Assembly (NCBI GenBank): GCA_900318115.1
Contig: ONJJ01000020.1
Location: 1-64,000, forward strand
Length of the DNA: 64,000 nucleotides
Source of the DNA: an uncultured Prevotellaceae bacterium
Lineage (GTDB): Bacteria; Bacteroidota; Bacteroidia; Bacteroidales; Bacteroidaceae
Direction: 5' to 3'
Positions 1 through 64,000 of the stretch are shown here, one piece after another; within the stretch, counting starts at the first letter, position 1; every line of letters starts with the position of its first letter. The position numbers and the translations under genes were made by a program. Below the pieces are notes generated by a model, which saw nothing but the letters and a program-made list of their open reading frames with translations, was not told the DNA's origin and searched no databases.

Positions 1-1
1 C

Positions 2-88
2 AATGCCCTTGATATGAGTGCCATCCGTAATAAACGGCAAGATGTGCTTGCGCCACTGGAAGAAGCATTAGGCGTAGTCATGCCATAG
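2..88. other. edge fragment, coding strand unresolved
   Basis: On the plus strand an open frame enters from the left edge and stops at TAG 86-88, giving 28 residues that end in ALGVVMP. On the minus strand one frame reads CFFQWRKHILPFITDG, which also looks protein-like (possibly transposase-like) but meets a stop just upstream. I cannot tell which strand is coding, or whether this is a decayed mobile-element remnant. Confidence 0.2.
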
Positions 89-319
89 CAAATCCCCTGA
101 GTATTTCTGCTTTCTTAGGGGCAAACACAACCGAGTTGTGAAGGAATATGAAACAGCAGTCCGTCTTTCCCAGGGTAATCGCAGTGAATCTGGTTTCCGT
201 AGTGCCCGATGTGCAGGTCGCTGCGAGAATGATGTTTATATCTTGATGGCTAATACCTCACGATGGAGGGCAGCCATGGTTATTTCTATGTCATCTTCAA
301 TGACATGTATGGGCATCAA
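89..319. other. non-coding or decayed stretch
   Basis: I see no supportable gene. The only longer frame on the plus strand (138-326) has no family-like features. Minus-strand frames are broken by stops. It may be the decayed tail of whatever lies left of the window. Confidence 0.3.
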
Positions 320-424
320 TCACTGACGTGATGTAGATGCTTTCTTCTTATCGTCGAAATGAAGTGCCGTAAACACGAAAAGTGCAGCAAACACAATCAT
401 TCCTAAAACAAAATACATTCCCAT
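320..424 (-). CDS. 34-residue single-span membrane protein
   Basis: This small frame starts with MGMYFVLG, continues as one hydrophobic helix of about 20 residues, and ends in a short charged tail (HFDDKKK) with TGA at 320-322. The layout is that of a single-pass inner-membrane peptide with its positive tail in the cytoplasm. It lies about 75 bp downstream of, and on the same strand as, another small membrane protein (501-722), so the two probably share the promoter near 770-795. No function is recognised. Support is the membrane-helix pattern and the operon position only; conservation in relatives would settle whether it is translated. Confidence 0.4.
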   Translation of the reverse strand: MGMYFVLGMIVFAALFVFTALHFDDKKKASTSRQ

Positions 425-500
425 ACTATTTCTTTTTTTTCTTGTTTTTCATACAATTGGATTCTTCGGACTTCATAAAATTCCTTTGCTCCTTATTGGG

Positions 501-722
501 TTAAGAGGGGACCTTGGTCACTGCCGAATTATTTGCTTGTTCCTGATCCATATCGGATTGTCTAAGAAGCAGATAGCCAAATAGTACACAAACTGAAAAA
601 GCAGCAAACGTCGTCCACAACAATCTTGTCTCTTCCATTCCCCTGAATAGGGTTGTAAGAGCAATGGCCGTCAATATATATTTGGCCAAATCCAGGAAAC
701 ATTTTCCGAACTCTTTCTTCAT
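501..722 (-). CDS. small two-helix membrane protein, DUF6722-like
   Basis: This is a 73-residue protein beginning MKKEFGKCFLDLAKYILTAI. It has two predicted membrane helices (about residues 10-30 and 36-57) and a polar tail. The MKKEFGKxxxDxAKYxxT start resembles the DUF6722 family of small Bacteroidota membrane proteins, recalled from memory. I start at 722 because the longer frame (to 920) runs back through the promoter; an in-frame ATG at 743 is a possible alternative. The promoter lies only about 40 bp upstream. It seems to form a two-gene unit with the 34-residue membrane protein. Role unknown. Confidence 0.6.
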   Translation of the reverse strand: MKKEFGKCFLDLAKYILTAIALTTLFRGMEETRLLWTTFAAFSVCVLFGYLLLRQSDMDQEQANNSAVTKVPS

Positions 723-764
723 CTGTGTATTAAATAACATCATGCCATCCGTTGAAACCACGCC

Positions 765-795
765 GCAAAGATAGGGAGTTTCTCGCGAATGGCAA
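765..795 (-). promoter_or_regulatory. Bacteroidota promoter for the small membrane proteins
   Basis: On the minus strand TATCTTTGC (765-773) matches the -7 form TAnnTTTGC. TTG (793-795) lies 19 bp upstream as the -33 element. It drives the gene starting at 722 or 743. Confidence 0.65.
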
Positions 796-878
796 AGAAA
801 GTCACTGAAAAAGTGCGGGCGGGAAACAAAAAAAAGGAGCAGAATCGACCTGCTGGAAGGAGAAAAGAGGTGATTTAT

Positions 879-910
879 TTGGTGGAGCGAAGGAAAATGT
901 GTTACTTTGC
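879..910 (+). promoter_or_regulatory. Bacteroidota promoter for the GH92 gene
   Basis: TTG (879-881) is followed after 20 bp by TTACTTTGC (902-910), a near match to TAnnTTTGC. The leader to the ATG at 937 would be about 20 nt. Confidence 0.55.
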
Positions 911-936
911 TGTGAAACAAGAACTAATTGCCATCT

Positions 937-3228
937 ATGAAAACAAAAAACATCCTTTTAGCCATCGCTACAGCGCTGTGCGCCACGAGCTTACAGGCCG
1001 AAGCCCAAAATTCAGGAAGCAAGGTGGAAGGCGCGGACTACACGGTGTTCGTGAACCCCTTCATCGGCACTCAGACCGACGAGACGGGTGCACTGAGCGG
1101 CAGTACGTTCCCCGGCGCCACGATGCCGCAGGGCATGGTGCAGCTGAGTCCCGAAACGGAGAACATGGTGACGTGGGATCCCTGCTCGGGCTACGACTAC
1201 AACAAGGACCGCATCTACGGCTTCACGCACACCCACCTGAGCGGCACCGGTTGCACGGATCTCATCGACGTCAGCCTGATGCCCCTGAGCTCCGAGGTGA
1301 CGCCAGAGCTGCTGCAAGCCGCCGACTTCAGCCAGACCTACAGCCATGAGGCCGAGGCGGCACGGCCGGGATACTACATGGTACAGCTGCAGGAGAGCGG
1401 CGTGCGCGTGGAACTGAGCGCCACCACGCGCACGGGTGTACATCTTTATACCTTCCCAGCTGGCCGTCCGCAAAGCGTGGTGCTGGACCTGAACCGAGGC
1501 ACCTACCGCGGCGAAGCCTACTACTCGGGACGCCGCACCTACGACATCATCCAGAGCCAGCTGCGCATCGTGGACAATCGCACCATCGAGGGCTACCGCG
1601 TCATCACGGGGTGGGCCAAGTTGCGCAAGGTCTATTTCCGTGCTGAGTTCTCGCGCCCCTTCCACAGCCGCCTGCTGATGGACGGCGGGCGCAACGCAGG
1701 AGGGAGCGACGTGGTGAACGGGCGGTGCCTGCGTGCGGCCCTCACCTTCGATCCGCAGGAGGACGAGCAGTTGACCGTGAAGGTTGCCATATCGCCCGTG
1801 GACGCACAAGGTGCCCGCCAGAATATGTTGGCAGAGGCTGCCAGCTGGAACTTCGGCGACTACACCCGAGCAGCCCACGACACCTGGCAGCGAGAGCTGC
1901 AACGCATTGACATCGAAGGCACAGACGAGCAGAAGACCATCTTCTATACAGGGTTGTACCACGTGCTGATGCAACCCAACACGATGAGCGACGTCGATGG
2001 CCGCTACATGGACACGAACTTCGAAATCAAGCAGCTCGATGGCGGACAGCGTCCGGCGGTGTCCTCATCGAGTACCCCACAGGCCTACCACAGCACGTTC
2101 AGCCTCTGGGACACCTTCCGCGCCGCCCACCCGCTGTACACCCTCATCGCACCCGACATCGCCGCCCAGTTTGTGCGCGACATGGTGCTGCACCACGAGA
2201 CCTACGGCTACCTGCCCATCTGGGACCTCTGGGGACAGGACAACTACTGCATGATCGGCAACCATGCCATCCCCGTGCTGGCCGACGCCATCCTGGCCGA
2301 ACTGCCCGGAGTGGACGTCGAGGCAGCCTACCGCGCTATGGTAGAAAGCAGCACACGCAGCCATCCCAACTCACCCTTCGAGGTATGGGAACAATATGGC
2401 TATATGCCTCAGACCCTGCAGAATACCAGCGTCAGCATCACCATGGAACAGGCGTTCGACGATGCCTGTGTGGCGGCCGTGGCAAAGAAATTAGGCCGGC
2501 AGGAAGACTACGAGCGTTTCCACCGCCGGAGCCTGTTCTACCGCAACCTCTTCGACCCCGCCACAGGATTCTTCCGCCCCAAGGATGAGAAGGGGCAGTG
2601 GCTGTCAGACTTCGACCCTCTGAGCTACGAGCAACCTTGCTTCGTGGAAGGAAATGCCTGGCAGTATATGTGGTTTGTGCCCCACGATCCGGAGGGACTC
2701 ATCAACCTCTTCGGCTCGAAAGAAGCTTTCCTGAAGAAGCTGGATGAGAACTTCGCCCTCACCGCCACCAGCGGAGAGGTCAACGGCAACGCCAGCGGAT
2801 TCATCGGGCAGTACGCCCACGGCAACGAACCCAGCCACCACACGGTGTACCTCTATAATTTTGCGGGCAAGCCCGCGCGCACGCAAGAGTTGGTGGAGCT
2901 GGTGCGCAGCAGTTTCTACCGCGCCACTCCCTGCGGCTATGCCGGCAACGACGACTGCGGCCAGATGTCCGCCTGGTACATCTTTTCCTCGCTGGGTTTC
3001 TACCCCTTCCACGCCGGTTCCGCCACCTATGTCATCGGCACTCCTCTCTTCCGCCGTGCCGTGCTACATCTGGCAGGCGGCAAGGATTTCGTCATCTCGG
3101 CTCCCAACAAGACGCCCGGCCGCATCCACGTCAAGCGTGTGCGACTGAACGGCAAGCCCCTGCCTGACCTGACGCTGACACATCAGCAGCTTATGGCGGG
3201 AGGAACGTTGGAGTTCATCCTGAAGTAG
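937..3228 (+). CDS. GH92 family alpha-mannosidase, exported
   Basis: The product is a 763-residue exo-alpha-mannosidase of glycoside hydrolase family 92, expected to trim alpha-linked mannose from N-glycans or mannans. The N-terminus is a signal peptide (MKTKNILLAIATALCATSLQ). The mature protein opens with the family start FVNPFIGTQ, followed by FPGATMPQGMVQLSP, GFTHTHLSGTGC, the (alpha/alpha)6 domain containing WDTFRAAHPLYTL, GNEPSHH, and the late YAGNDDCGQMSAWY motif. Length is normal for the family. I chose ATG 937 over TTG 928 because the signal peptide begins there. The GH20 gene follows 102 bp later on the same strand, so the pair probably acts together on host or dietary glycoproteins. 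Confidence 0.95.
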   Translation: MKTKNILLAIATALCATSLQAEAQNSGSKVEGADYTVFVNPFIGTQTDETGALSGSTFPGATMPQGMVQLSPETENMVTWDPCSGYDYNKDRIYGFTHTHLSGTGCTDLIDVSLMPLSSEVTPELLQAADFSQTYSHEAEAARPGYYMVQLQESGVRVELSATTRTGVHLYTFPAGRPQSVVLDLNRGTYRGEAYYSGRRTYDIIQSQLRIVDNRTIEGYRVITGWAKLRKVYFRAEFSRPFHSRLLMDGGRNAGGSDVVNGRCLRAALTFDPQEDEQLTVKVAISPVDAQGARQNMLAEAASWNFGDYTRAAHDTWQRELQRIDIEGTDEQKTIFYTGLYHVLMQPNTMSDVDGRYMDTNFEIKQLDGGQRPAVSSSSTPQAYHSTFSLWDTFRAAHPLYTLIAPDIAAQFVRDMVLHHETYGYLPIWDLWGQDNYCMIGNHAIPVLADAILAELPGVDVEAAYRAMVESSTRSHPNSPFEVWEQYGYMPQTLQNTSVSITMEQAFDDACVAAVAKKLGRQEDYERFHRRSLFYRNLFDPATGFFRPKDEKGQWLSDFDPLSYEQPCFVEGNAWQYMWFVPHDPEGLINLFGSKEAFLKKLDENFALTATSGEVNGNASGFIGQYAHGNEPSHHTVYLYNFAGKPARTQELVELVRSSFYRATPCGYAGNDDCGQMSAWYIFSSLGFYPFHAGSATYVIGTPLFRRAVLHLAGGKDFVISAPNKTPGRIHVKRVRLNGKPLPDLTLTHQQLMAGGTLEFILK
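2853..2885 (+). repeat. possible AT-to-CGCGCG element in the GH92 gene
   Basis: CTCTATAATTTTGCGGGCAA continues as GCCCGCGCGCACGC. It encodes the conserved family segment YLYNFAGKPART, so it may be coincidental. Weak member of the set. Confidence 0.25.
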
Positions 3229-3330
3229 TTCATCAAGGACTCTTGTTTCACAACATATCAGACGAATTGCACAAAGAATAAACTGCAAAAAAGCCCGTAC
3301 AGCCAGACAGGATAAAAGCCTAAATAACCT

Positions 3331-5328
3331 ATGAAACTCAGAACATTACTCTGCTTTGTCTGCGTCCTCGCCTTAGGACGCATGAGCGCACAGCCCCTGT
3401 GCGTACCCTCCGTCCAACAGATCCGGGAATCCTCGGGCTGTGTCGATGCCTCCTCTTTCAGCAGCGTAGGCTATGACCACGCCTCGCTGCAAACCGCTGC
3501 CGACTACCTGAACCGCGCCTGGTCAAACACAAATGGCGCCACGCAGCAGAAGAAAGGTGCTCCGGGCACCATCTTCCTCACGCTGAAACCCGTCAAGGGA
3601 CTGGGCGACGAGGGCTACCGACTGACCATCGGTCCGAAGGGCATCACCATCCAGGCCTCCACGCCGCGCGGAGCACTGTGGGGCGCGCAGACCCTGCTGC
3701 AGATGCGAGCCACTCTTCCACCCTCTCCGCAAGGCGGGAAGCAGCTGCCCTGCCTGACCATCAGCGACCAGCCCGACTATCCCATCCGCGGCTTCATGCT
3801 CGATGCGGGACGCAAGTTCTTCCCCATGGACTACCTCTACTCGCTGGTCAACGTGATGTCGTTCTACAAGATGAACACGCTGCAGCTGCACCTGAATGAC
3901 AACGGCTTCAAGGACCAGTTCAACAACGACTGGAACCAGACCTACGCCGCCTTCCGCATGGAGAGCGACCTCTTCCCCGGCCTCACGGCCATCGACGGCA
4001 GCTACACGAAGCAGGAGATGCGCGAGTTCATACGCTACGCCGCATCAATGGGTGTGGAGATCATCCCCGAGTTCGACACACCGGCCCACAGCCTCGCCTT
4101 CACCCACTTCCGGCCCTCGCTGGCCAGTGAGGAGTTCGGCGCCGACCACCTGAACCTGCGCAACCCCGCCATCATTCCCTTCCTCGACAGCCTCTATGCG
4201 GAATACCTCGGCGGACCGGATCCCGTGTTCTGCGGACCGCGATTTCATATCGGCACGGACGAATACAGCAACCGCGACTCCGCCATCTGCGAACGCTTCC
4301 GCGAGCTGATCGTCCACCTGTGCAACATCGTCAAGAGCTACGGCAAGCAGCCTGTCTTCTGGGGGTCGCTGACCCATGCCAAGGGCGTGACGCCCGTGCC
4401 GTCCGATGGCGTGTGGATGAGCCTCTGGTACAATGGATATGCCGATCCCGTGGAGATGCGCAAACAGGGCTTCCACATGATCTGCATCCCCGACAACCAG
4501 GTCTATATCGTGCCAGCTGCGGGTTACTACTACGACTACCTGAACATTAAAAACCTCTTCCAGCACTGGAAGCCGTCGCACATCAGCAACAAACACTTCG
4601 CGCACCGGGATCCCCTCATCGTGGGCGGTATGTTTGCCGTCTGGAACGACATGATCCGGAACGGCATCTCCGTGGGCGACTGCCACGACCGCATCCTGCC
4701 TGCCATGCAGGTCATCGCCGAGAAATGCTGGAACGCCATGCGCGACAGCAGCGATGTAGCCTGGGAGCAGTGGCAAGCCGTGGCCCGGAAGCTCGACGAC
4801 GGTCCCCTGGCCGACGAGATCGGGCGCAAGAGCTGTGCAGAGTTGGCAGAACTGAAGCCCGGCACCTCACTCGCAGGAGTCCTCCAGGCAGGCTATACAC
4901 CTTACAGTCGTCAACGGCCGGAAGGTGCCGTCTGCCAGATGGGCTATCCCTACTCCGTGGAGTTCACCATCGACTGGCAGGAGGAGGCTCCCGGCACCGT
5001 GCTGCTGAGCAGTCCCCGCAGCACATTCTACCTCTCCGACCCCATCCGCGGCATGATCGGATTCAGCCGCGACGGCTACCTCTTTACCTTCAAATACCGG
5101 GGTCGTGCAGGGCGCCGCGAGACGCTGCGCATCGAGGGCGACAAACAGGGTACGTCGCTCTACGCCGACGGGCGCCTCGTGGAGCGCCTCGACCCCGACG
5201 TGGCCTACCGGTCCAACGAGAAAAAGGAAACTTACAAGGTGATGCGCACTCTCGTCTTCCCCCTACAGCAGACCGGTGCCTTCCACAGCCGCATCACCCA
5301 CTTCAGCGCCCGAAGGCAGACGCCCTGA
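3331..5328 (+). CDS. GH20 family beta-N-acetylhexosaminidase, exported
   Basis: This 665-residue protein is predicted to release terminal beta-GlcNAc or GalNAc. After a signal peptide (residues 1-20) there is a GH20b-type alpha/beta domain, then the TIM-barrel catalytic domain starting at YPIRGFMLDAGRKF. KMNTLQLHLNDN and IIPEFDTPAHS follow, and the catalytic acid pair is Asp310-Glu311 in FHIGTDEY. Most relatives read HxGGDE, so the Gly-Thr here is a mild variation that keeps both catalytic acids. The last 150 residues resemble a concanavalin/LamG-like beta-sandwich. It lies downstream of the GH92 gene and is probably co-transcribed with it; a hairpin follows at 5433-5461. Confidence 0.93.
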   Translation: MKLRTLLCFVCVLALGRMSAQPLCVPSVQQIRESSGCVDASSFSSVGYDHASLQTAADYLNRAWSNTNGATQQKKGAPGTIFLTLKPVKGLGDEGYRLTIGPKGITIQASTPRGALWGAQTLLQMRATLPPSPQGGKQLPCLTISDQPDYPIRGFMLDAGRKFFPMDYLYSLVNVMSFYKMNTLQLHLNDNGFKDQFNNDWNQTYAAFRMESDLFPGLTAIDGSYTKQEMREFIRYAASMGVEIIPEFDTPAHSLAFTHFRPSLASEEFGADHLNLRNPAIIPFLDSLYAEYLGGPDPVFCGPRFHIGTDEYSNRDSAICERFRELIVHLCNIVKSYGKQPVFWGSLTHAKGVTPVPSDGVWMSLWYNGYADPVEMRKQGFHMICIPDNQVYIVPAAGYYYDYLNIKNLFQHWKPSHISNKHFAHRDPLIVGGMFAVWNDMIRNGISVGDCHDRILPAMQVIAEKCWNAMRDSSDVAWEQWQAVARKLDDGPLADEIGRKSCAELAELKPGTSLAGVLQAGYTPYSRQRPEGAVCQMGYPYSVEFTIDWQEEAPGTVLLSSPRSTFYLSDPIRGMIGFSRDGYLFTFKYRGRAGRRETLRIEGDKQGTSLYADGRLVERLDPDVAYRSNEKKETYKVMRTLVFPLQQTGAFHSRITHFSARRQTP

Positions 5329-5432
5329 ACGGCTGGTCCCACGAGCCTGTGACAGGGTATTCTACCCCTATCGCTCTTGAGGCCGAGATCTGATATTTCC
5401 TGACGGACGTTTCGGTCAATAAACAAGAACAA

Positions 5433-5461
5433 TTGCCTGATCTCCTTTCGAGACCAGGCAA
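5433..5461 (+). terminator. hairpin between convergent genes
   Basis: The stem TTGCCTG/CAGGCAA (5433-5439, 5455-5461) continues inward through TCTC/GAGA after one mismatch. It sits between the convergent GH20 and GH43 genes. The U-tract is poor, so termination is likely but not certain. Confidence 0.45.
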
Positions 5462-5530
5462 CTTTCGTATCGCACTCAGGCTGGCTTACGTGCCGAGGCA
5501 TCCGCCATTGCGGGATGATTCAGCAGGCGC

Positions 5531-7603
5531 TCAGTTGATGAGGAAAATCTTCTGCCGGCCGCGATAGGTGGCACGCACGGTGGCACGACCATCGACGACG
5601 GGGCTGACCTGGAACGTCACGCCGGGGTCGCTGGAAGTGGCCTTCAGTTCGGAGCCGGCCCGCAGCAGGCCATAGACCTGATAGCGGTTGCACTCCGTGT
5701 AGCCATTGGCATTGGTGCTGTAGATAGGCGTGGCGGGAATGTTCAGGCGCTGGCCATCGACGGTGATGATGACCTCGGGCGCAGAGTAGGCCATGGGGCT
5801 GTCGGGGATGTTCACGGCGCCGTTCTTGCCGAAGGCGATTCCGTGGAGGTCGAAGAGGCCCCGCGGGCGCTGGGGTTGCTGGCGGCGTCCCCACTGCTGA
5901 CGTCCCTGCTGCTGAGGTTCCTCGACCTCCGGACCTTCGGCAACGAGGTAGATGGCGTGCTTGCCCGTGAGGCCTTCCACGGCCTCAGCCTTCGTGCTGA
6001 AGACCCGTGGCTCGCGCGGAGCATCGGCAGGAATATCTATGACGGCGATCTCACGGCCCTGCCAAGTTGTGTTGGCGTAGGGGCCATCGAGCATCACATG
6101 AATCTTGAATGCGCCGTGGCCGCCGGGGGTGAGCAGTAGGCTGAGCTGTGTGTGGTTGCCGGGCTTCGTACCTTCGAAGGCAGGCACACCCTTTTGCGTC
6201 TGTTCCAGACCGCCGAAGCCGAAGTACTTGAAGCCCACGATGCCGCCGTTCTTGATGCCCGCCAGGTCCATGTGATTGCGCCACACATCGTGGTTGTCCT
6301 GCATCCATTCATTAGAGCCAGGACCGCTCATGTAGCATGCGATGCCCGCGCTATAATACTGATAAGGTGGCAAGCCGAAGATCTGGAAGCCCTCGCTGGT
6401 TACCTCGGCACCCGTGTACTCGTTGCCGTCAGCAGCCTTTGCGGTCCACTGGTTGTTGGCAGTGAAGGGGTCGTAGGCGGTGATGCGCACCTGTCCGCCC
6501 TTGGCCACCGCTTTCTTGTCCCACTCAATCTTCACGGGAGCCACCATCGGTTGGCGGGCATTGCCGAAGCCGCGGGGAGGACGATGGTAGAACACGTACC
6601 ACTGGCCGTTGATCTCCTGCAGCGAGCCGTGGGTGTTGTGGGCGGCATTGGAGGTGACGAGCCGGGAACCGTCTTCACTGAGCACCACGCCACGGCTATC
6701 GACGAGCACGCCGCCAGAGCGCCAAGGCCCCAGGGGCGAGTCGCCATAGGCATAGCGCAAGGCAGAGTTCGTGTTGCCCAAGCCGTATTCCTTGCCGCTG
6801 TAGCCCGAGAAGACCATCACGTACTTGTTGCCCACCTGACGAATACTGCTGGCTTCGAAGAAATTGAAGTCCAACGGGTTCTGCCCCTGATAGAGGGCGG
6901 GATAGGTGGAGCCTTCCTTGTCCAGCAGACGGCCATCGGCAGAGCAGGCAGGGATGAACGGGTCTATCAGTTCCGTGCCGGGACGTTTGCTGTACATCGT
7001 GTTCTGGTCCAACTGGCAGGCCGTGCTGTGCTGGAAGCCGTAGAAGACGTAGGCACGGAAGCCCTTGTCGAAGTCCTTATCCTTCTTGTCGGTGATGTTC
7101 TCAATGAACACCGACGGGTCGAAGTCAATCAGCGAACCTTCCACACAACGGGTGCCTTCGGCATTCAGGTTCACGGGGGTGAAGGGGCCGTCGGGGCGGT
7201 CGCTCTTGCAGACCATGGCAACGCGTCCCCATCCGCGGGAGTGCGGATAGAGCCAATAGGTCTTCTTGCCGGTGGCTTTGTCCCTGACTTCCACGAGGTC
7301 GGGAGCATACATCGTATCCCACTGGCCACCCGTGAACCAGGTGAAGATGGGACCTTCGTCGCGCCACTGCGTCAGGTCCTCGACGGGAGCTGACCACATA
7401 CGGATGTCTGGACCACAGTAGGCGGTGTTGGTAACGTCGTGGGAGCCAATGATGTAGGCACGGAACTTGCCTGGCTGGTCGGGGTCCTCGAAGACACGCG
7501 GCTCGCCATCGGGAAGGTGTTCCCACAGGGGAAGATAGGGGTTCTGGGCACGGCCGGCAACTGCCAGTGCGACGAAGGTTAGCAGGAGGAAGAAACGATT
7601 CAT
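5531..7603 (-). CDS. GH43 family glycosidase with carbohydrate-binding C-terminus
   Basis: A 690-residue secreted protein with signal peptide MNRFFLLLTFVALAVAGRAQ. Residues 21 to about 350 form a GH43-type five-bladed propeller: NPYLPLWEHLPDGEPRVFED opens the first blade with its general-base Asp region, then IIGSHD, MYAPDLVE and FNFFEASSIR carrying the probable acid Glu. The later part (roughly 390-560) resembles a CBM6-type module of the kind that usually follows these enzymes, with a Q/R-rich linker (about 570-590) and a final beta-rich domain. Family members act on arabinose, xylose or galactose linkages; the substrate cannot be read here. It is monocistronic and converges on GH20. Confidence 0.85.
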   Translation of the reverse strand: MNRFFLLLTFVALAVAGRAQNPYLPLWEHLPDGEPRVFEDPDQPGKFRAYIIGSHDVTNTAYCGPDIRMWSAPVEDLTQWRDEGPIFTWFTGGQWDTMYAPDLVEVRDKATGKKTYWLYPHSRGWGRVAMVCKSDRPDGPFTPVNLNAEGTRCVEGSLIDFDPSVFIENITDKKDKDFDKGFRAYVFYGFQHSTACQLDQNTMYSKRPGTELIDPFIPACSADGRLLDKEGSTYPALYQGQNPLDFNFFEASSIRQVGNKYVMVFSGYSGKEYGLGNTNSALRYAYGDSPLGPWRSGGVLVDSRGVVLSEDGSRLVTSNAAHNTHGSLQEINGQWYVFYHRPPRGFGNARQPMVAPVKIEWDKKAVAKGGQVRITAYDPFTANNQWTAKAADGNEYTGAEVTSEGFQIFGLPPYQYYSAGIACYMSGPGSNEWMQDNHDVWRNHMDLAGIKNGGIVGFKYFGFGGLEQTQKGVPAFEGTKPGNHTQLSLLLTPGGHGAFKIHVMLDGPYANTTWQGREIAVIDIPADAPREPRVFSTKAEAVEGLTGKHAIYLVAEGPEVEEPQQQGRQQWGRRQQPQRPRGLFDLHGIAFGKNGAVNIPDSPMAYSAPEVIITVDGQRLNIPATPIYSTNANGYTECNRYQVYGLLRAGSELKATSSDPGVTFQVSPVVDGRATVRATYRGRQKIFLIN

Positions 7604-7680
7604 GACAATTAACGATTAACGATTCTGAACTAACTATTGAATAGAGGATTAAGGATGGACTCACGAAGTGATTTTGCGCT

Positions 7681-7689
7681 GCAAAGGTA
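7681..7689 (-). promoter_or_regulatory. -7 promoter element for the GH43 gene
   Basis: TACCTTTGC on the minus strand is an exact TAnnTTTGC match, giving a leader of about 70 nt. I see no clear TTG at the expected -33 position. Confidence 0.5.
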
Positions 7690-7739
7690 TGGTTTTTCAT
7701 AGAAACAGACTTCCTCTGATGTTTTCTTTTCATATAATT

Positions 7740-7771
7740 TTGTTTCAAAAACGCTTTTTTACTATCTTTGC
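7740..7771 (+). promoter_or_regulatory. Bacteroidota promoter for the acyltransferase gene
   Basis: TTG (7740-7742), 20 bp, then TATCTTTGC (7763-7771). This sits 19 bp before the ATG at 7791 and fixes that start over the longer frame that begins at 7668. Confidence 0.7.
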
Positions 7772-7790
7772 CCACGAAAAACCAATCTCA

Positions 7791-8954
7791 ATGAACACAA
7801 TGAATACAGAGAACCGCATTATCTGGCTGGACTGGCTACGTGTGTGTGCCTGCCTGATGGTCATGGTAGTCCACTCCACGGAGCCGTTCTATCTGGGCGG
7901 CCAGGGTGCCCGCATCCTCACGGCCACCGATGCCTTCTGGGCCTCGTTCTCCGACAGCTTCATGCGCGCGTGCGTACCTTTATTTGTCATTACCAGCAGT
8001 TACCTGCTGTTCCCCCTGAGAATGTCCACTGGAGCCTTCTTCCGTCGGCGATTGAGCCGTCTGCTGGTACCCTTTGTGCTATGGACCCTGGTCTATGCAC
8101 TGATGTGGGGCGACCCGGTCCGTAATCTGAAGGGGCTGCTGCTGAACTTCAACTACGCTGCCGGGCACCTCTGGTTTGTCTATATGCTTTTGGGTGTCTA
8201 TCTGCTGATGCCGCTGCTCTCGCCATGGGCTGAGCGAGTGGGCAAGAGAGAGCTGCAGGGTTACCTCGGCGTGTGGTGTCTGACGCTGTTCATCCCCTTC
8301 ATCCGCGAGTGGGCCTCAGGCGGCGAGGTGCCGGTCATCCATGGCCCGACGGGCATCCCCAATCCTGCAGCCTACCCCCTGTGGGGCGAGGCGAGTTGGA
8401 ACGGATATGGCACGTTCTACTATGTCAGCGGTTTCATCGGCTACCTGCTGTTAGGGCTGTATTTCCGCAAGTTCGTGCCCGAACTGTCGTGGCGCCGGAC
8501 GCTGACCATCGGTCTGCCGGTGTGGTTGCTGGGCTTTGTGATCTGCTTCGGCGGTTTCCTCTTGCGCGTGTTCCAGACGGCAGATTCCTTCCCCCTCGAA
8601 GGGCCGGTGGACTATGCCGTAGGCTGGGAGACTCCTTGGTACAACGACACCATGGGCGTGGCGCTGATGGCCGTCGGATGGGTGATGCTCTTCCGCAAGT
8701 TCAAGGCTTCGAGCCGCACACTTGTGGCCGTTTCCAAGGCCAGCTATGGAATGTACCTCTGCCACATGATCGTCCTGGCACAAGCCTCGGAAATGATCAG
8801 CACCTGGATTGGCCGGGGCGCTGAAGGAAGCCTGGGCTTCTGGAGCACGCCCGCAGAGATACTGCTCACCGCGCTCACCACCTTCGTCATCACTGCCGTC
8901 GCCTGCACGCTCATCCAGCGGATTCCGAGGGTCGGGAAGTGGATTGTAGGATGA
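7791..8954 (+). CDS. acyltransferase-3 family integral membrane protein
   Basis: This 387-residue polytopic protein belongs to the acyltransferase 3 (OatA/NodX/WecH-like) family, which transfers acyl groups, often acetyl, to sugars of surface polysaccharides at the inner membrane. Typical marks are the N-terminal RIIWLDWLRVCACLMVMVVH with its catalytic-type His in the first helix, VPLFVITSSYLLF with RRRLSRLLVPFVLWT, and AAGHLWFVYMLLGVYLLMPL. About ten membrane helices are expected. The start at 7791 is set by the promoter just upstream. A second, unrelated acyltransferase gene follows 30 bp later, so the two look like an operon for modifying a glycan. Substrate unknown. Confidence 0.88.
   Translation: MNTMNTENRIIWLDWLRVCACLMVMVVHSTEPFYLGGQGARILTATDAFWASFSDSFMRACVPLFVITSSYLLFPLRMSTGAFFRRRLSRLLVPFVLWTLVYALMWGDPVRNLKGLLLNFNYAAGHLWFVYMLLGVYLLMPLLSPWAERVGKRELQGYLGVWCLTLFIPFIREWASGGEVPVIHGPTGIPNPAAYPLWGEASWNGYGTFYYVSGFIGYLLLGLYFRKFVPELSWRRTLTIGLPVWLLGFVICFGGFLLRVFQTADSFPLEGPVDYAVGWETPWYNDTMGVALMAVGWVMLFRKFKASSRTLVAVSKASYGMYLCHMIVLAQASEMISTWIGRGAEGSLGFWSTPAEILLTALTTFVITAVACTLIQRIPRVGKWIVG
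7961..7990 (-). repeat. AT-to-CGCGCG element, copy in the acyltransferase gene
   Basis: Read on the minus strand, an AT-rich run (ACAAATAAA) leads into GGTACGCACGCGCGC. It lies antisense inside the acyltransferase gene, under FMRACVPLFV. It is one of about eight similar elements in the window (see findings). Confidence 0.45.
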
Positions 8955-8984
8955 CAAATCCGAACTTAAGCAAAGCTATTGATC

Positions 8985-10100
8985 ATGGAACAGAAAAGAA
9001 ATGAACGACTGCAATCGCTCGATGCCCTGAGGGGCTTCGACATGTTTTTCATCATGGGTGGAGCAGGACTCCTGGCAGCCCTTGCCACCTGGTTTCCCTG
9101 TGGTTTCACAGAGATGCTTGCCCGACAGATGGATCATGTGGAATGGAACGGCCTGGCTCACCACGACACCATCTTCCCCCTCTTCCTCTTTATCGCCGGC
9201 ATCTCGTTTCCCTTCTCCCTCGAGAAGCAGCGCGCAAGCGGTCGCAGCACGTGGCAGATCCATCGCAAGGTCCTGCTCCGAGGACTGGTATTGTTCCTGT
9301 TGGGAGTGGTGTACAACGGTTTGCTGAGCCACTGGGATTTCGCAGATGCCCGCTATGCCAGCGTTCTGGCACGCATAGGCTTCGCCTGGATGTTTGCAGC
9401 ACTCATCTTCTTGCACACCGGTTGGCGCAGCCGGGTGGGAATCACCACCTTCCTGCTGGTAGGCTACTGGCTGCTGGTGCGTTTCGTGCCAGCTCCCGAC
9501 GCGATGGGCGAAGGTGTCTATACGGCGCAGGGCAGCATCGTAGGATACATCGACCGCATCTTGCTACCCGGCAAAATCTACTATGGGAACATCGACCCCG
9601 AAGGCATCCTCAGCATCATCCCCGCTATTGGCACGGCCCTGCTGGGGATGTTCACGGGCGAGTGGGTGAAATGGGAACACGAGGGGCTCACCCCTGGGAA
9701 AAAGGCTGCATGGATGACCGTGGCCGGCATTGCGCTGCTGGTCATAGGCCTGCTCTGGAGCCTGGATTTTCCCATCAACAAGAAGCTCTGGACCAGCAGC
9801 TTCGTCTGCGTCGTGGGCGCCTATTCCCTGTTGATGTTTGCACTGTTCTACTATCTCATCGACGTGCTTGGCTGGCGCCGCTGGACACTGTTCTTCACGG
9901 TCATCGGCCTGAACAGCATCACCATCTATCTGGCCCAGAAGTTCATCAACTTCAGCTTCACGGCTGAAAAGATCTTTGGCGGCATCATCAACCTACTGCC
10001 CGAAAAGGCTCAGCCGTTCTTCACCAGCGCCACTTACATCACCGTGTGCTGGGTGTTTCTCTATATCCTCTACCGCAAACGTATCTTCCTGAAAGTATAA
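8985..10100 (+). CDS. HGSNAT-like membrane acyltransferase (DUF5009 type)
   Basis: This 371-residue membrane protein resembles the bacterial relatives of heparan-alpha-glucosaminide N-acetyltransferase (DUF5009/NagX-like). The marks are the N-terminal RLQSLDALRGFDMFFIMGG, the loop WNGLAHHDTIFPLFLFIAGI with its conserved His-His-Asp, and PEGILSIIPAIGTALLG. About ten helices follow. Relatives acetylate amino sugars across the membrane using acetyl-CoA. It starts at ATG 8985, 30 bp after the preceding acyltransferase, so the two are probably co-transcribed. A role in N-acetylhexosamine handling near the GH20 gene is plausible but inferred. Confidence 0.85.
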   Translation: MEQKRNERLQSLDALRGFDMFFIMGGAGLLAALATWFPCGFTEMLARQMDHVEWNGLAHHDTIFPLFLFIAGISFPFSLEKQRASGRSTWQIHRKVLLRGLVLFLLGVVYNGLLSHWDFADARYASVLARIGFAWMFAALIFLHTGWRSRVGITTFLLVGYWLLVRFVPAPDAMGEGVYTAQGSIVGYIDRILLPGKIYYGNIDPEGILSIIPAIGTALLGMFTGEWVKWEHEGLTPGKKAAWMTVAGIALLVIGLLWSLDFPINKKLWTSSFVCVVGAYSLLMFALFYYLIDVLGWRRWTLFFTVIGLNSITIYLAQKFINFSFTAEKIFGGIINLLPEKAQPFFTSATYITVCWVFLYILYRKRIFLKV

Positions 10101-10110
10101 AACACTAAGG

Positions 10111-10323
10111 AAACGGATACTTGCCACCATCCTCGCCATTTGCTGCTGCTCTGCCCTGAATGCCCAAACAAGTCTCGTCGGTCGCAGCTACGAGAACCCG
10201 AATATCCTGTCCGGCGAGCTGGACAGGATAATGGTGTTTACGTTCAGCCCCAGGAGAGCCAGAAGAAAAGTGGTCAGTTTGTTCATTGTCCGAAAGTGTT
10301 TTATGGTTCGATCATTTATTTAA
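10111..10323 (+). pseudogene. remnant of a small exported protein lacking its start codon
   Basis: The frame from 10111 reads KRILATILAICCCSALNAQ, a typical signal peptide, then SLVGRSYENPNILSGELD. It then turns into basic, family-unlike sequence (SPRRARRKVV) and stops at TAA 10321-10323, just inside the 3' end of the opposing gene. No ATG, GTG or TTG starts the frame: the DNA reads CACTAAGGAAACGG where CACTATGAGGAAACGG would give an intact start. I infer a gene that lost its start (a 2-base deletion would do it) and its downstream part. The intact parent appears to be a small periplasmic Bacteroidales protein, but the family is not identified with certainty. Confidence 0.55.
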
Positions 10324-12430
10324 AGACGGAAAGCAGAGGATGTCCCACCCAGGAATAGGGAGTCGGCAGGGCAAAGATATGAGCGATGGTAGCTGCCGTG
10401 TCGTACTGCATCATTGGTTCGGCAATCACCATTCCTTGACGGATTCCCTTGCCGCAGATGATGAACGGGTGCTCCATTTCCAGCAACGTCTTGCCGCCAT
10501 GACCCTTCTCCTTACCACCGTGGTCGGCTGTGACGATGATGATGGTGTCATCGTAAATAGCGGCTTGCTTCAGCGCCTGCACTAACCGCCCCACAAAGAC
10601 GTCCAGTTCAGCCAGCGTCTGGTAGTAATCAGGAGTGTCGTGCCCTTCGGCATGCCCCGTATGGTCCAGCTGATCCCAGCAGACAGCAAAGAGTGTGGGT
10701 TTGCGGTCGATGATGTACTGCTCCGCCATGCGGCACAGCTTCTCATGGTCGTTCTCCCAACCCGTAGCCACCTCGTAGTTATCGATGGCCAGGGTATCGA
10801 CCACATGCTTGATGCCATCCCACTCGGCAATACATCCGGTGATCACATCCGGACGCGCCTTGCGCAACAACGAGAATACGCTGGGGAAGATGGCGTGTTC
10901 GTTCAGTTCGGCCGAAGGTATCTCCGGGGTCTTTGAATTCCACTGGGTGTAGCCATGCAGTTCCGGACAGGAGCCATTGAACATCGAAGCCCAGTTGACG
11001 GCAGAACTCGAAGGCAGCACGGAACGCTTGTGGAGTGTGTAGCAGCCCTGAGCCATCAATGAACGAAGATGAGGTATGTCATGAGCCTTGGCGAAGCTGT
11101 AGCCACCCCACCCGTCGATGCCTATCACCAACACATGACCGGCACGGGCAGCGGGAGCGAGGGATGGACGCAATGTGGGATTCGGATGTCCGAAGACACG
11201 ATCGCAATAGTCCATGTAGCGGTGCCAATCGTAGGGGGTGACATCATGTTTGCCTGCACGGATATGGTAGGCCACCTGGCCGTGAAGAGGGTCGTGGATG
11301 ACAGGCTGAGTCGCACGTTCTATGCCTTTCAGTCCATAGAGGGCATAGACAGGCGAAGCAGCCCTGACTGCCAGAAATTCTCCATTGGGGTCGGACCAAC
11401 GGTCTTCCTCAGCACTGGCGACATACACATGACGGGGAGCCATGAGTGCGAGCAGTTCGTGCTGGTCGAAGGGCAGCGACGACTCGTGCTCCCCATACTT
11501 CGAAAAGGCAGGACAGAACCAGTGGGGGAAGGAACGCGTGATGCGCCCCACGGTCTCGCCGAAAGCACGCTTAGAGAGAGCTGCCCCGCCACAACCGGAA
11601 TTGTTGGAGATGACGACTTCGAAGCGTTCGTCCTGAGCACCCGCCCACAGCGCGGCCTTGCCCTGACGGGAGTGACCGATAAGTGCCAACTGACGGGGAT
11701 TTGACCAGGGCTGACGTTCGACCCAGTCTGCCATGCGACTGCACCCCCAAGCCCAGGCTCCCAGCGCCTGCCAACGAGCATCGCCATCCTGATTCTCGGG
11801 GAAAAGCGGAATGATACTCTCTGTCTGGCCGTTGGGATTATCCGGGAAAATATCCTGATAGCACATGGTCACGACAGCATAGCCCCTTCGCACGATGTCT
11901 TCCAGCGGCCAGCGGAAGAACTGATTGTTACGCATCAGCAGAGGGCTGTTCTTGTCTGCAATGCGTTCGAAATATGGAGAGTAGGCAATCGTCGGGTCGG
12001 ACGTTATGCTATGGTTCCCCATGAAATTCAGCCCTATGAAGACTGGAACACGTCCTTGACGCTGGTTGGGGATATAAGCCAGCAGGAGGGCTTTTCGCTG
12101 CTGCCCCCGACCAGAGAACGTCAGCATCACCTGCTGCGAGGTAGCCAGGCCTCCCTGGGCGTGAGGATTCTCGGAGAGTAACAGGAAAGAGGTCTTCACC
12201 TTACCGCCGGGTGTACGGCCATATTCCTGGTCTGCAAAGAGTTGCAAGAGTTCCGGGCGACGTTTTTTCTCCCAATCACGCACAGATTGTACGCGGGTGC
12301 CATCGGCACACAACAAGGGATCAGGCAGCTCGTAGGCAGGCACCTGTGCCTCATCATAGATGGCTTCCGGCTGTGCCGAAACGCTCAGACAGCAACCGAA
12401 TAAGAGTGGCAAGAAAGCAGTTTTCTTCAT
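10316..12430 (-). CDS. CE15-like esterase fused to alkaline-phosphatase-superfamily domain
   Basis: This is a two-domain, 704-residue exported protein. After a signal peptide (1-19), residues about 30-415 resemble CE15 glucuronoyl esterases. The nucleophile is Ser254 in IGHSRQGKAALW, oxyanion-side residues lie in GLNFMGNHS, and the probable catalytic His395 is in GKHDVTPYDW. Residues about 431-704 form an alkaline-phosphatase-type fold (type I phosphodiesterase/pyrophosphatase): VIGIDGWGG starts the metal site, SVLPSSSAVNWASM carries the nucleophile loop, then Asp586/His590 (WDQLDHTGH) and Asp636-His637 (TADHGG). The join is a short Pro/Ala linker (416-430) with no frameshift sign. It lies 39 bp downstream of a DUF4886 gene on the same strand. 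Confidence 0.85.
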   Translation of the reverse strand: MKKTAFLPLLFGCCLSVSAQPEAIYDEAQVPAYELPDPLLCADGTRVQSVRDWEKKRRPELLQLFADQEYGRTPGGKVKTSFLLLSENPHAQGGLATSQQVMLTFSGRGQQRKALLLAYIPNQRQGRVPVFIGLNFMGNHSITSDPTIAYSPYFERIADKNSPLLMRNNQFFRWPLEDIVRRGYAVVTMCYQDIFPDNPNGQTESIIPLFPENQDGDARWQALGAWAWGCSRMADWVERQPWSNPRQLALIGHSRQGKAALWAGAQDERFEVVISNNSGCGGAALSKRAFGETVGRITRSFPHWFCPAFSKYGEHESSLPFDQHELLALMAPRHVYVASAEEDRWSDPNGEFLAVRAASPVYALYGLKGIERATQPVIHDPLHGQVAYHIRAGKHDVTPYDWHRYMDYCDRVFGHPNPTLRPSLAPAARAGHVLVIGIDGWGGYSFAKAHDIPHLRSLMAQGCYTLHKRSVLPSSSAVNWASMFNGSCPELHGYTQWNSKTPEIPSAELNEHAIFPSVFSLLRKARPDVITGCIAEWDGIKHVVDTLAIDNYEVATGWENDHEKLCRMAEQYIIDRKPTLFAVCWDQLDHTGHAEGHDTPDYYQTLAELDVFVGRLVQALKQAAIYDDTIIIVTADHGGKEKGHGGKTLLEMEHPFIICGKGIRQGMVIAEPMMQYDTAATIAHIFALPTPYSWVGHPLLSVFK

Positions 12431-12469
12431 AGCAGGTTTTCATTTGCTTATGATGTTTAGTCAATTCAG

Positions 12470-13354
12470 TCAAGGAACAATGGGAGTCACAGCCATGGGA
12501 ACCTGAATAGCGGCATGGGCTGCTTGCTGGGCGAGTGCGGCCTGTTCTGGAGTGACGCCTTTGGGACGAGTCTTCAGACCTGTGGCACTGATACCCGTCA
12601 GTGCCTCCAGCCAAGTGCAGGCTGCGATGTAGCGACCGATGGTGTAGTTCAGGTGGAAGCCATCGCGAGTGAGTTCGCGGTTCACGCCCAAGTCATCACC
12701 AGATGCAGCCGGGGCTGACAGAGAAGAGGTGCGGGCATTCTGGATTGCTGTGCCTGAAGGAATATAGAACGAAAGGTCATCGCGGTGGTAACGCATGGTC
12801 TGCTCCACGGCCGCTGTGATGTAGGAGTACATCAGAAACTGGCTACGGTCATAGTTCTTGAAACCGCCGTGGTCGGAGTCCTGCGCGTAGGCCCATGTCT
12901 GATGGAAGCCCAAGCGCACAGAATCCACGAGTGCCAGAGCCTTCACATAGCCGATGAGCGAACTCAGCCCCGGTTCGTAGCTGTCCGGAAGTCCGGCTTC
13001 CTGACTGACTTGCTGGAAGGTAATGACATCCCAAGGTTCGTCCGTGATGATGTCGCGCAGGGTGCGTTTGCCCAGGTTGGTCCGAGTGCCATCGACCACC
13101 TTGTGATATTCCGTGGACGCGGCACGTGAGGAGGCGTCATGCCAGTGTGCCGACAGGCTCCACCCACCACGATAGGCATTGCCGATTATCAGATTCACTC
13201 CTGCCTCGCGACCGAGTTCATAAAGGTATTGCTCCACGGCATCGGCAGAGAATGAATTGCCGATTGCCAGCACCCGCAGTGTCTGCGGTGCCTGGCCTGC
13301 CATCCTTCCGACAAAGAGGCAGAGTACGAACAAAAAGGAAAGACGTGTCTTCAT
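12470..13354 (-). CDS. DUF4886 SGNH-like hydrolase, exported
   Basis: This 294-residue protein has a signal peptide (MKTRLSFLFVLCLFVGRMAG) and the DUF4886 layout related to SGNH/GDSL esterases. LRVLAIGNSFSADAVEQYLY holds the block-I Gly-Asn-Ser, and ITFQQVSQEAG carries a block-III-like Gln. A C-terminal RDGFHLNYTIGRYIAACTWL holds the Asp-x-x-His pair. Family members appear in polysaccharide loci and are thought to deacetylate glycans. It is the first gene of a two-gene unit with the CE15/phosphatase fusion 39 bp downstream, so a joint role in removing ester decorations from a glycan is reasonable. Confidence 0.85.
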   Translation of the reverse strand: MKTRLSFLFVLCLFVGRMAGQAPQTLRVLAIGNSFSADAVEQYLYELGREAGVNLIIGNAYRGGWSLSAHWHDASSRAASTEYHKVVDGTRTNLGKRTLRDIITDEPWDVITFQQVSQEAGLPDSYEPGLSSLIGYVKALALVDSVRLGFHQTWAYAQDSDHGGFKNYDRSQFLMYSYITAAVEQTMRYHRDDLSFYIPSGTAIQNARTSSLSAPAASGDDLGVNRELTRDGFHLNYTIGRYIAACTWLEALTGISATGLKTRPKGVTPEQAALAQQAAHAAIQVPMAVTPIVP

Positions 13355-13445
13355 AATCGTCAGCTATAAACAGTATTTTCGTTATCTTCTAAGCTATTGT
13401 CTATTTGCTTGAGCAGCCATGGTTGCGCTCTCTTACTTTTCTGCT

Positions 13446-13454
13446 GCAAAGTTA
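13446..13454 (-). promoter_or_regulatory. -7 promoter element for the DUF4886 operon
   Basis: TAACTTTGC on the minus strand exactly fits TAnnTTTGC, with a leader of about 85 nt to the ATG at 13354. No clear TTG is seen at -33. Confidence 0.5.
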
Positions 13455-13612
13455 CGAAAAATCCTTCGAAGAGCATGCTTCTGGCTTACTTTTCTCAACT
13501 TTTTTCGTCGGACGGAAAGATCAACTCCATCACGACCTCAGCGGCCTTCTTATTCTAAGCGGGTCCTCTGAAATTCTTAGAGAATTTGGTCATTAACAGA
13601 GTACATTTATAG

Positions 13613-14638
13613 TCATAGTCCGAGTTGGGCAAAAGAACGTAGTTTCTTCAAGTGATAAGCCACGAGCAGACAGCCTGAATACATCTCAGGAATGGGATCA
13701 AGACGGGAGGCTGCAAGGTTGGCTATGCGATCTGCGGCGAAGTCTTGCCTGATGCGGCGGAACTCACGACGTGCCTGCCAGACGGCGAGGAAACTGCGCC
13801 CTTCACCTTTCAGGAGAAAAACGAGGGAAGCCAGGGCATCGAGCCAGAAGCGCAAGAAGAAGACTGTACGCAAACGCCTCTGGGGCAAGTTCTTGTAAAG
13901 GAGCAGCAAATTGTTGCGGAAGTTCAGGAAGGTCTTACGAGGATTCTCCTTCGGCAGGGTGCCGCCGCCCAAATGATAGACGACGCTCTGAGGCACGCAG
14001 ACGATGCGATAGGCACGTGAGCGCAAGCGCCAGCAGAGGTCTATCTCTTCCTGGTGTGCAAAGAAGCGGCCATCCAACCCTCCGACTTCCCAATAGACTG
14101 CAGAACGGATGAGCAAGGCGGCCCCGGTAGCCCAGAAGATGTCTGCCACCTGATCATACTGCCCCCCGTCAGCCTCCACCGTGTCAAAGATACGACCCCG
14201 GCAGAAGGGATAGCCAAGCGAATCGATGTAGCCACCAGCCGCCCCGGCATATTCGAAGTGGGTCGGTGTGTGGTGGGCACGCAACTTAGGCTGACAGGCT
14301 GCTACGTCCGGATGATTCTCCATATAATCAAGCATAGGTTGCAGCCAACCCTCGGGCACCTCGACATCAGAGTTGAGGAGGAGGTAAGAATCATAGCCCT
14401 CCCCCACCCTACGCAGGGCTTGGTTGTAGCCTTCGGCAAAACCATAGTTTTGGTCAAGCGCAATGACCTCCACTGCCGGGAACTCGGCAGCCAAGACTGC
14501 AAGGGAGTCGTCCGTGGAACCATTGTCAGCCACGATGACGCGGGCACTCCCGGCAGGAGTATGCGCGACAACGCTTGGGAGGAACCGGCGCAGCATCTGG
14601 GCGCCATTCCAGTTGAGTATGACGATAGCAGTGTTCAT
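13613..14638 (-). CDS. family 2 glycosyltransferase
   Basis: The 341-residue protein is a cytoplasmic-face GT2 enzyme of the rhamnosyltransferase-like group. Signature elements are IVILNWNG at the start, VIVADNGSTDDS for nucleotide-sugar binding, a DxD-like NSDVEV, and FWATGAALLIRSAVYWEVGG followed by FFAHQEEIDLCWRLR with the catalytic-base region. The C-terminal 100 residues contain amphipathic or membrane-associated helices. The donor and acceptor sugars cannot be told. Its ATG overlaps the mtaB stop by 4 nt (14635-14638), so the genes are translationally coupled, although their functions are unrelated. Confidence 0.92.
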   Translation of the reverse strand: MNTAIVILNWNGAQMLRRFLPSVVAHTPAGSARVIVADNGSTDDSLAVLAAEFPAVEVIALDQNYGFAEGYNQALRRVGEGYDSYLLLNSDVEVPEGWLQPMLDYMENHPDVAACQPKLRAHHTPTHFEYAGAAGGYIDSLGYPFCRGRIFDTVEADGGQYDQVADIFWATGAALLIRSAVYWEVGGLDGRFFAHQEEIDLCWRLRSRAYRIVCVPQSVVYHLGGGTLPKENPRKTFLNFRNNLLLLYKNLPQRRLRTVFFLRFWLDALASLVFLLKGEGRSFLAVWQARREFRRIRQDFAADRIANLAASRLDPIPEMYSGCLLVAYHLKKLRSFAQLGL

Positions 14639-15945
14639 TCGGCAATAAGGGCTGTTTGATCGGCATTGAAACCAACGAGGTGCAGGGGAAGGATGTGATT
14701 GTCGCTCCCTTCGCCTCGGTATTCCACTTTAATATAATTATCGGTGAATCCATTATAGACGCCGCGAACGCGGGAATGCTCCAGGAGAACGGGGCGCGTC
14801 TGACCGACGAAGTGTTCGTAGAAAGCATGAAGCTTGCGATTGCTGATTGCCAGAAGGCGCTGACTCCGCTCGTGCTTCTCCTCGGGACGCACCACATGAG
14901 GAATGCGCAAGGCTGCCGTGCCGGGTCGTTCGCTATAGCTGAAGACATGAAGTTGAGAAATGGGCAGCAATTCGATGAAGCGCTCGGCCTCATCGAAGAG
15001 GGCGGCAGTCTCGCCTCGAGTGCCCACGATGACATCTACCCCGATGAAGCAGTCGGGCATCAGCTCGCGCGCGCGCGATACCTTATTATAAAATAAAGAG
15101 GTGTCATAGCGCCGGTGCATCAGACGCAGTACTTCATCGGAGCCAGACTGAAGCGGGATGTGGAAATGAGGCATGAAAGCACGCGAGGAAGCACAAAACT
15201 GCAAGACCTCATCGGTCAACAAATTAGGTTCGATGCTGGAGATGCGATAACGTTCTATGCCTTCCACGGCATCCAAAGCACGCAGCAAGTCAAGGAAGGA
15301 CTCACCCGTGGTGCGCCCAAAGTCGCCAATGTTCACCCCCGTGATCACAATCTCTTTTCCACCTTCGGCAGCAGCTTGCCGAGCCTGCTCCACCAGCGAG
15401 GCTATGTTCCCATTGCGGCTTCGGCCACGGGCGAAGGGAATGGTGCAATAGGTGCAAAAGTAGTTGCAGCCATCCTGCACCTTCAGGAAATAACGCGTGC
15501 GCTCTCCGCGAGAACAAGAAGGGACGAACAAGGTGCCCGCTTCCTTCTGGTCCCCTCCGGGATGAAAACTTTCGGAAGTTGAAAAATACTTCTCGATATA
15601 TTCCAGGACTTTTCCTTTCTGGTTCTGACTAAGGACGAGGCTTACGCCTTCAATGCCCATCACCTCCTCGGGTTTCAACTGAGCATAGCATCCCATGACT
15701 ATGACGAAGGCGCCAGGGTGCTGACGCACGAGTTTATGGATGGCCTGCCTGCACTTGTGATCGGCGACTTCGGTCACGCTGCATGTGTTGACGATGCAGA
15801 TGTCAGCACGTTCACCCTTGCGAACGGTGCGCACACCCACTTCAGCCAACTTCTGGGCAATGGTCGAAGTTTCTGCAAAGTTCAGTTTGCAGCCCAGCGT
15901 GAAGTACGCGGCAAGCTTTCCTTGAAGAATATGAGTGTCTGTCAC
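14635..15945 (-). CDS. mtaB: tRNA ms2t6A methylthiotransferase
   Basis: MtaB is the radical-SAM enzyme that adds the methylthio group to N6-threonylcarbamoyladenosine at tRNA position 37. The N-terminal MTTase domain shows the three cluster cysteines, Cys19 (LGCKLNFAE), Cys55 (VNTCSVTE) and Cys86 (GCYAQ). The radical-SAM motif is Cys160-x3-Cys164-x2-Cys167 in CNYFCTYC. A TRAM-like C-terminal stretch (VRGVYNGFTDNYIKVEY) completes the normal length of 436 residues. A strong promoter lies 25 bp upstream. The GT2 gene is coupled downstream. An AT-to-CGCGCG element lies within the gene (15066-15097). Confidence 0.95.
   Translation of the reverse strand: MTDTHILQGKLAAYFTLGCKLNFAETSTIAQKLAEVGVRTVRKGERADICIVNTCSVTEVADHKCRQAIHKLVRQHPGAFVIVMGCYAQLKPEEVMGIEGVSLVLSQNQKGKVLEYIEKYFSTSESFHPGGDQKEAGTLFVPSCSRGERTRYFLKVQDGCNYFCTYCTIPFARGRSRNGNIASLVEQARQAAAEGGKEIVITGVNIGDFGRTTGESFLDLLRALDAVEGIERYRISSIEPNLLTDEVLQFCASSRAFMPHFHIPLQSGSDEVLRLMHRRYDTSLFYNKVSRARELMPDCFIGVDVIVGTRGETAALFDEAERFIELLPISQLHVFSYSERPGTAALRIPHVVRPEEKHERSQRLLAISNRKLHAFYEHFVGQTRPVLLEHSRVRGVYNGFTDNYIKVEYRGEGSDNHILPLHLVGFNADQTALIAE
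15066..15097 (-). repeat. AT-to-CGCGCG element, copy in mtaB
   Basis: On the minus strand TTATTTTATAATAAGGTAT leads into CGCGCGCGCGAG. It is read in frame as LFYNKVSRAREL of MtaB, on the coding strand of the gene. Confidence 0.5.
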
Positions 15946-15971
15946 GATGGATTGGTTTCTTGTTTACGGGT

Positions 15972-16003
15972 GCAAAGGTAATGCAAACAAACGTTATAGG
16001 CAA
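15972..16003 (-). promoter_or_regulatory. consensus promoter for mtaB
   Basis: On the minus strand TTG (16001-16003), 20 bp spacer and TACCTTTGC (15972-15980) form a full match. The leader is about 20 nt. Confidence 0.75.
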
Positions 16004-16115
16004 GCATGATGCATTTTTTAACATTTCCGCAGACGCTTAATTATGAGCATTTTGCAAAATAAGACTAAAAAAAGTTGTAGATATATGTCAATTTTTAGAA
16101 AAAAAAACGGCTAAA

Positions 16116-16150
16116 TTGATACAACGTATTGAAAAAGTCCGTACCTTTGC
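16116..16150 (+). promoter_or_regulatory. promoter for the small acidic lipoprotein
   Basis: TACCTTTGC (16142-16150) is an exact -7 element. TTG at 16116-16118 is 23 bp upstream, slightly longer than usual. The leader is about 50 nt and AT-rich. Confidence 0.65.
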
Positions 16151-16204
16151 AGCGTTTTAAAAAGCAATTGATTGTTTTACAGAATTAAAAAAAGCAAAAA
16201 GAAA

Positions 16205-16402
16205 ATGAAAAAGGTTGCATTTATGTTCGTAGCCGCTATGGCTATCTCTTTCGCTTCTTGCGGTGGTGCTCAGCAGAAGGCTGAGGAAGCTTGTGACAGC
16301 GCTCAGTGCTGCGCAGACAGCGTCGTCGAAGAAGTTGTTGAAGTAGTTGACAGCGCTGCTGAAGTTGCTGACAGCGTAGTTGCTGAAGTTGTTGCTGAGT
16401 AA
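16205..16402 (+). CDS. small acidic lipoprotein, 65 residues
   Basis: The protein starts MKKVAFMFVAAMAISFASCG, a lipoprotein signal with lipobox FASC and lipidated Cys19. The mature part of about 47 residues is strongly acidic. It has a cysteine group (CDSAQCCAD) followed by a Val/Glu/Ala-rich run (EEVVEVVDSAAEVADSVV) in which small hydrophobic and acidic residues alternate as in an amphipathic helix. It has its own consensus promoter and a good terminator, so it is probably a well-expressed single-gene unit, perhaps a small abundant envelope lipoprotein. I recognise no function. The ATG at 16205 is chosen because the signal peptide begins there. Confidence 0.8.
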   Translation: MKKVAFMFVAAMAISFASCGGAQQKAEEACDSAQCCADSVVEEVVEVVDSAAEVADSVVAEVVAE

Positions 16403-16446
16403 TTAGCCACAAGTTCGGTTACCGAACATCAACAGGAAAACAATGA

Positions 16447-16476
16447 GGTCTCACGGGAGTGAGGCCTTTTATTTTA
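16447..16476 (+). terminator. Rho-independent terminator of the small lipoprotein gene
   Basis: Stem GGTCTCAC (16447-16454) and GTGAGGCC (16459-16466), one G-T pair, loop GGGA, then TTTTATTTTA. Confidence 0.85.
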
Positions 16477-16564
16477 CCCATAACTCTGGGCAGACGGATA
16501 CCTATACGCCTCCAGAATACGCGAGGGGAGGAAAGATCAGGGCACAGCAGTATATGAAAGAGAT

Positions 16565-16593
16565 GACCGCGACTCCGATGAGGAGCCGCGGCC
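16565..16593 (-). terminator. hairpin after rplI
   Basis: Twelve-base arms GACCGCGACTCC and GGAGCCGCGGCC pair across a 5-nt loop, with G-T pairs. On the minus strand ATCTCTTTCAT follows, so the U-tract is moderate. It ends the rpsF-rpsR-rplI unit. Confidence 0.6.
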
Positions 16594-16622
16594 ATTCAAT
16601 ATATCAGGGGTTTACAGAATGC

Positions 16623-17183
16623 TTATGCTTCCTGCAGGGGAGCCTCATCCAGTGCCTCGAGGACTTCTGCCTCGGCCTGAGCCTCCTCTGCGACCTCGTC
16701 CACCACGGGAGCTGCGGGTTCTTCTGCGGGAGCCTCGACAGGAGCATCGCCCACCACTGTGACGGGGATGACCACACTGACTTCCTTGTGCAGACGGACG
16801 ATAGCCTTGTGCTCACCAACGGTCTTGACGTCCTTGATGGTGATGAGCTTGCGATCGATGTCAAAACCGAGCTTGCTGAGTTCGTCGGCAATCTGAACGT
16901 TGTTCACGCTACCATAGATAGTACCATTGGAACTAACCTTGGCAACGATGGTCAGGGCCACGCCCTCGAGCTTAGCTGCCAGAGCCTCGGCATCGGCCTT
17001 GATCTTTTCGAGTTTCTTGGCTTTCTGCTTCAGTTCTTCAGCGAGCTGCTTCTTGGCACTCTCGGATGCGATGACACCCTTGCCCTGGGGAATAAGGTAG
17101 TTGCGGCCGTAGCCGGACTTCACATTTACGATGTCGTGCTTGTAACCCAAGCCGATGACGTCTTCTTTGAGAATGATTTCCAT
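16623..17183 (-). CDS. rplI: 50S ribosomal protein L9
   Basis: L9 binds 23S rRNA and bridges neighbouring ribosomes through its long helix. The N-domain is canonical (MEIILKEDVIGLGYKHDIV, then VKSGYGRNYLIPQGKG), followed by the Lys/Glu-rich connecting helix and the C-domain (SSNGTIYGSVN...ADEL). At 186 residues it is about 35 longer than the usual L9. The extra C-terminal tail is acidic and Ala/Pro/Glu-rich (from about residue 150), seen in some Bacteroidota. It is the last gene of the operon with rpsF and rpsR. Confidence 0.97.
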   Translation of the reverse strand: MEIILKEDVIGLGYKHDIVNVKSGYGRNYLIPQGKGVIASESAKKQLAEELKQKAKKLEKIKADAEALAAKLEGVALTIVAKVSSNGTIYGSVNNVQIADELSKLGFDIDRKLITIKDVKTVGEHKAIVRLHKEVSVVIPVTVVGDAPVEAPAEEPAAPVVDEVAEEAQAEAEVLEALDEAPLQEA

Positions 17184-17204
17184 AGTGCTTATTCCTCCTA
17201 TTTA

Positions 17205-17468
17205 TTATTTCATCATGTCAGTTACAAAAGGAAGCAGTGCGAGGTGACGAGCACGCTTTACTGCCTGAGCCACACGGCGCTGGAACTTCAGAGAAGTACC
17301 GGTGATGCGGCGGGGAAGGATACGTCCCTGCTCATTGAGGAACTTCTTGAGGAACTCAGGATCCTTGTAATCGATATACTTGATGCCGAGTTTCTTAAAA
17401 CGGCAATACTTCTTCTTCTTGACGTCTACTGTAGGCGGTGTGAGATAGCGAATTTCTGACTGTGCCAT
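17205..17468 (-). CDS. rpsR: 30S ribosomal protein S18
   Basis: S18 (87 residues) sits on the 30S platform and binds as a dimer with S6. Recognisable segments are [40 protein letters not shown] and [14 protein letters not shown]. It carries only a short [16 protein letters not shown] lead before the zinc-ribbon-like start. It lies 3 bp downstream of rpsF and 21 bp upstream of rplI, the usual Bacteroidota order. Normal length, no anomalies. Confidence 0.98.
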
Positions 17469-17471
17469 AAT

Positions 17472-17813
17472 TTAGTCCTCCTTTGTTACTTTTTTGTTTC
17501 TTCTCTTTTCTGCATATTCTGCAGCATACTTCTCCATCTTGACAGTAAGATAGCGGAGCACTCTCTCGTCGCGGCGGTAGTTGACCTCGAGCTTGCTAAT
17601 CAGTGCGGGCTCAGCCTTGAACTCGACCAACACATAGAAGCCTGTGGACTTCTTCTCGATGGGGTATGCGAGTTTCTTCAGACCCCACAGCTCTTCGTTC
17701 AAGATCTCAGCTCCTCCATCTGTGAGGATCTTCTTGAACTTTTCGACCGCTTCCTTCATCTGATCGTCAGACAAAACGGGAGTTAAAATGAAAACGGTTT
17801 CGTACTGATTCAT
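17472..17813 (-). CDS. rpsF: 30S ribosomal protein S6
   Basis: S6 (113 residues) pairs with S18 on the 30S platform. It opens with [20 protein letters not shown] and contains [20 protein letters not shown], followed by the strand and helix [11 protein letters not shown]. It is the first gene of the rpsF-rpsR-rplI operon, with a -7 element about 50 bp upstream. Many bacteria feed back on this operon through an S6:S18-binding leader, but the leader here is short (about 40 nt) and I do not see a clear structure. Confidence 0.98.
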
Positions 17814-17859
17814 AATACGTTAATAAATGATTTAATGTTGTTTTTGCAAAAATGCGGTG

Positions 17860-17889
17860 CAAAGGTACTACTTTTTCTTGATATGACAA
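17860..17889 (-). promoter_or_regulatory. promoter of the rpsF operon
   Basis: TACCTTTGC (17860-17868, minus strand) with TTG at 17887-17889, an 18-bp spacer. Confidence 0.65.
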
Positions 17890-18051
17890 GCGTTTCGGGG
17901 TGTTTTTCTTCAAAAAACATAAAAAAAAGCGTTCTGCATGCACTTTTTGGGCAAAACGTTTCGGCATTTCAAGTTTTTTACCTTAATTTGTGCTGCCAAT
18001 GCGAGAAATTGGCACCCAAAAGGCTAAAATCTAACATAAAAAAGCATAATA

Positions 18052-18228
18052 ATGAAACTCTATTCTGGTATCATCTGCGCCATCGTGGGCGCCGTCATTC
18101 TGATTCTGAGTTACCTCACTGGAGGTGTGGACTACAATTGGATTCAGTTCCTCGGAGTCCTGATCGTGATTGCCGGCATCGGCCTTCACATCTACGTCAA
18201 CTACAAGAAACCGACGTACGACGAATAA
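18052..18228 (+). CDS. 58-residue two-helix membrane protein
   Basis: This short gene encodes MKLYSGIICAIVGAVILILS, a turn (YLTGGVDYNWIQ), a second helix (FLGVLIVIAGIGLHIYV) and a basic/acidic tail (NYKKPTYDE). The two hydrophobic helices joined by a short loop predict a hairpin in the inner membrane. It diverges from rpsF and ends in a 23-bp-stem terminator. A weak TTAATTTG element lies near 17984. Codon use is ordinary for the genome, and the frame is closed by TAA 18226-18228. Similar tiny proteins are common in Bacteroidales, but I know no function. Confidence 0.75.
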   Translation: MKLYSGIICAIVGAVILILSYLTGGVDYNWIQFLGVLIVIAGIGLHIYVNYKKPTYDE

Positions 18229-18275
18229 AGAAACGAAGCGGGGGCTGCAAGTTTGCAGCCCCCGCTTCGTTTCTT
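18228..18275. terminator. strong bidirectional terminator
   Basis: A perfect 23-bp inverted repeat (18228-18250, 18253-18275) has GC-rich middle arms and AAGAAAC/GTTTCTT ends, so both strands get a U-rich exit. It serves the 58-residue gene (+) and rprY (-), overlapping the rprY stop codon by 2 nt. Confidence 0.9.
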
Positions 18276-18984
18276 AGTCTTCCTCCATCTGGGCGATGAG
18301 GCGATAGCCTTTGCCATGGACGTTGTTGATCTCGATGTCCGGATCATCCTTCAGGTGCTTACGAAGCTTGGTGATATAGACATCCATGGAACGGGCGTTG
18401 AAGTAGTTGTCGTCAATCCAGATGGTCTTCAGTGCCAGTTCACGCTGGAGCACATCATTGGCGTGGGCGCAGAGCAGAATCAGGAGTTCGCTCTCCTTGG
18501 TCGTCAGTTTAGTGGACTTATTGCCGATGGTCAGGATCTGACGCTTGGTGTCGAAGTCGAACTTGCCGATGTGATAGACGGCCACGTTCTTGGTCTGCTT
18601 CCCATGGACACGACGCAGGATAGCCTCCATACGCAGCACGAGTTCTTCCATGGAGAAGGGTTTGGTGATATAGTCGTCAGCACCGATCTTGAAGCCTTCG
18701 AAGATATCTTCCTTGAGGTTTCGAGCCGTGAGGAAGATGATGGGAACATCCTGGTTCACCTGACGAATTTCCTGAGCAAGAGAGAAACCGTCCATCTTGG
18801 GCATCATCACATCGAGGACGCACATATCGTACGTATTCTTCAAGAAGGCTTTGTAGCCTGCTTCGCCATCGGGGCAAAGGTCGGCATCATAACCCTTGGC
18901 CTGGAGGTATTCACGGAGCAACATGCCGAGGCTCTCATCGTCCTCGCAGAGTAGAATTTTCAGTCTCATTTCTTCTTGTGTCAT
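18274..18984 (-). CDS. rprY: OmpR-family response regulator RprY
   Basis: RprY (236 residues from ATG 18984) is the DNA-binding partner of RprX. The receiver domain contains the acidic pair in LLCEDDESLGMLLREYL, phosphoacceptor Asp58 (CVLDVMMPKMDGF), Thr in FLTARN, and Lys in ITKPFSMEEL. The C-terminal winged helix includes TKLTTKESELLILLC, IWIDDNYFNARSMDVYITKL and VHGKGYRL. The open frame reaches 19032, but the Asn/Ser/Thr-rich lead is unlikely; ATG 18969 is another possible start. It sits 90 bp downstream of rprX. In relatives RprXY controls stress and envelope genes. Confidence 0.93.
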   Translation of the reverse strand: MTQEEMRLKILLCEDDESLGMLLREYLQAKGYDADLCPDGEAGYKAFLKNTYDMCVLDVMMPKMDGFSLAQEIRQVNQDVPIIFLTARNLKEDIFEGFKIGADDYITKPFSMEELVLRMEAILRRVHGKQTKNVAVYHIGKFDFDTKRQILTIGNKSTKLTTKESELLILLCAHANDVLQRELALKTIWIDDNYFNARSMDVYITKLRKHLKDDPDIEINNVHGKGYRLIAQMEED

Positions 18985-19074
18985 AGTGGTAGAGGTTTTT
19001 GAGGGGTTATTATTCAAATTTATATTTATCACGGAAGGATTATCGTTTTTCTATTTCTGTTTCCGAGCCTTGGC

Positions 19075-20598
19075 TCAGTCGATTAGTGGCAGGATGATGA
19101 TGAACTTGGTTCCGTGGCCGTATTCACTCTCGGCCTTGATGTTGCCATGCATCAGTTCCACCATCCCTTTCACATAGGCCAGCCCAAGTCCGAAGCCCTT
19201 GACATCATGCTTATTGCCGGTGTGGACGCGGTAGAAGCGGTCGAAGATGTGCTTGAGATCATCGTGGCGGATGCCAATGCCATTGTCCTGGATGGTTACG
19301 ATGAGTTTATCTCCCGATGTCTGCGTTGCCACAGATAGTTGCAGGGGCTCGTCGTCGCGACGATATTTGACGGCATTGTCCAGCAGGTTGAAGATGACGT
19401 TGGTGAAGTGCATTTCGTCAACATAGATGGCGGCGTCCTCGGCATCGAGGTTTGCCTCCAGAAGTCCCCCGCTCTGCTGCACCTTCAGGGTGAAAGTCTT
19501 GACGACATCATCGATGATGACATTCGCATCGACCTCACGTTCATTGAAGCGGATGTTGCCTTTCTCATAGAGCGACATCTGCAACACCTTCTCCACCTGA
19601 TAGCGCAGGCGTTTGGTCTCGTTGACAATGACCCTGGAGAGGTTGTCGATCATGGATTCGGACTTCGTGATGCTCTTGTCCCCCAACATCTGTGCTGCCA
19701 GCGAGATGCTGGAGATGGGCGTCTTGAACTCATGCGTCATATTGTTGATGAAGTCGTTCTTCATTTCCGTGTCGCGCTTCTGCCGGGCAATGAGCCATAC
19801 GGTGAAGCAGAACGTGAAGAAGAGGATGAGCGTGAACAGCAGCGAAGGAAGCATCGTACGGGCCGCTCCCAGAATGTAGCTGTCCAGATCTGGGAAATGC
19901 ACACGCAGGGTTCCCATCTTTTGGGAGGGATCGTTGCGGAATAACGTCTGGGTGTAGCTGTAGGTGTCACCCTCCTTGTTGTAGTCTTCGCATCGATAGA
20001 CCTCCAGCCCATTGGCATCAACCACCGAGAAGTGATAGTTCAGGGTAATGCCTGCCGCCTGCAACTCCGTCCGCAAGTTTGAATCCAGCAGTTTGAAGTC
20101 TATACGCTCACTGAAGTCCTTCTCACTGGAGTTATAAAGGATGGTGTAGATGACTTCATCCAAGACACCTTTCTGATAGAGATAAGCATTCTTCACAAAT
20201 TCCTGAAAGCGCTTGCTGGCCACATCCAGCGAAGCCGTCGGCCGCAAGTTCAGCGTTTTGGGCATCTGGGAGGGATGAGCGATCTGGGTCTTCAGGCGAA
20301 ACGGCGTCATGGCGGTATCGCCCAGCTCCAACGTTTCCTCTATACGACGGCGACTCTCTTTGTCATTGAGGTTGTCCGCCTTAAAGCCTGTCTGCTCTGC
20401 CATCGTCTCAAGATAGCGAAAGGTCTCGTTGCGTTCCAGGTCACGGCTGGTCTGGTCCAGAGCGCGGAACACGGTTTCATCGAACTGCTCCTTCCGCATC
20501 TTGACCATTGCCTGAACAATCCGGCCCTGCAGGAAGAGCAGGCCGAAAAAGGAAATGCCGATGATCAGGCTGATGATTATGATTGTCGTTCGCTTCAT
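19075..20598 (-). CDS. rprX: sensor histidine kinase RprX
   Basis: This 507-residue membrane kinase has a first helix at about 5-25, a periplasmic sensing region of about 220 residues, and a second helix at about 250-271. The dimerisation/H-box carries His289 in NNMTHEFKTPISSISLAAQM. The ATPase domain has the N box (VIFNLLDNAVKYR), G1 (IQDNGIGI), F box (IFDRFYRVHTGNKHDVKGFG) and G2 (GLGLAYVKG). It phosphorylates RprY encoded immediately downstream. The consensus promoter at 20629-20660 gives a leader of about 25 nt. The signal sensed cannot be read from the sequence. Confidence 0.94.
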   Translation of the reverse strand: MKRTTIIIISLIIGISFFGLLFLQGRIVQAMVKMRKEQFDETVFRALDQTSRDLERNETFRYLETMAEQTGFKADNLNDKESRRRIEETLELGDTAMTPFRLKTQIAHPSQMPKTLNLRPTASLDVASKRFQEFVKNAYLYQKGVLDEVIYTILYNSSEKDFSERIDFKLLDSNLRTELQAAGITLNYHFSVVDANGLEVYRCEDYNKEGDTYSYTQTLFRNDPSQKMGTLRVHFPDLDSYILGAARTMLPSLLFTLILFFTFCFTVWLIARQKRDTEMKNDFINNMTHEFKTPISSISLAAQMLGDKSITKSESMIDNLSRVIVNETKRLRYQVEKVLQMSLYEKGNIRFNEREVDANVIIDDVVKTFTLKVQQSGGLLEANLDAEDAAIYVDEMHFTNVIFNLLDNAVKYRRDDEPLQLSVATQTSGDKLIVTIQDNGIGIRHDDLKHIFDRFYRVHTGNKHDVKGFGLGLAYVKGMVELMHGNIKAESEYGHGTKFIIILPLID

Positions 20599-20628
20599 TG
20601 CGGAATCGTGGTTTTGAACTTTCTGAAT

Positions 20629-20660
20629 GCAAAGATAGATATTCCTGCCCTATGCACCAA
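20629..20660 (-). promoter_or_regulatory. consensus promoter for rprX-rprY
   Basis: Minus strand TTG (20658-20660), 20 bp, TATCTTTGC (20629-20637). Confidence 0.75.
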
Positions 20661-20829
20661 ATAAGAACGGCAAGCGGCGCTGGCAAATTTAACAAAATTA
20701 ACTAAACAACACAACATATTGAAACAAATAGGAACCTACAGCTCTTCATTTAGCTTGCAAATAAAGCTATTTCGTCTGCCTCCATTGAATTTTCTTGGCA
20801 AATATGTCGCTCCTTTCAAAAAAAGCCAT

Positions 20830-20838
20830 TATCTTTGT
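20830..20838 (+). promoter_or_regulatory. -7 element for the sialidase gene
   Basis: TATCTTTGT fits TAnnTTTGY; the ATG is 27 bp on. No clear TTG upstream at the usual distance. Confidence 0.5.
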
Positions 20839-20864
20839 GCCGAAAACCAATAAAAAACAGACTT

Positions 20865-22112
20865 ATGAAGAAATTTATCTTTGCTTTGCTCGCTCTGACA
20901 ACCCTGATGCCCAACAATGCTTGCGCACAGTCGACCGAGCCCACGTGCCTGTTCAAGAACTACGACAGCTACAACATTCCTTACCGTATTCCGGCCATCG
21001 CCCTCACCCGGAAAGGGGATCTGCTGGCTGCCGTGGACCGCAGGTATTGCTATCTTGACATAGGCTATGGACGCATAGACATCACCGCCCGGACGAGCAA
21101 GGATAATGGCCGCACTTGGTCGCCTGACACCGTGATTCAACGCGGATCGGGCATCGAGGGTTCTGACGATTGCGGCTATGGAGACCTTGCCATGGTGGCT
21201 GACCGCACCTCGAATCGAGTCCTCTGTATGTCCGTCACGGGAAACGTAATATATATTAAAGGTACGCGCGCGAACCCCAACCGCATCGCTCGCTGGTACA
21301 GCCCCGATGGCGGACGCTCGTGGACCCGAGCTGAGGATGTCACTGATGCCTTCTACAAGATGCTACCCCATACACGCACCATGTTCATTGGCAGTGGCCG
21401 CATCATGCAGAGCCGCATCATCCGCAAAGGTAAATACTACCGCCTCTATTGTTCCGTGCTGACGCGTACTCAAATGGGACAGGAGGACGTGGCCTGCAAC
21501 TACGTCATCTACAGCGACGACTTCGGCCAGAACTGGCAGTTGCTGGGTGCCACCACGATGGACGGCACGGACAGTCCCTGCGTGGGGGGCGACGAACCCA
21601 AGACGGAGGAGTTACCCAACGGCGACGTTATCCTCTCATCCCGCAAATGGTATGGGCGCTACTTCAACGTCTTCCACTTCAACGACATCAGCCGTGACCA
21701 GGAATCAGGAAACTGGGGCACCTGCGTTGCCAGCCATGATGTGGAAGGTGGCATCCGCGTGGGAGCCAACTCATGCAACGGCGAGATTTTACTGGTCGAT
21801 GCAGAAGAGGTTGCCACCAAGCGCCCAGTGAAACTGATGCTGCAGTCCCTGCCCTTCGGCGAAGGACGATTGGACGTGGGAATCTACTACAAGGAAATCA
21901 TTCCGAACGGCATCTACTCGCCACGGGCTTTTGCCGCTCACTGGACACGGGGACTGCAAGTCAGTCACACCACCTCCGCCTACTCCACGATGATTCAGCA
22001 GAAGGATCGCCGCATCGCCTTCTTCTGGGAAGAGGAACTCTACGAGAACGGGTTCGACATGCTCTACCGGCCACTGACCATCGAAGAAATCACCCAGGGG
22101 AAATATCGGTAA
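20865..22112 (+). CDS. GH33-type exo-sialidase, exported
   Basis: This 415-residue protein is predicted to release terminal sialic acids. It begins with a signal peptide (MKKFIFALLALTTLMPNNAC). The sialidase marks are the YRIP arginine motif (Tyr40-Arg41-Ile-Pro43) and three Asp boxes, SKDNGRTW (78-85), SPDGGRSW (146-153) and SDDFGQNW (217-224), in the six-bladed propeller. The late GGIRVGANSCNGEILL and YSPRAFAAHW are consistent with propeller blades, but I cannot place the remaining triad Arg and nucleophile Tyr firmly. It diverges from rprX and ends in a strong terminator, so it is a single-gene unit. An AT-to-CGCGCG element lies within it. Confidence 0.85.
   Translation: MKKFIFALLALTTLMPNNACAQSTEPTCLFKNYDSYNIPYRIPAIALTRKGDLLAAVDRRYCYLDIGYGRIDITARTSKDNGRTWSPDTVIQRGSGIEGSDDCGYGDLAMVADRTSNRVLCMSVTGNVIYIKGTRANPNRIARWYSPDGGRSWTRAEDVTDAFYKMLPHTRTMFIGSGRIMQSRIIRKGKYYRLYCSVLTRTQMGQEDVACNYVIYSDDFGQNWQLLGATTMDGTDSPCVGGDEPKTEELPNGDVILSSRKWYGRYFNVFHFNDISRDQESGNWGTCVASHDVEGGIRVGANSCNGEILLVDAEEVATKRPVKLMLQSLPFGEGRLDVGIYYKEIIPNGIYSPRAFAAHWTRGLQVSHTTSAYSTMIQQKDRRIAFFWEEELYENGFDMLYRPLTIEEITQGKYR
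21247..21274 (+). repeat. AT-to-CGCGCG element, copy in the sialidase gene
   Basis: TAATATATATTAAAGGTACG runs into CGCGCGAA. It is translated as VIYIKGTRANPNR, between the first and second Asp boxes. Confidence 0.5.
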
Positions 22113-22137
22113 AGTCAAAGTTTCCTGTAAGGAAAGA

Positions 22138-22184
22138 ACACGTACGGACAAGTTTACTATCTTGTCCGTACGTGTATTTTTATT
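22138..22184 (+). terminator. strong terminator after the sialidase gene
   Basis: A perfect 15-bp stem, ACACGTACGGACAAG (22138-22152) with CTTGTCCGTACGTGT (22161-22175), loop of 8 nt, then ATTTTTATT. Confidence 0.92.
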
Positions 22185-22249
22185 AGTCATCCACAAGTGT
22201 CGAATGACACTCGGATCCAGGCTTAAGCTGAAAGAATCTTCTGAAGCAG

Positions 22250-22699
22250 TTATTTTTCCTCAGTCTCCTGGCGATCGTCGATGTTGTCGCCCTCGGTGGG
22301 ACGCATCTTAGAGAAGTCATCCAATCCGTTCTCGATGAGAAGGTTGTACCACTGCAGGAGTTTCTTCACATCAGAGGGATGTACACGGTCGCGGTCAAAG
22401 GCTGGCAGCACTTCAGAAAGGTAGGCGAAGAGTTCCTCCTTCGAGGCTTTCTTCACATCGAGGCTGCTCTTGCCGCCCTCTTCTTTTTTCTGAATGGCAG
22501 TGAGGACATCAGCCAGAGGCACTTCTTCCTCATCGGTGTACATAGCGATGTCTGCCAGCGAGATGACACGGTCTGTGGCAAAAGCGGGGAAGCGGTGATG
22601 GCGGGCATCGATGCTCTCCACGATGAGACTGCGATTGCCACGTGATACGAGTTTGTAGAGTCCGGGCTTGCCGGAAATAGCTAAAATTGTTTCAAGCAT
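22250..22699 (-). CDS. DUF5606 family protein
   Basis: The 149-residue cytoplasmic protein matches the DUF5606 pattern widely kept in Bacteroidota. An N-terminal beta-rich domain (METILAISGKPGLYKLVSRG-like, here MLETILAISGKPGLYKLV) is followed by SLIVESIDARHHRFPAFATD and VISLADIAMYTD. A helical C-domain follows (LFAYLSEVLPAFDRDRVHPSD...KKLLQWYNLLIENG). It is the last gene of the nusB-yajC-ybbR-coaE cluster, 29 bp after coaE. Function is not known; the SH3-like N-domain might bind RNA or protein, but that is a guess. Confidence 0.88.
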   Translation of the reverse strand: MLETILAISGKPGLYKLVSRGNRSLIVESIDARHHRFPAFATDRVISLADIAMYTDEEEVPLADVLTAIQKKEEGGKSSLDVKKASKEELFAYLSEVLPAFDRDRVHPSDVKKLLQWYNLLIENGLDDFSKMRPTEGDNIDDRQETEEK

Positions 22700-22728
22700 T
22701 TTTAGTGTTCTTTTATGAATGAATGAAT

Positions 22729-23313
22729 TCAGTTTTCTTTTATAACGAACCGTCGGACGAACTCCTCCAATTGTGGCTGCAGGGGACGCCCATCGTTAAC
22801 GATGACGAAATCTGCCACTTGGAGCAGAGTCTGCTGGGTGGCCTGCTGCCCCATACGACGACGTACCTCCTCCTCTCCTGCCCCATCACGCTGAATAGCA
22901 CGATGCAGACGTATAGCCTCCGGAGCAGAGACCACGAGCAGGCAGTCCACGACATCCTGGAAACCAGCTTCCACAAGGATGGCACTCTCCAGAGCCACAA
23001 CACCCTCGTGCACCTGACTCCAACGAAGGAAATCCGCCTTTACGGCAGGATGGACGATGGCATCCACCTGTGCTGCGTGCGCTGCCGAAGCAAAGAGGTA
23101 GCTGGCCACCACGGGCTTGCAGAGCTCGCCCTCTGGCGTGTAGGCTTCCTCGCCCAGCAAACGCACCAGCGCCTCGTGTACTTCTGGGGATTCCACCATC
23201 AGACGACGGGCTGCGCGGTCGCAGTCATAGACAGGAATGCTGAAATGCTCCGTCAGTTGGCGGGCAATATAGCTCTTGCCGCTGCCAATGCCTCCTGTGA
23301 TGCCGATTCTCAT
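22729..23313 (-). CDS. coaE: dephospho-CoA kinase
   Basis: CoaE performs the last step of coenzyme A synthesis, phosphorylating the 3'-hydroxyl of dephospho-CoA. It has the P-loop GITGGIGSGKS (residues 4-14), the substrate-binding VYDCDRAARRLM, HPAVKADF, and the lid with adenine-side VVSAPEAIRLHRAIQRDG. At 194 residues it has normal length. Its ATG overlaps the upstream ybbR stop by 4 nt (23310-23313), indicating coupling. The cluster nusB-yajC-ybbR-coaE is a usual Bacteroidota arrangement. Confidence 0.96.
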   Translation of the reverse strand: MRIGITGGIGSGKSYIARQLTEHFSIPVYDCDRAARRLMVESPEVHEALVRLLGEEAYTPEGELCKPVVASYLFASAAHAAQVDAIVHPAVKADFLRWSQVHEGVVALESAILVEAGFQDVVDCLLVVSAPEAIRLHRAIQRDGAGEEEVRRRMGQQATQQTLLQVADFVIVNDGRPLQPQLEEFVRRFVIKEN

Positions 23314-24332
23314 TCTCCGGGTTCCTCCGATTCTTCTGTTTCTTCCACCTGTTCGATGAGGAACTGCACGACCTCGGGATTGATACGCACCTGCGAGACT
23401 CCCTCTGGAATGGAGCGGAGCTGTAGGCGGAAGGTGGAATCCGGACGGGAGATCAGTTCTTCATAGGTTGCCGTGAGCACAAAGTTCTCTTCCGTGTAAC
23501 GCCCGAAATCCCTGGAACCCACGCGGAACGTAATCGTTGCCGAAGTTGGGAAGGTGCGCAGGGTGTAGCCCGCAGGGAAGTTGGTGCCTATGATAGGCAC
23601 GTTCACGCTCTTCTCACTATAGACATCCACCTCTGCTGTCAGCGTCACCTGCTCCGGCACCAGCTTGACACCCTTCATAGGAGCCAATGGTATCTGACGG
23701 GTGGTGCTCTTGCGCAAGTCCGTCAGGGTGGTGGCCACGGTGTTAATCACATTCAGCGAATCCAGGAAATGTTCCTCTGCCCACACGGTGACTGAATCTG
23801 GTTCTATCGTCAGGCTGGAGATGTAGGACAAGGCATCTGTCTCCACCCGGCCAACGAATTCCACGGGTACTCGCTTACTCACACCACGAGTGTAGTAGTA
23901 CTCCAACGTGTCGGGGCGTATGGTAACAATACGTGTGGAGGCATCCAAGGAGGCGGCTAACAGCTTCTGCACATCCGTATGAGGCAGGACGACGTGCCCG
24001 AAGGAGATACCTCGGTCGTACTGAGTGAAGTCGATGACTAACTTGCGCCTATGGAATTGAGCATAATAACGGATGAGTGAAGTCCCCTTGTCCCGCACGG
24101 TGATGTGCATGGGCGAGGGCAGTTCCGAGGTTATCACGGTACCTTCGGGCACATTCTCCAGCTCGAGGTCATACTCCAATTCTAACTCGCTGGTTTCGTT
24201 GAGGGCCTGTGTCAGCCAGAAAGCCGCCGAAAGCAGGACAAAGACCGCAAAAACGAGGGCTTCCCGGCTCATCTTGCTGAGCAGGAAAGTCCGCGTGGCC
24301 TCGACGAAACGTTTGAGGTTGGGAGCCTCCAT
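23310..24332 (-). CDS. YbbR/CdaR-like domain protein, membrane anchored
   Basis: This 340-residue protein has an N-terminal cytoplasmic stretch, one membrane helix (about 25-44, ALVFAVFVLLSAAFWLTQAL) and an extracytoplasmic series of YbbR-like beta repeats. PSPMHITVRDKG, VPVEFVGRV...PDSVTVWAEEHFLDSLNVINT and VPIIGTNFPAGYTLRTFPTSA are the usual segments. Firmicute YbbR proteins (CdaR) regulate the diadenylate cyclase CdaA; whether this one does so is not shown here, since no cdaA lies in the window. It is coupled to coaE and follows yajC by 10 bp. Confidence 0.85.
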   Translation of the reverse strand: MEAPNLKRFVEATRTFLLSKMSREALVFAVFVLLSAAFWLTQALNETSELELEYDLELENVPEGTVITSELPSPMHITVRDKGTSLIRYYAQFHRRKLVIDFTQYDRGISFGHVVLPHTDVQKLLAASLDASTRIVTIRPDTLEYYYTRGVSKRVPVEFVGRVETDALSYISSLTIEPDSVTVWAEEHFLDSLNVINTVATTLTDLRKSTTRQIPLAPMKGVKLVPEQVTLTAEVDVYSEKSVNVPIIGTNFPAGYTLRTFPTSATITFRVGSRDFGRYTEENFVLTATYEELISRPDSTFRLQLRSIPEGVSQVRINPEVVQFLIEQVEETEESEEPGE

Positions 24333-24342
24333 GCGAGAATGA

Positions 24343-24669
24343 TTACTTAGCGTAGTTTTCGTTGGAGCCTACGGCTGTGGCGAAGACGGAGTTGCGGTCT
24401 ACGCGCAGACGCACGCCATTGGCGACCTCCACGACCAGGATGTTGTTCACCGTGTCAATCTCACGGACTACGCCGTAGATGCCGCCGGCAGTGACGATTT
24501 CCTGTCCCTTCTCAATTGCGTTGCGGAAATTCTGGATTTCCTTTTGCTTCTTCTGCTGGGGACGAATCATGAAGAAGTACATGATGGCGAACATAGCCAC
24601 AAGCATCAGAATCATGCCCAACCCTCCATCGCCCTGAGATGCCTGGAGGAGAATCATTAGTGTTTGCAT
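24343..24669 (-). CDS. yajC: preprotein translocase subunit YajC
   Basis: YajC associates with SecDF and the SecYEG translocon. The 108-residue protein has one N-terminal membrane helix (GLGMILMLVAMFAIMYFFMI), the signature RPQQKKQKEIQNFRNAIEKG immediately after it, and the small beta domain EIVTAGGIYGVVREIDTVN. Length and motif order are typical. It lies between nusB (33 bp upstream) and ybbR (10 bp downstream). Confidence 0.96.
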   Translation of the reverse strand: MQTLMILLQASQGDGGLGMILMLVAMFAIMYFFMIRPQQKKQKEIQNFRNAIEKGQEIVTAGGIYGVVREIDTVNNILVVEVANGVRLRVDRNSVFATAVGSNENYAK

Positions 24670-24702
24670 ATAACTATAATTATTTAGATGTGAATATTAA
24701 CT

Positions 24703-25692
24703 CTATTCTGTGGTCTCGGTTTCATCAGCATCAGCCTTCGACTCCGCGTCATGGACTTCGGGCATCAGTTTCTTAATCTTACCCTCTTCCACCAATCGAC
24801 GAGCAATGGCATCGAGCATTCCATTGACATAACGGCCACTCTGAGGGGTGGAATACATCTTGGCAATTTCCACATACTCGTTGATACTGACCGAGATAGG
24901 GATATTGGGGAAGGTGCAGATCTCCGCAAGCGCCGTCTGCAGGATAATCAAATCCATCAGTGCCAGGCGGTTCAGGTCCCAATTATGCAACATTTGTGAA
25001 ATCATCATCCTATAGTTCTCTGCACCAAGCAGCGATGCACGGAACAGGCGGGTGGCAAATTCGCGGTCTTCCTCATCCTTGAATTCGGGCATCAGCTGCT
25101 GCCGCGAACCCATCTTGGGATCAAAACGCTTGATGGTCTTCAGCACGAAGGTGTCCACGATGAAGCGGTCGTCGTTCCAGTAGAGGCTCTTATCCTCGAG
25201 AATCTGATCCAGATCCTCGTTCTCCACGAACACAGCCCGATAGAGTCGGCGCCAGAAATCACGGTCCTCCTCATAGGTCGTATCACGATCATCGGCCATC
25301 CACTCCTTGTAAACGTCCGATTCTATCACCTGTTTGTAGAGCCGACGCACAAAGTCATCCTCGTCCGACCAGGTCTTCTTCTGGTCCTCGGTGAATTCCT
25401 GCAGTTGCTGATTGGTCTGCAACTGAGCCATGAAACGGTTGTCTATGAACTTGGTGCTTGGAGGCACCCCCTCACCCAGACGACGGTTGCGGCTCTGCGC
25501 TGTTTCCACGGCCCGCTCGGCAATCCGGTTGACGGCCACCATCAAGGATAACATATAAAGGTATAAGTCGTATGCTTTAGAAAGACTAAAAGCCAATTCC
25601 TTCTCTGCGGTATCAAGTTTACTGTTCCCATTCTGATAATGGGCATAAGTGAGTTGAACTACTTTTAATCTGATAAGTTCTCTATTTACCAT
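24703..25692 (-). CDS. nusB: transcription antitermination factor NusB, long Bacteroidota form
   Basis: NusB with NusE (S10) binds boxA RNA in rRNA transcription antitermination. The conserved NusB fold lies in the C-terminal part, with YRMMISQMLHNWDLNRLALMD, LQTALAEICTFPNIPISVSI and NEYVEIAKMYSTPQSGRYVN followed by GMLDAI. At 329 residues it is about twice the E. coli length. The N-terminal half (VVQLTYAHYQ..., helical and charged) is the extension normal for Bacteroidota. It is the first gene of the five-gene operon, with the promoter about 45 bp upstream. The acidic C-terminal tail (ADADETETTE) is unremarkable. Confidence 0.93.
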   Translation of the reverse strand: MVNRELIRLKVVQLTYAHYQNGNSKLDTAEKELAFSLSKAYDLYLYMLSLMVAVNRIAERAVETAQSRNRRLGEGVPPSTKFIDNRFMAQLQTNQQLQEFTEDQKKTWSDEDDFVRRLYKQVIESDVYKEWMADDRDTTYEEDRDFWRRLYRAVFVENEDLDQILEDKSLYWNDDRFIVDTFVLKTIKRFDPKMGSRQQLMPEFKDEEDREFATRLFRASLLGAENYRMMISQMLHNWDLNRLALMDLIILQTALAEICTFPNIPISVSINEYVEIAKMYSTPQSGRYVNGMLDAIARRLVEEGKIKKLMPEVHDAESKADADETETTE

Positions 25693-25734
25693 ATGTTTCT
25701 TAGTTTCTCTAACGCTATATTTTCGTTTTCGAGT

Positions 25735-25743
25735 GCAAAAGTA
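25735..25743 (-). promoter_or_regulatory. -7 element for the nusB operon
   Basis: TACTTTTGC on the minus strand fits TAnnTTTGC. The leader is about 35 nt. Confidence 0.55.
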
Positions 25744-25817
25744 GTTATTTTAAGGGAAAAAGTCGCTCTTTTGATAAAGTTTTTCATCTTTTTTTAGGAC
25801 GTTCGGCCAATTATACC

Positions 25818-25825
25818 TATTTTTG
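25818..25825 (+). promoter_or_regulatory. -7 element for the PUR-domain gene
   Basis: TATTTTTG fits TAnnTTTG, 38 bp before the ATG at 25863. No TTG is seen at -33, only a T-rich tract. Confidence 0.4.
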
Positions 25826-25862
25826 TCAATCAAAAAGATGATTTAAACCCAAGGAAAGTCAA

Positions 25863-26204
25863 ATGAAAGAGCATTTTTCTCACCCAGGAAGTCCGGAGAA
25901 GGACATCCTCTTCTCCCGCGCCATCAAAGCGGGCAAACGCATTTATTACATCGACGTGAAACAAAACAGCCGCAACGAGATGTATCTCTCGCTGACCGAG
26001 AGCAAGAAAATCGTCAGCGGCGATGCTGAGATGCCTCAGTTCAGCTACGAGAAGCACAAGATTTTCATCTACCCCGAAGACTTCGAGAAGTTCTCTGGTG
26101 CCATTGCCGATGCCATGAAATACATTTTCGAGCAGCAAGGGCAAGTCGAGCAACGGCCAGAACAGCCCAATGCAGAAATCAAACTCGATGAAATAGAGTT
26201 CTGA
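25863..26204 (+). CDS. PUR-domain (DUF3276) nucleic-acid-binding protein
   Basis: This 113-residue protein has the bacterial PUR-repeat layout (DUF3276), related to the single-stranded DNA/RNA-binding Pur-alpha fold. DILFSRAIKAGKRIYYIDVK opens the beta-sheet, then EMYLSLTESKK, HKIFIYPEDFEKF and a final helix AIADAMKYIF. Aromatic and basic residues on the strands would contact nucleic acid. The last 20 residues are a polar tail. The gene stands alone, diverges from nusB and ends in a shared terminator. Confidence 0.92.
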   Translation: MKEHFSHPGSPEKDILFSRAIKAGKRIYYIDVKQNSRNEMYLSLTESKKIVSGDAEMPQFSYEKHKIFIYPEDFEKFSGAIADAMKYIFEQQGQVEQRPEQPNAEIKLDEIEF

Positions 26205-26227
26205 TTCCGCTTAGAGAGAAAAAATGA

Positions 26228-26261
26228 GGGGGCAGACTTCGTTGGTCTGCCCCCTTGTTTG
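26228..26261. terminator. bidirectional terminator
   Basis: Stem GGGGGCAGAC (26228-26237) with GTCTGCCCCC (26245-26254). TTGTTTGTTA follows on plus and TCATTTTTT on minus. It serves the PUR gene and the convergent lipoprotein gene. Confidence 0.88.
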
Positions 26262-26281
26262 TTATCTCAAGCGAGAAATGC

Positions 26282-27154
26282 TTAGCGAGTCAGGCGGAAG
26301 ATGACTTCTACATCCCAGTCTGCATCGTTATCTTGTTTGATGGTGCTCTTCAAAGAAAGCCAGCATTCACCAGCGTAAACGCCTTCCTTATAGACCTTGA
26401 CGCTTGCATTACCGTCTTTAAGGAAATCATTATTCATAGCATCTTTATCTTGCCAATCGAACTTCAGGTCACCGGCAGCTGCTGTGGTCTTCCAACGCCA
26501 GTTAGCAGTATAGTTTTTATTACTAGTGAAGTACACGCAGAAAAGACCTACTCCCTGGAAAGTAGCTGTTTTGACAACATACTCATCCTTGAAGTCTTCG
26601 TTGATCTTACAACCTTCTTTTTCTGCACGAGCCTTCAGTGCCTGGAAGTCAATGCCCTTGAGCTCATCGGTAACGGTTCCCTTGGTTCCCTGCTTATGAA
26701 GGTTCAAGGTGGTCATGAAGGGCTTCCAATCGCCAATGATATCTGTGTTTCCGGAATTAGAAGCTGTGGTCTTGGTGGCTACGACTGTGACGGTATTGCC
26801 ATTGGTTGTAATGGTAACATCCACGCTCGTTGCACCATCGCCAACGGTGATTCTCCAGCTCTGACCACCAGAACTTACAGTGTAAACACCATTCTGCTCA
26901 GTGTATGTTCCGACGACGTACTCAACAACGCCATCTTCGTTCTGCTGCTCAATGATAACCGAGTTGCCTTCACCGAACGAAACGCTCTTAATGGGGGTTT
27001 CTTGGGACGAGAACGTGTACTTGGCAGCCTTGGCTACGTTGGCTGGAGTCGGGAACACATAAGGTGTCTCCTCCTTGTCATCGCTTCCGCATGCAATAAA
27101 GCCAAGAGGCAATGCCATTGCCATCAAGGCACAGATGAATTTGTTCAGTTTCAT
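26282..27154 (-). CDS. lipoprotein of unknown function
   Basis: This 290-residue protein has a lipoprotein signal with lipobox GFIAC (Cys22). The next residues are GSDDKEE, an acidic cluster of the kind that directs Bacteroidota lipoproteins to the cell surface. The rest is Thr/Ser/Asn-rich and predicted beta-rich. An N-terminal part (about 40-130) looks like a repeated small sandwich, and a C-terminal half (from about 140, DIIGDWKPFMTTLNL) resembles a lipocalin/calycin-like barrel seen in some Bacteroidales lipoproteins. I recognise no family. It follows the outer-membrane protein gene by 36 bp on the same strand, so the two probably act as a pair at the outer membrane. Confidence 0.75.
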   Translation of the reverse strand: MKLNKFICALMAMALPLGFIACGSDDKEETPYVFPTPANVAKAAKYTFSSQETPIKSVSFGEGNSVIIEQQNEDGVVEYVVGTYTEQNGVYTVSSGGQSWRITVGDGATSVDVTITTNGNTVTVVATKTTASNSGNTDIIGDWKPFMTTLNLHKQGTKGTVTDELKGIDFQALKARAEKEGCKINEDFKDEYVVKTATFQGVGLFCVYFTSNKNYTANWRWKTTAAAGDLKFDWQDKDAMNNDFLKDGNASVKVYKEGVYAGECWLSLKSTIKQDNDADWDVEVIFRLTR

Positions 27155-27190
27155 TTTCTTTTGATTTTAGATTATAAGTGTATTTTTGAT

Positions 27191-27985
27191 TTAGAAGAAT
27201 CGACCCGTCAGGCGAATGTTCAGCACTGGCCAGACCTTCACTTTGTGGATAATCTTCAAGGCGTCCTCCACATCATCGTGGAAACTCTCGCCGAAGTCGA
27301 AGTCATCAGCCTCAAGTTCTGTCCACTGATACTTAGTGCCAGATGTCGTGGTAGCCTGTGCATAGCCCTCCAGGCGGGGTGTGCCATGGAACTGGACACC
27401 GAGGTCAAAAGCGACATTCAGGCGTTTCTTGGGAATGGCACGTCCAAAACCGATTCCGAGATAGGGTTTCACGGAGTTGGCTTTCAGACGCAGATCGATG
27501 GCGCCCGTTTCTGCATCGGGACGAACGGTCCATTGAGCACCATCTATCATCTTAGCGATACCTCCGCCGATAGGAGATATGGGATCTTCGATGAAGCTGG
27601 CAGTGAGAATATCACTCGTGCCCATGAACAGACCAGCAGTCACATGGAAAGAATTCTTCAGCCCAAAGGGATAAGCATCGAATAGGATTTTACCATCAAT
27701 CTTATTCAATTTGGCCTTCACTTCGCCCATACCCTGGATGCCGTTGCGAGTGTATTTGACATCGTCTTTGGTGTACTTGATCCTGGGGAAGAAACTCACG
27801 CCCGCACGCACACTTACATAAGGTGTGATAGGAGCTGCCACGTCAATGCCGATACCATCGGTACCGACAGAAATGCTACCGCCAAGGTGAGTGAAGATGT
27901 AGTTGTCGCTGTCAGAAGAATCCTGAGCCTTCAGGCCAACAGAAATCAACAAGAGTGTTGCGAAGAGGGAAATCGTCTTTTTCAT
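27191..27985 (-). CDS. outer-membrane beta-barrel-like protein
   Basis: This 264-residue exported protein (signal MKKTISLFATLLLISVGLKA) has alternating strands typical of small outer-membrane barrels, such as GGSISVGTDGIGIDVAAPIT, YVSVRAGVSFFPRI, YLGIGFGRAIPKKRLNVAFD and LGVQFHG. The final strand ends in Phe (NIRLTGRFF), the usual BAM recognition signal. The frame runs back to 28096, but the promoter at 28023-28054 and the signal peptide fix ATG 27985. It resembles uncharacterised Bacteroidales barrel proteins of OmpW/OmpA-like size. It is the first gene of a pair with the downstream lipoprotein. Confidence 0.78.
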   Translation of the reverse strand: MKKTISLFATLLLISVGLKAQDSSDSDNYIFTHLGGSISVGTDGIGIDVAAPITPYVSVRAGVSFFPRIKYTKDDVKYTRNGIQGMGEVKAKLNKIDGKILFDAYPFGLKNSFHVTAGLFMGTSDILTASFIEDPISPIGGGIAKMIDGAQWTVRPDAETGAIDLRLKANSVKPYLGIGFGRAIPKKRLNVAFDLGVQFHGTPRLEGYAQATTTSGTKYQWTELEADDFDFGESFHDDVEDALKIIHKVKVWPVLNIRLTGRFF

Positions 27986-28022
27986 AAGATAAGCGGTTTG
28001 ATGATTAATTACTAAATATGCC

Positions 28023-28054
28023 GCAAAGATAGAGAGTTTTTTAATACGAAACAA
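28023..28054 (-). promoter_or_regulatory. consensus promoter for the barrel-lipoprotein pair
   Basis: Minus strand TTG (28052-28054), 20 bp, TATCTTTGC (28023-28031). Confidence 0.75.
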
Positions 28055-28198
28055 GTTTTTGCCCATTTTTCCACATTCTAAGCCTATTTTAGACAAAAAA
28101 AGAGGCTCTTCCCCTTAAAAAAAGCTTTTCAATCGGACCAAAAGTCAAAATGCAGACATTTTTCTTCGCGTCTTTTCGTCTTTTCGAAGCTTTTTCCG

Positions 28199-28207
28199 TA
28201 TCTTTGC
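28199..28207 (+). promoter_or_regulatory. -7 element for purL
   Basis: TATCTTTGC, exact TAnnTTTGC, 33 bp before the ATG. T-rich sequence but no clear TTG at -33. No purine riboswitch is visible in this short leader. Confidence 0.55.
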
Positions 28208-28239
28208 ACCGCAAAACAAGAAAATAACACTTTACCATC

Positions 28240-31200
28240 ATGGCAATCTTCTTTTTCCGCACCCCTGGCAAGAGCATTATCGCCACTCAAGTGGACCATC
28301 AGCTCAACCAAGAAGAAATCGACAAACTCTGTTGGCTCTACGGCAACGCCACACTCATTGACGCCCCGGCCCTGGAAGGAAACTTCGTGGGGCCACGCCG
28401 CGAAATGATCACCCCATGGAGCACCAACGCCGTGGAAATCACCCAGAACATGGCTCTCTGCGGCATCACACGTATAGAGGAATACTTCGCCGTCGAAAGC
28501 GATGAGCCCGACTACGACCCCATGCTCCAGCGCCTCTACAAGGGATTAGACCAAGACATCTTCACCGTAAACATCCAGCCCGCGCCCATTCAGGTTATCG
28601 AGAATCTGGAAGAGTACAACGAACAAGAGGGATTAGCACTCTCGCCCGAGGAAATAGAATACCTCCACAAGGTCGAAGGACAGCTCGGCCGCAAGCTGAC
28701 AGACTCTGAGGTCTTTGGCTTTGCACAAATCAACAGCGAGCATTGTCGCCACAAGATTTTCGGCGGCACGTTCATCATCGACGGAGAGGAAATGCCCAGC
28801 AGCCTCTTTGCCATGATCAAGAAGACCACGCAGGAGAATCCCCACCACATTATTTCCGCCTACAAGGACAACGTAGCCTTTGCCGAAGGACCTGTCGTTG
28901 AACAGTTTGCGCCCGCAGACCACTCCACCAGCGACTATTTCATCATAAAGAATATCGAGAGTGTCATTAGCCTCAAGGCCGAAACCCACAACTTCCCCAC
29001 GACCGTGGAACCCTTCAACGGCGCCAGCACAGGCACCGGCGGTGAGATCCGCGACCGTATGGGTGGCGGCACGGGTTCGTGGCCCATTGCCGGAACGGCC
29101 GTGTACATGACCAGCTATCCCCGGAATGCAGAAAGTCGCGAATGGGAACGCCTCTTGCCTGTGCGTCAATGGCTTTATCAGACGCCGGAGCAGATCCTTA
29201 TCAAAGCCTCCAACGGTGCCAGCGACTTCGGCAACAAATTCGGGCAGCCGCTCATCACCGGCTCCGTGCTCACCTTCGAACACGAGGAGAATGGCGAACA
29301 GTACGGCTACGACAAAGTTATCATGCTGGCTGGCGGAGTGGGCTACGGCACCAAGCGCGATTGCCTGAAGGGCACTCCCGCCAAAGGCAACAAGATTGTG
29401 GTCGTGGGCGGTGACAACTACCGCATCGGTCTCGGTGGAGGCTCGGTCTCCAGCGTTGACACGGGTCGCTACAGCAGCGGTATCGAACTCAATGCCGTAC
29501 AGCGTGCCAACCCGGAGATGCAGAAGCGTGCCAATAACCTCGTGCGCGCCCTGTGCGAAGAAGAGGTGAACCCCGTCGTGAGCATACACGACCATGGCTC
29601 GGCAGGTCATGTCAACTGCCTCAGCGAGCTGGTCGAGGATTGTGGCGGACTCATCGACATGACCAAGCTACCCATCGGCGACCCCACCCTCTCCAGCAAG
29701 GAAATCATTGCCAACGAGAGTCAGGAACGCATGGGACTGCTCATCCAGGAAGAGCATCTTGATCACGTTCGTGCCATTGCCGAGCGCGAGCGCGCTCCGC
29801 TCTATGTTGTCGGCGAGACCACGGGTGATGCTCACTTCGCTTTTGAGCAAGGTGATGGCGTACGCCCGTTCGACCTCGATGTTGCACAGATGTTCGGCCA
29901 CTCGCCAAAGACGGTGATGGTGGACGAGACCGTGGATCGTCGATACGAGGACGTGGCCACCGAGAGTAATCCTTCACTCACGACGCTTCAGTCATCATTA
30001 GAGAAAGTCCTCTCCCTCGAAGCCGTGGCTTGTAAGGACTGGCTGACGAACAAGGTGGACCGCAGCGTCACGGGCAAGGTCGCTCGCCAGCAGTGTCAGG
30101 GTCAGGTTCAGCTGCCCCTCTCGGACTGCGGCGTGGTCGCCCTTGACTACCGTGGTCGCAAAGGCATAGCCACAGCGCTCGGCCATGCCCCCCAGGCGGG
30201 TCTTGCCAATCCCGCTGCCGGTTCTGTTCTCTCTGTCGCCGAGAGCCTGACCAACCTAGTCTGGGCGCCACTCAGCGAAGGTCTCGACAGCGTCAGTCTC
30301 AGCGCCAACTGGATGTGGCCCTGCCGTTCTCAGAAGGGTGAAGATGCCCGTCTCTACCACGCCGTCGAAGCGCTCTCGGACTTCTGTTGCGCTCTGGAAA
30401 TCAACGTTCCCACGGGCAAGGACAGCCTCTCCATGACCCAGAAATACCCCGATGGCAGCAAGATTATCGCTCCGGGCACCGTCATTGTATCGTCCGGCGG
30501 TGAGGTCAGCGACATCCGCAAGGTCGTCAGTCCCGTGTTGGCCGACGAGCCCAAGTCTGCCCTCTACCACATCGACTTCTCCTTTGACGAGCTGCGCCTG
30601 GGCGGTAGCGCCTTTGCACAGGTTCATGGCAAGGTAGGCTCCGATGTTCATACCTGCACCAACCCCGAATACTTCCGCGATGCCTTCGATGCCGTGCAGG
30701 AATGTGTGCGCAAGGAACTGCTGTTGGCAGGTCACGACATCAGCGCCGGCGGTCTCATCACCTGCCTGCTGGAGATGTGCTTTGCCAACACCCATGGCGG
30801 CATGAAGATCAACCTCGTCAACTTTGAATCCAACGACATCCAGAAGATTCTCTTCGCCGAGAATCCCGGGGTGGTCGTTCAGGTCAGCACCAAGGACGAA
30901 GCCGAGTTCAAGGAACTCATGGACGAAGCTGGCGTGGGTTATATATATATAGGTACGCCCGCGCGCGAACGCAGCTTACGAATCCGCAAGGGTGACTTCG
31001 AGGAGACGCTGGACATCGACCGACTCCGCGATATCTGGTACCGTCCCTCCTACCTTCTCGACCGTCGTCAGAGCATGAACGGCTGTGCCGAAGCTCGCTA
31101 CGAGAACTACAAGCACCAGCCCATCGACATCCGTCTGCCTCGCCACTTCACCGGAAAGCTCTCCCAATACGACCTCAACCCCGACCGCTGGAAGGAAGCC

Positions 31201-32043
31201 CCCCAAAGCACCTCCAAGGGTGCCCCCCAAATTGAAAACACCCAGAAGGGAGGTTCGCTCTGCAGCGATGGTATCGCTGCCCCCCGCCCCCACGCCGCCA
31301 TCATCCGTGAGAAAGGCACCAACGGCGAACGCGAAATGGCCTATTGCCTCTACCTCGCCGGCTTCGAGGTGAAGGATGTCATGATGACCGACCTCATCAC
31401 AGGTCGCGAGACGTTGGACGACATCCAGATGATTGTCTTCTGCGGTGGATTCTCTAACTCCGATGTCCTTGGCTCCGCCAAAGGCTGGGCTGGCGCCTTC
31501 CTCTACAATCCCAAGGCCAAGGCTACCCTCGACCGCTTCTACGCTCGCCCCGACACCCTATCGCTCGGCATCTGCAACGGTTGCCAGCTGATGGTGGAAC
31601 TGAACCTGCTCGGCCTTACAGGCGAGGAAAAGATGTTGCACAACGACAGCCACAAGTTCGAGTCCGCCTACCTCGGCCTGACCATCCCCGAAAACAAGAG
31701 TGTCCTCTTCGGTTCCCTCTCTGGCAGCAAGCTCGGCATCTGGGTGGCTCACGGCGAAGGCAAGTTCCACCTGCCGCAACCCGAAAAGGCCTACAACGTC
31801 GTGGCCAAGTACAGCTACGACCAATATCCCGCCAACCCCAACGGCTCCGACTACAGCGTAGCTGGCCTTTGCTCTGCCGACGGTCGCCATCTGGCAATGA
31901 TGCCACACCTCGAGCGTGCCATCTTCCCATGGCAGTGCGCCTGGTACCCTGCCGACCACCGCATGGATGAGGTCACGCCCTGGATTGAAGCATTCGTGAA
32001 TGCACGTAAATGGTGCGAGGAGCACAGAACAAACATTGGATGA
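28240..32043 (+). CDS. purL: phosphoribosylformylglycinamidine synthase (large PurL)
   Basis: This is the single-chain FGAM synthase of purine synthesis (FGAR + Gln + ATP to FGAM). The 1267 residues hold a PurS-like N-domain, a linker with GFAQINSEHCRHKIF, the two ATP-binding synthetase halves (SLKAETHNFPTTVEPFNGAS; VPTGKDSLSM), and a C-terminal class I glutaminase with nucleophile Cys1112 in LGICNGCQLM and His in WVAHGEGKF. An insertion of about 28 residues (about 986-1015, KEAPQSTSKGAPQIENTQKG onward) separates synthetase and glutaminase where relatives have a short linker. Its DNA is GC-rich and repeat-like. The 3' end overlaps the next gene as ATGA. Confidence 0.97.
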   Translation: MAIFFFRTPGKSIIATQVDHQLNQEEIDKLCWLYGNATLIDAPALEGNFVGPRREMITPWSTNAVEITQNMALCGITRIEEYFAVESDEPDYDPMLQRLYKGLDQDIFTVNIQPAPIQVIENLEEYNEQEGLALSPEEIEYLHKVEGQLGRKLTDSEVFGFAQINSEHCRHKIFGGTFIIDGEEMPSSLFAMIKKTTQENPHHIISAYKDNVAFAEGPVVEQFAPADHSTSDYFIIKNIESVISLKAETHNFPTTVEPFNGASTGTGGEIRDRMGGGTGSWPIAGTAVYMTSYPRNAESREWERLLPVRQWLYQTPEQILIKASNGASDFGNKFGQPLITGSVLTFEHEENGEQYGYDKVIMLAGGVGYGTKRDCLKGTPAKGNKIVVVGGDNYRIGLGGGSVSSVDTGRYSSGIELNAVQRANPEMQKRANNLVRALCEEEVNPVVSIHDHGSAGHVNCLSELVEDCGGLIDMTKLPIGDPTLSSKEIIANESQERMGLLIQEEHLDHVRAIAERERAPLYVVGETTGDAHFAFEQGDGVRPFDLDVAQMFGHSPKTVMVDETVDRRYEDVATESNPSLTTLQSSLEKVLSLEAVACKDWLTNKVDRSVTGKVARQQCQGQVQLPLSDCGVVALDYRGRKGIATALGHAPQAGLANPAAGSVLSVAESLTNLVWAPLSEGLDSVSLSANWMWPCRSQKGEDARLYHAVEALSDFCCALEINVPTGKDSLSMTQKYPDGSKIIAPGTVIVSSGGEVSDIRKVVSPVLADEPKSALYHIDFSFDELRLGGSAFAQVHGKVGSDVHTCTNPEYFRDAFDAVQECVRKELLLAGHDISAGGLITCLLEMCFANTHGGMKINLVNFESNDIQKILFAENPGVVVQVSTKDEAEFKELMDEAGVGYIYIGTPARERSLRIRKGDFEETLDIDRLRDIWYRPSYLLDRRQSMNGCAEARYENYKHQPIDIRLPRHFTGKLSQYDLNPDRWKEAPQSTSKGAPQIENTQKGGSLCSDGIAAPRPHAAIIREKGTNGEREMAYCLYLAGFEVKDVMMTDLITGRETLDDIQMIVFCGGFSNSDVLGSAKGWAGAFLYNPKAKATLDRFYARPDTLSLGICNGCQLMVELNLLGLTGEEKMLHNDSHKFESAYLGLTIPENKSVLFGSLSGSKLGIWVAHGEGKFHLPQPEKAYNVVAKYSYDQYPANPNGSDYSVAGLCSADGRHLAMMPHLERAIFPWQCAWYPADHRMDEVTPWIEAFVNARKWCEEHRTNIG
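30939..30970 (+). repeat. AT-to-CGCGCG element, copy in purL
   Basis: TTATATATATATAGGTACGC continues as CCGCGCGCGAAC. It is read as YIYIGTPARERSL at the end of the second synthetase half. Confidence 0.55.
31195..31284 (+). repeat. repeat-like in-frame insertion in purL
   Basis: The 90-nt stretch encodes about 30 residues absent from the usual PurL linker. It contains GGGTGCCCCCC, CAGAAGGGAGG and CGCTGCCCCCCGCCCC runs resembling intergenic C/G-rich elements rather than codon-structured sequence. It is one of several such insertions in the window (see findings). Confidence 0.45.
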
Positions 32044-32789
32044 TACCCAGTAACGAACAAATAGATACATCGCACCAGCCCCTCCCCTCTCTGACGGGTA
32101 GCGAAGGTCGTAGCGGATTGACTGAATGTCAATCCGCCCTGAGCGACCAAAGCAGCGCTCGGCCCAAAGAGACGCTTGACACTTCAAGAACTCCTCTGCC
32201 GAGGACGGACGAGGTTGAGGGTTGGTCTCTCTTCCGGACCTTCTTCCACATTGGCCTCTTCACCATCGGCGGCGGATATGCCATGATTCCGCTGATTGAG
32301 GCCAAGGTGGTGGACGAGAAGCAATGGATCAGCCGTGAGGACTTGTTGGACCTGATGGCTGTGGCACAATCCTGCCCCGGCATCTTTGCCGTGAACATTG
32401 CCATCTTCATTGGCTACAAGATACGAGGCACCTGGGGAGCACTGGCATCCACCCTGGGGTGCATTCTGCCTTCGTTCCTCATCATCCTGGCTATAGCCCT
32501 CTTCTTCCGTCAGTTCCAGGACAATCCTTGGGTAGCCCGTGCGTTCCGCGGCATACGCCCCTGCGTCGTAGCTCTCATCGCTGCTCCCACCTTCAAGATG
32601 GCCAAGACCGCCAAGATCGGCTGGACAAATGTCTGGATTCCAGTCCTTGGAGCCTTCCTCATCTGGATGTTCGGTGTATCCCCCATCTGGATTATCGTTA
32701 CCGCCGGACTCGGCGGATACCTCTATGGACTGGTCGTGGAAAGTCCTCAATCGGCCCCTGAGAAGGAGAACCCGTCCGATAATTCCTAA
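32040..32789 (+). CDS. chromate-transporter family protein, first half
   Basis: This 249-residue protein is one half of a ChrA-type transporter (CHR family, short two-gene form). The family core starts at about residue 64 (LFRTFFHIGLFTIGGGYAMI) and includes DLMAVAQSCPGIFAVNIAIF and GYKIRGTWGALASTLGCILP, with about six membrane helices. The first 60 residues are extra, Ser/Thr/Pro-rich and hydrophilic, and their DNA holds a large hairpin (32106-32148). The start ATG overlaps the purL stop (ATGA). No start codon is closer to the core except a TTG inside the hairpin. Real substrate unknown; chromate or sulfate is the family annotation. Confidence 0.88.
   Translation: MIPSNEQIDTSHQPLPSLTGSEGRSGLTECQSALSDQSSARPKETLDTSRTPLPRTDEVEGWSLFRTFFHIGLFTIGGGYAMIPLIEAKVVDEKQWISREDLLDLMAVAQSCPGIFAVNIAIFIGYKIRGTWGALASTLGCILPSFLIILAIALFFRQFQDNPWVARAFRGIRPCVVALIAAPTFKMAKTAKIGWTNVWIPVLGAFLIWMFGVSPIWIIVTAGLGGYLYGLVVESPQSAPEKENPSDNS
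32106..32148 (+). repeat. palindromic insertion in the chrA-like gene
   Basis: GCGGATTGAC (32113-32122) pairs with GTCAATCCGC (32128-32137) across TGAAT. Flanking GGTCG (32106-32110) and CGACC (32144-32148) extend the stem. It lies in the coding region and encodes part of the N-terminal extension. Confidence 0.6.
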
Positions 32790-32809
32790 ACATTCAAATC
32801 GCCTCTACT

Positions 32810-32836
32810 CCTCCCCCTTGGGGGAGGCAGGGAGGG
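32810..32836 (+). repeat. intergenic C/G palindrome
   Basis: CCTCCCCC (32810-32817), TT, GGGGGAGG (32820-32827), then CAGGGAGGG. It lies between the two transporter halves, without a U-tract, so a terminator is unlikely. It is similar in style to the insertions in purL and fmt. Confidence 0.5.
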
Positions 32837-32848
32837 GGCTTCCTTTCT

Positions 32849-33421
32849 ATGATATACCTCCAACTCTTCTACACCTTCTTCCTCATCGGTCTATTCGGAT
32901 TCGGTGGAGGCTACGCGATGATCTCCATGATTCAGGGTGAGGTTGTCACCAACCATCATTGGATGACGATGGGTGAGTTCACGGATATTGTGGCCGTATC
33001 ACAGATGACGCCCGGCCCCATCGGCATCAACTCCGCCACCTATGTGGGCTACACCGCCATCGTCAATGCGGGCGGCCCCCATTGGATGGGCATCCTCGGC
33101 TCCGTCACGGCCACCTTTGCCGTCGTCCTGCCATCGTTCATCCTCATGCTGCTGATTTCCAAGTTTCTGATGAAGTACAAGAATCATCCAGCCGTCGAGC
33201 ATGTCTTCTTGGGGTTGCGCCCGGCCGTTGTGGGCCTGCTTGCAGCAGCAGTTCTGCTGTTGTTGACTCCCGAGAACTTCTCCACGCCATCGGAATCCCC
33301 GTGGCAGTTCTGGATCAGTGTTGCAATCTTCGTCTTCACGCTCATCGCCTGTCAGGTGTACAAGCTCAACCCTATCCGCACTCTGTTATTCTGCGCTATT
33401 GCCGGCATCCTTCTATTTTAG
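32849..33421 (+). CDS. chromate-transporter family protein, second half
   Basis: This 190-residue protein is the partner half of the split transporter, with the same repeat motif (FFLIGLFGFGGGYAMISMIQ), FTDIVAVSQMTPGPIGINSA and YVGYTAIVNAGGPHWMGILG, then AVVLPSFILMLLISKFL. It is expected to have about six helices and to pair with the preceding protein in antiparallel fashion, as for short-form CHR proteins. It follows by 59 bp, with the C/G palindrome in the gap. It converges on comEC with only 6 bp between stops. Confidence 0.88.
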   Translation: MIYLQLFYTFFLIGLFGFGGGYAMISMIQGEVVTNHHWMTMGEFTDIVAVSQMTPGPIGINSATYVGYTAIVNAGGPHWMGILGSVTATFAVVLPSFILMLLISKFLMKYKNHPAVEHVFLGLRPAVVGLLAAAVLLLLTPENFSTPSESPWQFWISVAIFVFTLIACQVYKLNPIRTLLFCAIAGILLF

Positions 33422-33427
33422 TAAGAA

Positions 33428-35332
33428 TCACTTTTTACTTTCTTTAGGGATTGCCAGGCGGCACGCTCCCCTCAGGGCGACATCGTAGGTGGGCCATCCC
33501 CTCCTCCGTGCCTCCGTCTCCAAGGCGGCGCGTTGCCAGCTGGGCAGGCTGGCATCCAGCACCACCAACTTCGGAAAGAACACTTCCGCCACCTCCTCCA
33601 GGCTTCCTCCCCTGAATCCCCTCGTAATCCACAACACATCCACCGCCGAGGAAGCAGTTTTTCCCGCTGAAGAAGGGGCAGCATCCAGCGCCAAGGAAGC
33701 GGAAGCAGTTTTTCCCGCCGAGGAAGCAGTTTTTCCCGCTGAGGAAGCAGTTTTTCCCGCTGAGGAAGTGTGGGCAGCGGTTTTCCCGCTGCCTTCTTCT
33801 TTTCCCCCATCCAGCATCACCGCCGTCATCCCCATAGCGGCCACCGCCTTCCTCCCCCCGAGCACCACGGGCTCCGCCGTCAGGCGCCTCTTCCAGAAGC
33901 TGTTGGCGATATACACCATTCCCGAATCTGCCCGCTCCGGCTGGGGCATCAGCAGCCAGCTCTGCTCCGGCGAGGCGATGAGGTGCAGGGCCGGACAACG
34001 CCAGTTGTTGTACACCACCAACTGCGGCACCGCCTTCCGGCTCCAGAAATCCGGGATGACTGCCCCCGGCAACTGAGTCTCCACGTGCATCACCCACAGC
34101 TGAGCACCCACCAACCATCCTACGCCTTTTGCCATCCAGGCAGCACCTGCCGTCCACACCAGCCCCGTAACCATCACAGCCATAGCACCATAGACCAGCA
34201 CCGTCGTCAACGGCACCAGCACGATGCTGAACAGCGCGCCGTACAACGGATATTGGTGGAAATACAGCAGCACCAACGGCCACGTGAACAGCTGCGCACA
34301 CACCGACACCGCCAACAGCTTCAGAGGCCAAAGCAGACGGTAGCGGTCCAGACGAAACAGAACGAAGCGCCAGCGGGCATAGCACCACTTGACGAAAGGT
34401 TGATAACCAAACAAGATACCGGCCACCGCCAGACACGACAGCTGGGCACCGACATCAAAAAGGTACACCGGGCGCACCAGCAACATCAGCAGCACCGTGG
34501 CCAGCAGCACATTGGCACCCTGCCGCCGCCGATGCACACAGGACAGCAGCACCAGCAACGAGGTCATCAGCGACGCCCTCACCAACGACGGCGGCAAGCC
34601 AGCCACGAAAGCATAGCCCCAGATGAAGGCCACGACAAGCAGTGACAGCGGCCACCGCCAGCGAGAATAGGTCAGACGAGTGGTCAGCAACATGACAAAG
34701 ACACCCACGATGATGCCTAAATGCAATCCTGACAGGGCCAGCAGGTGGCTGGCGCCGGCCGCAGCATAGAGGTCCCGGGTGTCCCGGGACAAACGGGAGC
34801 GGTCGCCTAAGGAGATGGCGGCCACGACAGCAAGCTGCTGCTCCGTCAGTCCCGATGCGCGCAGACTCCTGAGCAGCCGTTCGCGCACTCGCAAGGCAGC
34901 GTTTCTGAGATAGGGCTCTCCCGCCTTGTCCTTCCACGCAACACGCTCCTCCCCCACCTGAGCCTCGGGCGCACTCACCCATCGCCACCGCCGATAGTCG
35001 AACTCATCGGGATTGCCGCGATTCACGGGCGGCCGCTCCATGCTACCCCATGCCGTCTGCACCCCGCCGGCATAGGCGGCATACCTGGCGAATCCCACGA
35101 TGGCAAAGAACAAGGCCACCAATGCCATGAACAGAGGCCTGCCGACAAAGATCGAACGATCCGCCTGCCAGCGATGCGCCAGCCATGCCGCCAGGGCTAT
35201 CAACGCAGCAGAGCCCCAGAGGCAGGCCCCCAACCAAGGAGGCACAGCCACTGAGGCTCTGTAGAACAAGGCATCGGCCGCAACGATTCCCGCCACAAGC
35301 GATGCTGAGAGCAAGATCACCGGGCGCTGCAT
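33428..35332 (-). CDS. comEC: ComEC/Rec2-family competence membrane protein
   Basis: ComEC forms the inner-membrane channel for single-stranded DNA uptake. The 634-residue protein has N-terminal helices, a short DUF4131-like region, and the competence domain with GDRSRLSRDTRDLYAAAGAS followed by HLLALSGLHLGIIVGV, LPPSLVRASLMTSLLVL, FDVGAQLSCLAVAGILF and PLYGALFSIVLVPLTTVLVY. No metallo-beta-lactamase domain follows, as in many Bacteroidota forms. The C-terminal tail contains a tandem seven-residue repeat (SSAGKTA units, about residues 515-562) encoded by 21-bp DNA repeats. It lies 34 bp downstream of rpe. Confidence 0.92.
   Translation of the reverse strand: MQRPVILLSASLVAGIVAADALFYRASVAVPPWLGACLWGSAALIALAAWLAHRWQADRSIFVGRPLFMALVALFFAIVGFARYAAYAGGVQTAWGSMERPPVNRGNPDEFDYRRWRWVSAPEAQVGEERVAWKDKAGEPYLRNAALRVRERLLRSLRASGLTEQQLAVVAAISLGDRSRLSRDTRDLYAAAGASHLLALSGLHLGIIVGVFVMLLTTRLTYSRWRWPLSLLVVAFIWGYAFVAGLPPSLVRASLMTSLLVLLSCVHRRRQGANVLLATVLLMLLVRPVYLFDVGAQLSCLAVAGILFGYQPFVKWCYARWRFVLFRLDRYRLLWPLKLLAVSVCAQLFTWPLVLLYFHQYPLYGALFSIVLVPLTTVLVYGAMAVMVTGLVWTAGAAWMAKGVGWLVGAQLWVMHVETQLPGAVIPDFWSRKAVPQLVVYNNWRCPALHLIASPEQSWLLMPQPERADSGMVYIANSFWKRRLTAEPVVLGGRKAVAAMGMTAVMLDGGKEEGSGKTAAHTSSAGKTASSAGKTASSAGKTASASLALDAAPSSAGKTASSAVDVLWITRGFRGGSLEEVAEVFFPKLVVLDASLPSWQRAALETEARRRGWPTYDVALRGACRLAIPKESKK
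33648..33790 (-). repeat. 21-bp tandem repeat inside comEC
   Basis: Units of the form GAGGAAGCAGTTTTTCCCGCT (plus strand) occur at 33648, 33699, 33720 and 33741, with a degenerate copy to 33790. The unit is 21 bp, so copy-number change keeps the frame. It encodes SSAGKTA repeats. Confidence 0.8.
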
Positions 35333-35366
35333 GAGCTATGAGTGAGGTGAATGATGTACTATCCTG

Positions 35367-36026
35367 CTAAGCATTATCGATGATACATTTCAACTCATGC
35401 ACCTCGGCCACAGGATCTTCCTTGCCGAAGAGGGCGCTGCCGGCGACATAGACATCCACGCCGGCCTGGGCCAGCAACGGTGCCGTCCGGCGGTTGACGC
35501 CGCCATCGACTTCGATGAGGGCATGAGCGCCCGTGCGATTGATCATCTCGCGCAGGCGTCGCACCTTGTCGAGGCTGTGTTCGATGAACTTCTGGGCGCC
35601 GAAGCCCGGGTTGACGGTCATCAGCATCACCACATCCAGGTCGCCGATGATGTCCTCGAGGGTGGAGATGGGCGTGGCCGGATTCAGCGTCACGGCGGCT
35701 TTCATGCCCGCCTCGTGGATCTGCTGCACGGTGCGATGCAGGTGTACGCAGGCCTCCTGATGCACGTTCATGACGGCTGCCCCGAGGTCACGCACCTGGC
35801 TGATGAATTTCTCCGGTTGCACAATCATCAGGTGCACATCCAGCGGCTTGTCCGTCAGGCGTGCCACATGCTCCAGCACGGGAAAGCCGAAGGAGATGTT
35901 CGGCACGAACACGCCGTCCATCACATCCAGGTGCAGCCAGTCGGCCTCAGAGCGGTTGAACCACTCCATTTCGGCACGCAGGTTACTGAAATCTGCGGCC
36001 AGAAGAGAAGGTGCAATCAGATTCAT
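35367..36026 (-). CDS. rpe: ribulose-phosphate 3-epimerase
   Basis: Rpe interconverts ribulose-5-phosphate and xylulose-5-phosphate in the pentose phosphate pathway. The 219-residue TIM barrel shows IAPSLLAADFSNL, the metal site HLDVMDGVFVPNISFG, VHLMIVQPEKFI, the second metal Asp region VMLMTVNPGFGAQKFI and IEVDGGVNRRT, and the phosphate site VYVAGSALFG. Length is normal. Its ATG overlaps the stop of a 47-residue frame upstream. In many Bacteroidales, to my memory, it lies directly after fmt, but here fmt is 24 kb away. Confidence 0.97.
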   Translation of the reverse strand: MNLIAPSLLAADFSNLRAEMEWFNRSEADWLHLDVMDGVFVPNISFGFPVLEHVARLTDKPLDVHLMIVQPEKFISQVRDLGAAVMNVHQEACVHLHRTVQQIHEAGMKAAVTLNPATPISTLEDIIGDLDVVMLMTVNPGFGAQKFIEHSLDKVRRLREMINRTGAHALIEVDGGVNRRTAPLLAQAGVDVYVAGSALFGKEDPVAEVHELKCIIDNA

Positions 36027-36166
36027 GACGGACGGTACGCGCGGGCGCGGGCGCGAATCTTATTAAGGATAGAAGTTCGGGGTGAAGCAGTCCAACCAAG
36101 GGCTGCGAGCTGATCTTCATAAGTCATAGGCGTCAGCTGGACCTCGATGAGTAGCGGTTGCTCCAT
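36023..36166 (-). CDS. 47-residue frame coupled to rpe
   Basis: This short frame (MEQPLLIEVQLTPMTYEDQL, then ALGWTASPRTSILNKIRARA and a short end) finishes with its TGA inside the rpe start (ATGA). The start region is ordinary, but the C-terminus is encoded by an AT-to-CGCGCG element (RARARA). It could be a genuine leader peptide, a remnant of a gene cut off when the fmt-rpe order was broken, or chance. I recognise no family. Confidence 0.35.
   Translation of the reverse strand: MEQPLLIEVQLTPMTYEDQLAALGWTASPRTSILNKIRARARAYRPS
36034..36067 (-). repeat. AT-to-CGCGCG element, copy before rpe
   Basis: On the minus strand CCTTAATAAGATTCGCGCCC leads into GCGCCCGCGCGTACC. The GGTACGCGCG core is on the plus strand here, so orientation of core and AT-rich part differs from other copies. 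Confidence 0.45.
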
Positions 36167-36231
36167 AGGCAGTTATTTTTAGCTGTTCAACTATATAACG
36201 CGCACACTCGCCTGTTTATTGTGCAACGGGC

Positions 36232-36259
36232 AAAAAAAAGGGACGCAATGTTGCGTCCC
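36232..36259 (-). terminator. strong terminator of the minus-strand protease operon
   Basis: GGGACGCAA (36240-36248) pairs with TTGCGTCCC (36251-36259). On the minus strand TTTTTTTT follows (36232-36239). It lies 22 bp after the protease stop. Confidence 0.92.
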
Positions 36260-36281
36260 TCTATAATTTGTCACAGATGCT

Positions 36282-36434
36282 TCAGCGCACGACCTTTCGG
36301 CTCTGTCCTCCCTGCTTGATGACAAGGATGCCGCGGGCGGGCACGTCCCAGAGGTTGAACTGCTGGGCGGGAGCGGAATAGACGAGGCGGCCGGTGGTGT
36401 CATAGACACGTGTGAGGCCGTCCGTGGCGGAAGC
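36282..36434 (-). repeat. 153-bp shared 3' end, copy 1
   Basis: By eye about 143 of 153 bases equal 54119-54271 (inverted orientation), far more than the rest of the two protease genes. It encodes ATDGLTRVYD through the C-terminus. Confidence 0.85.
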
Positions 36435-38003
36435 AGAGGCGCGGGGCGCAGCCACTCCGTCGTAGAGGGGCTTCATCTGCTCGGAGATGGTGCAGGTGGC
36501 AGGATCACCGGTGTACTTGATCTCGTAGGCCAGTTCACCGCCCGTAGCGATAATGCTATGCCACTGGCCTTCGCGCTTGTCGCGGGTGCCGAAGCTGATG
36601 CGGTAGGTGTGGCCGGGAATCATGTCCTTCTCCACATAGTAGTAATAGACCATGGAGGGTTCACGCAGGGTGAAGCCGGCACCGGGTTCCCAGATATCCT
36701 TGTCGGTATCACGAATCTGCCAGTTCTGGCCCGTGGTGAGGTCGGTGCCGAAGAGGCCGAACTCGCCGTCCATGGTGCAGGGACTCATGTTATCCAGACC
36801 GGCGTTCACCGAGATGTTCAGGGTCACGTGCTCCTCACCTTCGTCGTCCGTTTCATTGGTGAAGCTGAAGGTATAGGGTTCGCCGTCGTAGGAATAGATA
36901 CGCGGTTCGGGTATGTCCGTCGGCAGCGCCTTCGCGCGAATGCCATAGACCATGTTCTGCTGCACGGAGAACTGCTGGTCGTCGGGGTTCATCAGGGCGA
37001 TGTCGTAGAAGCCGTTGCCGCTGGCACCCCATCCCCAGTTCACATAGACCAGTCCGTCGGCATCCAGGCCGCAGAACACGAAAGCGTGACCGCCCTGTTT
37101 CTCGTCGGCACCGCCGTAGATGACGGGGCTGAGGCGATGGATCTCGTCGTAGATAATCTGGTTCCAGTCGTCCTGAGTGCCGTCGAAGCAGTCGCGCTCG
37201 GCATACTTCATGCTCTCCTCGGGATAGCTGAAATAGCTGGTCATGGCAATGCCAGCCATATAGAGGTAAGTGCCGCTGCCGCTCTTGGCATAGCGCATGA
37301 GGGTGGCATAGCCGCAGTCGCGCAGCAGGGTGGCCACGCTGTTCTTCTGTCCCTGGGAAGCCCTGCCGTAGAGGTCGAGGTAGGGATAGAAATAGATGCT
37401 GTTGACATCCACCGAGTCCACGGTGTAGCGGGTGGTGTTGTCCGTCTCGGTGTAGTAGCAGTAGCCGCGGAACCGGGCACTGCTGGGATAGCGGCAATAG
37501 TTGATGCTCTGTGCCATGGCCACGGCCACGCAGCCGGCCGGATAGTTGTTGGGAGTCTTGAGATTGAAGGGGTCGGACTGAGTCCAGAGGGTGGTGATGA
37601 ACGGTTCCACAGGTTGCTGGGGAGCACGTCTGGCGGTACGCAGGGGCTTGCCCGTGCGCTCGGCGTTCAGGATGTTCTGCTCGGCCATGCTGAGATACCA
37701 GCGCATATCGGCGGGCATATCCTGCTCGGAGAAGGCCGTCTGGGAATAGCCGATGACCTCCGGAGCGAGGTCGCTCTTGGAGACGATGACGAATGCCTCG
37801 GAGCCCTCCTGCTCGAAGACGGCATACGCCTTGTTTTCGAGGGCGCAACGGACCTGGGCGCTGGCGGACGCGCCCTGTCCCTTGACGAGGGCGGCGGCGG
37901 GCAGATAGCGTTGGGCGATGGAGCGCATTTCACCACGACTGCGCTCGCCGGCAGAGGCTGCCAGGGATAGCGCCAGGGTGGCAAGAAAGAGTGCTTTTCT
38001 CAT
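36282..38003 (-). CDS. C10-family (streptopain-like) cysteine protease with T9SS-like tail
   Basis: This 573-residue secreted protease belongs to family C10 (SpeB, interpain). Signal peptide 1-18 and a propeptide of about 110 residues (DUF/Spi-like) precede the catalytic domain. Nucleophile Cys158 is in NNYPAGCVAVAMAQ and the catalytic His306 in KQGGHAFVFCG, with NWGWG (about 322-326) completing the site. Beta domains follow from about 350. The last 46 residues (LTRVYDTTGRLVYSAPAQQF to KVVR) look like a type A sorting domain of the type IX secretion system and are almost identical to those of the second protease. It is the last gene of the minus-strand susCD operon. Confidence 0.92.
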   Translation of the reverse strand: MRKALFLATLALSLAASAGERSRGEMRSIAQRYLPAAALVKGQGASASAQVRCALENKAYAVFEQEGSEAFVIVSKSDLAPEVIGYSQTAFSEQDMPADMRWYLSMAEQNILNAERTGKPLRTARRAPQQPVEPFITTLWTQSDPFNLKTPNNYPAGCVAVAMAQSINYCRYPSSARFRGYCYYTETDNTTRYTVDSVDVNSIYFYPYLDLYGRASQGQKNSVATLLRDCGYATLMRYAKSGSGTYLYMAGIAMTSYFSYPEESMKYAERDCFDGTQDDWNQIIYDEIHRLSPVIYGGADEKQGGHAFVFCGLDADGLVYVNWGWGASGNGFYDIALMNPDDQQFSVQQNMVYGIRAKALPTDIPEPRIYSYDGEPYTFSFTNETDDEGEEHVTLNISVNAGLDNMSPCTMDGEFGLFGTDLTTGQNWQIRDTDKDIWEPGAGFTLREPSMVYYYYVEKDMIPGHTYRISFGTRDKREGQWHSIIATGGELAYEIKYTGDPATCTISEQMKPLYDGVAAPRASASATDGLTRVYDTTGRLVYSAPAQQFNLWDVPARGILVIKQGGQSRKVVR

Positions 38004-38040
38004 GAGAGGGAATTTGTAGGTTGATTACTTTTAGGGATGA

Positions 38041-38071
38041 ATTGTGCCGAGCCACGAAGGCCCGGCACAAT
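38041..38071 (-). promoter_or_regulatory. hairpin between lipoprotein and protease genes
   Basis: ATTGTGCCG (38041-38049) and CGGCACAAT (38063-38071) form a 9-bp stem with a further GCC/GGC inside. There is no U-tract. A hairpin in the same place occurs in the sister operon, suggesting partial termination or a processing/stability site. Confidence 0.5.
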
Positions 38072-38104
38072 GTCTATCAATCTTTCGCTAAAGAAGCTGC
38101 AGGT

Positions 38105-39868
38105 TTACAGGGTCGTGCGGCCAGTGAACTTCTTGTGTTCGGCAAGCACACGCATCTTGTTCAGGAAGAAAGGCTTGGCCATGCCCTTCTTAGCAACCTT
38201 CACGGCCTTCTTCACCTCGGCATTGCCCGTGAGGGTGAAGGTGTCATGACCGACGCCGTATTCATCCGTTTCGTTGTAGAACACGGTGTAGAACGTGAAG
38301 ACGCCATCCTTGTAATTGCTGACATAATTGGCCCACTTCTCATCATTGCCCGTGTAGGTCTGGATGTCTGTGACATACAGCTCGCCATGTGCACCTGAGA
38401 TGCCCGTAGGCTGGCCGGCAGGAATCGTGATGCTGTTGTCCTCGTTCAGGATGAACTCCAGGGTGCATTGGTTGCCCCAGGGAGCAATCTGGTAGTGGGC
38501 ATGATTGTCAGCATCGCGATACAGCGTGAGGCCTTCGTCGATTTCGAATTTATTTTCCTTGGGATTACTGAGCAAATCGTAGTAGTAGTTACCGACATAG
38601 AGAGCCTCCCATTGGGTTTCGGGCTCCTCGCCTGTCTCGATGACGGCATCCACCTTCGAAGCGAGTTCGCCGACAGGATTGCCTTCCTCGTCGAAGCCCA
38701 CGATGAGCACGTAGTAGGTACCGGTCTCGTCGAACGGCAGGCGGAAGGTCTCGCCATCGGTGACATCCACAGCTTCGTCGTACTCACCGGCCAAGATAGC
38801 GGCATACACCTCTTCGAGGGTCTCGGCGGTCACGAGGGCGGCCTTGGCGGAGACGATGTCACCACCTAATGAGGGAACACCCTCGACGTAGTACTGACCA
38901 GTAGTGTCGATGAAGCGACCCAGATACTCATACCCTACGGTGTAGTCAGCGATTCTGCTGCCAGGCAGGGCGATAGCTGTCAGACCGCGGTTGTTGGAGT
39001 AATACGAATCATATGCGCCATCGAATCCTGCAAGGAAACTCTTGGGCTCCGGGAAAGAAATCACGCCGTCCTTCAGCTGGCCGAACAATTCAGGCTTATT
39101 GGCCTTAATGACATCAAGGGTGTTGTTGTTGTCGAGGTAGAGCTGAACAAAGCTGCCAATGCTCATAGGACCGTCGCCCCAGTTGATACCGGTCTCGAAG
39201 GCCGGTACCCAGACGTAGTCGGGGTCGGAGGCATCAATGACCATGTAGTAGTCCTTGGTGGTATCCCAGTCGCCGGGATCGTTGTAGGGATAGGCGGAGC
39301 CATAGGGGTTCACCAGACGGTAAATACCATCCTCGACGATGTTCTTTTCGATTTCAACTTCGTAGGTGATGGGGTCTGCTCCATAAGTACCGGCAACGAG
39401 GTCGTCGCGGAAAGTGGCCATACCCATACTCACCCAAGCTGTAGCACCGGCGGAGAAGGTAAAGGCACTATTACCATAAGGAGTGGTAACATTTTCGTCA
39501 CCGATCTGCACGGTGATGTCGGTATAATCACCATAGACGATGGCATTGGGATCGTAGGAAATCACCAGATTGGTGGTCTTCTGACCATCGGCGAAGGTCA
39601 CGCTCTTGGGAGCGGTGAAGATGCTGCCGTCGGGCAGAGTGACGGTGACGGGCACGGTCAGTGCTCCTACGCTGTCAACACGCGTGACGGGAATCGAGAA
39701 GGAGTTTGTGCTCTTGGAGAGTTCTATCGTCTCCGGAAGCTCGCTGCTGAAGAACACCTGGGGACCTTCAACGGGGATGATAGGTCTCTGGTCGTCCTCA
39801 TCCTTACAAGCGGTGAAGGCGCAGCCAACAGCAAGAAGCATCAAGCTATATTTTAAAATCTTGTTCAT
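38105..39868 (-). CDS. surface lipoprotein in the SusE/F position, operon 1
   Basis: This 587-residue lipoprotein has the lipobox FTAC (Cys21) followed by KDEDD, matching the K-(D/E)2 surface-export signal. The first 120 residues form a Calx-beta/Ig-like sandwich (VFFSSELPETIELSKSTNSF...VPVTVTLPDG). The rest is beta-rich, with repeated YXXDP-type segments and no catalytic motif that I can see. In the SusE/F position it is likely a ligand-binding surface protein working with SusCD. The N-terminal 25 residues and overall plan match the sister protein at 50456-52393; the middle regions differ. It is 44 bp after susD. Confidence 0.82.
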   Translation of the reverse strand: MNKILKYSLMLLAVGCAFTACKDEDDQRPIIPVEGPQVFFSSELPETIELSKSTNSFSIPVTRVDSVGALTVPVTVTLPDGSIFTAPKSVTFADGQKTTNLVISYDPNAIVYGDYTDITVQIGDENVTTPYGNSAFTFSAGATAWVSMGMATFRDDLVAGTYGADPITYEVEIEKNIVEDGIYRLVNPYGSAYPYNDPGDWDTTKDYYMVIDASDPDYVWVPAFETGINWGDGPMSIGSFVQLYLDNNNTLDVIKANKPELFGQLKDGVISFPEPKSFLAGFDGAYDSYYSNNRGLTAIALPGSRIADYTVGYEYLGRFIDTTGQYYVEGVPSLGGDIVSAKAALVTAETLEEVYAAILAGEYDEAVDVTDGETFRLPFDETGTYYVLIVGFDEEGNPVGELASKVDAVIETGEEPETQWEALYVGNYYYDLLSNPKENKFEIDEGLTLYRDADNHAHYQIAPWGNQCTLEFILNEDNSITIPAGQPTGISGAHGELYVTDIQTYTGNDEKWANYVSNYKDGVFTFYTVFYNETDEYGVGHDTFTLTGNAEVKKAVKVAKKGMAKPFFLNKMRVLAEHKKFTGRTTL

Positions 39869-39912
39869 GGAGATTTTTATTTGAGGGTTTATAACTGAAG
39901 TTTAGCGCTCTC

Positions 39913-41538
39913 TTACTCCTCTGTCCAAACAGGATATTTGTCGGAGGGATCGGGGTTGTTTAGGTTGAGAAGGGCATCGTTGTTCATCACCTCGTTGCGG
40001 CTGATGACCAGGTTCGTCCAAGCGGGACGGCCGTTGGTATTCAGGCGGAACTGGCTATAGAACGGGGTGTCCTTGTAGCCACGGGTGACGGAGAGGTTCA
40101 GACGCTTCACATCGAAGAAGCGCTGGCCTTCGCCCCAGAGCTCGACTTGCTTCTGGAACACGATTTCGTTGACAACAGCCTCCTTCGTAGAAGCCTTGCT
40201 GGCGTAGTTGGGATCACGATAGGTGCTCATGAAGTTCTTGACCAGCGTCAGGCCGGCAGCGGGATCGCTCTGAGCAGTAGCCTCGGCCTCGATGAAGTAC
40301 ATTTCCTCAACACGCATCACAGGATAAGCAGAAGCTGCACCCGTAGCGTAGGCGGAGATGTTACCCTGAGCGGGACGGAACTTGATGGAAGCGTAGGGCA
40401 CGAGACCGGCTGCATCGGTAGGATTCATATAAGGAATCTGTGCGCGCAGGGGAGAGCCCTCGGGAGCCTGGAACCAGAGCTTACGCCAGTCAGTGTTGCT
40501 GATGCGCTCGTAGAACTTGGCATCGCAGATGAGGAACATCTTGGTAGCAGCACCCGTGTAGCCGAAGTCCGTCTGGTTGCTGGCCCAGCTGGTCCAGTTG
40601 ACAATACCGGTGGTGACGGTGCGGTCCTCGCTGGTCTGCTGACCAGCCCACATGAAGTCGGCAGCGGTGTTCATACCATTGGTGGTGCTGAGACCTTCTT
40701 CCTTGGAGATGGGGCCGACCTTGGAGTTGTCGATGGCCTTGCGGGCAAAGGTCTTAGCGTTGGAATAGTCCTCATTCCACATATAGAGGCGAGCCTTCAG
40801 ACCATAGACGCAAGCGAGGTCGGGAAGCACGTTGCCCTTGGTGTCAGTGAGGTTGACGATATACTTCTCAGCGTTGTCGAGGTCGGAGAGGATAAACTCG
40901 GACATCTTCTCGTGAGGAGCGCGGGGATTCTTGCGGGCTTCACTTGCAGGAGTGGCCTCTGTAACGATAGGCACGGTCAGACCGGTGACGGTCATGCCTT
41001 CGGAGTTCTTGCCATCGGGGAAGATATCGTTGGGAAGGAACTCATACATACGAGCCAAGTCGAGGTAGATGAGTGCGCGGAAAGCGTATGCAGCACCGAG
41101 TGCACCCAGCTGATCCTCTGAAGCGTTCTCGGGATCCACGGTGCCAATCATCTGGTTGACGGCAAGCAGGAAACCATAGTAATAGCTCCAGACATAACCG
41201 GCGAAGACGTAGTCAGAGCCCTGATACTGGTTTATTCCCCAACGGGCGAAGTGACTGGCATAGGTCGAGACATTGAAACCTGCGTCGCCACCGAGCATAT
41301 TGCGAATCATCATCTGTGCGGAATAGCCGAAGGAGTAGTGCCAACCCGTGTCAGAGTACTGATTCAAATAGGCAGGCATGGCCATCTTCAAGGCTTCGCT
41401 CGAAGCGGGCGATTCCTTGACTTGTTCTTCTGTAACCACGGAAGACTGAGGCTCCAATTCTTCGATGCACCCGGAGAGTGCGGGGACGAAAAGAGCGACG
41501 ACTCCGAAGGTTAGTATTTTGTTATAGATGCTTTTCAT
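39913..41538 (-). CDS. SusD/RagB-family nutrient-binding lipoprotein, operon 1
   Basis: This 541-residue lipoprotein lies on the cell surface as the lid of the SusC barrel. The lipobox is LSGC with Cys at about residue 24. The N-terminal IEELEPQSSVVTEEQVKES and tetratricopeptide-like helices (LGALGAAYAFRALIYLDLAR, ALKARLYMWNEDYSNAKTFA-like) are typical. The C-terminal RVEEMYFIEAEATAQSD and VNEIVFQKQVELWGEGQRFF are SusD family signatures. ATG 41538 (MKSIYNK) is preferred over 41550. It lies 27 bp after susC. Substrate is probably peptide, inferred from the protease in the operon. Confidence 0.95.
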   Translation of the reverse strand: MKSIYNKILTFGVVALFVPALSGCIEELEPQSSVVTEEQVKESPASSEALKMAMPAYLNQYSDTGWHYSFGYSAQMMIRNMLGGDAGFNVSTYASHFARWGINQYQGSDYVFAGYVWSYYYGFLLAVNQMIGTVDPENASEDQLGALGAAYAFRALIYLDLARMYEFLPNDIFPDGKNSEGMTVTGLTVPIVTEATPASEARKNPRAPHEKMSEFILSDLDNAEKYIVNLTDTKGNVLPDLACVYGLKARLYMWNEDYSNAKTFARKAIDNSKVGPISKEEGLSTTNGMNTAADFMWAGQQTSEDRTVTTGIVNWTSWASNQTDFGYTGAATKMFLICDAKFYERISNTDWRKLWFQAPEGSPLRAQIPYMNPTDAAGLVPYASIKFRPAQGNISAYATGAASAYPVMRVEEMYFIEAEATAQSDPAAGLTLVKNFMSTYRDPNYASKASTKEAVVNEIVFQKQVELWGEGQRFFDVKRLNLSVTRGYKDTPFYSQFRLNTNGRPAWTNLVISRNEVMNNDALLNLNNPDPSDKYPVWTEE

Positions 41539-41577
41539 ATGAATCTTCATTTAAAATTGATTATGTGACTTCAGGAT

Positions 41578-44500
41578 TTAGAATGTGACGCTGACACCTG
41601 CGGAGAGTGTGCGGATAGCGGAATAGTAGCTGTTGTTGACAGCACCTGCGAGCACCATACGGGGATCCAGACCCTTGCGCTTGCTCCAAACCCAGATGTT
41701 ATCACCGACGAGATAGATGCGGAGTTTCTGGATGTGTGCCTTCTGAGTGAGGTTCTTCGGGAAAGTGTAGCCCACGGTGAGGTTCTGCAAGCAGAGGTAG
41801 TTGGCACTGGTCAGGAAGCGGTCGGAAGCACCTGCCATGTAAGTGTCGTTGTACTGCAAGCGGGGGATATCGGTATTCGTGTTCTCGGGAGTCCAGGCGT
41901 TGAAGAGATCCTTGTGCAGAGCACGACCTGTGCTATTCAGGGTCATCAGGCTGGCATAGGTTTCGTCATAGACCTTACCGCCGAGCTGATAGGTGAAGTC
42001 TGCGGAGAAGTCCAGACCCTTGAAGGAGAGGCTGGTACCGAAACCGCCATAGACATCAGGCATGATGTCGCCGATGATATAGTCATCTGCTTCGCTGTAG
42101 TTGGTCGTGGTGGTCATCTTATCGAGGATGGGTTTGTCCTTATCGTCCTTCAGGAGGATATCGTCGCCGTTCTCGTCTTTCTTGGAATTGCCGTTTTCAT
42201 CCAGTTCCTTCTTATAGACATTCTTGTACCAGAGGCTCTCACCGTTCTCGTTCAGGCCGGCGAACTTACGGGTCATGTAGCTATAAGCGGAGAGACCTTC
42301 AGCGTAATAGTAGTTACCGCTGGAGAAGCCGAAGTATTCCTTGCCATCGAGATCCCAGTACTTCTGGGTGCGACGTTCCTCGGGCAGACGGGTGACCTCA
42401 TTGTGGTTGGTGGTGATGTTGGCGTAAGCACTCCAAGTGAAATCATGTGTGCGGAAGATGTCGCCGCTAAGCTCGATTTCAACACCGCGGTTGACCATGT
42501 CACCGATATTGTCGTAGTAACCGGTGTAGCCGAAGGAGACGGGGAGAGGCAGACGGAACAGCATGTCCTTAGTCTTGTTGCTATAGAACTCAATGCCACC
42601 GGTGAGACGGCCCTTCCAGAAGCTGAAGTCAACACCAGCATTGAATTTGGCGTTGGTTTCCCAGGAAATATTTTCGTTCTTTTGCGTGGTGCTCGGAGTC
42701 AGGGAGACCTCATCGTTGGAGTTCTTGATGGTGAAGCGGTTGGTGTAGAGGTAAGAATCGATGCGGTCGTTACCATTCTGGCCATAGGAGACCTTCAGCT
42801 TCAACTCGTCGATCCAGCTCTGATCCTTCAGGAAGCTCTCCTTGTTGATCAGCCAGCCGGCAGATGCACCCCAGAAGTTACCCCACCAATGATTATTGTG
42901 GAACTTAGGAGAAGCAGCAGCGCGGGTGAAGGAGCCTTCGACGAAATAGCGCTGGTCGTAGTTGTAGAGAGCGCGGCTCAGCCAGGACTCGGTATTGTAC
43001 TGGAGCTTTTCGGAATCACCGGCACCGGCAACGACGGCACCCGTCAGTTCCTTGTGCTTCTGGGAGAACATATTGGTCTTGTAGTAGTTCAGGTCATAAG
43101 TGCTCTGGAGGTAGTATTCGTGACCGAGCATGACCTCAATGTTGTGCTTGCCATAGTCGTGCTGCCAGTCGATACGCTGCTGGAAGTTACGAGCCCAAGT
43201 GCGGCCGTGGTCTTTGGTGACGATACCCTTGGAATTGGCATACTGGCCGAAGTAGGGGTTGGTAACACCCGTGTAGCGGTACTCGTCCACATAGACGTAG
43301 TTGATAGAAGTGACCTTGAAGCCGTAGGGCAAACGCAGTTCGATGGTACCGGTACCGGAGAAGTTGTTACCTTCGGTCTGACGGGTGTCGAGCAGGTTGG
43401 CGGAGATGGGGTTGGACTGCGACAGGTATGCACGCTGCACACCGTTGACGCTGCCGTCACCATAGTCGTAGGAACGAATGCCGGCGACATGGTCGTAAAT
43501 GATCTGGCCCGTAGCATCGCGGTTGTACATCGGATAGATGGGAGCGATGTTGTTGAAGGCGAAGGCGTTGCCCGTAGAACCGGCATTACCCTCATCATCG
43601 GTATTGAGGTAATTCTGCTCGTAGTGGTTGTAGCTCATGTTGGCACCCACGCGGAGCCAGTCCTTCAGCTGGTAGTCAGCCTTCAGGCGAGAGCTCAGAC
43701 GCTCGTAGTTCGAAGCGGCGGTGATACCTTCCTGACGGAGGTAGTTCGTGGAGAGGTAGTAGCTACCACGGTCGTTGGCACCGGAAGCGGTGACGGTATA
43801 GTCCTGACGCAGACCGGTCTTGAAGATTTCATTCACCCAGTCGTCGGGAGTCAGCAGGAACTGCTCGCCGTTGTTGGTCACGAGGCGGCCGAGGGTGGCA
43901 GCAGGGTTCATCAAGCCGTTGCGGCCAATGAGGTACTGACCTTCGGGAATGGTGAAGACGTTGTAACCGAGGCTCTCGTCACCTACGTTGGCAGTGCCGA
44001 ACATATTGTCGTTGGCCCAGCGCCAAGCGGCATCGGCACCCAGACCGAGGCCGTTGGTGGCGTAGTTGTTAAGGCCCTTGTACCACATCTCGTAGTGACG
44101 GCCGGGATCCTTGATCTTGTCGTACTCCTGAACGCCCTTGGAGTTAGCACCCCACTTGGCGTCGAGGGTGATGGTAGCATCCTTACCCTTCTTGGCAGTC
44201 TTGGTAGTCACCAGGATGACACCGTTACCACCGCGGGCACCGTACAGAGCGGTGGATGCAGCGTCCTTCAGGACGGTCATGCTCTCGATGTCGTTCGGGT
44301 TGATGAGGTTGATGTCGCCGTCGTAGGGAGAACCGTCGAGGACGATCAGCGGGTTGTTGCCGGCATTCAGGGAGTTGATACCGCGGATGCGGATGCTGCT
44401 GGTCATACCAGGCTGACCGGAAGTGTTGGTAATCTGCACACCGGATGCACGACCCTTCAAGGCGTCCACAGCGTTGGTGACCTGGTACTTTTCCAGTTCC

Positions 44501-44877
44501 TCGCTGTTCATGATAGAAGCAGAACCGGTGAACTGGGCCTTGGTCTGTGTACCATAGGTGACAACCATCACTTCGTCCAGCAACTTGTTGTCAGTGTCCA
44601 GGGCAATGCGCATACCGTTGCGAGCCTTAACCACGCGCGTGAGCATACCGATATGGGAGATTTGCAGGCGTGTGTCGGCACTGGGCACGGTGATGGTGAA
44701 CTCACCATCCAGGTTGGTTGTGGTTCCCATCTTCTCGCCCTGAATCTTGACGGAAGCACCCGGCAGGGGTTCGCCGTCATCGGCAGAGATGATGGTTCCT
44801 TTCACTTGAGTTTGAGCAATGGCCATTCCAACACATAGGAACAGGCCGCTCAGGAAAAGCATTAATCTTTTTTCCAT
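41578..44877 (-). CDS. SusC/RagA-family TonB-dependent transporter, operon 1
   Basis: This 1099-residue outer-membrane importer has a signal peptide (MEKRLMLFLSGLFLCVGMAI) and a carboxypeptidase-regulatory-like domain (VKGTIISADDGEPLPGASVK). The TonB-box region and plug follow (NAVDALKGRASGVQITNTSG; IRGINSLNAGNNPLIVLDGS; YGARGGNGVILVTTK), then a 22-strand barrel that ends in Phe (LSAGVSVTF). It energises uptake with TonB and pairs with the SusD lid. The first 85 residues and the 5' leader are almost identical to those of the divergent SusC, while the barrels have diverged. Confidence 0.97.
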   Translation of the reverse strand: MEKRLMLFLSGLFLCVGMAIAQTQVKGTIISADDGEPLPGASVKIQGEKMGTTTNLDGEFTITVPSADTRLQISHIGMLTRVVKARNGMRIALDTDNKLLDEVMVVTYGTQTKAQFTGSASIMNSEELEKYQVTNAVDALKGRASGVQITNTSGQPGMTSSIRIRGINSLNAGNNPLIVLDGSPYDGDINLINPNDIESMTVLKDAASTALYGARGGNGVILVTTKTAKKGKDATITLDAKWGANSKGVQEYDKIKDPGRHYEMWYKGLNNYATNGLGLGADAAWRWANDNMFGTANVGDESLGYNVFTIPEGQYLIGRNGLMNPAATLGRLVTNNGEQFLLTPDDWVNEIFKTGLRQDYTVTASGANDRGSYYLSTNYLRQEGITAASNYERLSSRLKADYQLKDWLRVGANMSYNHYEQNYLNTDDEGNAGSTGNAFAFNNIAPIYPMYNRDATGQIIYDHVAGIRSYDYGDGSVNGVQRAYLSQSNPISANLLDTRQTEGNNFSGTGTIELRLPYGFKVTSINYVYVDEYRYTGVTNPYFGQYANSKGIVTKDHGRTWARNFQQRIDWQHDYGKHNIEVMLGHEYYLQSTYDLNYYKTNMFSQKHKELTGAVVAGAGDSEKLQYNTESWLSRALYNYDQRYFVEGSFTRAAASPKFHNNHWWGNFWGASAGWLINKESFLKDQSWIDELKLKVSYGQNGNDRIDSYLYTNRFTIKNSNDEVSLTPSTTQKNENISWETNAKFNAGVDFSFWKGRLTGGIEFYSNKTKDMLFRLPLPVSFGYTGYYDNIGDMVNRGVEIELSGDIFRTHDFTWSAYANITTNHNEVTRLPEERRTQKYWDLDGKEYFGFSSGNYYYAEGLSAYSYMTRKFAGLNENGESLWYKNVYKKELDENGNSKKDENGDDILLKDDKDKPILDKMTTTTNYSEADDYIIGDIMPDVYGGFGTSLSFKGLDFSADFTYQLGGKVYDETYASLMTLNSTGRALHKDLFNAWTPENTNTDIPRLQYNDTYMAGASDRFLTSANYLCLQNLTVGYTFPKNLTQKAHIQKLRIYLVGDNIWVWSKRKGLDPRMVLAGAVNNSYYSAIRTLSAGVSVTF

Positions 44878-44910
44878 AAATACTCTCTTAATTAAACATA
44901 ATACCTATTA
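44871..44910 (-). repeat. 40-bp perfect inverted repeat, left copy
   Basis: On the minus strand this reads TAATAGGTATTATGTTTAAT on through the susC ATG and GAAA. It is an exact inverted copy of 45455-45494, with both copies ending 4 nt into susC coding. Weaker similarity continues well into the genes. Confidence 0.9.
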
Positions 44911-44959
44911 AACAAAGAGGTCCGTGTAAAGAACTTTATAGAATCGTAAAGGTCTGTAA

Positions 44960-44992
44960 ACAAAATGATTGTAAGATATATTTACCTTCCAA
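44960..44992 (-). promoter_or_regulatory. candidate promoter for susC operon 1
   Basis: Minus strand TTG (44990-44992), 21 bp, TCATTTTGT (44960-44968), one mismatch from TAnnTTTGY. The leader would be about 75 nt. Confidence 0.4.
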
Positions 44993-45011
44993 GAAGAGCT
45001 TGACGGGCATG

Positions 45012-45044
45012 CAATATAATTAATGTACGCGCGCGCACGCGAAA
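45012..45044 (+). repeat. AT-to-CGCGCG element, intergenic copy
   Basis: CAATATAATTAATGTACGCG continues as CGCGCACGCGAAA. This is the only clearly non-coding copy. Confidence 0.55.
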
Positions 45045-45221
45045 GAGCAATCTACAAGGAACACCAAGCCACCATCTGGGGGAGGTGCTGCACTCATAAA
45101 TCCTGTTCTTCGTGAACAACAAAATGTTGCACAAAAGGCCTTTCCTTGTGCCATTTTGATGCACGAAAAGTGCAATTTGCTTTATTTCTGCCTCGGATTA
45201 TTGATTTTTTTACATTTTTTA

Positions 45222-45252
45222 TTGCAGTTCGCTAAAAATGTATTAATTTTGC
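45222..45252 (+). promoter_or_regulatory. consensus promoter for susC operon 2
   Basis: TTG (45222-45224), 19 bp, TAATTTTGC (45244-45252). It implies a long leader of about 230 nt before the ATG at 45488. Confidence 0.7.
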
Positions 45253-45366
45253 GCCGTCTTAGGGCAAATATTATAAAAAATGTAAGATAGCTGCGCCTAC
45301 GTGTGAGCCAGCAGGAAGAATCATAGAACCCAAAATTCCTAAAGCAAAAACGAGGCACAAGCGAAC

Positions 45367-45444
45367 TGCACTTATCGGAACTGGACTTATATAGTCAAGC
45401 ATCTGGACTTATTCAGACAAGAACTGGACATATATAGACAAGAA
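45367..45444 (+). repeat. 21-bp tandem repeats in the susC leader
   Basis: CTGGACTTATATAGTCAAGC, CTGGACTTATTCAGACAAGA and CTGGACATATATAGACAAGA begin at 45381, 45403 and 45424, after a degenerate CTGCACTTATCGGAA copy. They lie in the transcribed leader. Confidence 0.75.
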
Positions 45445-45454
45445 TAAAGTGAAC

Positions 45455-45494
45455 TAATAGGTATTATGTTTAATTAAGAGAGTATTTATGGAAA
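45455..45494 (+). repeat. 40-bp perfect inverted repeat, right copy
   Basis: Exact reverse complement of 44871-44910, ending 4 nt past the GAA codon start in the second susC gene. Confidence 0.9.
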
Positions 45495-48400
45495 AAAAGA
45501 TTACGCTTTTCCTGAGCAGCCTGTTCCTATGTGTGGGAATGGCCATTGCTCAAACTCAAGTGAAAGGTACCATCATCTCTGCTGACGATGGCGAGCCCCT
45601 GCCGGGAGCAAACGTCAAGGTACAAGGCGAGAAGATGGGCACCACAACCAACCTGGATGGTGAGTTCACCATCACCGTGCCCAACGCAGACGCTCGTCTG
45701 GTGATTAGCCACATGGGTATGATCTCCCGCACGGTGAAGGCTCGCAACGGCATGCGCATCGCCCTGGACACTGACAACCGCCTGATGGACGAAGTGATGG
45801 TCGTTGCTTTCGGCCAGCAGACGAAGTCCTCCTTCACGGGTTCGGCTGTTGTGGTAGGAGCCGATGAACTGAGCAAGAAGATTACGTCCAACGCCAAGGA
45901 TGCCCTCGTGGGTTCCGTCCCCGGCCTTCAGATTCACGGTTCCAGCGGTACTCCTGGTTCGGATTCCGGCCAGATGACCATCCGCGGTCTCTCGTCCATG
46001 TATGCTGGCGTGGAGCCTCTGGTCATTGTCGATGGTTCGCCCTACAGTGCCAGCCTGCTGAACATTCCTACGGAGGACATCGAGAGCATCACCGTGCTGA
46101 AGGACGCTTCCTCCGCTGCCCTGTATGGTGCCCGCGGTGCTGCCGGTGTCATCCTGGTGACAACCAAGAAAGGTTCCTCAGCTTCACCTCAGGTCAATGT
46201 CGATGTGAAGTGGGGTGCCAACACACGTGCCCTGCAGCAGTACGAGACCATTCAGGATCCCAACCAGTTCGTGGAGACCTACTACAGGCAGCTCTATAAC
46301 TACGCCGCCAGCAATGGCATGACCGCAGCAGCTGCCAACCAGTGGGCCAACAATCGTATGTTCTCTGGCAACCAGGGTCTGAAGTACAATCCCTATACGG
46401 TGCCCGATGGCCAGAACCTCATCGGTGTCAACGGCAGGCTGAATCCCAACGCCACCCTCGGCCGCGCCTATGATGCCAATGGCGAGACCTACTACATCCT
46501 GCCCGACGACTTCGTCGACGAGGCCTTCAAGACCGGTTTCCGCCAGGAGTACAACGTCAACGTCAGCGGCGGCAGCGAACGTAATTCCTACTACGCCAGC
46601 GCTGGCTACCTGAACGAGAACGGCGTGGTGAGCAAGGCCAACTTCGAGCGCTTCACGGCTCGCCTGAAGGCCGACTACCGCGTTCGCGACTGGCTCAAGA
46701 TTGGAGCCAACGTCGGTTATGTCCACAGCAAGACGACCTCCAACCCCAACCTGGGCAACCTGTTGTCCTTCGCATCGCAGATTGCTCCTATCTATCCTCT
46801 GTACGTCCGCGTGCTCGACGAGAACGGCAACCCCATCATCCGCACGGACCAGTTTGGCCACAAGCAGTATGACTATGGTGTGGCCAGCACGAACTTCCCC
46901 GGCCTCAGCCGTCCCTACAACCAGACCTACAACCCCATCAGCCAGAACATGTACGACGATGTCTATAGCTGGGGCAACCAGTTCAATGGCAGCTTCACAG
47001 CCGACGTCGATATCACCAAGTGGCTGCGCTTCAACAGCACCAACAACCTGAACTACGGCACTTCTGCCGGCAGCGACTACACCAACCCCTTCTATGGTGC
47101 ACAGGCCGCCAACAACGGTCAGATCATCAAGAGCCAGGGCCAGACCTTCCGTCAGAACTACATCCAGACGCTGACGTTCTACAAGGAAATCAAGAAGCAC
47201 GACATCAACTTCATGGTTGGTCATGAGTGGTACAAGATTTCCTCTCGCAGCCTCTCTGCCGGTGCCCGTGGCGGCTTCTCCCCTGAGATTCAGGAGATCA
47301 ACGCCTTCTCCGACCGCTATGACTCCTCTTCTTCCAGCAGCGCCTACAATGTGGAGGGTTACTTCGGCAACCTGCTCTACAACTACGACCAGAAGTACTT
47401 CGTCAACGCTTCCTATCGTCGCGACGGTACTTCCCGCTTCATGATCAAGCCCAACAACTACGCTTGGGGTAACTTCTGGAGCGTGGGTGCCGGCTGGCTC
47501 ATCAACAAGGAGAAGTTCTTCACCGCCGACTGGGTGGACCAGTTGAAGCTGAAGTTCTCCATCGGCCAGCAGGGTAACGACAACATCGGAAACTGGGGCT
47601 ATACCAACCTCTACTCCTTGAGTAAGGGTGAGAACACGATGAACCCCTCTTTCGCACAAGTGGGTAATGAGGAAATCACCTGGGAAACCACCACGAGCTA
47701 CAACCTCGGTCTGGAATGGAGCCTCTTCAAGGGCCGTCTGACCGGTGGCATCGACTTCTACAACAAGAAGGTGACCGACCTGCTCTTCTGGCTCAGCATT
47801 CCCGAGAGCTATGGTTCACGCGGCTACTGGGGCAACCTCGGCGACATCCGCAACCGCGGTGTGGAACTGACCCTGAGCGGCGACATCATCCGTACGCACG
47901 ACATCGTGTGGAACCTCGCTGCCAACCTGGCTCACAACAAGACTAAGATCCTGAAGTTGCCCGAGGACAAGATTGCCAACTACGGCGGCTTCTCGCAGAG
48001 CGACGGCGTTCTCTCCCTGGGTGGTCAGAACATGCTCAGCTTCTGGTACGAGGAAGGCAAGGAACTCTACAACAGCATGATTCCTGAATACGCCGGAGTC
48101 AACGAGAAGGGAGAAGCCCTCTACTGGGTGGACAAGAACTTCGAGAATGCCGACAGCAAGAGCGCCCAGCCCGGTGTGAACCACGACTACACCACCACGG
48201 ACTTCAACAAGGCAACCTACTACGAACAGGGCTCCATCATGCCCAAAGTGTCCGGCGGCTTCTCCACGACACTGAAGCTCTACAACGTTGATATCAGCGC
48301 CAACTTCGACTACCAGCTGGGTGGTAAGATCTACGACTTCGGCTATGCCTACCTGATGAACCCCATCACGAGCAATGCAACGGGTCAGACCTATCACAAG

Positions 48401-48745
48401 GACATTCTGAACTCCTGGACAGCAGAAAACACCGGCAGCGACATTCCTCGCTTCCAGTACGCAGACCTCTATGTCGGCGGTGGCACCCGCAGCAGCCGCT
48501 TCCTCACCAAAGCCAGCTACCTGAACTTCCAGAGCTTCACGGTGGGCTACACCTTCCCCAAGGCTCTGACGCAAAAAATCAAGATCAACAAGATCCGCAT
48601 CTACGCCCAGGGTCAGAACCTCTGCTTCTGGAGCGCACGTCGCGGTCTGGATCCCCGCTACAGTTTCGTCGACACCCCCTCCGGCGGTTCCTCTGTCATG
48701 AGCCCGCTGCGCACGATCATGGGTGGTGTTCAGGTTTCTTTCTAA
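45488..48745 (+). CDS. SusC/RagA-family TonB-dependent transporter, operon 2
   Basis: This 1085-residue outer-membrane transporter is built as the divergent copy. Signal peptide MEKKITLFLSSLFLCVGMAI is followed by the regulatory-like domain VKGTIISADDGEPLPGANVK, the plug (NAKDALVGSVPGLQIHGSSG; TIRGLSSMYAGVEPLVIVDG; YGARGAAGVILVTTKKG) and a barrel ending in Phe (MGGVQVSF). N-terminal and leader identity to the other susC points to a duplication or exchange, while the extracellular loops differ, so the two operons probably take up different substrates. It is followed 20 bp later by susD. Confidence 0.97.
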   Translation: MEKKITLFLSSLFLCVGMAIAQTQVKGTIISADDGEPLPGANVKVQGEKMGTTTNLDGEFTITVPNADARLVISHMGMISRTVKARNGMRIALDTDNRLMDEVMVVAFGQQTKSSFTGSAVVVGADELSKKITSNAKDALVGSVPGLQIHGSSGTPGSDSGQMTIRGLSSMYAGVEPLVIVDGSPYSASLLNIPTEDIESITVLKDASSAALYGARGAAGVILVTTKKGSSASPQVNVDVKWGANTRALQQYETIQDPNQFVETYYRQLYNYAASNGMTAAAANQWANNRMFSGNQGLKYNPYTVPDGQNLIGVNGRLNPNATLGRAYDANGETYYILPDDFVDEAFKTGFRQEYNVNVSGGSERNSYYASAGYLNENGVVSKANFERFTARLKADYRVRDWLKIGANVGYVHSKTTSNPNLGNLLSFASQIAPIYPLYVRVLDENGNPIIRTDQFGHKQYDYGVASTNFPGLSRPYNQTYNPISQNMYDDVYSWGNQFNGSFTADVDITKWLRFNSTNNLNYGTSAGSDYTNPFYGAQAANNGQIIKSQGQTFRQNYIQTLTFYKEIKKHDINFMVGHEWYKISSRSLSAGARGGFSPEIQEINAFSDRYDSSSSSSAYNVEGYFGNLLYNYDQKYFVNASYRRDGTSRFMIKPNNYAWGNFWSVGAGWLINKEKFFTADWVDQLKLKFSIGQQGNDNIGNWGYTNLYSLSKGENTMNPSFAQVGNEEITWETTTSYNLGLEWSLFKGRLTGGIDFYNKKVTDLLFWLSIPESYGSRGYWGNLGDIRNRGVELTLSGDIIRTHDIVWNLAANLAHNKTKILKLPEDKIANYGGFSQSDGVLSLGGQNMLSFWYEEGKELYNSMIPEYAGVNEKGEALYWVDKNFENADSKSAQPGVNHDYTTTDFNKATYYEQGSIMPKVSGGFSTTLKLYNVDISANFDYQLGGKIYDFGYAYLMNPITSNATGQTYHKDILNSWTAENTGSDIPRFQYADLYVGGGTRSSRFLTKASYLNFQSFTVGYTFPKALTQKIKINKIRIYAQGQNLCFWSARRGLDPRYSFVDTPSGGSSVMSPLRTIMGGVQVSF

Positions 48746-48765
48746 TCTAAAAAGAATTGAAGACT

Positions 48766-50436
48766 ATGAAAAAGATATTTTCAGTAACTATGGCAGCCCT
48801 GCTGGGAACCACGCTCCTCACCAGCTGCCTCGAGAAAATTGATCCTCAGACGAGCACGGTGACAGAGGAACAGGTGGCCAATGCCCCCGGTGTGTTCGAC
48901 AAGTTTGTCGCCACGCTCACCTCTTCCCTCTGCGGAGAGTTCCTTTACGCCGGTGCCTCCAACGCCCGTGTTTACGACCACGGCTATCCCGCATTCTTCC
49001 TCACCCGCGACGTCGAAGGACAGGACATCGTGCCCGTGGGCACCAACAACTGGTTCGACACCTGGTATCAGGACTTCACCAACCTGGCTCCCGGATGGGC
49101 TGTCACCCAGCTGCCCTGGACGGTCTATTACGGCTGGATCAAGGGTTGTAATGATGTGATTTCCATGGGCGGAGCCTCTGGCTACGCCACTCCCACCGAG
49201 GGTCGCGAGACGGGCGTCGGCATGGCCTATGCCCTGCGTGCCATGTTCTACCTCGACCTCTGCCGTATGTATTCCGCCAAGCCCTACTACCAGGACCACA
49301 ATGCTGCCACCATGGTGAAGATCACCGAGGCCACCTCTGTGGAGGAGACGCGCAACAATCCCCGTATGACGTGGGACGAGGCTTTCGAGTTCATCCTCAA
49401 GGATCTGGACGAAGCCGAGAAGTACCTCGCCAACTACAAGCGTACGGACGTTTACACCGTGGACACCACCGTCGTCTTCGGCCTGAAGGCTCGTGCTTAC
49501 CTCGAAAAGCAGGACTGGGCCAATGCAGAGAAGTATGCCAAGAAAGCCATGGAGAACTACTCCATGATGACTCCTGCTGAGTACCTCAGCCGCGACTACG
49601 GCTTCAACTCTCCCAACAACGCCTGGATCTTCGGCATCACTTTCAAGGACAAGGATCCTAACATCCTCGAGAACGACGGCGACTCCAGCTGGGGCAGCGT
49701 CATGACGATGGAGAACGGCTTCGACTGCGGCTACGCTGCCAACTACGGCGGCCCCAACGTCATCGACCGTCACCTCTACGAGACCATCCCCGCTACGGAC
49801 TTCCGCAAGCAGATGTTCGTGGACTTCGCCATCGACGATATGAGCGAAGACGAGCAGATCGAGGCTCTGGCAGCCTACACCGACCATGCAGAACAAATCC
49901 TGAATTCCGTGAAGGCTGCCGAGTACGGTCCTGGCGGTTTCGAATTCAAGTTCCGCCCCCAGGCTGGCATGTATGCCACCAAGTACACGGCTTGGGTCAT
50001 CGCAGTGCCCCTCATGCGCGTAGAGGAAATGAAGCTGATCGAGGCCGAGGCTGCCGGCATGCAGGACGAAGCCCGCGGCATCCAGCTCCTCACCGCTTTC
50101 GCACAGACACGCGACGCCAGCTACACCTATGGCACTCACAACGAGGCCTATTACAACACCGCCAACAGCCTCTTCCAGAACGAGATCTGGTGGCAGCGCC
50201 GTGTGGAACTCTGGGGCGAAGGTTTCGCCACCTACGACATCAAGCGCCTGGGCAAGGGTATCATTCGCAGCTATGCCCGCACGAATCATGTCGAGAACTC
50301 CCGCTTCAACGTAGAGACTACTCCGGGCTGGATGAACTGGTGCTTCGTCGGCACCGAGGCCGACAACAACAAGGGCCTCGTCAACAACCCCGACCCCATC
50401 CGTCCCGATGGAGATTCTAAAGAATATGTTTGGTAA
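48766..50436 (+). CDS. SusD/RagB-family nutrient-binding lipoprotein, operon 2
   Basis: The 556-residue product is the surface lid of the second SusC. Lipobox LTSC (Cys about 20), then LEKIDPQTSTVTEEQVANAP, helices with ALRAMFYLDLCRMYSAKPYY and FGLKARAYLEKQDWANAEKY, and the C-terminal RVEEMKLIEAEAAGMQDEAR and WWQRRVELWGEGFATYDIKR. The ATG at 48766 is preferred to the TTG at 48757 because MKKIFSV begins the signal. Sequence diverges strongly from the first SusD apart from family motifs, again implying a different ligand. Confidence 0.95.
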   Translation: MKKIFSVTMAALLGTTLLTSCLEKIDPQTSTVTEEQVANAPGVFDKFVATLTSSLCGEFLYAGASNARVYDHGYPAFFLTRDVEGQDIVPVGTNNWFDTWYQDFTNLAPGWAVTQLPWTVYYGWIKGCNDVISMGGASGYATPTEGRETGVGMAYALRAMFYLDLCRMYSAKPYYQDHNAATMVKITEATSVEETRNNPRMTWDEAFEFILKDLDEAEKYLANYKRTDVYTVDTTVVFGLKARAYLEKQDWANAEKYAKKAMENYSMMTPAEYLSRDYGFNSPNNAWIFGITFKDKDPNILENDGDSSWGSVMTMENGFDCGYAANYGGPNVIDRHLYETIPATDFRKQMFVDFAIDDMSEDEQIEALAAYTDHAEQILNSVKAAEYGPGGFEFKFRPQAGMYATKYTAWVIAVPLMRVEEMKLIEAEAAGMQDEARGIQLLTAFAQTRDASYTYGTHNEAYYNTANSLFQNEIWWQRRVELWGEGFATYDIKRLGKGIIRSYARTNHVENSRFNVETTPGWMNWCFVGTEADNNKGLVNNPDPIRPDGDSKEYVW

Positions 50437-50455
50437 TCATTAATTCGTAACAGAT

Positions 50456-52393
50456 ATGAAAAAGATATTCAAGTACAGCCTGCTGATGCTTTCCGTCGTT
50501 GCTGCCTTCGTGGCATGTAAGGACGAGGACAACTCGGCGCCCGGCGAATGGGATGCCAACCCCAACTACGCCAATATCTACTTTGAGAAGACCTCCAGCT
50601 CTGTGGAACTGGATCCCTCTGAGGCTACGACGGCCACGATTGCCATCAACCGTCGCGACACCGTGGGAGCACGCACCGTGCACATGGACATCGCCGAGAA
50701 CACCGACGGCGTGTTCACGGTCAGCGATGCCGTGTTCGAGGATGGCGACAGCGTGGCATACATCACCGTGAACTTCCCCAACGCTGAAGTCGGCAAGACC
50801 TACACGCTGTGCCTCAGTTCCTCTGATCCCAACCTCGTCTCGTCCTACTCCAAGGATGCTACCTACACCCTCAACGTCACCCGCATCAAGTGGAATCTGG
50901 TGGGTAAGGCTACCCTCGAGGAGTACTTTGTCTTTGGCGGCCAGGGACAATTCGACCTCTATGTCCGCGACGACGACCCCACCAAGTTCCGCTTCGACGA
51001 TATGTTCGAGGAAATCGCAGCAAACACCGCCACGGAGCTCGATGGCAATCAGACGAAGCAGGCCTTCGTGTCCATCCTCAAGAACGGCGACGTCATGGGA
51101 AGCACCACCGTCAGCCAGGCCAACCTCATCGGTTTCGTCGAGGACCTGAACACGGGCTTCGTACACCCGTCCTATGGTGCCGACATCCTCATCTGCCACC
51201 CCTATGGCTTCTCCAGCACCAAGGACGAGGCTTCCTGGACACACAACCGCGTGCTGGGATACCAGGAAAACGGCCTGCCCACACAGATCCAGATCGCTCC
51301 CTTCTACTATATGAATGGCGTTGGCGGCTGGAATCACTCTCAGGACGACGGATATGTCATCATCACCTTCCCCGGCTATGTGGCAGAGACTCCCGCCTAC
51401 GAAGCTCAGTTCGAGGATGACTTTGAATGGTCAGACGTGAAGACCTTCGACTTCACCAACACACTGACTGGCGAGAGCCACAACGTGATGCTGCAGAAGG
51501 CCACCTGCAAGGTCGACACCGACGACTGCGACTCCGTATTCATGGCCAAGTATGGTGTGCCCTACCGTGTCAAGGATGCCTTCGCAGAGGGCTATGACCT
51601 CATGTTCTTCGTCAGGGGCAAGAAGGTCTATACTCCCACTGACTTCTTCAAGGCTCAGCCCACAGGCGTCACCGCTGATCCCACTGGTCTGGACGTCTAT
51701 GCTTTTGTCAACGATGATTCTTCCATCGAGTTCAACGGAGAGGACATCAGCAGCGTGAATCTCAACGTGACCTTCACGGATAAGGACGGAAACGAGTTCC
51801 GCTCCGGAACCATGACCCTGGCCAACATCACTTGGAGCAAGATTGCCACGGGCACATTCTACTACAACTTCTTCTCCAGCAACGAAGACGGAAGTCCCGA
51901 AGCCGACCCGGGCTACAACCTGCTCAAGCGCGACGACAAGGACGACCAGTTCCAGATTGGCGAATGGCTGTTAGGCACGGATGGATTCTACTTCTCATGG
52001 GACAAGACCACCAACGCCTGCCACGTTGCCGACCAAAGCACTTACTACGAGCATCCCAGCTATGGCATGATCTACATTGTCGAAGGTGCCGAATACCACA
52101 GCAACTATGCCGAGCAGACTTCCTACTACGATCCAGAGACGAAGACCTTCCACTTCTTCCCTGCATACTATGTCAGCCAAGGTTCCTTCGGACAGTTCGA
52201 AGAGGTATTCGAGATCACCGAGGAAGGTGCCATCAAGCGCAAGGCTTCCTTCAGACTGGGGCAGGACGAACTGAACACCAGCATCAAGCGCGTGCGCGTC
52301 TGGAAGAACTTCGGTAAGCCTTCCGGCCGCAGAGTGGCTCAGCAGAAGAACAACTTCTATGCAGCGTTCTCGAAGGATGCCGTCCGTAAGTAA
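50456..52393 (+). CDS. surface lipoprotein in the SusE/F position, operon 2
   Basis: This 645-residue lipoprotein has lipobox FVAC (Cys21) and then KDEDN, fitting the surface-export signal. An N-terminal Calx-beta/Ig-like sandwich (residues 30-135, with ELDPSEATTATIAINRRDTV) is followed by long beta-rich domains with no visible catalytic motif. The signal and first domain match the sister lipoprotein (MxKIxKYSLxxLxVxxAFxA CKDED), but the rest differs in sequence and length. It probably binds the SusCD substrate at the surface. A 12-bp hairpin separates it from the protease gene downstream. Confidence 0.82.
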   Translation: MKKIFKYSLLMLSVVAAFVACKDEDNSAPGEWDANPNYANIYFEKTSSSVELDPSEATTATIAINRRDTVGARTVHMDIAENTDGVFTVSDAVFEDGDSVAYITVNFPNAEVGKTYTLCLSSSDPNLVSSYSKDATYTLNVTRIKWNLVGKATLEEYFVFGGQGQFDLYVRDDDPTKFRFDDMFEEIAANTATELDGNQTKQAFVSILKNGDVMGSTTVSQANLIGFVEDLNTGFVHPSYGADILICHPYGFSSTKDEASWTHNRVLGYQENGLPTQIQIAPFYYMNGVGGWNHSQDDGYVIITFPGYVAETPAYEAQFEDDFEWSDVKTFDFTNTLTGESHNVMLQKATCKVDTDDCDSVFMAKYGVPYRVKDAFAEGYDLMFFVRGKKVYTPTDFFKAQPTGVTADPTGLDVYAFVNDDSSIEFNGEDISSVNLNVTFTDKDGNEFRSGTMTLANITWSKIATGTFYYNFFSSNEDGSPEADPGYNLLKRDDKDDQFQIGEWLLGTDGFYFSWDKTTNACHVADQSTYYEHPSYGMIYIVEGAEYHSNYAEQTSYYDPETKTFHFFPAYYVSQGSFGQFEEVFEITEEGAIKRKASFRLGQDELNTSIKRVRVWKNFGKPSGRRVAQQKNNFYAAFSKDAVRK

Positions 52394-52433
52394 GAAGCAA
52401 GGACTCTGAACACGGAGTCAGAAACCCTGTCAT

Positions 52434-52475
52434 GTAAGTTGCACCTGCTCTGCAAGAAGGAGCGGTGCAACTTAC
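52434..52475 (+). promoter_or_regulatory. hairpin between lipoprotein and protease genes, operon 2
   Basis: GTAAGTTGCACC (52434-52445) pairs with GGTGCAACTTAC (52464-52475), a 12-bp stem. A second small stem GACTC/GAGTC lies just before it. TTGGTTAAAC follows, so there is no strong U-tract. It is positioned like the hairpin in operon 1. Confidence 0.55.
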
Positions 52476-52507
52476 TTGGTTAAACAATATTAAGGAAAAG
52501 AACACCT

Positions 52508-54271
52508 ATGAAAAAAACACTCTTTAGCTTGGCACTACTTCTGGCCGCAACCACTGCCGAGGCCGAAAACCGCTCGCTCGAGGAGATGCAGTCCATAGCT
52601 GCCGCAAAACTGAGACAGACCGCCGACGTGAAGTCGCTGACGGGGAAAAACGTGCCGCAGGCAGCCTTGCAGCGTGTGGCGGACGACGCGGCCTACAGCG
52701 TCTTCACCTCCCAGCAGTCAACAGGGTTCGTCATCGTGGCCAAGAGCACGCTGGCCGCCCCCATCATTGGCTATTCCTCCGAACCCTTCGATACAGACAA
52801 CCTGCCGGCCGGACTCCGCTGGTACCTCGGTCAGGTGAGCAGGAACCTGCAGGACCTGGAAGCCGGACGCCGGAAGGCTCCGCGCCGTGCGGCGACCTTC
52901 ACCCCTGTGGAGAACTTCATCACCACCAAGTGGAGTCAGGAATATCCTTTCGACCGCAAGACACCGAACAACTATCCCTGCGGATGCGTCGCCACCGCCT
53001 TGGCTCAGTGCATGAACTACTGCCAGTGGCCTGCCTCCGCCGAGTTCGTAGGGACTTACTTCGTCACCACCAGCAATGGAAAGAAAACCACCACGGATCG
53101 CAAAGAGGTCACCGTCAGCACCACCTACAACTGGCCCTACAAGGATACGTACAAGGCTTTCGGAAAGTACGGCGACAACATTGATGAACTGATGCGCGAC
53201 TGCGGTTATGCCACCTATATGGGATATGAGAAGGATGGCAGCGGAACGCATGGATTCATGTCAGGAATTGCACTGACCCACAAATTCAGCTACCCCTCCG
53301 AAAGCGTGAAGCAGCAGTATTTCAGCTATTTCGACGGGGACCAAGAGGACTGGAACCAGATTATCTACGATGAACTGGGGCGCCGCTGCCCCATTCTCTA
53401 TGGTGCCAACGACGAGTCCTTCGGAGGCCACGCCTTCGTTTTCTCCGGCGTGGATGAAGAGGGTTTGGTATATATCAACTGGGGATGGCGCGGCACGGCG
53501 GATGGCTATTATGACATCTGGGCGATGAACCCGCAACAAGATAACATGCAGCTCAACTTCAGCGGCTCTCACCACATGGTCTATGGCATCCGCAAGGAAG
53601 CACTGCCCACGGATCACGTCGAGAGCCGCATCAGTGCCTACGATTCCGCTCCCTACACCTTCCGATGGACAACCGAGAAGGATGACGATGGGGTGGAACA
53701 CCACACCCTGTTTTGCGACCAGCCCTATGGACTCATCAATATCAGTTCAACAGACTTCGAGGGTGTCTTCGGTCTCTTCGGTCAGGACCTGACGGATGGC
53801 ACCTCCTGGGTCATCGCTGAGGATTTGCAGGACCGCGACACGATCCCAGCCGGCTATGCCTATGGTGGCTCGTCAGAACAGTACAAGGATTTTGCATACT
53901 ATTACTTTATTGATGGTGAACACGGACTGAAACCCGGCCACACGTACCACCTCAGCTTTGGTACCAAGAACGACCTCGAAGGCACCTGGCACAGCATTAT
54001 AGCAGATGGCGGAGAAGTGGGCTATGAAGTTTACTACAGCGGAGATCCGGCCACCAGTACGATCAAGGAAGACAACCTCGGCGCACCCGTCATGACCGCG
54101 ATTCATGCTCCTGCAGCAGCTTCCGCCACGGACGGCCTCACACGTGTCTATGACACCGTTGGCCGCCTCGTCTATTCCGCTCCCACTCAGCAGTTTAACC
54201 TCTGGGACGTGCCCGCCCGCGGCATCCTTGTCATCAAGCAGGGAGGACAGAGCCGGAAGGTCGTGCGATAG
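52508..54271 (+). CDS. C10-family cysteine protease with T9SS-like tail, operon 2
   Basis: This 587-residue secreted protease is a paralogue of the 36282-38003 gene. Signal peptide 1-19, propeptide to about 130, nucleophile Cys160 in NNYPCGCVATALAQ, catalytic His308 in SFGGHAFVFSG and NWGWRG. Beta domains follow, and the terminal LTRVYDTVGRLVYSAPTQQF...KVVR sorting-like tail differs from the other protease at only two residues in 46. The catalytic and middle domains are much less alike. It is the last gene of the plus-strand operon; no clear terminator follows, only palindromic repeats. Confidence 0.92.
   Translation: MKKTLFSLALLLAATTAEAENRSLEEMQSIAAAKLRQTADVKSLTGKNVPQAALQRVADDAAYSVFTSQQSTGFVIVAKSTLAAPIIGYSSEPFDTDNLPAGLRWYLGQVSRNLQDLEAGRRKAPRRAATFTPVENFITTKWSQEYPFDRKTPNNYPCGCVATALAQCMNYCQWPASAEFVGTYFVTTSNGKKTTTDRKEVTVSTTYNWPYKDTYKAFGKYGDNIDELMRDCGYATYMGYEKDGSGTHGFMSGIALTHKFSYPSESVKQQYFSYFDGDQEDWNQIIYDELGRRCPILYGANDESFGGHAFVFSGVDEEGLVYINWGWRGTADGYYDIWAMNPQQDNMQLNFSGSHHMVYGIRKEALPTDHVESRISAYDSAPYTFRWTTEKDDDGVEHHTLFCDQPYGLINISSTDFEGVFGLFGQDLTDGTSWVIAEDLQDRDTIPAGYAYGGSSEQYKDFAYYYFIDGEHGLKPGHTYHLSFGTKNDLEGTWHSIIADGGEVGYEVYYSGDPATSTIKEDNLGAPVMTAIHAPAAASATDGLTRVYDTVGRLVYSAPTQQFNLWDVPARGILVIKQGGQSRKVVR
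54119..54271 (+). repeat. 153-bp shared 3' end, copy 2
   Basis: About 93 percent identical (by eye) to 36282-36434 on the opposite strand, same length, with both ends at the stop codon. Confidence 0.85.
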
Positions 54272-54401
54272 AAGATTGTGCGATGAAAGGACGCATGATA
54301 GAAGGTATGTAATAGAAAATCGTGCGACAGAGGACAGGGAAGCTCCTCATCAATCCGAACCAAGATAGCGGAAGAGTCCGACCCAGGACTGCTTCCGGAG
54401 T

Positions 54402-54467
54402 TTGAACGGCCACGGCAGAATGATCATTCGGCCGTGGCCGAATGATTAAACGGCCGTGGCCGTTCAA
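54402..54467 (+). repeat. nested palindrome, cloverleaf-like
   Basis: The outer 14-bp arms TTGAACGGCCACGG (54402-54415) and CCGTGGCCGTTCAA (54454-54467) enclose a 9-bp stem CATTCGGCC/GGCCGAATG (54425-54444) and a palindromic AATGATCATT (54419-54428). Confidence 0.8.
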
Positions 54468-54550
54468 CCGTTACTTCGGCTTGTCGAGACAACAAGCACT
54501 ATATCTTGTAAAGACAGCAACGGGAGGCTATTTCGGCCTTCACACACTCT

Positions 54551-54778
54551 GTAGGGACATACCCCCGTGTATGTCCATCGGGGGCTGTGTGCATGTCCAT
54601 CGGGGGCTGCGTGCATTTCGGACATACACGGGGGTATGTCCCTACGGTGAACGTATGTCCATCGGGGGATGCGTGCATTTCGGACATACACGGGGTATGT
54701 CCCTACGGTGGACGTATGTCCATCGGGGGCTGTGTGCATTTCGGACATACACGGGGGTATGTCCCTACGGTGGACGTA
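54551..54778 (+). repeat. three 62-bp tandem palindromic repeats
   Basis: Units begin at 54593, 54655 and 54716 (62, 61 and 62 bp). Each contains the stem GGACATAC/GTATGTCC around ACGGGG and the phrase ATGTCCATCGGGGGCTG. A leading inverted piece (54551-54576) is the reverse complement of the unit's hairpin end. Frames through it have no meaning as proteins. Confidence 0.88.
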
Positions 54779-54783
54779 ACAAA

Positions 54784-54797
54784 TTTCACGTGTGAAA
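54784..54797 (+). promoter_or_regulatory. operator-like dyad
   Basis: TTTCAC, GT, GTGAAA forms a near-palindrome just after the tandem repeats and about 200 bp before the VirE promoter. A regulator site is possible. Confidence 0.3.
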
Positions 54798-54813
54798 TGA
54801 AAAGAAAAATTGC

Positions 54814-54903
54814 AGCACTTTAGCACTTTTTGATGTTTAAGAACTGATATTCAGAGAAATAAAAGAGTGCTTGAAGGGTGCTCTAAGGGTGCTAAAGTGC
54901 TCC
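54814..54903 (+). repeat. GTGCT repeat cluster upstream of the VirE gene
   Basis: AGCACTTTAGCAC (54814-54826) faces a series at 54864-54903 with four GTGCT units about 11 bp apart (AGAGTGCTTGA, AGGGTGCTCTA, AGGGTGCTAA, AGTGCTCC). A related AGTGCTAAAGTGCT lies after the gene at 57445-57458. Confidence 0.6.
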
Positions 54904-54970
54904 AAGAAGCTGTTTTGAGCCTGAAAACACACTTTTTCCTATCATTTTCCGCCAAAAGACGCGAAAAAAC

Positions 54971-55002
54971 TTGCACAAATGGGATATTATTTGTAACTTT
55001 GT
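54971..55002 (+). promoter_or_regulatory. consensus promoter for the VirE-type gene
   Basis: TTG (54971-54973), 20 bp, TAACTTTGT (54994-55002). The 11-bp repeats lie in the transcribed leader. Confidence 0.75.
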
Positions 55003-55063
55003 ATCGTCTAACAAGCAAACTGCCATAAAAATCCATTAAAACTCATCAAACAAACATCAAAAA

Positions 55064-55180
55064 CCATCAATAAGCCATCAATAAAACATCAATAAAACAT
55101 CAAACAACCATCAATAAACCATCAATAAACCATCAATAAACCATCAATAACCCATCAATAACCCATAAATAACCCATAAA
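55064..55180 (+). repeat. 11-bp tandem leader repeat (CATCAATAAAC)
   Basis: About ten copies of CATCAATAAAC-like units, nearly free of G on the plus strand, run up to about 15 bp before the VirE-type ATG. They look like iterons or an unstructured leader. Confidence 0.8.
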
Positions 55181-55194
55181 AAACACCAAAAACT

Positions 55195-57369
55195 ATGAAA
55201 AAAGAAATCTACAGAGCTCCTGAAGCGAGCAAGATTAGGATGACCTCCTACCGCAGCTATGGCCCCAAACATGCTACCATGAGGAGCCTTCCCCTGAAAT
55301 CCCTGATTGAACTGCTGCACGACGGTTCCCACCGCGCCACCGTGGCGGAACTGCGCGACGCGCTGCCCGACGGACGCGGCGCCACCATCGACCACCCCGA
55401 GATCTGGAAGGTGGCGACCATCTGTCCGGCTGCGGAATATGTGCGCAAGGAGGGCGGAATGCGGCTGAAGCAGTTCAACGGAGTGGTGCTGCTCGACGTG
55501 CAGGACGTCTATACCGAAGAGGCGGCAGCGCGCGTGAAGCAGACGGCGGCACAGCTGCCGATGACGCTTGCCGCCTTTGTGGGGTCCTCGGCGATGAGTG
55601 TGAAGGTACTGGTGCGCTACTGGCCCGAGGACGACAGCCTGCCCGGCACCCTCGAGGAATTGGAGAGGCTGCACGCCGCCGCCCACCAGCGGGCCGCCGC
55701 GCTCTACTCCACCCTATTGGGGCGCAAGCTGAAGGAGCAGCCGACGGAGGGCATCGCAGACACCTTCCGCCTGAGCATCGATCCCGAAATGTACGTCAAC
55801 GAGGAGGCAGTGCCGCTGCGCGTGAGCGTCGCCGCCCCGCAGCAGGAGCAGCCGGAGCCTCCCGGTCCGCCAGCGGACAGCGCGCACTACTGGTACTTCT
55901 CCCGACTGTTCATGAAGGCAAAGGAGATGGCCCTGGATACCCTGCGCGCCGACGGCCGCGACCCCCAGCACGAGCCACAGCTCTTCCTCGAAGAGGTCAC
56001 CCGCCACTGCCATGAGCTGCGCATACCGCTGGCAGAGGCCCGCATGCGCATCGTGGAAGACGAGGAGCCACGGCGCGCCGCGGAGTACCGCAACTTCGTC
56101 AACGACTACTACACCACCCACGAACAGCGCATAGCGCCCAACAGCAGCAGGGCGCAGAGCCTGCGACAGCTGGAACAGATGCTGCAGGAGGACTATGAGT
56201 TCTACAAGAACGACATCAACGGCACCACCTATTACCGGCCGCGCCACACCAGCGGCCGCTGGCAGACGCTGATCCCCGCCAAGCGCAAGGGCATCGCCAT
56301 CGAGGCCATGGAACGGGGCATCGGCGTGACGACGAAGGTAGTGGAGGACTACCTCGCCTCGGACCGCATACCGCTGCGCAACCCCGTGCGCGACTTCCTT
56401 GGCCAGGTGCGCGGGACCTGGGACGGACGGGACCGCATCACGGAGCTGGCGCTGTGCCTGGGCGGAGAGAACCCGCGGCTTCCGCAGTTCTTCATGATAT
56501 GGTTCCAGGCCATGGTGCAGCAGTGGATGGGCATACATCCCGAGCACGGCAACGCCGTGGCACCCCTGCTCTGCGGACCGCAGGGCACGGGCAAGAGCAG
56601 CTTCTGCCGCGCACTGCTGCCGCAGGTGCTGGAATGGGGCTATCTGGACCACATCGACCTGGGCAAGAAGAACGAGGTCATCCGCTCCCTGGGACAGTTC
56701 CTGCTCATCAACATCGACGAGTTCGACCAGTACCGAGGCAACTCGCAGCGCGGCCCGCTGAAGAACCTGTTGCAGCTGGCCGACGTGAGGGCGCGCAATA
56801 TGTACGAGTCGAATTTCAGCATCCGACAGCGCATGGCATCGTTCATCGCCACCTGCAACCCCATGGAGGTGCTCATCGACGAGACGGGCTCCCGACGATT
56901 CATCTGCGTCAAGGTGACCGAGGACATCACGTTGCCCAAAGACTTGGACCACAGCCAGCTGTACGCCCAGGCGGTGGACTGCATCGAGGAACGACGCCGC
57001 CACCCGGAACGCTTCAGTCCGGAGGACCCCAGGGGACGTTGTTTCTTCACCGACGAGGAGCGCGAGGCCGTGGAGGAGAACAACCGCCACTTCCGCGTGC
57101 GCAGCGGGGCGGTGGAACGCTTCGAAGATCTCTTGCAGCCACTGGCAGAACGACGCCAGCGCAACGACACCTCGGTGGAGCTGTCGCGCTCGGAGGTCTT
57201 TGACTACATCTGCCGCCACAGCCAGCAACGGTTCAGCAACGAAGACAAACGACAGCTGTACGCCCGTATCGACCAGCTGGCCGCCGAGGGCGAGCTCTAT
57301 CGCCGACGCGCCAACCGTGCTGCCCTTTATCACTTCAAATTGAAGGGAAATCCTATCTTTTCGGTCTGA
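55195..57369 (+). CDS. VirE/VapE-type P-loop protein with BT4734-like N-domain
   Basis: This 724-residue protein matches the Bacteroidota VirE/VapE layout. A BT4734-like N-terminal domain (roughly 20-210, with DHPEIWKVATICPAAEYVRK and VGSSAMSVKVLVRY) precedes a connecting helical region and a superfamily-III-like ATPase (about 370-600). Walker A is GPQGTGKSS (461-469, Lys467), followed by LLINIDEFDQYRG as Walker B and SRRFICVKV. The C-terminus has a winged-helix-like end. Such proteins are thought to act in replication or mobilisation of phage and island DNA. It is GC-rich and follows a G-poor tandem-repeat leader. Confidence 0.85.
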   Translation: MKKEIYRAPEASKIRMTSYRSYGPKHATMRSLPLKSLIELLHDGSHRATVAELRDALPDGRGATIDHPEIWKVATICPAAEYVRKEGGMRLKQFNGVVLLDVQDVYTEEAAARVKQTAAQLPMTLAAFVGSSAMSVKVLVRYWPEDDSLPGTLEELERLHAAAHQRAAALYSTLLGRKLKEQPTEGIADTFRLSIDPEMYVNEEAVPLRVSVAAPQQEQPEPPGPPADSAHYWYFSRLFMKAKEMALDTLRADGRDPQHEPQLFLEEVTRHCHELRIPLAEARMRIVEDEEPRRAAEYRNFVNDYYTTHEQRIAPNSSRAQSLRQLEQMLQEDYEFYKNDINGTTYYRPRHTSGRWQTLIPAKRKGIAIEAMERGIGVTTKVVEDYLASDRIPLRNPVRDFLGQVRGTWDGRDRITELALCLGGENPRLPQFFMIWFQAMVQQWMGIHPEHGNAVAPLLCGPQGTGKSSFCRALLPQVLEWGYLDHIDLGKKNEVIRSLGQFLLINIDEFDQYRGNSQRGPLKNLLQLADVRARNMYESNFSIRQRMASFIATCNPMEVLIDETGSRRFICVKVTEDITLPKDLDHSQLYAQAVDCIEERRRHPERFSPEDPRGRCFFTDEEREAVEENNRHFRVRSGAVERFEDLLQPLAERRQRNDTSVELSRSEVFDYICRHSQQRFSNEDKRQLYARIDQLAAEGELYRRRANRAALYHFKLKGNPIFSV

Positions 57370-57443
57370 GAAAGCACGAAAGCACGCTACGAGCACCATA
57401 CAAAGCACTTTTTAAAGACTTATCAAACAAACGATTACACCGA

Positions 57444-57461
57444 AAAGTGCTAAAGTGCTCC
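57444..57461 (+). repeat. AGTGCTAAAGTGCT motif before the HU-like gene
   Basis: AAAAGTGCTAAAGTGCTCC repeats the motif found at 54889-54903. The AGCAC-rich stretch after the VirE stop (57373-57410) is related. Confidence 0.55.
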
Positions 57462-57516
57462 AATTTTTCAATAAAAATAAAAACAGTAATAAATCTAAAC
57501 AAATTAAGAATATTAT

Positions 57517-58140
57517 ATGGCTATTCATTTCACCATCAGCAGGCGCGCGACCCTGCAGAGCGAGAAGAGCGCGGCACGCGAAGTGCTCGTCCCACGCCTG
57601 CAGTCGGCACGGCCCTGCAACGTCGTGGACTACATCGACAACAGCCTCTGGCCCTCGAAACTGAACGGCGGCGACCTGGCCCACAGCCTGGCGGAGATAC
57701 AAAGCATCATGCTACACGAACTGGCGGACGGGTCGCCAGTGACCCTGCCGGGTATCGGCACCTTTCAGGTGAGCATCAAAGGCAAGATAGACACCGACAA
57801 GAACGGGGGTGTGACGGGCTGCGACGTACATGTGGAAGGGGCCGACAAAGAGGAGACGGAACGCATCCTTCGCGAGCTCTTTAAGCATAAACAAACCATA
57901 CAACACCGCGACGTCATGCTGGCCTTCGAGCGCACCCTCTCAACCCACCGAACCACGACACTGCTCCAACAGCTGGTGGCCGAAGGCCGACTTATCCTCG
58001 AGGGCAGTGGCAGCCAGACGCGCTACCGCGCCGCCGAAGGCGAGTTCACCGCCCCTCCACCCACTGCCGAAGGCGGCTCCACTACCCCGGCAACAAGCGA
58101 CAGCGAGCAAGCCACCGCCCCAACCACTGAAACGCCATGA
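57517..58140 (+). CDS. HU-like DNA-binding protein with C-terminal extension
   Basis: This 207-residue protein has an HU/IHF-like domain of the Bacteroidota type (residues 1-100), from MAIHFTISRRATLQSEKS and VVDYIDNSLWPSKLNGGDLA to DGSPVTLPGIGTFQVSIKGK. Residues 110-165 look like a winged helix (RDVMLAFERTLSTHRTTTLL...GRLILEGSGSQTRYR), and the tail is Pro/Thr/Ala-rich and disordered. HU-type proteins often neighbour VirE/VapE genes in Bacteroidales. It follows the VirE gene by 147 bp and overlaps the transposase start by ATGA, so the two are translationally coupled. It may organise DNA for the transposase, which is inference. Confidence 0.8.
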   Translation: MAIHFTISRRATLQSEKSAAREVLVPRLQSARPCNVVDYIDNSLWPSKLNGGDLAHSLAEIQSIMLHELADGSPVTLPGIGTFQVSIKGKIDTDKNGGVTGCDVHVEGADKEETERILRELFKHKQTIQHRDVMLAFERTLSTHRTTTLLQQLVAEGRLILEGSGSQTRYRAAEGEFTAPPPTAEGGSTTPATSDSEQATAPTTETP

Positions 58141-59666
58141 CCACAGACGAGAAAAGAGCCAAAGGCATCCCCCTCGATGACATCAAACCGAGCCAACACC
58201 GTCGAGCTAACTGGCAGGACTACGAGGATGCCGCGATATACATGGTCACCATAGTCATCGATGGGCGCACCCCGCTCTTGGGCACGCTGACCGGCAATTT
58301 CCGCGCCCCTCGCGGGACAGCAGACTTCCCCCACCTGGTGCCCAGCCCGCTGGGCCGCCTCATCCTCGAACAGGAGCTGCCTAAGATCCACACATTCTAC
58401 CCACAGGTGGAGGTGTGGAAAGCAACCCTCATGCCAGATCACCTCCACCTCCTCCTCCGCGTCAACGCCACTCTGCCACGAGGGCGGCAGTTGGGGGATG
58501 TCATCAGCGGATTCAAGGGGGGATGCAGCCGCGCTTGGTGGGCGCTCCAGGAGGCAGCAGCAGGAACCCCAGCGCCACAGCCACCAGCAGCACCAGCAGC
58601 ACCAACAGCACCAACAACACCAATAACACCAACAGCACCAACAGCACCAATAACAGGGCCGAACGGCCCTGCCACCACCGCCCAAGGAAGCGCACCAGCC
58701 AGAAACAGCACCACCGCCCAAGGAAGCGCCCCAGCCAGAAACAGCGCCCCAGCCGGAAACAGCACACCAGCCCCAAACAGCACCACCGCCCAAGAAAGCG
58801 CACCAGCCAGAAACAGCGCACCAGCCAGAAACAGCGCCCCAGCCAGAAACAGCACCCCAGCCGGAAACAGCACACCAGCCCCAAACAGCACCCCAGCCGC
58901 AGTGGCGGCGCCGTTCGGCGCCGTCCCCATCCCGCGCCGCCCCCTCTTTGAGCCTGGCTACCACGACCGCATTATCAAGCGGCCCGGAATGCTGGACACC
59001 ATCAAGCGCTACATGGCCGACAACCCCCTCCGCGCCATCATGCGGCGCCAGCTGCCACGCCTGCTGGAACGCCGCCTGCACCTCTTCATCAACGGGCGAG
59101 AGTACGCCGCCTTTGGCGGCATCTTCCTCCTGAAACGCCCCGAGAAGCGGCAGGTGTTCTTCCACCGCAGGGATCCACAGTCAGGCATGCCCACAGAGCT
59201 GACGACTGCCTACCAGAAAGAACGCGCAGCCCTACTCGCTGAAGCCCGCGAGGGCGTGGTCCTCGTCTCACCTGCTATCTCCAAGGGAGAACGAGGTGTC
59301 ATCGATGCGGCTCTGGAGGAACGGCTACCCATCATCATGCTGCAAAAGGAACCTATCGGCCCCTACTGGAAACCCGAACGCCGACGATTCGAAGCTTGCG
59401 CCACCGGCAACCTACTCATCCTCGCACCTTGGGGGCTGGATGAAGAAATCAGGAGGAACACAGCGGGCGGCAGCACAACGGCAGGCACAGCGGGCAACGG
59501 CAGCACAACAGCGGCGGGCGCCAGCATTGCCAGCACAGCGGCGAACGCCGCTGCCACCACGGCCGCCATCTCGGACTACGCCCGCTTCCACCACCTGAAT
59601 GACTTGGCGGAAGAGATATGCCTGAGCGCGGAATCCTGCATCCTGCGCATCCATGAGATCACCTAA
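58137..59666 (+). CDS. REP-associated tyrosine transposase (Y1) fused to Rossmann-like domain
   Basis: The first 300 residues form a Y1/HUH transposase of the RAYT type. The HUH pair His102-Leu-His104 is in ATLMPDHLHLLLRV, FKGGCSRAWW follows, and Tyr292 is in IKRYMADNPLRA. Between them about 120 extra residues (about 140-262) are Pro/Ala/Thr/Asn-rich and built from short imperfect repeats. Residues about 365-445 (GVVLVSPAISKGERGVIDAA, then ERLPIIMLQKEP and RRRFEACATGNLLILAPW) resemble a DprA/LOG-type Rossmann domain. A low-complexity Ala/Thr linker and helical C-terminus follow. It overlaps the HU-like gene. RAYTs act on REP palindromes, here probably those upstream. Confidence 0.82.
   Translation: MTTDEKRAKGIPLDDIKPSQHRRANWQDYEDAAIYMVTIVIDGRTPLLGTLTGNFRAPRGTADFPHLVPSPLGRLILEQELPKIHTFYPQVEVWKATLMPDHLHLLLRVNATLPRGRQLGDVISGFKGGCSRAWWALQEAAAGTPAPQPPAAPAAPTAPTTPITPTAPTAPITGPNGPATTAQGSAPARNSTTAQGSAPARNSAPAGNSTPAPNSTTAQESAPARNSAPARNSAPARNSTPAGNSTPAPNSTPAAVAAPFGAVPIPRRPLFEPGYHDRIIKRPGMLDTIKRYMADNPLRAIMRRQLPRLLERRLHLFINGREYAAFGGIFLLKRPEKRQVFFHRRDPQSGMPTELTTAYQKERAALLAEAREGVVLVSPAISKGERGVIDAALEERLPIIMLQKEPIGPYWKPERRRFEACATGNLLILAPWGLDEEIRRNTAGGSTTAGTAGNGSTTAAGASIASTAANAAATTAAISDYARFHHLNDLAEEICLSAESCILRIHEIT
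58556..58925 (+). repeat. in-frame low-complexity repeats in the transposase gene
   Basis: C/A-rich trinucleotide-like runs (58560-58660) are followed by imperfect CCAGCC-AGAAACAGC units (58690-58900) coding for APARNS/APAGNS repeats. They separate the HUH and Tyr parts without breaking the frame. Confidence 0.75.
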
Positions 59667-59673
59667 AAAACAA

Positions 59674-59756
59674 CTTGAAAAAGTCCGGAGTCATCCATAC
59701 AGACTCATAGCTCACGGATAATCAACGATGATTATCGCAGAGAGGACTTTTTCAAG
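59674..59756. repeat. 13-bp inverted repeat enclosing a hairpin
   Basis: CTTGAAAAAGTCC (59674-59686) and GGACTTTTTCAAG (59744-59756) flank a smaller stem GATAATCA/TGATTATC (59717-59724, 59729-59736). It lies between the convergent transposase and sigma-factor genes and could terminate both or mark the end of the element. Confidence 0.75.
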
Positions 59757-59792
59757 CGGGATCCGATAATAATAAGGACGGGGACGCGGGCC

Positions 59793-60395
59793 TCAGTCGT
59801 AGTTGACGAAGGTGAGGTCCATCTTGTTGCGGGCAGCCATGCGACGAAGGTTGATGGTGGCATAGCGCATACGGCCGAGGGCGGTGTTGATGCTGCAGTT
59901 GGTGATGTCGGCAATCTCCTTGAAGGACTTCTTCTCATAGATACGCAGGCGCACTACTTCCTGCTGGGGTGCAGGCAGCAGGGCTATCATCTTCTGGACA
60001 TCCTTCGTCGTCTGCTCATTGTGATAGGAATCCTCGATATTGCCATCGACCAGTTCTCCGCGGTCGAAGAGTCGTTCGTGGTCCTGATCGGTGGAAGAGT
60101 CCACGATGGGTTCGCGATGGCGATGGCGATCCACGATGAGGTTGTTGGCAATACGTATGAGCCACGACTGGAAGCGCCCTGTCTCGGTGTAGCGATGACT
60201 GCGGATGCTGACGATAGCTTTGAAGAAAGTCTCTTGGAAGATATCTTCAGCAGTGGCAACATCGCAGACCAGCGTCAGGATGAAGCCATAGATGGTTTTC
60301 TGATACCGTTCGAGGAGGACGTCAAACGCCCCGTCATTACCATTCTCATAGAGATCGACGAGTACCTCGTCAGTCTCAGTACGTAGGTTTTGCAT
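59793..60395 (-). CDS. ECF-type RNA polymerase sigma factor
   Basis: This 200-residue sigma-70 family factor of the extracytoplasmic-function class has region 2 in LERYQKTIYGFILTLVCDVA, DIFQETFFKAIVSIRSHRYT and RFQSWLIRIANNLIVDRHRH. Region 4 is in LLPAPQQEVVRLRIYEKKSF and KEIADITNCSINTALGRMRY. Between them is a somewhat longer acidic linker. No anti-sigma gene is adjacent, unlike SusR-type regulation loci, so it is probably a general stress factor of the Bacteroidota RpoE-like group. A -7 element lies about 70 bp upstream. Confidence 0.94.
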   Translation of the reverse strand: MQNLRTETDEVLVDLYENGNDGAFDVLLERYQKTIYGFILTLVCDVATAEDIFQETFFKAIVSIRSHRYTETGRFQSWLIRIANNLIVDRHRHREPIVDSSTDQDHERLFDRGELVDGNIEDSYHNEQTTKDVQKMIALLPAPQQEVVRLRIYEKKSFKEIADITNCSINTALGRMRYATINLRRMAARNKMDLTFVNYD

Positions 60396-60464
60396 TACTT
60401 TCCAATAAGATGATTTCGGAGTAATGATTTGCGATAGGCAATGAGTTTTTAGGGGTTTAGCGGG

Positions 60465-60473
60465 GCAAAGGTA
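60465..60473 (-). promoter_or_regulatory. -7 element for the ECF sigma gene
   Basis: TACCTTTGC on the minus strand, exact consensus, leader about 65 nt. No TTG seen at -33. Confidence 0.5.
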
Positions 60474-60533
60474 TGCGGAAAAGTTGAAAGATGAAAGTCA
60501 GGCGTTGAAAGTTATTGCTTCGCGCCCCAATAT

Positions 60534-61622
60534 TTAACATTCTTTCAGAAATGCGCCCTCTAAATGGGCTCCTCGGAGGAAATCGGTGGCAGACATACGG
60601 CGTTTTCCGGCCAATTGGAGGTCTGTCAGGCGGAGATAGCCGTCGGAGAGGCGTACGAGGAGAGAAGCCTTCCCGGACTCTCCCCCGGCGGGGAGGAGTT
60701 TCAGTTCCACCTCGTTTTCAGGGGAGCTGGGCGCCTCGGCTGTGGGAGAGGTGGCGAGGGGGCCTACTTTTTCTGCAAAGAAGACCTTGAGCTGGGTCTC
60801 GCGACCATCGGCGGTGCAAAGGGTGGTCCAGGCGCCAGGATAGGGCGAGAGGCCGCGGATGAAGTCGTAGGCGGACTTCACGGTGTGCAGGCTCCAGCGG
60901 ATCTGGGTGTTGTCGCGGGAGAGCTTGGGAGCGGGACGGAGGGCAGACTCGGCGGGAAAACCGCCGAGCACACTATCTTGATCAATGGGGGCGATGGTGC
61001 CGGCGGCGATGTCGTCCACGGTGCGGAGGACGAGGTCGGCACCGAGGTACATGAGGCGGTCATAGACGTCGCCGACGGTGTCGGTGTCGGCGATGGGCGA
61101 CGGCACGCGGTGGATGATGCGCCCGGTGTCGATGTCATGATCGAGGAAGAAGGTGGTGACGCCCGTCTCGGTCTCGCCGTTGATGACGGCCCAGTTGATG
61201 GGAGCCGCGCCGCGGTACTGGGGCAGCAGGGCGGCATGGAGGTTGAAGGTGCCCATGGGCGGCATGGCCCATACTACCTCGGGCAACATACGGAAGGCCA
61301 CAACGATCTGGAGGTCTGCCCGGTAGCTGCGCAGCTGTTCGAGAAAAGCCTCGTCCTTCAGGCGCTCGGGCTGCAGGACGGGGATGTCGTGCTCCAGGGC
61401 GAACTGCTTGACGGGTGACGCCTGCAGGGTGTCGTGATGACGGCCCACCGGTTTATCCGGCATCGTGACGACTGCCACGATATTATATTGGTTCTCCACC
61501 AATTTACGAAGGGACTCAACGGCAAACTCGGGAGTGCCCATGAAGATGATTCGAAGGGAAGACTCTCCCCCTGCCCTCTCTGTCAGGGAGGGAGCTGAAT
61601 GATTTTGACTGGATGTATTCAT
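60534..61622 (-). CDS. fmt: methionyl-tRNA formyltransferase
   Basis: Fmt formylates initiator Met-tRNA. The formyltransferase domain shows IIFMGTPEFAVESL, FRMLPEVVWAMPPMGTFNLH and LLPQYRGAAPINWAVINGE, with catalytic Asn127, His129 and Asp165 (DHDIDTG). The C-domain ends LAGKRRMSATDFLRG. At 362 residues it is about 40 longer than usual for two reasons. Extra residues 1-22 (MNTSSQNHSAPSLTERAGGE) are encoded by palindromic C/G-rich DNA, and an insertion at about 287-319 (GPLATSPTAEAPSSPENEVE...) splits the C-domain. It lies 26 bp downstream of the ClC gene. Confidence 0.96.
   Translation of the reverse strand: MNTSSQNHSAPSLTERAGGESSLRIIFMGTPEFAVESLRKLVENQYNIVAVVTMPDKPVGRHHDTLQASPVKQFALEHDIPVLQPERLKDEAFLEQLRSYRADLQIVVAFRMLPEVVWAMPPMGTFNLHAALLPQYRGAAPINWAVINGETETGVTTFFLDHDIDTGRIIHRVPSPIADTDTVGDVYDRLMYLGADLVLRTVDDIAAGTIAPIDQDSVLGGFPAESALRPAPKLSRDNTQIRWSLHTVKSAYDFIRGLSPYPGAWTTLCTADGRETQLKVFFAEKVGPLATSPTAEAPSSPENEVELKLLPAGGESGKASLLVRLSDGYLRLTDLQLAGKRRMSATDFLRGAHLEGAFLKEC
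60666..60764 (-). repeat. repeat-like in-frame insertion in fmt
   Basis: The stretch encodes about 33 residues absent from usual Fmt C-domains and contains C/G-rich runs (CTCCCCGCCGGGGGAG and CCCCCTCGCC-like) resembling intergenic elements. Confidence 0.45.
61554..61622 (-). repeat. palindromic 5' extension of fmt
   Basis: On the plus strand CCCTCTCTGTCAGGGAGGG includes a short palindrome; related sequence CCCCTCTCTGACGGG occurs in the chrA-like gene at about 32084. It encodes SAPSLTERAGGE before the Fmt core. Confidence 0.5.
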
Positions 61623-61648
61623 TTAAATTACGATTCTATTTGAGGTTT

Positions 61649-63451
61649 TTATTCATCACTCAGGTCCGCCATCATCTGACGGTAGAGAGCAAACACATGG
61701 CTGCGGCGTATGAAGCCGATGAAGGTGCCTTGGTCGTCCACGACGGGGAGCGTCCAGGCAGAGGTGCGGTCGAAGGCCGCCATGACGATGTCCATGGGGT
61801 CGCCGACCTTCAGACGGGCCGCGCAGCGCGACATGAGGTCACGGACGTGGAGGGTGTGGTAGAGCTCCGTGCGGAACATGACATGCCGCACGCGGTCGAG
61901 GACGAGTACGCCGAGAAGGTGCTGCTGCTCATCGACAACGGGGAAGATGTCGCGCTCGGAGGAAGAGATCTGGCGGACAATCTCGCCGAGGTCGTCGTCG
62001 GGATGCAGGTGTTCCTCATAACGTTGGATGACAGAGTCCATGGACATCAGGGTGAGGACAGCCTGGTCCTTGTTGTGGGTGACCAGTTCACCCTTGCGCG
62101 CCAGGCGCATGGTGTAGATGCTATGGGGTTCGAAGATGATAATCGTCAGGTAGGCACAGACGGCCACGATCATCAGGGGGAGGAAGAGGCCGTAGCCACC
62201 GGTGAGTTCGGCGATGAGGAAGATGCCCGTCAAGGGGGCGTGCATGACACCGCTCATCAGTCCTGCCATGCCGAGCAGGGAGAAATTGCTCTCGGAGACG
62301 CCGGGCAGGGTGAGCAGCTGAAAGTCAAACGCCGACAGGATATTCCACAACGACGCAAAGAGGAAACCTGAGACGCAGCCCAGGAACAGCGAGGGAGCAA
62401 AGGTACCGCCGCAACCGCCGCCGCTGTTGGTAGCCGTGGTGGCAAAGACCTTGAAGACAATGATGCCCGCGAGGTAGAGGAGTAGCAGGTGGGGCGTGGC
62501 GTAGAAGAAAGAGCCCTCGAGGACCTGGTTCCAGTCGGGCTGCGTCTGACCGTTGAGGAGGAGGCGTATCATGCCGTAGCCTTCGCCATAGAGCGAGGGG
62601 AAGATGAAGATGAGCACACTGAGGATGGGGCTGGCGATGAGGAAACGCTTCCAGGGCGATCCGAGCCGCCGGAACTGGTCTTCGAGCCAGTTCATGACGC
62701 GGGTGAAGTAGAGCGAGATGATGCCGCAGAAGACACCTAATAATATATACGCGGGCACGTGCTCGATGGCGAACACGCTGGTGAGGTGAAATTCAAAGAG
62801 GTTGTCGGTGCCGGAGATGGCGAAGGTGACGGCGGCGGCGGTGACACAGGAGACGAGCAGCGGCAGCAGGCTGCCGAGGGTGAAGTCAATCATCAGCACC
62901 TCCAGGGTGAAGACGAGGCCTGCGATGGGTGCCTTGAAGATACCGCTGACAGCGCCTGCTGCTCCGCAACCGACGAGGAGCATCATCTTCTTGGAGTCCA
63001 GCTGGAAGACCTGGCCCAGGGTGCTGCCGATGGCGGAGCCCGTCAGCACGATAGGTGCCTCGGCACCTACACTGCCGCCGAAGCCGATGGTGATGCCGGA
63101 GGCGACGACCGACGACCAGGTGTTGTGAGGTTTGATGCGGCTTTGCTTGCGGGCGATGGCGTAGAGTATCTTGGTGATGCCGTGCCCGATGTCGTCGCGG
63201 ACGACATAGCGGACGAAGAGACCGGTGAGCAGGATGCCGACGACGGGATAGACGAGGTAAGGCCAGTTGGCACCGGTGATGGAGAAGTGCTGGGTCAGCA
63301 GGTCCTCGATGAAGCCGATGAGCCACTTCAGCAGGAGGCCGGCCAGGGCGGTGAGGACACCGATGACCAGGGCCAGCAGCAGCATGAACTGTTTGTCCGT
63401 GATGTGACGGCTGCGCCAGAGGAGGATGCTATCGAAGGAGGGAACTTTCAT
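61649..63451 (-). CDS. ClC-family chloride channel/transporter with CBS pair
   Basis: The 600-residue protein is a ClC membrane protein with about 18 helices (residues about 20-440) and a cytoplasmic CBS pair (about 460-590). Filter-region motifs include GFGGSVGAEAPIVLTG (with Glu131 where gating Glu sits), GAAGAVSGIFKAPIAGLVFT, and NSGGGCGGTFAPSLFLG. The CBS segments hold EIVRQISSSERDIFPVVDEQ and LLGVLVLDRVRHVMF. The ATG at 63451 gives the usual start; the frame runs on to 63481. It lies between Sua5 and fmt on one strand. An AT-to-CGCGCG element lies antisense inside it. Confidence 0.94.
   Translation of the reverse strand: MKVPSFDSILLWRSRHITDKQFMLLLALVIGVLTALAGLLLKWLIGFIEDLLTQHFSITGANWPYLVYPVVGILLTGLFVRYVVRDDIGHGITKILYAIARKQSRIKPHNTWSSVVASGITIGFGGSVGAEAPIVLTGSAIGSTLGQVFQLDSKKMMLLVGCGAAGAVSGIFKAPIAGLVFTLEVLMIDFTLGSLLPLLVSCVTAAAVTFAISGTDNLFEFHLTSVFAIEHVPAYILLGVFCGIISLYFTRVMNWLEDQFRRLGSPWKRFLIASPILSVLIFIFPSLYGEGYGMIRLLLNGQTQPDWNQVLEGSFFYATPHLLLLYLAGIIVFKVFATTATNSGGGCGGTFAPSLFLGCVSGFLFASLWNILSAFDFQLLTLPGVSESNFSLLGMAGLMSGVMHAPLTGIFLIAELTGGYGLFLPLMIVAVCAYLTIIIFEPHSIYTMRLARKGELVTHNKDQAVLTLMSMDSVIQRYEEHLHPDDDLGEIVRQISSSERDIFPVVDEQQHLLGVLVLDRVRHVMFRTELYHTLHVRDLMSRCAARLKVGDPMDIVMAAFDRTSAWTLPVVDDQGTFIGFIRRSHVFALYRQMMADLSDE
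62737..62760 (+). repeat. AT-to-CGCGCG element, copy in the ClC gene
   Basis: CCTAATAATATATACGCGGG leads into CACGT. It is antisense to the ClC gene (encoding VPAYILLGVF). The CG part is shorter than in other copies. Confidence 0.4.
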
Positions 63452-63486
63452 TCGTGAGCAGCATTGATTATCCGCGATCATTTTTA

Positions 63487-64000
63487 TTACTTGCGGATGA
63501 CGGTGACCTCGCCGGAGGGGGTGAGTTTGATGATGGAGGAGGGTTCGTGGCGGGAGGTGTCGCGCTGGCGGGAGAGGCAGACGTAGTCCACGGCCTGCTT
63601 GATCTCGTCGGAGATGTCGGCGAAGTTCTGTGGCGAGGGCTCGCCGCTGATGTTGGCCGAGGTGCTGACGATGGCCTTCTGGAAACGGTAGCAGAGCTGG
63701 TGGGAGAACACCTCGGAGGTGATGCGCAGCCCCACACTGCCGTCCTCTGCCAGGAGGTTGGGGGCGAGGCCGAAGACGCCGTTGAGGATGACGGTCGTGG
63801 GACGGGTGGCGAGGTCGAAGATGTCCCAGGCCACATCGGGCACGTTGCGGATGTAGCGCTGCAGGCGTCCCGGGCTGTCCACGAGACAGATGAGGGCCTT
63901 GCTGTCCTCGCGCCGCTTGATCTCAAAGACCTTCTTCACCGCCTCGGGGTTGGTGGCGTCGCAACCGATGCCCCAGATGGTGTCGGTGGGATAGAGGATG
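63487..64000 (-). CDS. threonylcarbamoyl-AMP synthase (Sua5/YrdC/YciO family), 5' truncated
   Basis: The frame enters from the right edge with ILYPTDTIWGIGCDATNPEA, the ATP/threonine-binding start of the Sua5/YrdC fold, then VFEIKRREDSKALICLVDSP, TTVILNGVFGLAPNLLAEDG and IVSTSANISGEPSP, ending at TAA 63487-63489. It makes the L-threonylcarbamoyl-AMP used for t6A on tRNA (the modification that MtaB, also in this window, then methylthiolates). About 170 residues are visible; the first few are outside the window. It is 35 bp upstream of the ClC gene. Confidence 0.93.
   Translation of the reverse strand, partial: ILYPTDTIWGIGCDATNPEAVKKVFEIKRREDSKALICLVDSPGRLQRYIRNVPDVAWDIFDLATRPTTVILNGVFGLAPNLLAEDGSVGLRITSEVFSHQLCYRFQKAIVSTSANISGEPSPQNFADISDEIKQAVDYVCLSRQRDTSRHEPSSIIKLTPSGEVTVIRK

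Follow-up and report, generated by a model that had tools for sequence, protein, structure and literature searches.

The closest described systems are the REP-associated tyrosine transposases (RAYTs, TnpAREP), which according to published accounts recognise a tagged hairpin in single-stranded DNA and cleave there (PMC3733652, PMC8266576, PMC6006769), the cleavage of REP single-stranded DNA by a RAYT in vitro being described in one of them (PMC3733652). The mechanisms by which REPs are disseminated are called poorly understood (PMC8266576). One group, TnpAREP subclass 2.4, which holds RAYT group 4, is described as carrying in-frame REPs, generally between HuH and Y, and as unique in this habit; its description gives the motifs NH[IFV]H and YIxNNP and a median length of 194 aa, and lists no C-terminal extension (Quentin et al., 2018, PMC6006769). 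DprA, on the other side of the comparison made here, is described as binding single-stranded DNA (ssDNA) and mediating RecA loading, with R115 in Streptococcus pneumoniae and R52 in Helicobacter pylori as its ssDNA-binding arginine (PMC4066776).

We have analyzed a stretch of 64,000 nucleotides (the window hereafter; contig ONJJ01000020.1, positions 1 to 64,000) from an uncultured Prevotellaceae bacterium, in which one gene combines features of both. We give a probability of about 0.7 to the reading that it belongs to a family, found in Bacteroidales, of REP-associated tyrosine transposases with a C-terminal DprA-like domain, here called RAYT-DprA, that would cut and rejoin REPs and hold the strand, with the linker between its catalytic halves as a home of REPs and with the neighbouring VirE and HU-like genes as something separate. 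The fold, the conserved residues, the enrichment in hairpins, the conservation of one of their flanks, the tracking of lineages and the lack of conserved neighbours, as reported below, are computed. We have found no description of a DprA-like domain fused to a RAYT among the papers listed by searches of open-access full text. The main new finding is that of REP-like hairpins in the linkers of this family; REPs inside tnpAREP genes were known already for subclass 2.4.

A transposase joined to a DprA-like domain

The gene (58137..59666, forward strand, as are all its protein features given below) codes for 509 aa. The first-pass annotation had seen in it the HUH motif (His102, His104) and the tyrosine (Tyr292) of a Y1 transposase, and both are present in the ORF, the former as PDHLH at residues 100-104 (58434..58448) and the latter, the predicted catalytic tyrosine (59010..59012), as the first residue of YMADNP (residues 292-297). 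The two histidines and the tyrosine are invariant in alignments A1, A2, A4 and A5. The motifs are beyond chance, since both appear in 87 of the 88 family ORFs examined, the exception (L149) being a fragment. All 87 HUH motifs are PDH.H or PEH.H, and one member of a wider set of relatives (L229) has PNHIH; the proteins have mostly DHLH or DHIH together with YxxDNP, and are mostly 300-590 aa long. When AlphaFold models (m90e099966d57 for the window protein) were compared with the PDB they gave the Y1/TnpAREP fold, bearing out the RAYT assignment. Between the HUH and Tyr halves there is a low-complexity linker (residues ~138-267, 58548..58937) in which pLDDT is below 50 over residues 164-260. It contains 18-nt tandem repeats (58673-58900) that encode PARNSA-like units and lie between two of three internal hairpins.

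The NCBIfam model REP_Tyr_transpos matches the window protein with E 6.9e-7 and 29.2 bits, under the curated cut-off of 80 bits, and matches all 49 members of A4 at E <= 0.01, the first of them with 34.9 of those 80 bits. As the cut-off is not reached, RAYT-DprA would be a divergent subclass of Y1/TnpAREP and not that equivalog. The fold and the HUH and Y..NP motifs are shared with TnpAREP of Escherichia coli (PDB 4er8), to which RAYT-DprA adds the C-terminal domain and a long and variable linker between the catalytic halves. Like subclass 2.4, RAYT-DprA genes carry in-frame REP-like hairpins between HuH and Y; unlike it, the window protein has DHLH and YMADNP in place of NH[IFV]H and YIxNNP, and there is a C-terminal extension, DprA-like in the AlphaFold models. 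Given these different motifs and the extension, RAYT-DprA looks like a separate subclass beside 2.4, one that shares its habit and has a DprA-like domain in addition.

This domain covers residues 311-496 (59067..59624). Its DprA/LOG-like look, first noticed in the bare sequence, held up when two AlphaFold models were compared with the PDB: the structure prediction that had been proposed as a check gives the Rossmann fold of DprA, and the best fold matches of the domain are ShosA and DprA. DprA was also the best PDB match of a profile of the domain, weakly (E 0.037-0.040); the printed aligned stretches have E 0.066-0.071 against a whole-sequence E of ~0.04, which counts against our reading. Single-sequence PDB and Pfam searches gave no match for the domain at the thresholds used, nor did PADLOC at its own, and Pfam and NCBIfam over the 49 members gave no convincing family for it. 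The Rossmann fold is common to the DprA proteins of H. pylori (4ljk, 4ljl, 5mll) and S. pneumoniae (3uqz); the differences are the fusion to a predicted nickase and the changed Gly-rich stretches (SPAISKGE where DprA has SGLAKGID), because of which the ligand could differ from that of DprA. No SAM or winged-helix companion domain was seen in the AlphaFold models or by Pfam, and in DprA itself either may be missing. ShosA of E. coli APEC O1 (PDB 8zva) is a stand-alone protein, whereas the C-domain of RAYT-DprA is fused.

Two basic residues carry the comparison with DprA further. Arg344 (59166..59168) is Arg in 31 of 33 sequences and falls on R115 of S. pneumoniae and R52 of H. pylori, i.e., judging from the alignment, the conserved ssDNA-binding arginine of DprA has a counterpart here. 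Lys412 (59370..59372), Lys in 32 of 33, falls on K175 of S. pneumoniae DprA at the poorly supported, low-confidence end of one alignment, a point against our reading; both correspondences come from a profile alignment of weak E read by eye. Instead of holding ssDNA, the domain might sense a nucleotide in the manner of SLOG proteins and thereby switch the transposase on or off. We regard this as possible but doubtful, given that ShosA and DprA are the top fold matches, well above the SLOG-type ones, and that R344 and, less surely, K412 fall on residues of the DprA ssDNA patch.

The activities that we would predict for RAYT-DprA are nicking, binding of ssDNA, insertion of hairpins and a role in REP spread. 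As we infer, the fusion is most simply read as a single protein that does both the cutting of the REP and the holding of the strand. The HUH/Y1 half would recognise the tagged REP hairpin in single-stranded DNA, for example on the lagging-strand template, and Tyr292 would cut and rejoin it; the DprA-like half may hold the adjacent or released single strand via its basic patch (R344, K412) and then protect it, anneal it or pass it to recombination, and REP copies would thereby be reinserted elsewhere. In-frame REP insertions would be tolerated in the linker that separates the catalytic halves, which is unstructured, and through them the gene could have turned into one of the principal sites of its own low-copy REP. 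More tentatively, one protein might both excise the tagged REP from ssDNA and bring the strand to annealing or RecA, so that REPs would have an insertion route of their own, absent from other RAYTs; the gene would at once produce its REP and store it, and the REP within the coding sequence may allow the enzyme to bind its own gene or to regulate it. We consider this whole proposal somewhat unlikely as it stands. How REPs spread has yet to be settled, and with a REP-type nickase naturally fused to a DprA-like domain there is now a candidate for the missing step, one that could be tested with a single purified protein.

Hairpins in the linkers

The window gene contains three perfect hairpins with 8-bp stems, in both orientations, with GTGG directly 5' of each stem. 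A tag-free scan located them at 58654..58675 (reverse strand), 58902..58923 (forward) and 59536..59557 (reverse), the last one in an insertion of the C-terminal part. The first-pass annotation had taken as substrate a 62-bp repeat supposed to adjoin the gene, which in fact is ~3.5 kb upstream, beyond the VirE-type gene (54551-54768), and had missed these three, which are the better candidate substrate. A previous scan, made for GTAG, CGTC or GTAA near the foot and loops >= 3 within 2.5 kb of eight RAYTs of the source genome (G000) and leaving out the gene interiors, gave no hairpins.

Perfectly paired hairpins (stem >= 8, loop 2-6) were counted in 87 genes, i.e. the 88 RAYT loci (80 chosen from high-scoring, mostly full-length matches of profile A2, plus eight of the source genome) minus the fragment L149. 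The linkers between HUH and Tyr have 69 in 20049 nt (3.44 per kb) where codon-shuffled linkers give 1.4. There were 5 in 28188 nt of N-core, 7 in 52146 nt of C-part and 40 in the 381219 nt of 282 control ORFs, so that the linker density of 3.4 per kb compares with 0.1-0.2 in the rest of the RAYT genes and in control ORFs. At least one hairpin is found in 52 of the 87 linkers and in five of the eight of the source genome; the three without a perfect 8-bp hairpin (L009, L010, L011) speak against our reading. In a wider set of 139 genes (seven of 168 ORFs were dropped, and the 161 kept were reduced by removal of identical cores) the linkers have 82 hairpins in 24849 nt against 1.8 expected, and the remaining 144165 nt of the genes have 27. 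Here 64 linkers have at least one, and the other 75 lack a perfect 8-bp hairpin, again a point against. REP-like hairpins in or beside the TnpAREP gene are found both in the window gene (three) and in the family (64 of 139 linkers).

Hairpins that have the same loop and lie in one gene or at most 400 bp from it form 23 groups with 56 copies. The better conserved flank has a mean identity of 0.716 over 6 nt against 0.395 (sd 0.036) in shuffles, none of 2000 reaching the observed value, with the better flank picked post hoc both for the data and for the shuffles and with orthologous loci included. The opposite flank exceeds its shuffles too (0.379 vs 0.202), which does not favour our reading. 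Copies in both orientations are found in 13 of the 23 groups, and in 18 the stems vary between copies while every copy pairs perfectly. The conserved flank depends on the lineage, being GTGG in the window gene, GTAT or GTAG in L163 and L171, CTGTT in L015 and GTTGGT(G) in L208; compared with TnpAREP, the tags of other RAYT-DprA members often depart from GT[AG]G (GTAT, CTGTT, GTTGGTG). The hairpin type tracks the relatedness of the RAYTs (52 genes, Mantel r 0.668, permuted maximum 0.199): a core is common to 60 of 118 gene pairs at >= 60% identity, to 23 of 305 at 45-60% and to 1 of 903 below 45%, pairs that are not independent events since orthologues are included. The same pattern would be expected if old insertions were inherited by common descent. 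For many RAYT-DprA enzymes the in-gene hairpins provide a predicted cognate substrate, and their lineage-specific tags and loops make them suited to a study of enzyme-substrate co-evolution.

Copies were also counted outside the RAYT genes. The pattern GTGGCNGNNNCGTTCGNNNCNG has three matches in the source genome (87% complete), all inside the window gene, and three in the other 30 genomes of the genus, none of them palindromic, with four over the whole set for the backwards control; by this pattern the window type has no copy outside its own gene, which counts against our reading. The type CNGCGGNTTTCCCGCNG has 12 copies in the source genome and 31 in 31 genus genomes (backwards control 0 and 2); those of the source genome have mostly GTGTG or similar 5' of the stem and resemble the hairpins in and beside the RAYT gene of L014. 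A CTGCGGC type occurs at 22 places in seven of ten hand-chosen genomes, 12 of them inside the fetched RAYT ORFs, and its low copy number (1-6 places in each of the seven) is another point against. In genome G114, the hairpin copies on contig C51 have the same extended 5' tag as those inside the RAYT gene. The RAYT gene itself is thus a main home of its hairpins, and in the case of the window gene the only home seen.

By their sequence features the linker hairpins look like REPs. They could also be RNA elements or accidents of an Ala/Pro/Ser-rich low-complexity coding, as the linkers are indeed of low complexity, that of the window has 18-nt tandem repeats and hairpins without a copy outside the gene by the pattern used, and both flanks are somewhat conserved. 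This explanation is improbable in view of the 1.4 hairpins in codon shuffles against 69 observed, of a flank whose conservation greatly exceeds that of shuffles, the copies being in both orientations, and of the G114 copies that have, on another contig, the extended tag of those in the gene.

Other tagged hairpins were observed in coding sequences and in the window. The gene fmt (methionyl-tRNA formyltransferase, 60534-61622, reverse strand) has an in-frame GTGTG-tagged REP-like hairpin at 60948-60968, where its alignment with 4iqf shows an eight-residue insertion. A further GTGTG-tagged copy, CAGCGGTTTTCCCGCTG, is at 33773-33793 of the window, and another such hairpin (L013:5756-5776) lies within a gene that directly follows a RAYT and, judged by eye, resembles that of a sigma factor.

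Paralogues and distribution

The source genome (74 contigs, 3.3 Mb) has at least eight RAYT-DprA genes including that of the window, and these eight share the C-terminal region as well as the HUH and Tyr motifs. This number of copies and the Y1 fold would also be expected from an ordinary active IS200/IS605 insertion sequence. However, the seven paralogues are 27-62% identical to the window protein, against a mean identity of 99.4% given for the IS200 subclass (PMC6006769), and the tyrosine motif is the Y..NP of the TnpAREP class, not Y..NQ, which makes an insertion sequence of that kind very unlikely.

With profile A2 (23 rows) and E <= 0.001, matches are found in 96 of the 139 genus genomes, among them 17 of the 18 near-complete ones; for eight of the 96 the best match has an E above 1e-40 and may be to an ordinary RAYT. 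Further profiles were made with relatives that passed a filter (both motifs, no X, <= 480 aa, >= 120 residues after Tyr; 67 of 80), A4 with 48 of them plus the window protein and A5 with 45 plus the window protein. With A4 (49 rows), and the best candidates per genome scored, matches were obtained in 173 of the 295 order genomes and in 235 of the 395 genomes of a phylum sample. Among the matches listed, those running from N-domain to C-domain in a single piece are found in 12 of the 295 genomes of the order, the source genome and eleven others of six families (G156, G193, G219, G249, G323, G339, G349, G367, G383, G412 and G431). In G277 the N- and C-parts are in separate frames, and the matches listed for the remaining genomes stop by about profile position 196, i.e. 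they are ordinary TnpAREP that lack the C-domain. Outside the source genome, no match among those listed for the phylum sample goes past position 193. Genomes of the same family outside the genus had no A4 match (three in the order set, the same three and one more in the phylum sample). Profile searches reach further than the single-sequence search with the window protein, which found 15 of 41 genomes and 0 of 16 outside the genus. Named relatives include Hallella mizrahii, with a homologue of 343 aa at L270:4938-5966, Prevotellamassilia timonensis and rumen or gut metagenome-assembled genomes (MAGs) labelled Prevotella, Bacteroidaceae, Muribaculaceae and Paludibacteraceae; many of the genomes surveyed are MAGs. 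On these sequence searches, the fusion is a family of part of the Bacteroidales, common in the genus. Among the 88 loci used for the hairpin counts, the ORF of L205, with 74 residues after Tyr, lacks most of the C-domain.

The neighbouring VirE and HU-like genes

Upstream of the RAYT gene and on the same strand there is an HU-like gene (57517-58140; Pfam HU-HIG, E 1.1e-9), preceded by a VirE-type gene (55195-57369; VapE-like domain, E 7e-27; BT4734-like_N, E 1.1e-25) whose N-terminal stretch matches the PrimPol model of PADLOC (E 1e-24). The RAYT ORF overlaps the HU-like gene by four bases (ATGA). An overlap with an HU-like gene that follows VirE had been described in the first-pass annotation, and from it a three-protein system had been proposed in which the VirE ATPase, an HU-like DNA bender and the RAYT act together on the 62-bp palindromes upstream. 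The shared strand and the overlap are in its favour, and so is the finding by tblastn with the window VirE, over 168 RAYT loci (1.54 Mb, some places being there twice from two collections), of matches in six others (L150, L154, L202, L222, L251 and L263). They correspond to five places, L150 and L251 being the same contig, perhaps slightly above the expectation, a rough estimate, from the six VirE-like matches in the source genome of 3.3 Mb.

The neighbourhoods of the other RAYTs are against such a system. The seven paralogues of the source genome have no VirE-HU pair in their flanks (~4 kb a side; the contig of L012 has 3954 nt). Over the same 168 loci tblastn with the window HU matched at the window only. 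The Pfam model HU-HIG detects HU-like proteins missed by that search, and the one ~3.5 kb from the RAYT of L010 comes without VirE. The three genes are thus rarely neighbours, and the 62-bp repeat is beyond VirE with its palindrome also on contigs C21, C24 and C34. The proposed three-gene system is largely refuted by the paralogue neighbourhoods and the tblastn searches, and we have rejected it as very improbable.

Contig C61 of the source genome (L018) has a VirE gene with an HU-HIG gene after it in the same orientation, and no member of the RAYT-DprA family was found on that contig. With no VirE-HU conserved near RAYTs and this pair without a RAYT, VirE and HU probably form a pair of their own and the RAYT is a chance neighbour.

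The 62-bp repeat (54551-54768) comprises four GTAG-tagged palindromes, each of GTAG and an 8-bp stem, the first inverted with respect to the rest as in a REPIN. The GTAG-palindrome pattern has 11 matches in the source genome, on contigs C20, C21, C24 and C34, and none in the backwards control; the tie of the repeat to the RAYT-DprA gene is its proximity of 3.5 kb alone. Between this array and the HU-like gene, a 33-nt inverted repeat (91% complementary) at 54804-54836 and 57437-57469 brackets VirE, possibly as the ends of an inserted unit. Directly upstream of VirE, at 55039-55203, there is a tandem repeat with a period of 11 nt, CATCAATAAAC-like, with eleven overlapping copies listed.
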